Source of the DNA: an uncultured Gammaproteobacteria bacterium
GTDB taxonomy: Bacteria > Pseudomonadota > Gammaproteobacteria > CAMYKB01
Length of the DNA: 37,827 nucleotides
Assembly: GCA_947258875.1 (NCBI GenBank)
Contig: CAMYKB010000017.1
Span: forward strand, 1 to 37,827
Direction: 5' to 3'
Shown: in pieces, positions 1 to 37,827 of the stretch
How the letters are laid out: each line of letters opens with the position of its first letter
Numbering within the stretch: the first letter of the stretch is position 1
Position numbers and translations under genes: made by a program
The notes under the pieces: generated by a model
Databases searched by the model: none
What the model was told of the DNA's origin: nothing
The model's input: only the letters and a program-made list of their open reading frames with translations

Positions 1-1338
1 GTCGACTACTTTCACAGCGGTAACGTAGATACGGAAATGTTCAGCCTGGACCGGGTTGTGCTGGAGCCGCTTCCGTTTTCAGGGAATCTCAATCAACCGG
101 TCGATCAAACCCTGCGCGGCAAATACGCGTTCGAGATTGTCGATCCCGCCAGCGGTGACGTCGCGTGGTCCAGGAGCTTCAGTAGTATCTACGGTGAATG
201 GGAAACGACCGGTGAGGCGCGGCGAGGCACCTGGCGAACGCTACACGAATCTCGGCGTTTTCCCGAGCCGAGGTATCCCGTACAGATCGTGTTGAAGAAG
301 CGCGCGGCAGACGGGACGTTTCGCGAGATCTTCTCGACGTTGGCCGATCCGGCAAGCCGATGGGTGGACCGCTCTCCACTCGTTCAGCAGGGAGAGGTGT
401 GGTCTGTTTTCGAGCACGGGCCGCGGAGCGAGAAAGTCGACCTCCTGGTCCTCGGTGACGGCTACACACGACAAGAGTTGCCCAGCTATCGGACCGACGT
501 CCGTCGGGTGGTCGACGCTCTATTCGCCTATTCTCCGTTCGCCGATCATCGGGAAGACTTCAACGTGTGGGCTATCGACGTCGCTTCGGAGCGCTCCGGT
601 GTATCTCAGCCGCGGACCGGGTTTTGGAACCGCACGCCAATTGGTTTGACGTACAACGCGTTCGACTCCGAGCGCTACATGCTCAGCTTCGAGAATCGTC
701 GCTTTCAGGAGATCGCGGCGCTTGCGCCGTTCGACGCGCTCATCCTCATCGGAAACGGCGAGCAGTATGGGGGTGGGGGAATCTACAATCTGTACTCCAC
801 TGCTGCGGCGAAGAGCGGACAGCTCCCCTACTTGATCGTGCATGAATTCGCTCATGCCTTCGCGGGGCTGGGCGATGAGTACTACACCTCGCAAGTGGCG
901 TACGAAGATTTCACCGCGCCCGGGACCGAGCCTTGGAGTCCCAACGTCACTGCGCTGCTGGATCCCGAGCGTCTGAAGTGGCAGGCGTTGGTGGATGCCG
1001 ATACCCCGACGCCCACTCCCTGGGATCAGGAGGCGTATGACAGCACCTCCCTCGCGCTTCAGGAGACGCGCCAAGCCCTCCGCGCACAGAAAGTTTCCGA
1101 ACAGCGCATGGATCAATACTTCCAGGAGGCCAAGGAGACGACGAGCCGAATCCTGGAGGCGCAGCAGTACTACGGCAAGGTCGGTGCTTTCGAAGGCGCC
1201 GGGTATCAGGCCAAGGGCCTGTACCGACCGGCGGTCGATTGCATCATGTTCACCCGAAACCCGGATTACTTCTGCCCGGTATGCTTGCGCGCCATCGAGC
1301 GCATCATCGACCTCCACACCGGGAAGTCGACTCAATGA
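1..1338 (+). CDS. Peptidase M64 family metallopeptidase, 5' end cut by window edge
   Basis: Predicted zinc metallopeptidase of the IgA-peptidase (M64) type, probably secreted. The frame is open from base 1, and the codons before the first ATG (base 37) read VDYFHSGN, which fits the M64 N-terminal domain, so the true start and any signal peptide lie outside the window. The first ~90 codons are that N-terminal domain. The zinc site HEFAH is at codons 281-285 counted from base 1, followed by GLGDEYY, in which the Asp is the likely third ligand. Near the C-terminus, C-MF...FCPVC matches the conserved Cys region of the family. A charged, helix-prone insert sits between the active site and that region. 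G+C is far higher than in the rest of the window (40 of 60 bases at 301-360), so the gene looks foreign to the main genome. Family call firm; substrate unknown. Confidence 0.85.
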   Translation, partial: VDYFHSGNVDTEMFSLDRVVLEPLPFSGNLNQPVDQTLRGKYAFEIVDPASGDVAWSRSFSSIYGEWETTGEARRGTWRTLHESRRFPEPRYPVQIVLKKRAADGTFREIFSTLADPASRWVDRSPLVQQGEVWSVFEHGPRSEKVDLLVLGDGYTRQELPSYRTDVRRVVDALFAYSPFADHREDFNVWAIDVASERSGVSQPRTGFWNRTPIGLTYNAFDSERYMLSFENRRFQEIAALAPFDALILIGNGEQYGGGGIYNLYSTAAAKSGQLPYLIVHEFAHAFAGLGDEYYTSQVAYEDFTAPGTEPWSPNVTALLDPERLKWQALVDADTPTPTPWDQEAYDSTSLALQETRQALRAQKVSEQRMDQYFQEAKETTSRILEAQQYYGKVGAFEGAGYQAKGLYRPAVDCIMFTRNPDYFCPVCLRAIERIIDLHTGKSTQ

Positions 1339-1523
1339 AGGCGAGATTCACACTCGGACGGAGCGCCATCACGGTCCGGATCCAGCGACCGGCCGATAGA
1401 TCAAAAGCCGCATCGGTGGAGCTTTGTTTGATAACTGTTCACTCGCGATTGTGGCATTTGATCCGCTAGACGAGTTGCGATGCCGGACAAATCCTCCACC
1501 CCGGCTTCGATCGAGCTGAAGAG

Positions 1524-1967
1524 CTACTCTTCTATTGGACTAGTGAAACGAGCCGTCACCAACCACGTGTCGCCTTTCTTTGCATAAATCAGAGCAATCA
1601 GGCTCTTCGATGGTGGCAGTGGATTTCCATCATCATCTATCGAGCCGGTGCTTTCCGAACGGTATTTGTGAATTGCCACGTCTGGCGTCACAAAGACAAT
1701 GCCAACGTCATCTAACAGCTTTACCCGCAAGTCTTTCAGGCGCTCGTGCGTTTGCTGGTGAGCTGCGCGGTCTACTGAGGCCTCGATGTTCTCAAAGGGG
1801 TCCGCATATACATCCAAGTGACCCTTGATATCGCGCGTGTTGGTCGTCTCTATGAGTCGTTTCGTCACTTCACGAATAGCCGCTTCATCTGCCGCTTGGC
1901 CAGCTACCGCTGGCATCGCCGCAAAGAGCAGACACACTCCCATCGTGAGAATCATTAGATACTTCAT
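1524..1967 (-). CDS. Secreted NTF2-like (SnoaL/DUF4440-type) protein
   Basis: A 147-residue protein with a clear signal peptide (MKYLMILTMGVCLLFAAMPAVAG, cleavage expected after AVA-G). The mature part is about 120 residues and has the length and pattern of a SnoaL/DUF4440 NTF2-like fold: an N-terminal helix (AIREVTKRLIETTNTRD), then alternating strands ending in GDTWLVTARF. The ATG follows a good ribosome site (AAGGAGAG, about 6 bases upstream), which supports this start. No catalytic residues can be assigned; the family includes many small-ligand binding proteins and isomerases. It stands alone between two fragments of different base composition. G+C here is about 48% (29 of 60 at 1681-1740), unlike the M64 gene to its left. 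Confidence 0.6.
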   Translation of the reverse strand: MKYLMILTMGVCLLFAAMPAVAGQAADEAAIREVTKRLIETTNTRDIKGHLDVYADPFENIEASVDRAAHQQTHERLKDLRVKLLDDVGIVFVTPDVAIHKYRSESTGSIDDDGNPLPPSKSLIALIYAKKGDTWLVTARFTSPIEE

Positions 1968-2282
1968 GAGAACTCTCCTTCCGCTTGCGAAATTTAGATT
2001 TCTCTGGGATGGAGCCTCCAGGGAGTGTTTGGAGATGTTTTCCCTCCTTCAGCTAAATTGTTCTAGATAAGTGCGAACTTACAGGGAATGCGCTCCCCCT
2101 GGTGGCGCCAAAGGATTTCTGGCTTTTATTACACTTCTTTCAGATTGTCAATTGTCAATTACGAGAACAGGATATTTTCGCTATCAAATTTGACTCGCCG
2201 GCAACCCATCTGCCTCGGCGCTACGGATGGGAAATCGATCCGGTGCGGTGCGCTTTACTCCGACCGCAGGTTGCAGCCACGA
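1968..2282. other. Intergenic stretch without recognisable gene
   Basis: About 315 bases between the NTF2-like gene and the MacB-like fragment. I see no coding region with a supported start. It contains a short tandem repeat (ATTGTCA twice, then ATTACG) near 2147-2163. The promoter of the minus-strand NTF2-like gene must lie in its left part, but no convincing -35/-10 pair is visible. Confidence 0.5.
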
Positions 2283-5200
2283 CTACTCATGCCGTAACGC
2301 CTCAATCGGATCCAGCCGTGCCGCCTGGCGGGCCGGGAAGTAGCCGAAGATCACTCCCACACCGGCCGAGAACAAGAAAGCCACGACGACGATGCTCGGG
2401 TCGAGAACCAAAGGGACGCCTAGAGGCGCTGCCGAAAGCGCGGAGCCGGCGATCCCGAGGGTAATCCCAAGTAGGCCGCCGAACGAAGACAACACCACCG
2501 CCTCCACTAGAAACTGTGTCAACACCTCCCGCTCCATTGCGCCGATGGCGAGGCGAATGCCAATCTCTCGGGTACGTTCGGTCACGGACACGAGCATGAT
2601 ATTCATGATCCCGATTCCGCCCACGAGGAGACTGACTCCCGCCACGGCGCCGAGAAGAGCGGTGAGAGCCTGGGTCGCACCAGACAGGGTGTTGGCAACC
2701 TGCTCCATGTTCATCACCGAAAAATCGTCCTGCCCATCGGCTGAGCCGCGCCTGCGCTCGCGCATGAGCCGCTCGATATCCGTCTCGACCTTCTCGGTCG
2801 AAATGCCGTCTTGAACCGAGACAATCGCAGGCTGATCCAGAGTCGGGTAAGCACCGCAGGCCTCACCAGCATCACACAGAAAATCATCGTTATCGGAATC
2901 ACTACCCGCCAGGACAATATAATTCCCGTTCGCCACGCCACTAAATGAATAACTGATGGCATCACTGGTCGGATCATTGCCTGCAGCAATCGTAAGTGGC
3001 TGCTCGCTGGGTGCATCGTTATTAATCAGTATCACCCAAGTGAAACCAGTATCACCAGTACTGAGCACCCCCTTGCGCATGGTGACAGGCACCGCCAGGG
3101 GGCTGGAGCCTGCGATATCTGTCGTCACGACGATCTCACCCGAATAACTGGCATCGATCAAGCCTGCTCGATCAACATTTACAGTAAGTGTACATGGCAG
3201 CGTGGTGCAACTCGTCGCCGACAGGCCGATCCAGGGTTCACTCGCCGTTATCCCGGTCACAGTAAATGTACCACTGCCGATGTTGTCCAATATCAAGTCT
3301 AGAGAGGTTGTCGTACTGCCAAAATTAAGCGTACCCGGATTGACCGACAAGGTGGGTGGTAAGGGGTTACCGCTGGCGCTCTCCTGCGCGACCTTCACGG
3401 CCTTGAGCGCATCGATCAGACCGTAACCATAAATGTCGTCACGCACGGCAACTCCGTTTGCAGCAACGTCCTCAGTAATCAGTCCCGCCTTCAGGATATT
3501 ATCCAGGTCGGCGGGTGTCATGGCCGGATACAAGGCCTTCATCAGTGCGGCAACGCCTGCCATATGCGGTGACGCCATCGAGGTGCCCTGATAAAAACCA
3601 TACACCGGCTCCGCCGTCCCCGAGGAGTCATCCGCCAAGGTACTCAACACGCCATCGGGATAGGAATCGGGCGTTAGGTTGACCGCGGTATTACCACCGG
3701 GCGCGGCCACATCTATATTGGCACCGAAATTGGAATACGGTGCGCGCGCCTTGTTCACGTCCACTGCACTCACTGCAATCACACCATCGCAGCTCGCAGG
3801 AAATGACGGCGCACTGGTGTTCTCATTACCTGCTGCGGCCACCAGCACCACGCCTTGAGCACGAATTTGATTCATTGCAGTCTGTTCAGCACCACAGGTA
3901 CCTGCACCACCGAAACTCATGTTGATGATATCGGCATGCGGTGTAGGAATGATATTCGAACGATTACTGAGACCAGCCGCATAACGCAGCGCCTCGATGA
4001 TATCGAAGCTGCTGCCACCGGTATCCGTCAAGGCGCGGAGCGGCATAACTTGTGTAGACGTAAGCCATGTTACGCCTGCGACACCCGTGGTATTATTCGT
4101 GGCAGCGGCAATTGTACCGGCAACGTGCGTGCCATGATAACTACTGGAGGAACCGACCAAACGACCCGGGTTACCGGGATCATTGGGATTCGCATCATTA
4201 TCCACAAAATCATAACCCGTAGTGAGCTGACCTGCTAAATCAGGATGCGACAAATACGCCCCGGTATCAACGACGGCCACAATAACATTATTCGTACTAC
4301 TCGGTATTGCGTCCCAGGCCTGCGGCAGGTTAATTAATGGATAATGCCATTGCAAATTGTAATTCTTGTCGTTGGGTGCGGCCGTCGGATAGTAGATCCT
4401 GTTAAGATGCGCCGACTCAATGTCGGCGCGCTTACGCAATGCCTGTATGACCTTGATGGTCTCGTGCTTGAGCCGCAGTTCTGCACTCATAGCAGCAACG
4501 CCAGCGTCGCGTGTGTCCATTGGCGTCATACCCAGCACCGTCAATGCCTGGATTTGCTGATCGGTATCACCCATCGTCAGCAGCACTTCACGCCCCGCTG
4601 CACCACCCTTGACGCGCATGCCTACCTGACCGGCTAGCGTCGCCAATCTGTCGTTTGCATTCGCCGGCAGGAATTGATTCCTGAAGCGCACAATCACCTC
4701 ACCGGGCACAAAATCGTCTTCGACACGCATCATACCTGCCGAAGCGACTGCGATATCACCGATTGCGAGACTGTAACTGGAGCCACCAGACGTTGCTTCG
4801 ACTTCGACGACATACAAACCGTCCGCAGGTACGGTAACACTCTCCATTGCGGCGTTGGCAACAAATGCCGAGGAGGCTATTGGTGTCGTTGCAGTCGTAG
4901 AATCATACAGGTTCACACCCAGACTGGTTGCTTGAGATGGATCGCTGATATTCAGCACCACCGCCTGGTCCTGTACCAGACTGACCTGATAACGGTCTAG
5001 CGGGTCGGGTATATCCTTAAAGCGGTCCGGGTTTGCTGAGGTTGTGTCATTGGTTGCTGTCGCCGTCACATAACCGCCCACGATCACCGGGTTCGCCAGC
5101 AGCTGCTCCTGCCCGGAGACATCGTTGTCAGTATTCAGGGAAAGCGGATCATTGGTATCGCCATCGATAGCGGTACCAGATGCGGCGGTGATGGTACCAC

Positions 5201-5315
5201 TAACCGTAAACGTTGTAGGCGGGGGAGGGAAAGTAGAACCGCCGCCTCCGCCGCCACAAGCTGCGATGGCGAACGTAAGACTACATAGATATAACTGGTA
5301 TTTCGGCTTCAGCAT
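2283..5315 (-). CDS. S8 (subtilisin) peptidase lipoprotein fused in frame to a MacB/FtsX permease C-terminus
   Basis: A 1010-residue chimeric reading frame. I place the start at the ATG at 5315 (MLKPKYQLYLC...) because it opens a lipoprotein signal with lipobox AIAAC; an upstream TTG at 5348 is less likely. Residues ~25-230 hold a low-complexity linker and a prepeptidase-type beta domain. Residues ~330-640 form an S8 catalytic domain with the full triad: Asp350 (VVDTG), His394 (HGTHVAG) and Ser579 (GTSMASPH). Two beta-sandwich domains follow to about residue 833. From about residue 835 the sequence is instead the C-terminal FtsX domain of a MacB ABC permease: IGIMNIMLVSVTERTREIGI, three hydrophobic segments and the ending RLDPIEALRHE. 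The MacB ATPase and first membrane helix are absent. A secreted lipoprotein protease ending in an inner-membrane permease module makes little biological sense, and base composition changes at the join, so this may be a chimera. Confidence 0.75.
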   Translation of the reverse strand: MLKPKYQLYLCSLTFAIAACGGGGGGSTFPPPPTTFTVSGTITAASGTAIDGDTNDPLSLNTDNDVSGQEQLLANPVIVGGYVTATATNDTTSANPDRFKDIPDPLDRYQVSLVQDQAVVLNISDPSQATSLGVNLYDSTTATTPIASSAFVANAAMESVTVPADGLYVVEVEATSGGSSYSLAIGDIAVASAGMMRVEDDFVPGEVIVRFRNQFLPANANDRLATLAGQVGMRVKGGAAGREVLLTMGDTDQQIQALTVLGMTPMDTRDAGVAAMSAELRLKHETIKVIQALRKRADIESAHLNRIYYPTAAPNDKNYNLQWHYPLINLPQAWDAIPSSTNNVIVAVVDTGAYLSHPDLAGQLTTGYDFVDNDANPNDPGNPGRLVGSSSSYHGTHVAGTIAAATNNTTGVAGVTWLTSTQVMPLRALTDTGGSSFDIIEALRYAAGLSNRSNIIPTPHADIINMSFGGAGTCGAEQTAMNQIRAQGVVLVAAAGNENTSAPSFPASCDGVIAVSAVDVNKARAPYSNFGANIDVAAPGGNTAVNLTPDSYPDGVLSTLADDSSGTAEPVYGFYQGTSMASPHMAGVAALMKALYPAMTPADLDNILKAGLITEDVAANGVAVRDDIYGYGLIDALKAVKVAQESASGNPLPPTLSVNPGTLNFGSTTTSLDLILDNIGSGTFTVTGITASEPWIGLSATSCTTLPCTLTVNVDRAGLIDASYSGEIVVTTDIAGSSPLAVPVTMRKGVLSTGDTGFTWVILINNDAPSEQPLTIAAGNDPTSDAISYSFSGVANGNYIVLAGSDSDNDDFLCDAGEACGAYPTLDQPAIVSVQDGISTEKVETDIERLMRERRRGSADGQDDFSVMNMEQVANTLSGATQALTALLGAVAGVSLLVGGIGIMNIMLVSVTERTREIGIRLAIGAMEREVLTQFLVEAVVLSSFGGLLGITLGIAGSALSAAPLGVPLVLDPSIVVVAFLFSAGVGVIFGYFPARQAARLDPIEALRHE

Positions 5316-5495
5316 CAAAGTCGTGATCTCCCGAGTTCCGTTAATCAAGCGCGGACGCTATCATGTCCCTGTGATTCAAACAGGAAACCACCCCATTAGA
5401 CAACTTGAATGTCTGCCATTTGTGCTCGATTGCCCGAATTATGCCAAATTCGTAACCACAACCGCTGATGTCACACTTTTTTCACCCCGAGATGC

Positions 5496-7871
5496 TCAAT
5501 CAGCCGGTGTCTGATCCGCCATAAATAGCCAGGTCTCGACCACGGTGTCCGGATTAAGCGATACGCTGTCTATGCCTTCCTCTAATAACCACTTGGCGAG
5601 ATCGGGATGATCCGAGGGACCCTGCCCGCAAATACCGACATATTTTCCCGCCTTATGGCAGGCCTGTATTGCCTGATGCAACAGCGTTTTGACGGCCTCA
5701 TTGCGTTCATCGAAAAGGGATGCGACCAGGCCTGAGTCGCGATCCAGCCCCAGGGTTAACTGTGTAAGGTCGTTGGAACCGATTGAGAAGCCGTCGAAAT
5801 ACTCCAGGAACTGTTCAGCCAGGATGACGTTCGAAGGGATCTCGCACATCATGATCACCCGCAGTCCATTATCGCCACGCACCAGCCCATTCTCTGCCAT
5901 CAGTTGCGTCACCTGACGGGCCTCGTCCAGCGTGCGCACAAACGGCACCATGACTTCAATATTGGTCAGATTCATGTCATCGCGCACTTTTTTCAAGGCA
6001 CGGCATTCCAGTTCAAAACATTCGCGAAACGATTCCGAGATGTAACGCGACGCGCCACGAAAACCGATCATCGGGTTTTCTTCTTGCGGTTCGTAACGTT
6101 GCCCTCCAACCAAATGTGCATATTCGTTAGACTTGAAATCAGATAGGCGCACGATTACAGGCGCGGGGGTAAATGTTGCTGCTAGGGTCGCAATACCTTC
6201 AACCAATTTTTCGACATAAAACTCCACAGGACCGGCGTAGCCGGAAATCCGGTGCCGGATCTCGCGTTGCAGGTCACCTGTGAGGCTGTCGTATTCCAGT
6301 AAGGCCCGTGGATGCACACCGATCATCTTGGCGATCACGAATTCCAGGCGCGCGAGCCCGACCCCGGCATTAGGGATCGATGCAAACTGCATCGCACGCT
6401 CGGGATTGCCGACATTCATCATCACCTTAAGCGGCAAGTCCGGCATCTTATCGAAAGCGAATTGTTTGATTTCGTAATCTAACAGGCCACTATATATTTT
6501 CCCGGTATCACCTTCCGCACAGGAGACCGTAACTTCTGTCGCATCAGGCAACACAGCTGTAGCATCACCACAACCCACCACCGCCGGAATACCCAGTTCG
6601 CGAGCGATGATCGCCGCATGACAGGTACGCCCGCCGCGGTTGGTAACAATCGCTGCAGCGCGTTTCATAATCGGCTCCCAGTCCGGATCGGTCATATCGG
6701 TGACCAACACATCGCCCGTCTGCACCCTGTCCATTTGCTGCAGATCATTGATGACACGCGTCACACCTGTCCCGATGCGTTGCCCGACGGCGCGTCCTTT
6801 CGCCAGTACCCCGCCCTCTGCCTTAAGCACGTAACGTTCGATGGTCTGGCCATCGCGGCTCTTCACGGTTTCTGGCCGCGCCTGTACAATATAGAGTTTG
6901 CCGTCGACTCCATCCTTGGCCCATTCGATGTCCATCGGACGGCCATAGTGTTTTTCAATCGTGACCGCCTGTTTTGCCAGTTCGGTGATCTCGGTGTCGT
7001 TGAGCACGAACAACTCCGTTTCGCTGTCCTCAACATCGATCACTTGCACGGGTTCCTCGGCATCCCTGGCATGGTTATAAATCATCTTGATCGCCTTGCT
7101 GCCGCGATTGCGCTGCAAAATAGCAGGACGCCCCGTAGCCAGCGTCGGTTTATGCACATAGAATTCGTCTGGATTGACCGACCCCTGCACTACAGTTTCG
7201 CCCAGTCCGTAACTTCCGGTAATGAACACCACATCCGGGAATCCGGACTCGGTATCAAGGGTAAACATCACCCCACTGCAGGCAATGTCGCTGCGGACCA
7301 TACGCTGCACTCCGGCAGACAAGGCAACATCATGGTGCGCAAAACCCTGATGTACACGATAGGAAATGGCGCGATTATTAAACAGTGAAGCGAAGACTTT
7401 TTTAACGGCCAACAGCACATCATCCAAGCCGCGGACATTCAGGTAAGTTTCCTGTTGCCCCGCAAACGATGCCTCGGGCAAGTCTTCTGCAGTAGCAGAT
7501 GAGCGCACAGCCACCGAAATATCGCTGCCAGCACTGTCCACCATCTGTGTGTAGGCTGCGCTAATGGTGTCTTGCAAATCCTGCGGTAAACTTGCGTCGA
7601 TCACCCACTGGCGAATCCTGCTGCCAGCCGCCGCCAACGCAGTAACGTCCTCGACATCCAGCTCCTGCAATATCGCATTAATACGTTTTGTCAGGCCCGC
7701 CTCATCGAGAAAGCGGTTAAAGGCTGCCGCGGTGGTTGCAAAGCCACCCGGCACCGCAACACCCAGCGCACTCAGATTGTTAAACATTTCACCCAGCGAG
7801 GCATTTTTTCCGCCTACCCTGGCCACATCGTTCATGCCGATTTCACTGAAATCCAGGACATATTCACTCAT
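5496..7871 (-). CDS. ppsA: Phosphoenolpyruvate synthase (pyruvate, water dikinase)
   Basis: Converts pyruvate, ATP and water to PEP, AMP and phosphate, the entry to gluconeogenesis. The ATG at 7871 ([16 protein letters not shown]) is chosen over an upstream GTG at 7889 because it matches the usual N-terminus and has AGG at a workable distance. Length is 791 residues, close to the E. coli enzyme. The N-terminal ATP-binding domain shows [11 protein letters not shown] and [17 protein letters not shown]. The phosphohistidine is His418 in [15 protein letters not shown]. The C-terminal PEP/pyruvate barrel ends with [12 protein letters not shown], which carries the catalytic Cys, and SVSLNPD. It is transcribed divergently from its regulator ppsR with a 93-bp gap. 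Together with the glyoxylate genes downstream this points to growth on acetate or other two- and three-carbon substrates. Confidence 0.97.
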
Positions 7872-7964
7872 CACGGCTTGCCTATCCACTCAAGAACCCT
7901 CACACTTGCGCCAAATTATACCCGCTCAACTTACATTCACATAAGATCAGTATCAGCCAGGACT

Positions 7965-8789
7965 ATGCCTAAACGTACGGTTTTCTTTCTATCCAATCGC
8001 ACCGCCATCACCGCTGAAACACTCGGCCATAGCCTGCTCGCGCAATTCAAGGATATGGACTTTGAGGAAATCACGGTGCCATACATAGACAGTAGCGAAA
8101 AAGCGGAGCAGGCCGTTGCGCAGATATGTGACGCCGCGCAGCAAGACCAACAAAAACCCATCGTTTTCAGCACCCTCGCCGAACCTGAAATTCGTCGCAT
8201 GATCACTGACTGCAACGATGCCCTGGTTATGGATTTGTTTCATGCCTTCTTGCCACACCTTGAACAGGAACTCCAGATAAAACCGTTACTCCAAAAAGGC
8301 CGATCACACCGCATCAGCGACGTAGGCAAATACGAATCCAGGATCGATGCGATCAATTTTACATTGCAACACGATGATGGCGCTTACACCAAACATTACG
8401 ATCAATCCGACATCATCCTCATCGGCGTGTCACGTTCCGGCAAAACACCCACTTGTCTATATCTTGCCTTGCAATTCGGCATCTGTGCTGCGAATTATCC
8501 GATCACCGAAGAGGATCTCGACTCAGACACATTACCTGCGCCGCTACGGCCATACATGCATAAACTCTATGGCCTGACGACCGACCCACAACGCCTGCAA
8601 GATATTCGTCAGGAACGCCGCCCCAACAGCCGCTACGCGTCACTCGAACAATGCCGCCACGAAATCCGCGCTACTGAAGAGCTCTTCATAACGCAACGCG
8701 TCCCCTACCTTAACAGCAGCACTATGTCGGTGGAAGAAATCGCAACCCGCATCGTTGAGGATCGCGGCCTGCACCGACACGGCTACTAG
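7965..8789 (+). CDS. ppsR: PEP synthase regulatory protein (bifunctional kinase/pyrophosphorylase, DUF299)
   Basis: The family inactivates PpsA by ADP-dependent phosphorylation of a Thr next to the catalytic His and reactivates it by phosphate-dependent pyrophosphorylysis. The ATG at 7965 begins MPKRTVFFLSNRTAITAETLGHSLL, the typical PpsR N-terminus; further upstream codons in frame are unlike the family. The nucleotide-binding loop GVSRSGKTPTCLYLA is intact, and the C-terminal VPYLNSSTMSVEEIATRI is characteristic. Length is 274 residues, as in other PpsR proteins. It is divergent to ppsA, the usual arrangement, so both genes likely share the 93-bp control region. AGGA lies only 2 bases before the start, so the ribosome site is poor. 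Confidence 0.95.
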   Translation: MPKRTVFFLSNRTAITAETLGHSLLAQFKDMDFEEITVPYIDSSEKAEQAVAQICDAAQQDQQKPIVFSTLAEPEIRRMITDCNDALVMDLFHAFLPHLEQELQIKPLLQKGRSHRISDVGKYESRIDAINFTLQHDDGAYTKHYDQSDIILIGVSRSGKTPTCLYLALQFGICAANYPITEEDLDSDTLPAPLRPYMHKLYGLTTDPQRLQDIRQERRPNSRYASLEQCRHEIRATEELFITQRVPYLNSSTMSVEEIATRIVEDRGLHRHGY

Positions 8790-8825
8790 CCTAGCCTTGC
8801 TCACATCCTCTACACACCCAGTGCA

Positions 8826-10169
8826 CTACATGTGTTTGATCATGGCCTCACCAAAACCAGAGGTCGTCACCAGCGTAGCGCCCGGCATCAGCCGTTCCAG
8901 ATCTTCTGTCACTGCGCGCTTACTATCAGGTTTGGTGCCCTTACGCTTTTCTTGCATACCTGCTCTGGCACGCGCCAGATCATAGGTCACAGTCTTGGCG
9001 GCAATGGCGCCGGCAACACCCTTCAATACCAGGTCAGCGGCCTCCACCCAGCCCATATAACGCAGCATCATTTCAGCGGACAAGATTATCGAGCCCGGAT
9101 TGACGCGATTCTTGCCGGCATATTTTGGTGCAGTCCCGTGCGTAGCTTCGAAGACAGCAACTGAGTCGGCTATATTGGCGCCAGGGGCAATTCCGATGCC
9201 ACCGACCTGTGCCGCCAGCGCATCGGAGATATAATCACCATTCAAATTGAGTGTTGCAATGACGTCATACAAATCGGGTTTGAGCAAAATCTGCTGTAGG
9301 AAATTATCAGCGATCACGTCCTTGACAGTAATCTCGTTTCCCGTTTTGGGATTGGTGAAGCGGCACCAGGGACCGTCGCCGATTTCTGTCGCACCGAACT
9401 CTGCCTTGGCAAGTTCATAACCCCAGCTACGAAATGCACCTTCGGTGTATTTCATAATATTGCCCTTATGCACCAGTGACACCGAGCTGCGGTCATAATC
9501 GACCGCGTATTGCATGGCTTTACGGATCAGCCGCTGAGAACCCTCACGTGAGACAGGCTTGACACCGATACCTGATGTTTCAGGAAAGCGGATCTCCGTA
9601 ACACCCATTTCGTTCTGCAGAAAATCAATCACTTTCTTGGCTTCGGGAGAATCTGCCGGCCACTCAATACCGGCATAGATGTCTTCGGTATTCTCACGGA
9701 AAATAATCATATCAGTGGAGTCCGGATCACTAATGGGTGTGGGTGTGCCCGGGAAATAGCGTATCGGCCTTACGCAGGCATATAGATCCATTTCCTGACG
9801 TATAGAGACGTTGAGTGAGCGCATGCCACCACCAACCGGGGTCGTCAACGGACCCTTTATGGATACCACGTATTCTTTCATAGCTGCCAACGACTCGCCC
9901 GGAAGCCAGCTATCCTCGCCATACAACTTGACGGCTTTTTCCCCGGCATACACCTCCATCCAGGCAATCACACGCTTGCCACCATAGGCCTTCTTGACGG
10001 CAGCATTGACAACCCGGCGCATCACCGGAGTCACATCGATACCGATACCATCTCCTTCTATATACGGAATTATGGGTCGGTCCGGGACATTGAGCGTGTG
10101 ATCCTTATTGGCTGTAATGACTTCTCCATCAGCGGGAATAACGATATGTTCAAAGTGTTCGGTAGCCAT
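8826..10169 (-). CDS. icd: NADP-dependent isocitrate dehydrogenase
   Basis: Oxidative decarboxylation of isocitrate to 2-oxoglutarate in the TCA cycle, competing with isocitrate lyase encoded just upstream. The 447-residue protein contains the substrate and regulatory segment [18 protein letters not shown] (first Ser equivalent to the AceK-phosphorylated Ser113 of E. coli), the metal site around [13 protein letters not shown], and [11 protein letters not shown], whose Lys-Tyr pair is the NADP-specificity signature. The ATG at 10169 has AGGA 7 bases upstream. It is about 30 residues longer than the E. coli enzyme. Most of the excess is a charged insert of about 25 residues ([20 protein letters not shown] region, about residues 399-423) between VTYD and LERLM near the C-terminus. 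No aceK is present in the window. Confidence 0.96.
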
Positions 10170-10281
10170 ATGACAATCCTCGTAAAAGCGCTGTAATTTG
10201 ATCGGTTCTTAAAATCGGCACAGGATAGCACAGGGAGCCTCGCTACGGCTGTCCAACCGATGCGTTTGCGTTCCTACACTG

Positions 10282-10324
10282 CAAAAAAATCCCGAAAGGT
10301 CCAAGGGGGTGGAACCTTTCGGGA
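10282..10324 (-). terminator. Rho-independent terminator of aceBA
   Basis: Read on the minus strand, a 10-bp perfect stem TCCCGAAAGG / CCTTTCGGGA, extended by TCC/GGA with one bulged T, is followed directly by a run of seven T. It lies 45 bases after the aceA stop codon, so it ends the aceB-aceA transcript before icd. Confidence 0.92.
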
Positions 10325-10368
10325 ATGGACATACAGCACATCCAAATTGACGAGGGAGGAAAAGCTAT

Positions 10369-11679
10369 CTATGCGTTGGCCGCATTCACTCTTACACTGT
10401 CATCGGTAAATTGATCTTCCTCTGTCGAGCCACTTAGCGCACTCAATGAAGATGTACCCGCTGTTATTGTCTGGGTCACATCATCAAAATAACCCGCACC
10501 TACTTCGCGCTGATGTTTGGTAGCGGTATAGCCGCGGTTTTCAGAGGCAAACTCGCGTTCCTGCAACTCGACGTAGGCCTGCATACCCTGATCACGATAC
10601 TTGTCAGCCAGGTCAAACATGCCATAGTTCAGGGCGTGGAAGCCAGCAAGCGTAATAAACTGGAATTTGTAACCCATGGCACCCAATTCACGCTGGAATT
10701 TGGCAATAGTGGCGTCGTCAAGATTTTTCTTCCAGTTGAAGGACGGCGAACAATTGTAGGCCAGCATCTGGTCCGGGTATTCCTTATGCAGCGCCTCGGC
10801 GAATTTTTTGGCAAATTCAAGATCAGGCTTGCCGGTTTCACACCACACTAAATCGGCATATGGCGCATAGGCAAGGCCACGAGAGATTGCCTGATCAAGA
10901 CCATTACGCATCTGGAAAAAACCTTCGGCAGTACGCTCGCCGGTACAGAATGGTTTGTCGTTATCATCAACATCCGAAGTCAGTAGATTGGCCGCCTCGG
11001 CATCGGTGCGTGCCAGCAATATCGTGGGCACATCCATGACATCACTCGCCAGTCGGGCTGCGACCAACTTGTGCACCGCTTCCTGGGTGGGCACCAATAC
11101 CTTACCCCCCATGTGTCCACACTTCTTGGCGGAAGCCAACTGGTCCTCGAAATGCACCCCGGCAGCACCCGCCTCAATCATACCCTTCATGAGTTCAAAG
11201 GCATTAAGCACGCCACCAAAACCGGCCTCGGCATCGGCGACAATCGGTACGAACCAGTCGATATCATGATTGCCTTCAGCATGATAGATCTGGTCGGCAC
11301 GCTGGAAGGCATTGTTGATCTTACGCACCACCGTCGGCACGCTGTCAGCGGGATAGAGGCTCTGATCAGGATACATCTGATAACCGTTATTGGCATCGGC
11401 AGCCACCTGCCAGCCACTGAGATAAATCGCACGCAACCCGGCCTTGGCCATTTGCATTGCCTGGTTACCAGTAAGCGCACCCAGTGCATGCACATAATCC
11501 CCACCGGTGATGCCCTGCCACAACTTGTCGGCACCGTTACGCGCGATACTGTACTCAATGTGCAATGTACCCCGCAGGCGCACCACATCTGCGGCGCTGT
11601 AACCACGCTTGATACCTTTCCATCGGGCGTTTTCAGCCCATTCCCTGTTCAGTTGTTCTACTGCAGCGCTTTGGTTCAT
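10369..11679 (-). CDS. aceA: Isocitrate lyase
   Basis: Cleaves isocitrate to glyoxylate and succinate, the first glyoxylate-shunt step. The 436-residue length matches the enterobacterial-type enzyme. The signature [14 protein letters not shown] with catalytic Cys is present, as are the acidic metal-binding stretch [10 protein letters not shown] and NCSPSFNW. The ATG at 11679 ([14 protein letters not shown]) is chosen because AGGAG sits 8 bases upstream; an earlier in-frame start has no ribosome site and lengthens the protein beyond the family. It lies 22 bases after aceB on the same strand, so the two form an operon ended by the terminator at 10282-10324. Confidence 0.97.
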
Positions 11680-11701
11680 AGAATGTGCTCCTGGTGCATG
11701 T

Positions 11702-13306
11702 TCATAAATAGGTGTAAGCATCCAGCGTTAAAAACTCTGCGAAATCCTCGCTTAACACTAATCGCCTCAGTAACTCTACAGCATGCTCAAAATTGCTGTC
11801 TGCATAGGCTGCTTCGCCCAACTCATGCTTGACAAGTTCCAGTTCTTCCATGAGACAGGATTTAAAAAATTCGGCTGTAATCTCACGGCCATCAGAGAGT
11901 CTGGCATTTGGATAGCGCACCCATTGCCATAATTGTGAACGTGCGATTTCGGCTGTGGCCACATCTTCCATCAGATGGTGAATCGGCACCGCACCATGCC
12001 CGTCTAACCAGGTTGCGAGGTAACGCAATCCTGCGCTGACGTTACTGCGTACACCATTTTCAGTGATCTCACCAGCAGGCATGGCCAACAAGTCATCCGC
12101 CGTGACCTCGAGATCATCGAGAGTGCGCTCAAGCTGATTTGGGCCCGGCATAAATTGATCGAATACCTCTAACGCCACCGGCACCAAACCGGGATGCGCC
12201 ACCCAGGTACCGTCGTGCCCATCCCTGGCCTCACGCTCCTTATCTTTACGCACCTTCTCTAACGCAATGGCATTAGCTTCGGGATCGTCCTTGATGGGTA
12301 TCTGCGCCGCCATACCTCCTATTGCATAAGCTCCACGGTGGTGACAGGTCTTGATCAACAACCGCGAATAGCTATGCATGAAATGTGTCGTCATCGTCAC
12401 CATGGCGCGATCGGGCAGCACATTTTCTGCATGCAACTGGAAGCATTTGATGAAACTAAAAATATAATCCCAACGTCCACAGTTAAGGCCAATAATGTAA
12501 TCACGCAGCTCATAAAGAATTTCGTCCATCTCGAATGCTGCGGGTAGGGTTTCGATAAGTACTGTTGCCTTAATACTGCCCCGAGGAATATCGAGCATCT
12601 CTTCGGAAAACCTGAAAACATCATTCCATAAACGCGCTTCAAGGTGGCTTTCCATCTTAGGCAGATAAAAGTATGGTCCACTGTCACGCGACAGCAGGCG
12701 TTTCCCGTTATGAAATAAATAAAGCCCGAAATCGAACAATGCAGCGGGAATCGGATGGTGGTTCAGGCACGCGTGTTTCTCCTCGAGGTGCCAACCGCGC
12801 GGACGCACCATCAGAGTTGCCACCTTGTCATTTAGAACGTAGCGCTTGCCTCGCGGATTCGTAAATTCAATTTTGCCTTCGACCGCGTCACGCAGGTTGA
12901 TCTGCCCCTGTATTGTTGCCTCCCAGGTCGGCGAGTGCGCATCTTCCAAGTCCGCCATAAAGACACGGGCGCCGGAGTTAAGGGCATTGATAATCATCTT
13001 ACGGTCAACGGGACCGGTAATCTCGACACGTCGATCCATAAGATCCGCTGGCACAGATGTTACCTGCCAGTCGGCGGCGCGAATCGCCGTTGTCTCTGCG
13101 AGGAAATCTGGCTTTTCACCTGCATCAAAACGCGCTTGACGCGCCTTCCTACGTGCCAACAATTCATCACGCCGCAGCGTAAAGCGCTCTGCCAACTCCG
13201 CCACGAAGGCCTTGGCCGCATCGCTGAGAATGTCCTCAAACGCAGGGGTCAGTGATCCACTGATTTCCAGTCCGGAAGCCGGTGTTATCTTTTCAGCAGT
13301 TGCCAT
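11702..13306 (-). CDS. aceB: Malate synthase A
   Basis: Condenses glyoxylate with acetyl-CoA to give malate, the second glyoxylate-shunt step. The 534-residue length is typical of isoform A (E. coli 533). Family landmarks are visible: [35 protein letters not shown], the acidic and Arg segment [15 protein letters not shown], and [12 protein letters not shown]. The start at 13306 has GGTGAG immediately upstream. It is the first gene of the aceB-aceA operon and is divergent from a LysR-family gene 152 bases away. Confidence 0.97.
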
Positions 13307-13400
13307 AGCTCACCAAAACACTCGCTTAGATATAGCCCGATATACTGGACAATTGGCCTTAAACAGTAGAGTGAATCTTCCAGCCGTCCTAAACAAGTAT

Positions 13401-13447
13401 TTGACACAGTAATTATTTCAATATTTACTATTGGTATTATCAATATT
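13401..13447 (+). promoter_or_regulatory. Candidate promoter and repeats in the aceB/lysR control region
   Basis: On the plus strand a consensus -35 TTGACA (13401-13406) stands 17 bases before TTTACT (13424-13429, four of six matches to the -10 consensus), suitably placed for the LysR gene starting at 13459. The heptamer CAATATT occurs twice (13419-13425 and 13441-13447), flanking an ATTG-N7-CAAT inverted repeat (about 13429-13443). Such a T-N11-A-like dyad in a divergent LysR spacer is a reasonable operator candidate. This is inference from position and sequence only. Confidence 0.4.
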
Positions 13448-13458
13448 GGGGAACGGCC

Positions 13459-14418
13459 ATGCCCGCCAAAACCTCGGCACCTTATTACAAGCAAAACCGG
13501 CTCAAGCAACTGCGCGCCTTCTGCCATACCGCACAAACCGGCAGTATCTCCAAGGCCGCGGAAAAACTGTTTCTCAGCCAACCGTCAGTGTCGCTGCAGA
13601 TACAGGCACTGGAACGCGAGCTGGAAATCACGCTGTTTGAACGACGCGGTCCACATATCAAGCTGACACCCGAAGGTGAAATACTCTACGATCTAGCACA
13701 ACCCATGGTGCAGGGTATCGATACCCTACCGGAAACCTTTTCAGCCTACTTTGGGAAAATGGAAATGGGAGCACTGAATATTGCTGCCGGTGAATCGACA
13801 ATTCTCTACATCCTGCCAAACGCCATACATCAATTTGCAGAAGAATATCCAGGCATAAACCTTAAGCTGCAAAACGTCACCGGCAGGGACGGATTAGCCT
13901 TGCTACGCTCCGACCAGGTCGATTTTGCTGTCGGCTCAATGCTTGAAGTACCGGATGACATCAGTTATCACCCACTTTTCACTTACAACCCGACATTAAT
14001 CACACCTCTTGACCATCCGCTCGCTGGGAAAAAGGAAGTCAAACTCTCCGACATTAGTCCCCACGGCCTTATATTGCCGCCACGCCATCTCAGCACCTGG
14101 CGTATGGTTGACCTGGTGTTTAGCCAGAACAGTCTCAGTTACCGCGTTGCCCTGGAAGCAGGTGGCTGGGAAGTGATAAAGAAATATGTGGAATTGGGAC
14201 TTGGCATTTCAATCGTCACTGATGTATGTCTTACGGGCGAAGAAAAGATCGCCCGCATTCCACTCGACCGATATTTCCCCAAACGTAGTTATGGCCTGGT
14301 ATTGCGCCGTAATAAGCACCTGTCACCACAGGCGAAGCGTTTTATCGATGTGCTGGACCCGGATTTCTATAGCGGCGGCACGCAAAGCAATACCGAGGGA
14401 ACCTCTGGTCAAGCCTGA
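13459..14418 (+). CDS. LysR-family transcriptional regulator (CysB-like)
   Basis: A 319-residue regulator. The N-terminal winged helix-turn-helix is at about residues 14-75 (SISKAAEKLFLSQPSVSLQIQALE...LFERRG), followed by a periplasmic-binding-protein-like effector domain. The C-terminal part (GGWEVIKKYVELGLGISIVTD) most resembles the CysB subgroup. The ATG follows TTGGGGAACGGCC, an adequate ribosome site. Being divergent from aceBA, it is the obvious candidate regulator of the glyoxylate operon; the effector is unknown. The 3' end runs into a short inverted repeat (GGAACCTC/GAGGTTTC) spanning the stop codon, without a T-run. Confidence 0.88.
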   Translation: MPAKTSAPYYKQNRLKQLRAFCHTAQTGSISKAAEKLFLSQPSVSLQIQALERELEITLFERRGPHIKLTPEGEILYDLAQPMVQGIDTLPETFSAYFGKMEMGALNIAAGESTILYILPNAIHQFAEEYPGINLKLQNVTGRDGLALLRSDQVDFAVGSMLEVPDDISYHPLFTYNPTLITPLDHPLAGKKEVKLSDISPHGLILPPRHLSTWRMVDLVFSQNSLSYRVALEAGGWEVIKKYVELGLGISIVTDVCLTGEEKIARIPLDRYFPKRSYGLVLRRNKHLSPQAKRFIDVLDPDFYSGGTQSNTEGTSGQA

Positions 14419-14533
14419 GGTTTCTCCGGGAAGTCTGCGAACACGCGTGGCTGCCGGCAATGACAGCGTCAACTTACAGAAAGCCACCGTTAAGCTACAC
14501 TTCTTATAACCCAAAACATTCGGATACACCCCC

Positions 14534-14962
14534 ATGAATGACGATCAACTACATGGCCTGACACCCCAACAAGCATGGCAAATGTTACAGGATGACCCAC
14601 GTGCCTTGCTGGTGGACATCCGCTCTAGCATGGAATTCCTTTTTGTTGGACATCCGAAGGGCGCCGTGCATGTCCCCTGGATTGACGAACCGGAGTGGAC
14701 AGTCAACCCGCACTTCGTAACTGATGTACGCAAGCTCATGCTGGGAGGGGTGGTCTGTGATACTGAAGAAGGCTGCGCACCTGTCATACTGATCTGCCGC
14801 AGTGGTAAGCGCTCTAAAGAAGCCGGCCATGCATTGCTCGAAAGCGGTCTAAAGAATATTTATCATATCGATGAAGGTTTCGAAGGTGACCTTGATGAAC
14901 ACCATCATCGCAGCACCCTAGGTGGTTGGCGCAAACATCAGTTACCCTGGGAACAATGTTAG
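14534..14962 (+). CDS. Rhodanese-domain protein
   Basis: A 142-residue single-domain rhodanese-like protein, predicted cytoplasmic. The N-terminal part LTPQQAWQMLQDDPRALLVDIRSSMEF has the rhodanese fold pattern, and the active loop is CRSGKRS with the persulfide-carrying Cys preserved. The C-terminus (GFEGDLDEHHHRSTLGGWRKHQLPW) matches a common proteobacterial rhodanese subgroup. It probably moves sulfane sulfur, but acceptor and donor are unknown. It is followed 31 bases later by rraA and then by a metallo-beta-lactamase-fold gene on the same strand, so co-transcription is likely. Confidence 0.85.
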   Translation: MNDDQLHGLTPQQAWQMLQDDPRALLVDIRSSMEFLFVGHPKGAVHVPWIDEPEWTVNPHFVTDVRKLMLGGVVCDTEEGCAPVILICRSGKRSKEAGHALLESGLKNIYHIDEGFEGDLDEHHHRSTLGGWRKHQLPWEQC

Positions 14963-14993
14963 AGAATCTCTGAATAATCACCAAAACGGATAA

Positions 14994-15476
14994 ATGTCAT
15001 TCAAAACAGCTGACCTTTGCGATCAATACAACGAGGCAATACACATCGCAAAACCCTTGTTCGCCGACTTTGGGGGAAGATCAAAATTCTGTGGTGTAAT
15101 CAACACCGTTAAATGTCATGAAGACAATTCATTCGTTAGGGCAGAACTGGAGACTGATGGCGATGGCAAAGTGCTGGTCATTGATGGCGGTGGTTCCCTG
15201 AGATGCGCATTGTTAGGCGACCAGCTCGCAGACCTCGCCATGAAAAATCATTGGGCAGGCATCGTGATATATGGCTGTATTCGTGACAGCGCTGACATTG
15301 CCAATATCAAGATCGGCGTAAAGGCGCTTGCTACACACCCCCGCAAAAGCGTTAAGCGAAATCATGGTGAACGCAACATAAAAGTTAACTTTGCGAACGT
15401 TGACTTTGAACCCGGTGCATATATTTATTGTGACGAAGACGGAATCATTACATCGGCTAAGCCATTACAGGATTAA
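14994..15476 (+). CDS. rraA: RraA-family protein (ribonuclease E activity regulator)
   Basis: A 160-residue protein close to E. coli RraA in length. It shows TADLCDQYNEAIHIAKPLFADFGGR at the N-terminus, VIDGGGSLRCALLGDQLA, and the GCIRDSADI motif typical of the RraA/dimethylmenaquinone-methyltransferase-like fold. In E. coli RraA binds RNase E and slows RNA decay; some homologues are aldolases, so the role is inferred from the close RraA-type sequence. It sits between the rhodanese gene and the metallo-beta-lactamase-fold gene, only 8 bases from the latter. The ribosome site is weak (CGGATAA). Confidence 0.88.
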   Translation: MSFKTADLCDQYNEAIHIAKPLFADFGGRSKFCGVINTVKCHEDNSFVRAELETDGDGKVLVIDGGGSLRCALLGDQLADLAMKNHWAGIVIYGCIRDSADIANIKIGVKALATHPRKSVKRNHGERNIKVNFANVDFEPGAYIYCDEDGIITSAKPLQD

Positions 15477-15484
15477 CCCATACC

Positions 15485-16435
15485 ATGCATGACAACTACC
15501 AGGACCTGGGCTTTGGGATTACCCGCATTGATACAGGATATTCACGCCCCGGGCTTGCAGCCTGTTATCTTATGGAATCCGACAAGCTCGCTGCATTTAT
15601 CGATACCGGCACATTTCACAGCGTGCCGAAAATGCTGCAACTGCTAGAACAAAAAAACATCCCTCGCGAGAACCTCGCCTATATCATGCCCACCCATGTA
15701 CACCTCGATCATGCCGGTGGCGCCGGGGAATTAATGCGTCACCTGCCCAATGCTAAACTCGTCATACACCCGCGTGGCGCGCGCCATATGGTTGACCCCT
15801 CAAAACTCACTGCAGGTGCCACCGCCGTCTATGGTGAAGAAGAATTTCGCAGGCACTTTGGTGAATTGGTACCGGTGGACGAATCTCGGCTATTAATTGC
15901 TGAAGACAATTTCACACTGGAACTTGACGGACGACCTTTATCATTCCTGGATACCCCAGGCCATGCCCGGCATCATTACTGCGTCTACGACGACACTAGC
16001 AAAGGATTTTTTACCGGCGATACTTTCGGTATCTCCTATCGTGAATTTGATGGAGGCAACGGTGCTTTCATTTTCCCCACAACTACACCGGTGCAGTTCG
16101 ATCCCCAGGCCTGGCACCAGTCATTGGATCGCCTGATGCGCTATCAACCCGCGCGCATGTACCTCACCCACTTCGGCATGGTTACCAATACCACTAAACT
16201 GGCAGATGAATTGCGCCGCGGCATAGACACCTTCGTCAATATCGCTCGCGCGGCCAATGAGCCCAAAGATCGTCATCAGTTTATCAGCGAGCAAATGACA
16301 ACTGCACTATTGAACGATCTTGCAACCCTGGAATGTCCCGTCTCGGTTGAGGTCAGCAAAACCCTGCTGGAGTTTGATATCGAACTCAACACTCAGGGAC
16401 TAGAGGTCTGGCTGGATCGCACATCGATCAGCTAG
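15485..16435 (+). CDS. MBL-fold metallo-hydrolase
   Basis: A 316-residue metallo-beta-lactamase-superfamily protein without signal peptide. The metal motif THVHLDHAGG is intact (His71, His73, Asp75, His76), with later ligands in TPGHARHH and FFTGDTFG, and LTHFG near the end of the domain. The last ~80 residues form a helical extension. The layout resembles the hydroxyacylglutathione-hydrolase/persulfide-dioxygenase-like broad group, but the exact reaction cannot be read. It begins 8 bases after rraA, and with the upstream rhodanese gene it could belong to sulfur handling; that is inference. Confidence 0.85.
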   Translation: MHDNYQDLGFGITRIDTGYSRPGLAACYLMESDKLAAFIDTGTFHSVPKMLQLLEQKNIPRENLAYIMPTHVHLDHAGGAGELMRHLPNAKLVIHPRGARHMVDPSKLTAGATAVYGEEEFRRHFGELVPVDESRLLIAEDNFTLELDGRPLSFLDTPGHARHHYCVYDDTSKGFFTGDTFGISYREFDGGNGAFIFPTTTPVQFDPQAWHQSLDRLMRYQPARMYLTHFGMVTNTTKLADELRRGIDTFVNIARAANEPKDRHQFISEQMTTALLNDLATLECPVSVEVSKTLLEFDIELNTQGLEVWLDRTSIS

Positions 16436-16477
16436 CCCATACTGTCACTGATACAGTTTCCGATAACCCGTCATGTA

Positions 16478-17986
16478 TTATTTACTATCTATTACTGAAA
16501 ATTGCAAAAATTGCTGGAAAGTATCCGCCAATGCCTTTTCATAGGGAAAAACATCATTATTTTTTTCGACCACGTTGTATGTTCCCGAAATTTTCTTCTT
16601 TTTACTGCAGTCATACATCGCATAATAGGGTTCACGCCAAATTGCGTACCCCATGTCAGGCCCCAGATAATTAGATTCAACAAAGGCAAAGAAAACCAGA
16701 TCAGGATGTTTTGCAGCACAAATTGCTTCACTCGCTTTGTTATTCTTGCCTTCAAATTCAAGTTTCTGATATTCCGAGACACTCGGGTAGTGATACTTGA
16801 AACTAAAATCATACAACTTAGCAAGGTCCGAGCTCTCCAATTTTGAGGCCATCAATCGTGATAAATTTTGTGAAAACATCCTGATTTCTTTCTTTCCCGC
16901 CTGGTCCTCGTCGTCAGGCATACCCCATGCCGCAATAGCTACCGAAAGCTGACTTACTGTCACAGCTTGCCTTGTTGCTGACGACTGATCGAGCGCAGCA
17001 TTTCGTTTTACAATTGGCGAGTCAAATATCGCAGACTCGGTTGATTTGACGACTGGCACAGTAGCCACCTGTTTGCTTTCAGGCGACTTTATAGTCTCGC
17101 CATTCGACTTGGGGTGCTTGGCTTCTGATTTTCTCTGGGGGGCCGCGGGAGTAATTGTGTTTTTATCGCTCGCCTTGGCTACCGGCGCATTAATTTTCAT
17201 TGCATCTACCGATGCCACTACACTTGGTTCGACAGCAACAGCCTCCGCAATCCCGTTTGAATCAACGGCCACCTCACCACCCATTTCCTCACCCTTGGGT
17301 GTAGCTTTTATCTCTGCCACAGAAATTTCCGCAACCGAATCAGCCACAACAGGAATTTCCACGGGTCTCAATGGAGAGAACTTGTCATAAATATACCAAA
17401 GCATCGAAGCGAACAGAGCGAACAGCAAGAGTACCGGCACAACACGCCATCGTAGCATGGTGTTATCGCCTCTCACCTCATCTATTTGACTGTATGAATT
17501 ATCGGTAGAGGCGTGATCAACGCTAGTATGTGTTGCTGCCTTATCCGTCTCTGACACAGCTCCAGTTGCGGGTTCGTCAACTGGAGGCATCAAGGCTTGC
17601 GGCGCTAACCTAATGAGCGCTTCACTGAGTTGCCTAAAACCGGGATGCGATGTCTCACCCTGCCAATCACACAGATCTGCGGCCTGCACATGCCGGAATA
17701 CCAAAGGAATGGAAATATCTTCAAGCAAGGCTGGTAACAACACTCCACGATCGAGCGCCTCACCAGCCTCTGCCCTCACCCACCTGGATGCAACAGAGGA
17801 TGCTGTCCATAGAACGACTACGCAGCTTGCCGACGCCAGCTCAGTCTCAATGACCTTATCATAAGTATCGCCTGGAAGGATATTTCTGTCCCACCAGACC
17901 GTCCACCCAGATTGCATGAGCCCAAGCGCCAGTAGCTTTGCTTTAGGTCGGTCTTCACTAGCATAACTGATAAAAATATCACTCAT
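16478..17986 (-). CDS. Membrane-anchored TIR-domain protein
   Basis: A 502-residue protein. The start is ATG 17986 (MSDIFISYASEDRPKAK), where TIR domains normally begin; an in-frame GTG at 18004 adds only six residues. Residues 1-135 are a TIR domain: FISYASEDR box, WWDRNILPG loop (BB-loop region), and WVRAE, in which Glu73 aligns by pattern with the catalytic Glu of NAD-cleaving TIR domains. After a polar linker comes one transmembrane segment (about residues 181-202), then an Ala/Val/Lys-rich spacer of about 150 residues, then a C-terminal domain of about 150 residues I do not recognise. Expected topology is an inside TIR domain and a periplasmic C-terminus. No defence-system partner gene lies next to it. 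Role (NADase effector, signalling or other) is open. Confidence 0.8.
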   Translation of the reverse strand: MSDIFISYASEDRPKAKLLALGLMQSGWTVWWDRNILPGDTYDKVIETELASASCVVVLWTASSVASRWVRAEAGEALDRGVLLPALLEDISIPLVFRHVQAADLCDWQGETSHPGFRQLSEALIRLAPQALMPPVDEPATGAVSETDKAATHTSVDHASTDNSYSQIDEVRGDNTMLRWRVVPVLLLFALFASMLWYIYDKFSPLRPVEIPVVADSVAEISVAEIKATPKGEEMGGEVAVDSNGIAEAVAVEPSVVASVDAMKINAPVAKASDKNTITPAAPQRKSEAKHPKSNGETIKSPESKQVATVPVVKSTESAIFDSPIVKRNAALDQSSATRQAVTVSQLSVAIAAWGMPDDEDQAGKKEIRMFSQNLSRLMASKLESSDLAKLYDFSFKYHYPSVSEYQKLEFEGKNNKASEAICAAKHPDLVFFAFVESNYLGPDMGYAIWREPYYAMYDCSKKKKISGTYNVVEKNNDVFPYEKALADTFQQFLQFSVIDSK

Positions 17987-18131
17987 CTTGCCGACCCCGC
18001 TCACTAATAACGGTATTCTGAATATAGCAGATGCGCTGTATTACAAAATGTCCGCCTATGTTATGAATGGATCAAAATCTATTCACACAACCTACTCCGG
18101 CAATTTAATCGGGTTCAGTGAAATATTTACA

Positions 18132-18171
18132 TAAAAAAAGCGAAGAACTTTGATATTGCATTTATTTCGCT
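18132..18171 (-). terminator. Possible weak terminator after the LEA14-like gene
   Basis: On the minus strand AGCGAA, overlapping the stop region of the gene, can pair with TTCGCT about 21 bases later, directly followed by seven T. The stem is only 6 bp with a long loop, so this is a weak candidate. Confidence 0.35.
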
Positions 18172-18629
18172 GATGAACTTAATTCACCTTTAGCTTCAAA
18201 GGGCAACTTAGGCACAAGCTTACTCAAAATCAGGTTACCGGTAAGCGCATAATTTAACCCTTCAAGTCGACCCGCTTCGAGAGCCCGCAACTGATCCATA
18301 ATGCGCATAATACTGCTGACCACTTCAACTTCAACGACACCTTCGCCCAGGGCAGGAATGCTGACGGCCTTACTGGTAACACCGCGCGCAAATTGCTTGT
18401 CATTAATATCAAGATTAAAGTTCATACCCTTTATGGGTAATGCCACATCATTGGGATTCTGAATTCTCAGCTTGACCAAATAGCGTTGCTCAAACAAATC
18501 CATTTGCGCCACACTCAAACCAGCCAGGGTCACATTAGGTTTTTCAAGTTTAATCCCTCCCAGACTGGAGCAGCCCGCCAGCAGCAGGAAGCTCAGTATG
18601 ATAGGCATGTAAAAAAGTTTCGTTCTCAC
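18162..18629 (-). CDS. LEA14-like (WHy-domain) lipoprotein
   Basis: A 155-residue lipoprotein with signal MRTKLFYMPIILSFLLLAGC and lipobox LLAGC followed by SS, so probable outer-membrane sorting. The mature part KPNVTLAGLSVAQMDLFEQRYLVKLRIQNPNDVALPIKGMNFNLDIN is the typical Late Embryogenesis Abundant group-2 / WHy beta-sandwich, with the NPN signature. Function in bacteria is poorly defined; envelope stress protection has been suggested. The start codon is GTG with AAGG 9 bases upstream; an internal ATG at 18608 is an alternative. It lies directly downstream of the tRNA-Ser on the same strand. Confidence 0.82.
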   Translation of the reverse strand: MRTKLFYMPIILSFLLLAGCSSLGGIKLEKPNVTLAGLSVAQMDLFEQRYLVKLRIQNPNDVALPIKGMNFNLDINDKQFARGVTSKAVSIPALGEGVVEVEVVSSIMRIMDQLRALEAGRLEGLNYALTGNLILSKLVPKLPFEAKGELSSSAK

Positions 18630-18752
18630 AGTGATTTACCTTCGTCGTCGTATTCGAATGGGTCGATCTTACCCCAAATATGGGGTGAGCTATGGGGGAA
18701 ATTCACAAAAATTCACGACAAATGAACTGGAAGCGGTAGGGGTCTTAAGATT

Positions 18753-18842
<90 letters not shown>

Positions 18843-18885
18843 GAAGGCGATTATTCTAAACCAATGTCAGTGCATTGCGCACGGC

Positions 18886-19044
18886 GGGTGGGATTACTCC
18901 GGGCCTCCTGCCCTTCGCCCTTCGGGTCAACGGCAAAACCGCCGTTGCTCAAAATCGCTCCCGGCGATTTTGTCGAACCCACGGTACGCGCAAACGTACA
19001 CTCGATTTCGAGTCGAGCCCTTTCGACCACTCAGGCACCTCTCC
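18886..19044 (-). pseudogene. Second tRNA-Ser(CGA) copy split in its T-loop by a 78-nt hairpin insert
   Basis: The 72 nt at 18973-19044 are identical to the corresponding part of the intact tRNA-Ser (5' end through TTCGA of the T-loop). The remaining T-stem half (ATCCCAC) follows at 18888-18894, separated by a 78-nt insert (18895-18972). The 3' acceptor strand CTCTCC and CCA are missing, so no normal tRNA can form. The insert contains a 9-bp stem CAAAATCGC/GCGATTTTG that starts exactly at the break, then CAACGGC/GCCGTTG, then smaller GC-rich hairpins. Transcribed before the intact copy on the minus strand, with 43 nt between them. Confidence 0.8.
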
Positions 19045-19282
19045 GGGGGGCTAGATTGTAATCGAAATTGAAACTTGTGTGTGCATTTACAGTCGATTCA
19101 TACGAAACCAGTATGCCTTTGCACCCTGTCCGGTTGAATAAAAGGCATGGATGGCGACTTGCAAGGCATAATTTTAGGTAAAATCCACTAACAACAGACT
19201 AAATCATGGCTGATTTTCGGCCCAGACCGTTTGTACATGCGCAGCACAAGACTCTGCAGTCAGGATGTAATCAGTAAACAAC
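19045..19282. other. Intergenic spacer between tRNA-Ser remnant and mltF
   Basis: About 240 bases with no recognised gene. It must hold the promoters of the minus-strand tRNA transcript and of mltF. No strong consensus pair could be assigned. Confidence 0.4.
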
Positions 19283-20737
19283 ATGCCATTTGCGACTGAA
19301 CACAGCGGATTGACCCTCAGACAGCGACTTGATCGGGGATTCATTGTGCTTGCTATTCTCGGTCTGGCGCTGATGCTGACTCTGATCCATTCCCAGACGG
19401 CACTGGAGAAGATTCGCGCCAAAGGTGTATTAACAGTCATTACGCGCAACAGCCCAACTACATACTTTCTCGCTGCCGATGGCCCCAACGGTTTCGAATA
19501 TGATCTGGCCAAGGCCTTTGCGGATGAGCTTGGCGTTAAACTCAACCTTGTAGTTCCCAGCAACTTCTCCGACATCTTACCAATGATTGTCGAAAGCAAG
19601 GCCGATCTGGCAGCGGCCGGCCTGACGCTCACCCAAACGCGCAGCGAACTCGTGGAATTTGGCCCTGGCTATCAGGAAATAACCCAGCAACTTATCTACC
19701 GTACGGGAAAACAACGCCCCAAATCCGTCAATGAATTGATTGGTCATCAGTTGAAAGTCATTGCCGGCAGCAGCCATGCCGAAAAGCTGCGCGAACTCAA
19801 GCAGACCTATCCCAGACTGACCTGGGCTGAACATGACAACATCGAAAGCGAAGAGTTGATGGGGCTAGTATGGGACGAGGTAATCGACTACACCATCGCC
19901 GATTCTAATGAGGCTATTCTCAACCGGCGTCTTTATCCCAAGCTTCAGGTGGCGTTTGATCTCAGTGAACCGCAACAGTTGGCCTGGGCCTTCCCGAAGA
20001 CAAAAGACAAGAGCGTGCTGAAAGCCGCACAGGCGTTTTTCAAGCAAATTCGTAGTGATGGCACTCTCGACGCGATTGTCGAGAAACACTATAGTCACGC
20101 ACAACGCCTCGGATTTGTAGGCACCCAGACATTCATCGGCCAGGTTTCGCGCCGATTACCCCGCTATCAACATCTTTTCGAGGAAATCGGTCTACGTGAA
20201 GGTATCGACTGGCGTTTGCTGGCAGCCATCGGTTACCAGGAATCATTCTGGAACCCGACAGCCAAGTCACCTACCGGGGTACGTGGCATGATGATGCTCA
20301 CGCAGAGAACCGCTAATCAGTTGGGCATTACAAACCGCTTGGATCCTCGCGAGAGTGTTGATGGTGGCGCCCGTTATTATAAAATGATGAGAGCAAAAAT
20401 ACCCGAACGCATCGCTGAACCCGACCGCACCTGGTTTGCGCTAGCGGCCTACAACGTTGGCTTTGGTCATCTCGAAGACGCCCGCAAGTTAACTCAAACA
20501 TTTGGCGATGATCCCGATAGCTGGGTCGATGTGCGAAAACATTTACCACTGCTGAGAAAAAGGAAATGGCACACAAAAACCCGTCATGGTTATGCGCGTG
20601 GCAACGAGCCTGTTGAGTATGTCGATAACATTCGCAGCTACTACGATGTCCTGATATGGCTGGACAACGACCGGCAGCGCAATGATGAGATTATCGAAGA
20701 AAATATCGACTACCCGCCGCTACCACAGTCACTCTGA
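19283..20737 (+). CDS. mltF: Membrane-bound lytic murein transglycosylase F
   Basis: Cleaves the MurNAc-GlcNAc bond of peptidoglycan with 1,6-anhydro product formation. A single N-terminal hydrophobic segment (FIVLAILGLALMLTLIHS) exports and anchors the 484-residue protein. Residues ~40-270 form a family-3 solute-binding-like domain (GVLTVITRNSPTTYF...GFEYDLAKAFADELGV), the regulatory module of MltF. Residues ~295-445 are the SLT domain with catalytic Glu320 in AAIGYQESFWNP, then PTGVRGMMMLT and AAYNVGFGHLEDA. It converges with the MBL lipoprotein gene, whose stop is 4 bases away. The ribosome site before the ATG is weak. Confidence 0.95.
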   Translation: MPFATEHSGLTLRQRLDRGFIVLAILGLALMLTLIHSQTALEKIRAKGVLTVITRNSPTTYFLAADGPNGFEYDLAKAFADELGVKLNLVVPSNFSDILPMIVESKADLAAAGLTLTQTRSELVEFGPGYQEITQQLIYRTGKQRPKSVNELIGHQLKVIAGSSHAEKLRELKQTYPRLTWAEHDNIESEELMGLVWDEVIDYTIADSNEAILNRRLYPKLQVAFDLSEPQQLAWAFPKTKDKSVLKAAQAFFKQIRSDGTLDAIVEKHYSHAQRLGFVGTQTFIGQVSRRLPRYQHLFEEIGLREGIDWRLLAAIGYQESFWNPTAKSPTGVRGMMMLTQRTANQLGITNRLDPRESVDGGARYYKMMRAKIPERIAEPDRTWFALAAYNVGFGHLEDARKLTQTFGDDPDSWVDVRKHLPLLRKRKWHTKTRHGYARGNEPVEYVDNIRSYYDVLIWLDNDRQRNDEIIEENIDYPPLPQSL

Positions 20738-20741
20738 TCCT

Positions 20742-21779
20742 TCACTGCTGCGCCAGACCTTCCGCCTCCAGCGAGAGATAAACCTGGTAGGCATTGCGGC
20801 GGTTAGCTTCCTCGAACGCCGGCAGATCAGCAAACTCTGACCAGTCAATGTCACCATAGGCCTCATCAAAGGACACGAATTCATCAACTGCCGCCCCCAT
20901 CTCTGATCTCAAAAACGCCAGATAACGTTGTGTCAAAGCAACTGCCTCATCGGGTTTTTCAGCCTTGCCACCATGCCCCGGTATCAGTGCCGTCACTTTG
21001 CGCTCACTCATTCTCCCCAGTGCATTCAACCAGGCACGAGTATCGGCATCACCCACGAATGGGATACGCCCTTCAAAAATGATATCTCCGGAGAACAGTA
21101 CATTGTCAGGTTCCACAAACACAGCCAAATCACCATCAGAATGCGCTGCTCCCAAAGGCGTAATCGTCAATCTCACGCCACCCATATCCAACTCATGCAG
21201 AGCATTGATGTATTCGTCCGGCGCCAGTAGCTGCGTGTTGTCATCAACCCAGGGATAGAGCGAAACACGACGTTCCTCTAACCGTTGTTCGGCAACCTCG
21301 GACTCAAGGTACAACTCCGCGCCATTGGGACCCAGAATGGTGGCACCAGCCTCCTTGAACACCTGCAATCCATAAATATGATCTGCATGATAATGGCTCG
21401 CGATGACAGCCTTAATGGGCAAATCACTCAACTCGCGTATCTTACCAAGGAGCAGGCGCGCCAGCGCCGGAGTCCCCAGGGCATCGAAAAGCACTATCCC
21501 ATCAGCACCCAGAATAATACCGGCATTTGAGATAAACCCAGCATTATCGGTTGCCACACCAGATTTACCTTTGACGTAGTAGACATGCGAAGAAACCTTT
21601 TGCAACACCATTTCAACATCTGGTGACTCAGCCACATCTCCCGCCGTCTCAACTACCGCGATATTTTTTACGGTAGCAGATATCGCAGCGCTATCCGTTT
21701 GTTTTCCAGGTCTTTCACATGCACTTAGCAAAACCAAAACAGTGGCCGCTAAGATGGCCGATAGAATATCTCGCGTCAT
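20742..21779 (-). CDS. MBL-fold hydrolase lipoprotein
   Basis: A 345-residue metallo-beta-lactamase-fold protein exported as a lipoprotein: signal MTRDILSAILAATVLVLL with lipobox LLSAC. The ATG at 21779 follows AAAGGA at good distance; longer in-frame starts run into tadA and would bury the signal. Metal ligands are seen in SHYHADHIYG, HSDGDLAV, LFSGDIIFEG and IPGHGG, a complete dinuclear site. The pattern resembles the SoxH / quinoprotein-relay type of periplasmic MBL protein and class-B beta-lactamase-like hydrolases; the substrate is not evident. It begins 2 bases after the tadA stop (TGATAATG), so translation is probably coupled in the guaB-guaA-tadA operon. Confidence 0.85.
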   Translation of the reverse strand: MTRDILSAILAATVLVLLSACERPGKQTDSAAISATVKNIAVVETAGDVAESPDVEMVLQKVSSHVYYVKGKSGVATDNAGFISNAGIILGADGIVLFDALGTPALARLLLGKIRELSDLPIKAVIASHYHADHIYGLQVFKEAGATILGPNGAELYLESEVAEQRLEERRVSLYPWVDDNTQLLAPDEYINALHELDMGGVRLTITPLGAAHSDGDLAVFVEPDNVLFSGDIIFEGRIPFVGDADTRAWLNALGRMSERKVTALIPGHGGKAEKPDEAVALTQRYLAFLRSEMGAAVDEFVSFDEAYGDIDWSEFADLPAFEEANRRNAYQVYLSLEAEGLAQQ

Positions 21780-21781
21780 TA

Positions 21782-22297
21782 TCATCCTTTGGGGTTTGTT
21801 ACACCTGATCTGTCGACAGTAACTTGTGAAGCGGCTCTGCCGCGACGCGCTTTGAAGAACGCGCGCAGCATTTGCGAACACTCCTCTGCAAGCACGCCTT
21901 GCTGAATCTCCATAACATGGTTGTGCTCACCTGCCTGCGCCAACCGAAACACACTCCCTGCCGCGCCAGTCTTGGGATCTGTCGCACCGAATACCACGCG
22001 TTTGACACGCGCATGAATCATGGCGCCGACACACATCGGACAAGGTTCCAATGTAACATAGAGCGTGGTTCCTGTTAGCCGATAATTCCCGAGCCTGCTA
22101 CCAGCATCACGCATAGCAATGATTTCAGCGTGCGCAGTGGGATCATGTGTCGTAATCGGCTGGTTATAGCCTGTCGCGAGCAACTCATTATCGTTCACGA
22201 CTATGGCGCCTACCGGCACCTCGCCCGCCGCGCTTGCCTTATTGGCCTGCTCTAGCGCGATACGCATCCACTCAATATCTGTCTCTATGACCGACAC
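21782..22297 (-). CDS. tadA: tRNA-specific adenosine deaminase
   Basis: Deaminates A34 to inosine in tRNA-Arg(ACG). The 171-residue protein shows the zinc and catalytic motif HAEIIAMRDA (His ligand and catalytic Glu) and PCPMCVGAMIHARVKRVVFGA (two Cys ligands). A GTG at 22297 starts the frame; an ATG ten codons later would remove the conserved first helix, so GTG is preferred. It follows guaA by 41 bases, and its stop nearly abuts the MBL lipoprotein start. Confidence 0.95.
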   Translation of the reverse strand: MSVIETDIEWMRIALEQANKASAAGEVPVGAIVVNDNELLATGYNQPITTHDPTAHAEIIAMRDAGSRLGNYRLTGTTLYVTLEPCPMCVGAMIHARVKRVVFGATDPKTGAAGSVFRLAQAGEHNHVMEIQQGVLAEECSQMLRAFFKARRGRAASQVTVDRSGVTNPKG

Positions 22298-22338
22298 AGT
22301 TGTGACCTATACTCTAGCGCAGTGATTTGGGCTTGCGA

Positions 22339-23916
22339 TTATTCCCACTCGATTGTCGCTGGCGGCTTACCGGAGATATCGTAAGTTACACGCGAAATAC
22401 CATCAACTTCATTGATGATTCGACGAGAGACCAGGTCCAGAAATTCATATGGCAGATGCGCCCAACGCGCAGTCATGAAATCTATGGTCTCAACCGCCCG
22501 CAAGGCAACCACATAATCATACTTGCGCGCATCACCCATCACACCGACGGATTTCACGGGAATAAATACCGCGAAGGCCTGTGACACCTCATCGTATAAG
22601 TTGTGATTGTGCAATTCACTGATGAAAATATCATCCGCAAGACGCAACAGGTCGGCATACTCTTTATGCACCTCGCCCAGAATACGCACGCCCAGACCAG
22701 GCCCCGGAAATGGATGCCGGTATACCATCTCCGACGGCAGCCCTAACTCCACACCTAACTTGCGCACCTCGTCTTTGAATAATTCGCGCAGAGGCTCAAC
22801 CAGTTTGAGCGTCATATCTTCCGGCAGACCACCGACATTGTGATGTGATTTAATCAAATGGGCTTTACCGGTCTTGGCACCGGCCGATTCGATGACATCG
22901 GGATAAATCGTGCCCTGCGCCAGCCACCGGGCATTGGAAAGTTTACCCGCCTCTTCATCAAACAATTCGACAAACAGGTTGCCGATGACCTTGCGTTTTT
23001 GTTCCGGATCAGTAACACCCTCAAGCGCCGATAAATAACGCGCTTCGGCATCGACGCGAATCACATTCACGCCCATGTGCTGCGCAAACGTCGCCATCAC
23101 CTGATCGCCTTCATGCAATCGGAGCAAACCGGTATCAACAAACACACAGGTGAGCTGATCACCAATGGCTTTGTGCAATAACGCAGCAACTACAGAAGAA
23201 TCGACGCCACCTGATAGCCCAAGAACAACCTCATCACTACCGACCTGGGTACGCACCTGTTCAATACCATCTTCAATAATATTGCTTGGCGTCCATAAAT
23301 TCTGACAACCACAGATATCAGTCACGAAACGCTCTAGAATACGACCACCCTGTTTGGTGTGTGTCACCTCCGGATGAAATTGCACGCCGTAAAAACCACG
23401 CGCCTCGTCAGCCATTCCCGCAATAGGCGCATTCTCCGTGCTGCACATCAATTTAAAACCATCCGGCATAGCCACCACACGATCACCGTGCGACATCCAC
23501 ACGTCGAGCATGCCGTAGCCTTCCGGCGTAGTGTGATCCTCAATATCCGTCAATAACTGTGTGTGTCCATGCGCACGCACCTGCGCATAACCAAATTCGC
23601 GCTTGTCGGAAGATTCCACCTTACCACCCAATACTTCAGCCATGGTCTGCATGCCATAACAAATACCGAGCACGGGGACGCCGAGTTGAAAAATGAGGGG
23701 GGACGCCGTAGGTGTGTTCTCCAATGTAACCGACTCCGGCCCGCCGGAAAGAATAATGCCTTTGGGATTAAACTCACGCAGTTCATCATCCGTCATATCC
23801 CAAGGATGAATCTCACAATAAGTCCCGATCTCGCGCACCCGACGTCCGATCAACTGTGTGTACTGAGCACCGAAATCGACGATCAGGATACGGTCGGAAT
23901 GGATATTTTGTGTCAT
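22339..23916 (-). CDS. guaA: GMP synthase (glutamine-hydrolysing)
   Basis: Converts XMP to GMP with ATP and glutamine. The 525-residue protein has the class-I glutamine amidotransferase domain ([14 protein letters not shown] with nucleophile Cys; [10 protein letters not shown] with His/Glu), the ATP pyrophosphatase P-loop [15 protein letters not shown], and the C-terminal dimerisation domain ending KPPATIEWE. It follows guaB by 78 bases. A 6-bp hairpin (GCAGGC-TCAC-GCCTGC, 23927-23942) lies just before the start codon, where the ribosome site should be. It may modulate guaA translation, which is speculative. Confidence 0.98.
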
Positions 23917-23994
23917 AGACAGGTCCGCAGGCTCACGCCTGCCAGTTGAATTAATAGGAATCTTATACCGCGTCAGTGATGGCTACGCAGCCGG

Positions 23995-25491
<1,497 letters not shown>

Positions 25492-25607
25492 TTATAGGGT
25501 TTGGCCTGCCGGGGGTAAACTGGTAACCAGAGAGTCTCTGCGATAGTATTATTTTGCTTAATCGACATAGCCCACATCGGGACACCAAGAATCAGGAGGA
25601 GTTTTTA

Positions 25608-25910
25608 ATGAAAACCAAGATGTTACTGGCAAGTTTACTGGTCACAGGCACAATGACCTTAGGCTGCGCCACAGCTGGCAGTTCCGGCGATTACGACACT
25701 GCAAAGAGCGAAGCCAAGGCAGCCCAGAAAAAAGCGGCTTCTGTGGGTGGCGAATGGCGTGATACCGGCAAGATCCTCAAACAGGCTGACAAGGCCGCTG
25801 CCGCCGGCGACACGGCCAAGGCCGTAAAGCTGGCCAACAAAGCCAAGAAACAGGGTGAGATGGGCTACCAGCAAGCCATGGACCAAGCGAACGCAGGCCC
25901 GCGTATATAA
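25608..25910 (+). CDS. Small lipoprotein resembling SoxXA-binding protein (SoxK)
   Basis: A 100-residue protein starting at ATG 25608, behind an excellent ribosome site (AGGAGGAG, 6 bases). The signal MKTKMLLASLLVTGTMTLGC has a lipobox (TLGC). The mature part is Ala/Lys-rich and helical: AKSEAKAAQKKAASVGGEWRDTGKILKQADKAAAAGDTAKAVKLANKAKKQGEMGYQQAMDQ. It looks like the SoxXA-binding (SoxK-type) lipoproteins of sulfur oxidisers, recognised from memory of the GGEWRDTGK and ANKAKKQGE segments. No sox genes are in the window, so it stands alone between guaB and xseA and ends in a strong terminator. Lpp-like structural lipoprotein is an alternative. Confidence 0.6.
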   Translation: MKTKMLLASLLVTGTMTLGCATAGSSGDYDTAKSEAKAAQKKAASVGGEWRDTGKILKQADKAAAAGDTAKAVKLANKAKKQGEMGYQQAMDQANAGPRI

Positions 25911-25931
25911 ACAGAAGCAATTTCAGCCACT

Positions 25932-25958
25932 AAAAAGCCGGGCCTTGCCCGGCTTTTT
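25932..25958 (+). terminator. Rho-independent terminator
   Basis: A 12-bp perfect stem AAAAAGCCGGGC / GCCCGGCTTTTT with a 3-base loop (CTT), 21 bases after the small lipoprotein stop. The stem ends in T5, giving termination of the lipoprotein transcript; the symmetric A/T flanks could work in both directions. Confidence 0.93.
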
Positions 25959-25999
25959 ACGTTGTATGATGCAATACTACCCAATCCCACACAGCACAA

Positions 26000-27343
26000 A
26001 TGACAGACACGCAGCGCCAGATCTATTCCGTCTCGCAACTGAATCATGAGGCGAATAACCTGCTCAACACCAGCTTCCCCCTGTTATGGGTGGAAGGGGA
26101 ATTATCCAATATCGCCCGTCCTGCCTCAGGCCACCTGTATTTCACCCTCAAGGACAGCAAGGCGCAAGTACGTTGCGCAATGTTTCGTAACCGCAATATG
26201 CAGCTGCGTTTCCAACCTACTGACGGCCTGCAGGTACTGGTGCGCGCACGTGTCGGCCTGTACGAAAATCGCGGAGACTTCCAGCTCAGTATCGAACACA
26301 TGGAGGAAGCGGGCAGCGGCGCCCTGCAACGGGCCTATGAAGAACTTAAACACCGTCTCGCGGCCGAAGGCCTGTTCGATGAGACGCACAAGCAGGATCT
26401 GCCCCGCTTCCCGCGCCAGGTCGGTGTCATCACCTCGCCGACCGGTGCCGCCATACGCGATATCCTGAGTGTGCTGAAACGGCGTTTCCCTGCGTTGCCG
26501 GTAATCATATACCCGGTGCCGGTTCAAGGTGATGGCGCCGCTGCAAAGATCGCTGATGCGTTAGCCCGCGCCGCAGCACGCAACGAATGCGATGTCCTGA
26601 TCCTGGCACGCGGTGGCGGTTCACTGGAGGATCTGTGGGCCTTCAATGAAGAAGTGGTAGCCCGCGCCGTCGCCGCCAGTCCGATTCCCGTGGTCTGCGG
26701 GGTCGGTCACGAAGTCGATGTCAGCATCGCAGATTTTGCAGCCGACCGGCGTGCAGCGACACCTTCAGCAGCAGCCGAACTGATCACACCGGATCAGAGC
26801 GAATTACGCAGCCTGCTCGATGATTATGCACAGGGCTTCAGTGCTCTGCTGAACAACCGGCTGGCGCATGCCAGACAACGCCTGCAATGGTTGCAGGGAC
26901 GCCTCCAGCAACAGCACCCGCAGCAGCGCCTGCAGCAACATGCCTTACGTCTGGACGACCTCGAACAACGCATGCGCATCGCCCTACGCCTCAGCGGAAG
27001 CCACGCCCGCAGCAAGCTCAACAACCTCGATTCGCGCCTGCTGGGCGCTTCACCAGCGGTACAGCTGGCAAATACCGTGTCCTGGTATCAACGCTTGCAA
27101 CAACGCCTGCATCACGCCATGGAGCAGGATATCCGTCAGCGTGGGCATACACTCGAACAATTGATGCATGCACTCAATACGGTGAGCCCCCTGGCAACAC
27201 TGGAACGGGGTTATTCCATCACCACCCGTAAAGCGGATAACGCGCTGTTGCGGTCTACCGATCAGGTACAGGCAGGAGAAGACATCGGCATCAGGCTGGC
27301 CAAAGGCTCATTAACCGCCAAGGTCGAAAAGCTTACCGGTTAG
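26000..27343 (+). CDS. xseA: Exodeoxyribonuclease VII large subunit
   Basis: Catalytic subunit of the single-strand-specific exonuclease VII. The 447-residue protein has an N-terminal OB domain (YSVSQLNHEANNLLNTSFPLLWVEGELSNI), the catalytic core (GVITSPTGAAIRDIL, LARGGGSLEDLWAFNEE, GVGHEVDVSIADFAADRRAATPSAAAEL), and a long Gln/Arg/Leu-rich coiled coil at about residues 270-390. It ends with LERGYSI, the conserved C-terminal motif. xseB is not next to it. The start ATG lacks a clear ribosome site. Confidence 0.97.
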   Translation: MTDTQRQIYSVSQLNHEANNLLNTSFPLLWVEGELSNIARPASGHLYFTLKDSKAQVRCAMFRNRNMQLRFQPTDGLQVLVRARVGLYENRGDFQLSIEHMEEAGSGALQRAYEELKHRLAAEGLFDETHKQDLPRFPRQVGVITSPTGAAIRDILSVLKRRFPALPVIIYPVPVQGDGAAAKIADALARAAARNECDVLILARGGGSLEDLWAFNEEVVARAVAASPIPVVCGVGHEVDVSIADFAADRRAATPSAAAELITPDQSELRSLLDDYAQGFSALLNNRLAHARQRLQWLQGRLQQQHPQQRLQQHALRLDDLEQRMRIALRLSGSHARSKLNNLDSRLLGASPAVQLANTVSWYQRLQQRLHHAMEQDIRQRGHTLEQLMHALNTVSPLATLERGYSITTRKADNALLRSTDQVQAGEDIGIRLAKGSLTAKVEKLTG

Positions 27344-27366
27344 CAAGAACCTGCGATCAGGCTGTG

Positions 27367-28128
27367 TCAGACAGCCTCATGCAAACGCTTCAGCAGCGCT
27401 ACATCTACATAGCTACTGTCGCCCATATCCCCTGTTATCACAATACAAGGCTGATCAGGTTCACCCAATTGGTCGACGACCAGCAGTGCGCCGCTGAAAT
27501 CATGTCCCTCGGTATAGTCATTCTGGGTTATGACCGTTTTCAGACCTGCACCGTGGGCAGAACGCAGACCGTTATTGGAATCTTCCAGCGCCAGACATTG
27601 CCCGGCCTCCAGGTCCAGTTTCTCCAGCACATAGGTATAGATATCAGGTGCCGGTTTTTTGTGCGGCACTATCTCGCCGGCGCCAATGACATCAAACCAG
27701 TCGAGCGCCTCTTCTCCAAGAGTGGAGCTTAACAACTGCACTACATTATCAACTGTGGTGGTGGTGGCTATCGCCAATTTCAGCCCCGCCGTACGCGCCT
27801 CACGCAATAAGCGTTCGACGCCATTGCGTAGCGGGATACCGCGCTGGCGTACTAATTCCACATAACGCTGTGTCTTGCGTGCATGCATTTCAGCAATAAA
27901 GTCATCGAGTGGACGAGGTGGTGAAAAACTGTCCAGATAGTTGTCGACATAGTTACGTATACGCTCCTTACCGCCAGTCACCAGTACGAGTTGAGCATAC
28001 AGATCCTCTGACCAACACCAATCCAGACCAAATTCATGAAAGGTCTCATTGAAGGCTATACGGTGGCCATCACGCTCGGTATCCGCCAGCGTGCCGTCTA
28101 CATCAAATATCAAAGCCTTGAGTGTCAT
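27367..28128 (-). CDS. HAD-family hydrolase (CbbY-like phosphatase)
   Basis: Haloacid-dehalogenase superfamily phosphatase, subfamily IA. The start ATG 28128 (MTLKALIFDVDGTLADTE) puts motif I (DVDGTLAD with nucleophile Asp) in the usual place; an upstream ATG at 28179 adds 17 residues without family support. Motif II is LAIATTTT, with Lys of motif III near PHKKPAPD, and motif IV LALEDSNNG. The cap domain lies at residues ~18-90. The closest type is CbbY/CbbYP, which removes sugar-phosphate by-products such as xylulose-1,5-bisphosphate, but no Rubisco genes are present here. It converges with xseA. Confidence 0.85.
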   Translation of the reverse strand: MTLKALIFDVDGTLADTERDGHRIAFNETFHEFGLDWCWSEDLYAQLVLVTGGKERIRNYVDNYLDSFSPPRPLDDFIAEMHARKTQRYVELVRQRGIPLRNGVERLLREARTAGLKLAIATTTTVDNVVQLLSSTLGEEALDWFDVIGAGEIVPHKKPAPDIYTYVLEKLDLEAGQCLALEDSNNGLRSAHGAGLKTVITQNDYTEGHDFSGALLVVDQLGEPDQPCIVITGDMGDSSYVDVALLKRLHEAV

Positions 28129-28336
28129 GGATGAATTAGGGAAGTCAATAAAGCCGCGCAGCCTACCACAAACCGTCATTATGGAAAAATAGCGGCATCT
28201 TCCAAAAAAGCCTTATGAATCATCATCACAGCGCAAAAACTTTACGCTTCTGATGCAGACCCAGACACCAAAATGCTTGCACCGCACACGAATATTTGAT
28301 ACTAAGGCCGACTTCGCATTCAGGAGTAAGTACGAG

Positions 28337-29089
28337 ATGGCCTTGAAAAAGTCCAAAACCAAGACCACTGCCAAGAAAAAGGCACCGCCCAAGAAAAAAA
28401 CCACAGCTAAGGCGAAAGCCAAGCCGGCTGTGAAGAAAAAGGCCGCACCTAAGGCGAAGGCAAAATCGGCCGTTAAGAAAAAGGCTGTTCCCAAGGCCAA
28501 GTCGGCTGTGAAGAAAAAGGCTGTTCCCAAGGCTAAGCCGGCTGTGAAGAAAAAGGCTGCGGCCAAGAAAACCGTAGCCACAAAAAAGGCAGCCCCCAAA
28601 AAGAAACCCACACCGGCAAAAAAAACTGCGTCAGCAAAAACCACCCGTTCCAAGGGCAAGGTTACGACAGCATCCACACCGATTGGCGGATTGAAGCCCT
28701 ATACCTCCAAAAAAGGTGAGGATTATATGAACGACGCCCAGAGGGAGCATTTTCGTAAGATCCTGCTCGCCTGGAAAACCGAACTCATGGAAGAGGTGGA
28801 TCGCACCGTTGATCACATGAAAAACGAAGCCGCCAACTTCGCTGACCCTGCCGACCGCGCCACCCAGGAAGAAGAGTTCAGCCTGGAGTTACGCACCCGC
28901 GACCGGGAACGCAAACTGATCAAAAAGATCGATGAATCATTGATGAACCTTGATGCCGATGAATATGGTTATTGCGAGGCCTGTGGCATTGAAATCGGTG
29001 TCAGACGGCTTGAAGCACGCCCTACGGCCACGCTATGCATCGATTGCAAGACGCTGGAAGAGATCAAGGAAAAACAACTCAGCGCCTGA
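28337..29089 (+). CDS. dksA: DksA-type RNA polymerase-binding factor with histone-H1-like N-terminal tail
   Basis: A 250-residue protein, about 100 longer than E. coli DksA. Start ATG 28337 follows AGGAG at 10 bases. Residues 1-115 are almost only Lys, Ala, Pro, Thr and Val in repeated units of the form KPAVKKKAAPKAK, like eukaryotic H1 tails and the AlgP/PhaF family. From about residue 120 a standard DksA core follows: GEDYMNDAQREHFRKIL, a coiled coil with tip motif DPADRA (Asp170, Asp173), and a four-Cys zinc finger (Cys213, Cys216, Cys234, Cys237). The tip acidic residues needed for ppGpp-dependent transcription control are intact. gluQ follows, the usual dksA neighbour. The tail could bind DNA or RNA, which is inference. 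Confidence 0.93.
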   Translation: MALKKSKTKTTAKKKAPPKKKTTAKAKAKPAVKKKAAPKAKAKSAVKKKAVPKAKSAVKKKAVPKAKPAVKKKAAAKKTVATKKAAPKKKPTPAKKTASAKTTRSKGKVTTASTPIGGLKPYTSKKGEDYMNDAQREHFRKILLAWKTELMEEVDRTVDHMKNEAANFADPADRATQEEEFSLELRTRDRERKLIKKIDESLMNLDADEYGYCEACGIEIGVRRLEARPTATLCIDCKTLEEIKEKQLSA

Positions 29090-29162
29090 TAGCGTCGCCA
29101 GACGACCCGGCGGCGCAACTATTCAGAAATGCTGAGTTGATGTCGCCACATCGGGTCAGCAT

Positions 29163-30056
29163 ATGAACCGCTACACGGGTCGTTTTGCACCCTCTCCTAC
29201 AGGACCGCTGCATTTCGGTTCATTGATAGCTGCCGTCGGCAGCTATTTACAGGCACGCAGCCAACAAGGCCTATGGCTGCTGCGCATGGAAGACCTCGAC
29301 CCACCTCGCGAAATCCCCGGCGCTGCAGACGACATTGTTGAAACACTCGAAATATATGGGTTTCAATGGGATAGCGAGATTATCTACCAAAGCACTAGAG
29401 CTTCACATTACGAGGCCGCACTGGATCAGCTACGGCACCGCAACCATGTTTATCCTTGCACCTGCTCACGCAAAATGCTTCAGACCCGCGCCAAACGCAA
29501 CGATCATGGCCTGATATATCCCGGGCTATGTCGAGACAAACAACACGACACGCGATTGGAACATGCCCTGCGGGTTCGCAGTGATGCCGCGGACATTACC
29601 TTCACCGATCAGTTACAAGGTCGTTACAGCCAACAGCTGGCAACCGAAGTGGGCGACTTTATTGTCAAACGCCGTGACGGAATGTTTTCATATCAACTCG
29701 CGGTAGTTGTCGATGACGCTGAACAGAATGTAACTGAAGTGGTAAGGGGCGCTGATCTGCTGGACAATACACCCCGGCAAATCTATTTGCAGCGACGCCT
29801 GGGGTTACCTACACCCGGTTACCTGCATCTGCCCATTGCGGTCAATGTGCAAGACCAAAAGCTCAGCAAACAAACCCTGGCGCAGCCGATCCCAAGACAT
29901 TACCCCCAGCAACAACTGCGACAAGCACTGTCGTTTCTGGGCCAGAACCCACCCCTGGAATTACTGGAATATAACCTCGATGAATTCTGGAAATGGGCCA
30001 TAACCAATTGGAATATGAATAAAATACCTGGCAACTTAACAATAAGGATCCAATGA
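29163..30056 (+). CDS. gluQ: Glutamyl-Q tRNA(Asp) synthetase
   Basis: Attaches glutamate to the queuosine base at position 34 of tRNA-Asp. The 297-residue length is that of GluQ, a GluRS catalytic core without anticodon-binding domain. It shows GRFAPSPTGPLHFGSL (class-I signature), the zinc region CTC...YPGLC with the Tyr-Cys part of the GluQ zinc site, and the KMSKS-like KLSKQ. The neighbour dksA on the same strand is the classical arrangement. Gap to dksA is 73 bases. Confidence 0.95.
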   Translation: MNRYTGRFAPSPTGPLHFGSLIAAVGSYLQARSQQGLWLLRMEDLDPPREIPGAADDIVETLEIYGFQWDSEIIYQSTRASHYEAALDQLRHRNHVYPCTCSRKMLQTRAKRNDHGLIYPGLCRDKQHDTRLEHALRVRSDAADITFTDQLQGRYSQQLATEVGDFIVKRRDGMFSYQLAVVVDDAEQNVTEVVRGADLLDNTPRQIYLQRRLGLPTPGYLHLPIAVNVQDQKLSKQTLAQPIPRHYPQQQLRQALSFLGQNPPLELLEYNLDEFWKWAITNWNMNKIPGNLTIRIQ

Positions 30057-30103
30057 GCGGAGACGGCCTTCCATAGGCTACACTGACTGACCTACCCCTG
30101 CTC

Positions 30104-30502
30104 TTAGTCGATATCGCGTTGTAAATCCAGCGCCGCAGAATTGATGCAATAACGGAGGTGGGTAGGCTCCGGGCCATCCTCAAACACATGCCCAAGGTGG
30201 CTATCACAGCGGCTGCACAAAACCTCTGTACGCCGCATGCCGAGAGCGCTATCAGTTTCTGCGTCAATGTTATCCTCATTGATCGGCGACCAGAAACTGG
30301 GCCACCCCGAACCCGAGTCATATTTAGTCTGGGAGCTGAATAATGGATTACCACAGCAGGCGCAGAGATAAATCCCATTGTCCTTGCTGTCATAATACCG
30401 CCCGGTGAATGCGGGTTCAGTGCCCTTCTCGCGACAAACGCGGTACTGCTCAGCAGTTAACTGGGCACGCCATTCCTCGTCTGTTTTCGTGACCTTGCTC
30501 AT
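30104..30502 (-). CDS. msrB: Peptide methionine-R-sulfoxide reductase
   Basis: Reduces methionine-R-sulfoxide in proteins. The 132-residue protein carries the zinc pairs CACC and CSRC, the substrate segment [11 protein letters not shown], and the catalytic Cys in [11 protein letters not shown]. The start follows GAGGAGG at 5 bases. It is convergent with gluQ and divergent from the YheT-type hydrolase gene. Confidence 0.97.
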
Positions 30503-30642
30503 GCTACCCTCCTCAACACCGAATAGCCGAATCGAACGATCAGATTGTAACGCTTCTGGTGTTGTTTTTGCTTATATACAGCCGTCGATTAATTTACAAA
30601 CTATAAAACCAATATTCCTGATTACCAATACAAGGCTACAAC

Positions 30643-31593
30643 TTGATCATAGAAAGTCAGTTCAAGGCAGCCTGGTGGCTGTCTAACCCACATCTGCAAA
30701 CTGTCTGGCCAACATTGTTCAGACGCAAACCACACCTCAAACTGAAACGAGAACGCCTGGAACTGCCGGACGGCGATTTCATCGATATCGACTGGACTGC
30801 AGCGGCTGCTGGCCCATTGGTAGCTGTCTTCCATGGGCTTGAGGGCTCCAGTCAATCGATCTACGCAGCAGGATTACTACATTGCCTGCAATCCTGTGGT
30901 TACCAGGCTGTATTCATGCACTTCCGGGGTTGTAGCGGCGAATGCAATCGCTTGCCGCGCGGCTACCATGCAGGAGATACCGGCGATATCGATTATTTCA
31001 TAGAGGTACTACGCAGCCGCTTTCCACACCGCCAGTTAGCGGCCGTGGGTTTTTCTCTGGGCGGTAATGCACTGCTCAAATGGCTGGGCGAAACAGGCAA
31101 AAACAATCCGCTCGCTTGTGCCGGCGCAGTCTCCGTACCCCTGGAACTGGATATCTGCGCCGAACGCATCGATACGGGTCTATCGCGCGTGTATCAACGC
31201 TATCTGCTACGCAAAATGCACCGCTCGGCACGACGCAAGCTCGGCAAAAACGGTTACCCACTCCATGCCACTACGCTTGCTGGTCTCGCCAGTATCCGCA
31301 GCTTCGATGACCATGTCACCGCCCCGCTCCACGGCTTCAGCGGCGTAGATGATTACTACCAGCGCTCCAGCTCGCGCGCTTATCTGCAACACATCCGTAC
31401 GCCAACCCTGATCGTACATGCAAAAGACGATCCCTTCATGCGCCCCACGATGATCCCCGAAACTCATGAATTGGCCCCCGCGGTCACACTGGAAGTATCA
31501 GAACAAGGAGGACATGTGGGTTTTATTGCCGGTTGGGGACGCTACTGGCTAGAGGAGCGCATCAGCGGCTGGCTGCAAGAACAGTTAGAGTAA
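30643..31593 (+). CDS. YheT-type alpha/beta hydrolase
   Basis: A 316-residue alpha/beta-hydrolase of the YheT/ABHD1-3 group. The nucleophile elbow is GFSLGGNALLKWLGE with Ser, the N-terminal FKAAWWLSNPHLQTVWPTL is the group hallmark, the acid lies in HAKDDPFM and the base in GGHVGFIAG. The start is a TTG (30643) with AAGG upstream; no in-frame ATG lies close enough to keep the conserved N-terminus. Probable esterase or lipase-like enzyme, substrate unknown. Its stop lies 19 bases before the convergent end of the LysE-type gene at the distal edge of the integron array. Confidence 0.88.
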   Translation: MIIESQFKAAWWLSNPHLQTVWPTLFRRKPHLKLKRERLELPDGDFIDIDWTAAAAGPLVAVFHGLEGSSQSIYAAGLLHCLQSCGYQAVFMHFRGCSGECNRLPRGYHAGDTGDIDYFIEVLRSRFPHRQLAAVGFSLGGNALLKWLGETGKNNPLACAGAVSVPLELDICAERIDTGLSRVYQRYLLRKMHRSARRKLGKNGYPLHATTLAGLASIRSFDDHVTAPLHGFSGVDDYYQRSSSRAYLQHIRTPTLIVHAKDDPFMRPTMIPETHELAPAVTLEVSEQGGHVGFIAGWGRYWLEERISGWLQEQLE

Positions 31594-31612
31594 GCACACT
31601 GGAAAGATATGA

Positions 31613-32236
31613 TTAAGCCCTTGCTATCACAAAGACGCCAACAGCAATCAGTACACTGCCCGCGGCAATACCAATTACTTGAGCTGCACTTGAATGGATA
31701 AGCACGCTGACTTGATCTGCCATATAGGCATAACCCAGCTTAACCCCGCCTACCGCTACGCTAGCGATGAGTATAATAATGCAGGCGTCAACATAGGTCA
31801 TAACTGACAAATCAATGAACGCAGGAAAAAATCCAAAATAGAACAAGATTGCTTTTTGATCTCCTAAGGTAATAAAGAGCCCGGCCAGGAAACTGGACAA
31901 CAAAGAAGATTCTATAAACTTCTCAGCCTCGATGGTTTTTAACTTCGATCTCCATAAGACCACACCCAGGCCGATAAGATATGCACCGCCAAGGTATTTT
32001 ACGAGGATAAACAGGCCCCCCAAAGCATCAGCGAGTACCGCCAAACCAAAAATCGCCAGTAGTATGAAAATAACGTCGCCGACCACGATCCCTATGGTTG
32101 CGAAAGCACCATGAACAAATCCGCAAGCGGCAGACCTTGCCGATACAGTCAATACACTAACACTGGGGATAAACGCCAGAATGACCATAACACCGAACAA
32201 TGCAGCAATAGTGCCTAATGTCATACTGATTTGCAT
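31613..32236 (-). CDS. LysE/RhtB-family exporter, distal cassette gene of the integron
   Basis: A 207-residue membrane protein with about six hydrophobic segments, and the LysE-family features near the start (AFIPSVSVLTVSARSAACGFVHGAFATIGIVVGD, ...YLGGAYLIGLGVVLWRSK). These proteins export amino acids or related metabolites. ATG 32236 (MQISMTLGTIAALFGVM) lies 3 bases after the R' box of the preceding attC and has no ribosome site, as often seen for cassette genes. No complete attC follows it: only 19 bases separate it from yheT, so its own recombination site is lost, or it is the first host gene behind the array. Confidence 0.8.
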   Translation of the reverse strand: MQISMTLGTIAALFGVMVILAFIPSVSVLTVSARSAACGFVHGAFATIGIVVGDVIFILLAIFGLAVLADALGGLFILVKYLGGAYLIGLGVVLWRSKLKTIEAEKFIESSLLSSFLAGLFITLGDQKAILFYFGFFPAFIDLSVMTYVDACIIILIASVAVGGVKLGYAYMADQVSVLIHSSAAQVIGIAAGSVLIAVGVFVIARA

Positions 32237-32238
32237 AG

Positions 32239-32302
32239 GATTAACGCCGCAGTTCAAAGAATGCGAGGCATGAGCGACCATTTGTGAAACTGCATGTTAG
32301 GC
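32239..32302 (-). repeat. Integron attC site of the GNAT cassette
   Basis: Read on the minus strand: R'' GCCTAAC (32296-32302), L'' GCAGTTTCACAA, a 20-odd base centre, L' TTGAACTGC, R' GTTAATC (32239-32245). L'' pairs with L' over nine bases, with two unpaired bases only on the L'' side, which is the extrahelical-base pattern that marks attC sites. The GNAT stop codon lies inside R'', a common cassette arrangement. R' deviates from GTTRRRY at one position. Confidence 0.8.
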
Positions 32303-32761
32303 ATGGGAGTTCATTGATTTGTCGAAGACGTGCTGTTCTTTGGTGACCGCAAAGCCTAACCGCTCATAGAAGGCATAAGCATCACTGCGTGACGAACGAG
32401 TGCGAACCCTGAGTTTTTCGATACCGCAGCGCCCCACCCAAGCTTCGGCAGCCAACAACAGGGCCCGCCCAATACCACGGCCACGATACTGCTCAGAGAC
32501 AACGAATCCACCTAGCTCTGCGAACGCATCTGACTCAAGCCGAAGAGCGAGAAACACGTGCAACCATCCGACAACAGCGCCATCGGGAAAACATGCCACC
32601 AGCACAAGGTGTTCACTGGACCGAAGAGTCACAGCCAAGCGGTCTGCGAGCCCTCGAGATGAGGATGGATAGCCAAGCTGTGTCGACAGTTCGGCTAATG
32701 CTGCCGCATCGTCTATAGATGCATATCGGATCTCAGTCTTTTCCATATTTCTATATGCCAT
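32297..32761 (-). CDS. GNAT-family N-acetyltransferase (integron cassette)
   Basis: A GNAT acetyltransferase of about 154 residues. The acetyl-CoA loop is QYRGRGIGRALL (motif A, R-x-x-G-x-G), preceded by FAELGGFVVSEQ and followed by YAFYERLGFAV, the motif-B end. Start uncertain: ATG 32761 (MAYRNMEKTEIRYAS) has AGGG nearby, while ATG 32746 (MEKTEIRYAS) is also possible; the longer frame to 32824 would run through the upstream attC-like site. The substrate cannot be inferred. The stop codon is inside the attC R'' box. Confidence 0.85.
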   Translation of the reverse strand: MAYRNMEKTEIRYASIDDAAALAELSTQLGYPSSSRGLADRLAVTLRSSEHLVLVACFPDGAVVGWLHVFLALRLESDAFAELGGFVVSEQYRGRGIGRALLLAAEAWVGRCGIEKLRVRTRSSRSDAYAFYERLGFAVTKEQHVFDKSMNSHA

Positions 32762-32845
32762 TCGCCCTAAAGCCAGGTGATTAAGTTGAGGGCTGCTTGT
32801 ATTTTTACGCAGTCCCTCTTGCACGTTTGGTGTCTACTTTATAGG
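32762..32845 (-). repeat. Degenerate attC-like site of the YciI cassette
   Basis: Between the YciI-like and GNAT genes, minus strand: AGGGACTGC pairs with GCAGCCCT with one unpaired A, around a 12-base AT-rich loop (stem at 32789-32796 and 32809-32817). An R'-like CTTTAGGGC lies directly before the GNAT start. A GCCTAAG box lies nearer to the YciI stop (about 32896-32902). The outer boxes are poor, so the limits are uncertain. Confidence 0.4.
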
Positions 32846-32906
32846 GAGGGATGTTCACAGTTCCTTTTTGAACGCCTTGTTTCGGTTTGTTACTCTTAGG
32901 CGTAAC

Positions 32907-33194
32907 TTAACCTATCAGAAAACTTAAGCGTTCATCAGCTTTTTTGGCTTCAATTTCAAGAATTTCCGCGCTTACCACATTTTCCGTGACAAACGGATCG
33001 TCGTTCACCCTGCTTTGAAGATCTGACAGCGAGGTATTGTGTGCCACAATGCCACCGCCTAGATTAGGCTGAAGACTACCCGCCAACAAAAATATACCGT
33101 CATCAAAACCGCGTTTAATCCATCCGTTGTGGCCTTCCATAAATTGGTCAGCCTGGCCTTTATTATCAGAAAATTTCAGAAGTACGATAAACAC
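32907..33194 (-). CDS. YciI-like protein (integron cassette)
   Basis: A 95-residue protein of the YciI/YCII dimeric alpha-beta-barrel type: MFIVLLKFSDNKGQADQFMEGHNGWIKRGFDDGIFLLAGSL followed by the DDPF segment typical of the family. The start is GTG 33194 with AGGAG 10 bases upstream. The His in EGHNGW matches the conserved His of the family (HxxxL position). Function is unknown for most members; some are Cl-transferring or lactone-handling enzymes. Orientation and flanking attC-like sites mark it as a cassette gene. Confidence 0.8.
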   Translation of the reverse strand: MFIVLLKFSDNKGQADQFMEGHNGWIKRGFDDGIFLLAGSLQPNLGGGIVAHNTSLSDLQSRVNDDPFVTENVVSAEILEIEAKKADERLSFLIG

Positions 33195-33261
33195 CGGATT
33201 TGTTCTCCTATCTATTTGGTTGGACGAAAAAAATGTGGCTATCTTTAGCTCGCGATGGCAG

Positions 33262-33355
33262 CCCTAACGCCATACTCATGGGCCAACCGGAGCGCAGCGT
33301 AATATACAAAACAAACAATATTTTTGACAGTCAATGTTGATTTGCATGGTTAGAT
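33262..33355 (-). repeat. attC-like site of the GFA cassette
   Basis: Minus strand: R'' ATCTAAC (33349-33355), which fits RYYYAAC, and R' GTTAGGG (33262-33268), preceded by GGC as in many attC sites. Both ends share CTAAC and a CCATGC/CCATAC element next to it in inverted orientation. The inner L boxes pair only partly. It lies 7 bases after the GFA stop. Confidence 0.55.
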
Positions 33356-33362
33356 CCTGCTT

Positions 33363-33791
33363 TCAACCTTTCTCTAACAACCCCTGTATCCATTCTTCAG
33401 GCGCAAACTCCTCGAACTGTGGTAGTGAGTCTGATATTTCGTACCAAGGTGCTTTTGATCCTATGAAAATATGGGCTCTTGGTTTTATTCCTGGATCTGT
33501 GTCAAGAGTTCCAGCTGGAATGATCACATTATTATCTTCTTTTTCAATTACCGGAACGCTTGATCCGCAATTGCTACAAAAACAACGATCATCCTGTTGC
33601 GGAGCCTTATAGGTTGTGACAAGGTCAACACCACAAATCCATTGGAATCCATCTGTGTCTGCATGTAGAAAGCTACCAAATGCACTCCCATGAACTTTCC
33701 TACACATGGAACAATGACAATTATTTATCATGTAGATACGACCATCTAATTGATACTTAACTTGCCCACAAAGGCACGATCCCAGGATCAT
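33363..33791 (-). CDS. GFA-family (CENP-V-like) zinc protein (integron cassette)
   Basis: A 142-residue protein of the glutathione-dependent formaldehyde-activating (GFA/CENP-V) family. Zinc-binding motifs are GSCLCGQVKYQ, CHCSMCRKVHGSAFGSF and CFCSNCGSSVPV, all intact. The C-terminal EISDSLPQFEEF is typical. The start has GGAG 8 bases upstream. The family includes S-hydroxymethylglutathione-binding and related proteins, but many members have no known reaction. GFA genes are frequent passengers of environmental integrons. Confidence 0.9.
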   Translation of the reverse strand: MILGSCLCGQVKYQLDGRIYMINNCHCSMCRKVHGSAFGSFLHADTDGFQWICGVDLVTTYKAPQQDDRCFCSNCGSSVPVIEKEDNNVIIPAGTLDTDPGIKPRAHIFIGSKAPWYEISDSLPQFEEFAPEEWIQGLLEKG

Positions 33792-33804
33792 AATTATTAC
33801 TCCA

Positions 33805-33960
33805 CAAACAACCTCACGTTCTCAGAAGGAGCGTCTCAGTGGCGACAGAGAACCCATGATATGCATATTACCATTTTGAATACGATGGTGAAAAACGATA
33901 CACAGTGGGTATATTAATGTGATGAGTTATGGGTCTTGACGCCACAGTAGCTTGTTAGAG
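33805..33960 (-). repeat. Degenerate attC-like site of the unknown-lipoprotein cassette
   Basis: Minus strand: R'' CTCTAAC (33954-33960) followed by ACTGTGGCG, which pairs mainly over GTGGCG with CGCCACTGAG about 100 bases later. A GTTGTTTG box near 33805-33812, before the GFA ribosome site, is a weak R' candidate. Long and diverged compared with the other sites. Confidence 0.4.
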
Positions 33961-33963
33961 ACC

Positions 33964-34368
33964 TTATTCTTTGAGGATTGTTAACCACTTTTTCCACTGC
34001 TGATTCAGCTTGACTAAATCATCATCAGGATTTTTTAAAGCCTTCAGGCTACGTTCCAAGCCCTCTATTTGCAGCTCAAGCATGTTCACAGCCCAATCCT
34101 GTTTGTCCTTATATGGTTTCTTTTTTAACGCCACGAGATAATCATGAACTTCAGCGTATAATTTTTTGTTCCTTTCTTCTGCTTCTTTGACAGTTTCACC
34201 ATTCTTTAAAAGAATATCTTTTGCAAGACTCCAGTTTTGTTCTTCATATGGGATATCTATTTGTTCTTGAATTAATCGATCAACTATTTCCAGCTGCATC
34301 TTGGTTGGTTCATTTCCGCAACCCTGTACACCTAAACAAATAAATAGCAATAAAATACAATATTTCAT
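33964..34368 (-). CDS. Lipoprotein of unknown function (integron cassette)
   Basis: A 134-residue protein that I do not recognise. Start ATG 34368 (MKYCILLLFICLGVQGC) gives a clean lipoprotein signal with lipobox GVQGC; the longer frame to 34467 would run through an attC site. The mature part is highly charged and helical (RLIQEQIDIPYEEQNW, EAEERNKKLYAEVHDYLVALKKKPYKDKQDW), ending in WKKWLTILKE. G+C is very low (21 of 60 at 34141-34200), unlike its neighbours, as expected for independently acquired cassettes. Confidence 0.7.
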   Translation of the reverse strand: MKYCILLLFICLGVQGCGNEPTKMQLEIVDRLIQEQIDIPYEEQNWSLAKDILLKNGETVKEAEERNKKLYAEVHDYLVALKKKPYKDKQDWAVNMLELQIEGLERSLKALKNPDDDLVKLNQQWKKWLTILKE

Positions 34369-34395
34369 TTTCTTAGCCCATGCCCTGTTATGGAT

Positions 34396-34487
34396 TCTAG
34401 ACGTTTGAGCCAAGGGCCCGGAAAAATGCGAAGCGCGTTTGGCAGTCCCGCCCGCGATAGCGGGCAAACTTGGCTGCCTTACTAGGC
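34396..34487 (-). repeat. attC site of the VOC cassette
   Basis: Minus strand: R'' GCCTAGT (34481-34487), 5-base spacer, L'' AGCCAAG; then L' CTTGGCT, 5-base spacer, R' GTCTAGA (34396-34402). L'' and L' are perfect inverted repeats of 7 bases, and the centre contains a 6-bp hairpin GCCCGC-GATA-GCGGGC. The spacing is exactly that of attC sites, but both R boxes are degenerate (CTAG in place of CTAAC/GTTAG). The VOC stop codon lies in R''. Confidence 0.65.
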
Positions 34488-34952
34488 GTTGCCTTGCCCA
34501 AAGAGTGCTTCAGAACGTCGGTTTATTTCCTCAGGCGCGAGATCTTCTTTGTGTGTGGATAGAAACCAGATGTGTCCGAAAGGGTCTTGCAGCGTACCGC
34601 TACGGTCGCCATAAAACTGGTCCTGCACTGGCGTGACAGCCTTTGCACCCGCAGCAATGGCTTGGCCGAACAGAACATCCACGTCCTCCACATACACATA
34701 AAGTCCAACCGACGAGCCTCCCAGTACTTGTGGGTCGCTGGTTGGGCTTTCTTCACAGGCGTCCGCCAGCATGATACGGGAATCCCCGATGCTGATTTCG
34801 GCATGCCCAATCTTTCCTCCCGGCGCATCCAGACGAAACAATTCAGCCGCACCAAAGGCGCGTTTGTAAAAGTCGAGAGCCTCGGTCGCGCCTTTGATGA
34901 TCAGATACGGGGTTACGTTGTGGTATCCATCGGGTATGGGTTTAACTGACAT
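34482..34952 (-). CDS. VOC-family (PhnB-like) protein, first recognised cassette gene
   Basis: A 156-residue vicinal-oxygen-chelate protein of the PhnB/YaeR type: YHNVTPYLIIKGATEALDFYKRAFGAAELFR, then GHAEISIGDSRIMLAD, and DPFGHIWFLSTHKED with the usual glyoxalase-fold repeat. Members include glyoxalase-like and fosfomycin/bleomycin-resistance-like proteins, but the PhnB subgroup has no settled activity. Strong ribosome site (AGGAG, 7 bases). It is the gene nearest to the integrase remnant, so in an active integron it would be the cassette best served by the Pc promoter. Confidence 0.85.
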   Translation of the reverse strand: MSVKPIPDGYHNVTPYLIIKGATEALDFYKRAFGAAELFRLDAPGGKIGHAEISIGDSRIMLADACEESPTSDPQVLGGSSVGLYVYVEDVDVLFGQAIAAGAKAVTPVQDQFYGDRSGTLQDPFGHIWFLSTHKEDLAPEEINRRSEALFGQGNA

Positions 34953-34987
34953 GTCACTACTCCTTTCCTAGTAAAATTTGCCAAATC

Positions 34988-35051
34988 GCCTAACGTATTG
35001 AGCTCATTGGCGCGCGATAATTCGCGCGCACAATGTAGCAACTTGTTGCGA
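34988..35051 (-). repeat. Well-folded attC site next to the integrase remnant
   Basis: Minus strand: R'' TCGCAAC, then GCTACATTGTGCGCGCGA, loop ATTA, TCGCGCGCCAATGAGC, then R' GTTAGGC (34988-34994, perfect GTTRRRY). The two arms pair over 16 bases with exactly two unpaired bases, A and T, both on the same (L'') arm. That is the extrahelical-base signature of integron attC sites. It precedes the VOC gene and so closes a further, gene-less cassette or attI-proximal segment. Confidence 0.85.
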
Positions 35052-35386
35052 TGCGCGCATACATTAATTAATACATGACAAAAGAAGGATGTGTTGAATT
35101 CGAGCAGAACTACGCTTCGCTTGATACCATTTTTTCAACATATCGTCCAATCACTTATTTTGCTTTTTAATAATTATTTGGCCTTATGCGTCAGCCGCAA
35201 CAGCTGCTATACGAACCCCTTTGGGTCTGGATAGTTTACTTCATGATTTAGTATTGTATGCGAATAATTCATTGATTTTATTAAAATTAACCAATTCCTG
35301 CCCCATTATCAAGCCATACATATTGGGACAATATCTTGTTGAGAAAATGTAAATTCCTTACACTGGGGTTTTCCTAGGAGGTATCA
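35052..35386. other. Gene-free segment between attC and integrase remnant (attI/Pc region)
   Basis: About 335 AT-rich bases without a convincing gene. A 31-residue reading frame at 35075-35170 on the plus strand has no recognisable features. By position this stretch should contain attI and the cassette promoter Pc, or a non-coding cassette. An attI core could not be assigned with confidence; AATTAACC near 35284-35291 is the only weak candidate. Confidence 0.5.
35336..35364 (+). promoter_or_regulatory. Candidate promoter of the integrase gene
   Basis: TTGTTG (35336-35341) and TACACT (35359-35364) are separated by 17 bases, 22 bases before the proposed integrase TTG start. The -10 matches the consensus at four of six positions, the -35 at three. 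No LexA box is evident next to it. Confidence 0.35.
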
Positions 35387-35985
35387 TTGTGGGGTCTAAC
35401 TCATACACCACATAACCAGAAACCTAAGTTACTCGATCAAATCAAGCTGGCCTGTCAGCGTCTGCATTACAACCCACGCACTGCATCCAGTTATGTCTAC
35501 TGGTGCCGCCAATACGTTCTCTTTCACAAATAACGCCACCCCAGGGAGATGGGAAAAGTCGTGATTGAGGCATTCTTGAATTATTTGGTCACACAGCGAC
35601 ATTTGTCTGCCAGCCCCCAGTTACAGGCATTGAATGCTCTGTTTTTCTTGTATAAGCATGTTCTTGCAATTGAACCCGGCAGACTCGATAACCCCGCACG
35701 GGTCAAGCGCAAGCAATTTCTGCCAACCATGTTAAGCACCTATGAGGTGCGCGATATTCTGGCTAGAATGAAAGGCACCCCGAAGCTGATGGCCGAGCTT
35801 ATTTATGGTATCGGCATGCGGGTGAATGAATGCACACAACTGCTTGCCAAAGATATTGATTTCGATCTAAAACCATCGCCATCCACCAGTGTGAAGACGG
35901 CAAAGACCGTCTGACGCTACTCCCTAAGAGACTTAGTGGCTCCCTTGCAGCAGTAATCGATTCTGCTGCAGGCTTACACAGCTAA
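35387..35985 (+). pseudogene. intI: Integron integrase (IntI-type tyrosine recombinase), broken and truncated
   Basis: Start TTG 35387 behind a strong ribosome site (AGGAGGT). The translation gives the N-terminal core-binding domain (KPKLLDQIKLACQRLHYNPRT, YVYWCRQYVLFHK), then an in-frame TAA (35531-35533) in place of a sense codon. It resumes at once in the same frame with RHPREMGKVVIEAFLNYLV, ASPQLQALNALFFLYKHVL, LPTMLSTYEVRDIL and LIYGIGMRVNECTQLLAKDIDFD, containing catalytic Arg box I. Near 35868-35874 a single-base loss in an A-run shifts the frame; the shifted frame continues TIAIHQCEDGKDRLTLLPKRL to a TAA at 35983. The C-terminal part with H-x-x-R and the nucleophilic Tyr is missing. 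FHK-RHP-EMG, LNALLFLY and GTGMR-like patterns fit the integron integrase family. Three independent lesions make it non-functional. Confidence 0.85.
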
Positions 35986-36058
35986 TGCGGACAGCACCAA
36001 TGCATCTGCGGTCTCCAGAGCCCCTATCAGGGTGGATACTGGTATGCGAGCAGGAGTA

Positions 36059-36799
36059 TTAAATAAACGAAATGATATTACCCTCGTACATAACGGGGCC
36101 TGTCGGAGTTTCCGGCGGCGGCGCATCCATTGGCTCCATGCTGATCGCCAGGCCCTTGGTCTTCTTAAGCATGCGCCACTCTTTTTTGCTGAGTTTAAAT
36201 GTGGTTTCCTTGGCGTGTTGCAGCTCTCCCATAGGCATATATTTGCGGCCGGTTTCCATGACACACCACAGCGCTACACGCTGGTTCCTGGGAGTAACAC
36301 CCTCATCCATCACCACTAATTTGAGTTCGCGTGTGGGCTGATAGGCTGTTGCCATGACCATGGGCTCACTCGACTGGCTTTCGAGTACCGCGACAAATGC
36401 CGCTGTGGCGACACCATCTTGCTGGCTTAGCGGGACGAGCTGGTAAACCAGTAACGCTGCCGCTAGCGCCATGCCCGCAAAAGCGCTGCCGCGCCACAAC
36501 GCCAGGCTGCGCCAGAAACCTTGTGGTGTTTTATCTGTAACGGATCGAATATTTTCCCGTGGCCCGATCGCAGTCTGAATTTCCTGCCAGACGCGTTGTG
36601 GAGGCTGCACTTCTGGCAGGCGTTCTGCCAGCGGGCTGAGGCGGCGCTCCCAATCGTCAATCGCTTGCTGCAGATAACTGCGCTGATGCGCCAGTTGCCT
36701 GAAACGCCTGCGCGCATGTCCCTTCAGGCTGCCCACAACGTAGGCTGCGGCCAGTCGCTCATAGACCTCCGGGTTTTGATAGCGATCTAGTCGAGACAT
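36059..36799 (-). CDS. Anti-sigma factor, RskA-like
   Basis: A 246-residue membrane protein. The N-terminal ~90 residues (YERLAAAYVVGSLKGHARRRFRQLAHQ) form the cytoplasmic anti-sigma domain; no zinc-binding HxxxCxxC is visible. One transmembrane segment (FAGMALAAALLVYQLVPL, about residues 107-125) is followed by a periplasmic RskA C-terminal domain with VALWCVMETGRKYMPMGEL and the ending LAISMEPMDAPPPETPTGPVMYEG. Its start overlaps the sigma-factor stop by 13 bases, so translation is coupled. It should hold the sigma factor until a periplasmic signal triggers proteolysis. It converges with the integrase remnant. Confidence 0.88.
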   Translation of the reverse strand: MSRLDRYQNPEVYERLAAAYVVGSLKGHARRRFRQLAHQRSYLQQAIDDWERRLSPLAERLPEVQPPQRVWQEIQTAIGPRENIRSVTDKTPQGFWRSLALWRGSAFAGMALAAALLVYQLVPLSQQDGVATAAFVAVLESQSSEPMVMATAYQPTRELKLVVMDEGVTPRNQRVALWCVMETGRKYMPMGELQHAKETTFKLSKKEWRMLKKTKGLAISMEPMDAPPPETPTGPVMYEGNIISFI

Positions 36800-37335
36800 T
36801 CGCGTAACTGCTCCATACCCCTGCGGATCCAGGCTTTCACTGTACCCAGCGGGGTCGATAATAGGGTCGATAACTCATCATGTGTGTGTCCATAACAATA
36901 GGACATCACAATGCAACGCTTTTGTTCATCCCTGAGTTGGTCCAGGCAATTCATCACGGCCTGGTTCGCAGCGCCCAATTCTGTGGCGCTAAGGGGATCA
37001 TTAATTTCTGATGCAAAAATATCATCGCTGTACTCATCCATAGTGCGGTCAGTTTGCACGCGTGTACTACGCAATAAGTCCAACGCCCGGTTGCGTACTA
37101 TGCTGATCATCCAGGTCATGGCTTTACCACGGACGGGATCAAAGCTGGCGGCCTTGTCCCAGATCTTGACGAAACTGTCCTGCAATACATCTTCAGCCAT
37201 CTCCTGCTGCCTGAGTAGCGCGAGACTTACCGCAAATAATCTGCCTGATACCTTGCGATACAACGTCTCGAGCGCCTTTTGGTCACCTTGCGCACAGGCA
37301 ACCAGTAATTCGGCCAGAGGATCGGTAGAACTCAT
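36787..37335 (-). CDS. ECF-family RNA polymerase sigma factor (SigK/RpoE-like)
   Basis: A 182-residue group-4 sigma factor starting at ATG 37335 (MSSTDPLAELLVACAQGDQ); an ATG at 37383 in frame adds 16 residues without family support. Region 2 shows QEMAEDVLQDSFVKIWDKAASFDPVRGKAMTWMISIVRNRALDLLR; region 4 shows CLDQLRDEQKRCIVMSYCYGHTHDELSTLLSTPLGTVKAWIRRGMEQLRECL, with its helix-turn-helix. Pairing with an RskA-like anti-sigma factor is the known SigK/RskA arrangement. The regulon is unknown; such systems often respond to oxidative or envelope stress. Confidence 0.93.
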   Translation of the reverse strand: MSSTDPLAELLVACAQGDQKALETLYRKVSGRLFAVSLALLRQQEMAEDVLQDSFVKIWDKAASFDPVRGKAMTWMISIVRNRALDLLRSTRVQTDRTMDEYSDDIFASEINDPLSATELGAANQAVMNCLDQLRDEQKRCIVMSYCYGHTHDELSTLLSTPLGTVKAWIRRGMEQLRECLD

Positions 37336-37383
37336 GATAAAATGTGCCTGTCCGTTGTTATTATCAGCATTGGATAATAACAT

Positions 37384-37509
37384 ACGACATCAAGCTACCA
37401 GCCCGTCCGGGGCCACAACACAAAGCAGGCAACCATCCTCAAACCAGCCTGTAATCATAGCTACGTGATAAATCCGTAACCAGATGCACACTTTTTGAGC
37501 ACACCCCCA
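37384..37509. other. Spacer between pnp terminator and sigma-factor operon
   Basis: About 125 bases without a gene, expected to contain the promoter of the sigma/anti-sigma operon on the minus strand. No strong consensus is seen. Confidence 0.35.
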
Positions 37510-37536
37510 TAAAAAAAGGGGCCCATGAGGACCCCT
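37510..37536 (-). terminator. Rho-independent terminator of pnp
   Basis: On the minus strand AGGGGTCC pairs with GGGCCCCT (one G-T pair) around loop TCAT, followed by a T-run of eight. It lies 33 bases after the pnp stop. Confidence 0.88.
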
Positions 37537-37569
37537 GATACATATAGCTATAGCCAGCTGTTTTAAGGG

Positions 37570-37827
37570 CTAGCCCTCATTGACAGCCTTCATGCTCAGG
37601 CGGATACGGCCCTGCTTGTCGACCTCGAGCACCTTGACCTTGACCTGATCACCCTCAGACAGCTTGTCACTGACATTGGCGACACGCTCGTCGGAGATTT
37701 GAGAGATGTGCACCAGGCCATCCTTGCCAGGCAGGATGGTAACAAAAGCACCGAAATCCATGATCTTGGCAACCCTGCCCTCATAAACCGAACCCACCTC
37801 AACATCAGCGGTGATCAATTCAATGCG
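37570..37827 (-). CDS. pnp: Polynucleotide phosphorylase, C-terminal end only (5' part beyond window)
   Basis: The last 85 codons of PNPase; the frame is open to the window edge. The visible part begins [29 protein letters not shown], the link from the KH domain into the S1 RNA-binding domain, and continues [18 protein letters not shown] and [17 protein letters not shown] to the stop. This matches the C-terminus of gammaproteobacterial PNPase closely. Ending only a few residues after the S1 domain is normal for the family outside enterobacteria. PNPase degrades RNA 3' to 5' with phosphate and is part of the degradosome. Confidence 0.92.

Follow-up and report, generated by a model that had tools for sequence, protein, structure and literature searches.

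A chromosomal integron in decay, with several sister platforms, in the genome of an uncultured gammaproteobacterium

Introduction

In the genome of an uncultured gammaproteobacterium (GenBank assembly GCA_947258875.1; 3.01 Mb in 67 contigs), a row of small genes lies beside a recombinase gene of opposite orientation, which raises the question of whether the locus is an integron and, if so, whether it is a working one. The window analysed here is a stretch of 37,827 nucleotides, positions 1-37827 of contig C17. The region of interest has a chromosomal setting: it lies inside a 93-kb contig, among housekeeping genes, and is flanked by yheT (plus strand, ending at 31593) and by an anti-sigma/ECF sigma pair (36059-37335, minus strand). 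No Rfam match was found in the region, and the ECF sigma query had no match among viral contigs.

A preliminary description of this DNA saw in it the defining architecture of an integron. By descent, this is correct: an integrase of the IntI clade, an attI site, cassettes on a single strand and remnants of attC sites identify the locus as an integron. In function it is not, for the integrase is a pseudogene, most attC sites go unrecognised by a general model, and none is left at the distal end. We conclude that the locus is, very probably, a chromosomal integron in decay, made up of a dead IntI-type integrase, attI and seven minus-strand cassettes (Table 1).

Table 1. Features of the integron region; positions are those of the window
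Feature	Position	Strand	Basis or remarks
intI pseudogene, IntI residues ~1-190 of 315	35387-35985	plus	TIGR02249, three-frame translations, tree
attI, core CTG^TTGCGG, crossover between 35201 and 35200	35201-35240 (outer edge approximate)	minus	homology boundaries
Cassette 0, ORF-less, 207 bp	34994-35200	minus	common to platforms on C38, C11, C3
attC of cassette 0, R'' TCGCAAC, R' GTTAGGC, stem with one extrahelical base	34988-35051	minus	p 0.003; 9.8 bits
Cassette 1 gene, VOC/glyoxalase-fold protein, 156 aa	34482-34952	minus	PF00903, 8.5e-12
Decayed attC remnant, VOC/lipoprotein spacer, R'' GCCTAG, R' GTT lost	34394-34487	minus	p 0.62, not significant
Cassette 2 gene, small lipoprotein, no assigned family	33964-34368	minus	60% identical paralogue in C27 array
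attC-like site, long type, 150 bp, R'' CTCTAAC, lipoprotein/GFA spacer	33811-33960	minus	p 0.01
Cassette 3 gene, GFA-family protein, 142 aa	33363-33791	minus	PF04828, 6e-25
attC-like site, R'' ATCTAAC, R' GTTAGGG, GFA/YciI spacer	33262-33355	minus	p 0.01; 7.2 bits
Cassette 4 gene, YciI-like protein, 95 aa	32907-33194	minus	weak: PF03795, E 0.003, below Pfam cut-off
Possible decayed attC, YciI-like/GNAT spacer	32765-32901	minus	p 0.16, not significant
Cassette 5 gene, GNAT acetyltransferase, 149 aa	32297-32746	minus	PF00583, 8.8e-17
attC-like site, R'' GCCTAAC, R' GTTAATC, GNAT/LysE spacer	32239-32302	minus	p 0.003; 6.8 bits
Cassette 6 gene, LysE-type transporter, 207 aa	31613-32236	minus	PF01810, 1.4e-28

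Results

The integrase gene is an IntI relic

The plus-strand recombinase had been described as an integron-type tyrosine recombinase facing away from the cassettes, and this assignment was borne out. The open piece of the gene matched the integron integrase model TIGR02249 with an E value of 3.2e-27; the whole relic scored 138.5 bits over residues 1-190 of 315, with stop codons inside the matched stretch. In a maximum-likelihood tree, the relic fell in a subclade (support 100/99) together with the relics of C38 and C11 and with an intact IntI from a different genome, G334. The subclade as a whole belongs to IntI and is far from the two Xer proteins of the genome analysed here.

The gene is not intact. 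Three-frame translation of the single assembly, used without reads, revealed an in-frame TAA at 35531-35533 and a -1 frameshift near 35866-35872 (about 35868), and in the same assembly everything past residue ~190, ca. 40% of the length, is gone. The patch specific to IntI belongs to the lost part, as does the second catalytic half. The relic stops where the patch starts; the sister gene on C38 has the patch. Judging from these lesions, the integrase is dead, and since its gene is broken, the integron can presumably no longer move its own cassettes.

Absence of the patch and of the C-terminal half is also what could be expected of a broken phage or Xer-type recombinase without any kinship to integrons. 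This explanation has a negligible probability and is refuted by the tree and the sister copies: TIGR02249 scored 95.7 bits versus 27-38 bits for Xer models, the support for the IntI clade is 100/99, and the close relative on C38 contains the patch region. Clearly, then, the recombinase does not group with XerC/D or phage integrases.

attI and an ORF-less first cassette

Between intI and the first gene (VOC) lie an attI core and an ORF-less block, both overlooked in the preliminary description. A core with G^TT adjoins intI at 35200/35201. When C38 was compared with genome G334, homology on the attI side stopped at this core, while the homology of the block among C17, C38, C11 and C3 starts there. 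The core is therefore attI and the block an ORF-less first cassette, referred to below as cassette 0. The left edge of the block is G^TTAGGC and its right edge the core CTG^TTGCG; the R'' box (TCGCAAC) and the start of the block (TTGCG) are complementary, as expected for a cassette. Its attC gave a strong fold (dG -21.2, z -4.3). Promoter-like matches reading into the array, as a Pc promoter would, were no more frequent than in shuffled sequences.

Cassette 0 is also first at the sister platforms on C38 and C11 and at the attI of C3, a contig on which the stretch examined contains attI and cassette 0 but lacks intI. A search of 368 other genomes from the class did not find the cassette. Among C17, C11 and C38, copies of cassette 0 share 88-96% identity, against 69-74% for the intI genes that accompany them (Fisher p 4e-4 to 1e-13); the copies on C3 and C11, two contigs that both end inside the cassette, are 98% identical. 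Because the cassettes are 88-98% identical and the integrases only 69-74%, cassette 0 most likely spread among the platforms after these had diverged. Gene conversion between the copies is a possible alternative to such late spread.

A long, near-perfect hairpin was observed in the copies of cassette 0 on C3 (L130, 9590-9660) and C11 (L011, 40-110). It is altered on C38, and one of its arms is deleted in the window copy (35095-35125); the hairpin was not found elsewhere in the genome.

attC sites in the window are degenerate

Each of the six spacers was compared with dinucleotide shuffles of itself. On the minus strand, attC sites received support in four of the six (p 0.003-0.01; combined p ~7e-6). 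The signal was partly present on the plus strand too (combined p 0.003), since the sites, mainly the last one, are palindromic. Thus, the claim that the genes are separated by attC-like sites holds well for these four spacers, but is not borne out for the VOC/lipoprotein (p 0.6) and YciI/GNAT (p 0.16) spacers, where any site would be a decayed one. Two details noted earlier were found again in the sequence: a stop codon lies in an R'' box (the VOC stop TAG is within the R'' remnant GCCTAG), and a start lies 3 bases behind an R' box (the LysE ATG, after GTTAATC). No attC was found after the LysE gene; yheT ends 20 bp away, which leaves no room for one.

A covariance model was built from 30 attC sites of other organisms. 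Several minus-strand matches to such a model had been named beforehand as support for an integron; in the window, it gave 9.8, 7.2 and 6.8 bits at three of the places where sites were expected, with E values of 1-8, i.e., at noise level, and missed the other sites, so that the locus comes close to having no attC match above threshold. At the intact integron on C41, the same model gave 51, 37 and 24 bits. A position-weight scan with 20-base arms likewise recognised the attC sites of C41 but not most of those in the window. The array is not a large one with highly similar attC sites: there are seven cassettes, and the spacers are dissimilar. We conclude that the attC sites of the window are degenerate and that the array is genuine but decayed.

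Cassette genes

Six small, unrelated genes in one orientation (31613-34952) had been reported, and the ORF list and Pfam matches agree; all are on the minus strand, divergent from intI. Their base composition does differ, with GC contents of 35-54% and a host mean of 52.5% (sd 3.9). The preliminary description recognised no antibiotic-resistance gene. The GNAT gene was considered as a candidate and rejected, its scores being far below the cut-off of every aminoglycoside-acetyltransferase model. Models of defence systems had no match among the cassette genes. Relatives of the lipoprotein were absent from 368 other genomes of the class, from plasmids and from viral contigs; its paralogue in the C27 array has attC matches around it.

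Could the six genes simply belong to the chromosome, as a small accessory region of the usual kind that happens to adjoin the intI relic? Most spacers go unrecognised by the general attC model, the last gene has no attC, and genes of the GFA, GNAT, VOC and LysE kinds are common everywhere. Against this, all six genes are on one strand and point away from intI, four spacers contain attC-like sites, and attI and the shared cassette lie between intI and the first gene. In addition, a paralogue of the lipoprotein gene is present in another cassette array of the genome, and LysE-type and GFA-type genes also occur in the C36 array. We therefore regard an assembly of ordinary genes as very unlikely. 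The verdict of an integron relic is decided by the sister platforms in the same genome.

Other integron loci in the genome

Four further intI loci were found. The one on C41 is intact and of a different IntI type, with a 320-aa IntI and good attC sites nearby; those on C38, C11 and C53 are decayed. Two more recombinase loci, on C7 and C29, encode Xer proteins. Cassette arrays were also observed at the starts of C36, C27 and C24; each is probably the distal part of an array that has its intI end on another contig.

The attC sites of one integron can be substrates for the IntI of another. The array in the window might therefore not be frozen, if the C41 IntI moved its cassettes in trans via the better-preserved attC sites (those of cassette 0, GFA/YciI and GNAT/LysE). 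An intact IntI of 320 aa does exist in the same genome, and the spread of cassette 0 between platforms after their divergence would agree with such movement. However, the attC sites of the window score 7-10 bits versus 24-51 bits at C41, the C41 IntI shares just 42-46% identity with the sister type, and cassette 0 was not found on C41. Movement in trans is thus improbable, and we favour an array at rest.

Discussion

The anatomy of the array, the kinship and lesions of the integrase, the boundaries of attI and the cassettes, the sister platforms and the likely late spread of the shared cassette, all of them shown by the sequences, are consistent with the following history. The plus-strand integrase, when active, would have added circular cassettes to the array at attI (35200/35201), recombining attI with attC sites in their folded, single-stranded form. 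Successive captures would have shifted older cassettes leftward, leaving seven minus-strand cassettes that read away from attI. The final capture may have been that of cassette 0, which also entered the attI sites of sister platforms. The integrase gene would afterwards have gained its stop codon, its frameshift and its 3' deletion, though the order of all these events is presumptive, and attC sites would have drifted or, at the distal end, been deleted. The array would now be essentially frozen and inherited like ordinary genes, and any expression of the cassette genes is likewise presumptive.

In one survey, nearly one third of intI genes were pseudogenes, and ~20% of integron bearers had more than one intI (Nemergut et al. 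2008, PMC2426708); decayed intI genes are usual in Xanthomonas (PMC12444791). Because intI pseudogenes and multiple intI genes have thus been reported already, the integron in the window is one more decayed example of a known, well-documented class. It resembles the sedentary chromosomal "pseudo-integrons" of PMC2426708 in having an intI with a stop, frameshift or deletion, an adjoining array and several intI genes per genome, and differs from them in that five intI loci occur in one 3-Mb genome, with the same ORF-less cassette first in several. With the inactivated Xanthomonas integrons (PMC12444791) it shares a truncated intI and a stable residual array; those, however, lie beside ilvD and form one platform, whereas here the array lies between yheT and the anti-sigma gene and there are several platforms. 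Among 369 sampled genomes of the class, with at most five candidates scored in each, 152 matched IntI at E <= 1e-30, and three or more matches were listed for 12; a few of the matches may not be true IntI. Dead integrons are common. The locus is therefore ordinary in kind, and mildly interesting in the multiplicity of its sister copies; that several of these occur in one genome with the same gene-less cassette first is its sole unusual point.

The genome offers for comparison an intact platform together with several platforms at different stages of decay, and the shared first cassette indicates that cassettes most likely passed from platform to platform at a time when the integrases already differed by ~30% of bases. 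As an array without a working integrase, the locus is like a CALIN (cluster of attC sites lacking an integron-integrase), but, unlike a pure CALIN, it retains a recognisable intI relic and attI, and is thus an eroding integron. Detection tools would probably file it as a CALIN or miss it, and it illustrates how degenerate arrays escape detection by attC models.

ORF-less gene cassettes, some with promoter activity, are described in PMC6557892. Cassette 0 is like these in having an attC, no long ORF and the first position, and differs from the promoter cassettes described there in its long hairpin (on C3 and C11); its role as a promoter is only putative. It is conceivable, though we consider it improbable, that cassette 0 spreads by itself or is favoured by selection, being a promoter or hairpin cassette, and that it came to occupy the first position at every attI of its clade in this one genome. 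If so, it would serve as a mobile regulatory module or be a parasite carried on a cassette, and a single integrase common to the sister integrons would move it between them.

Several minor observations were made elsewhere in the genome. The array on C36 (C36:1-7000, positions 482-3996) has several attC matches and includes a LysE-type gene and a GFA gene; an ORF of the aminoglycoside 3-N-acetyltransferase family (PF02522, 3e-36) is also present in it. The intact integron has a barstar-like gene (C41, 203-529; PF01337, 1.6e-14) among its cassettes. Isolated sites resembling attC, single or paired and with scores of 23-31 bits, were seen at C3:98967, C7:50765, C22:106779, C20:62380 and C1:56675, and are possibly CALINs or single cassettes outside integrons. 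Finally, on C38 (C38:29000-45000, positions 3740-5510), an insertion sequence, whose transposase we take to be IS1182-like, apparently lies within the R' core of a cassette attC (AGGCGTT / IS / GTTAGCC), a position that suggests attC-targeted insertion.
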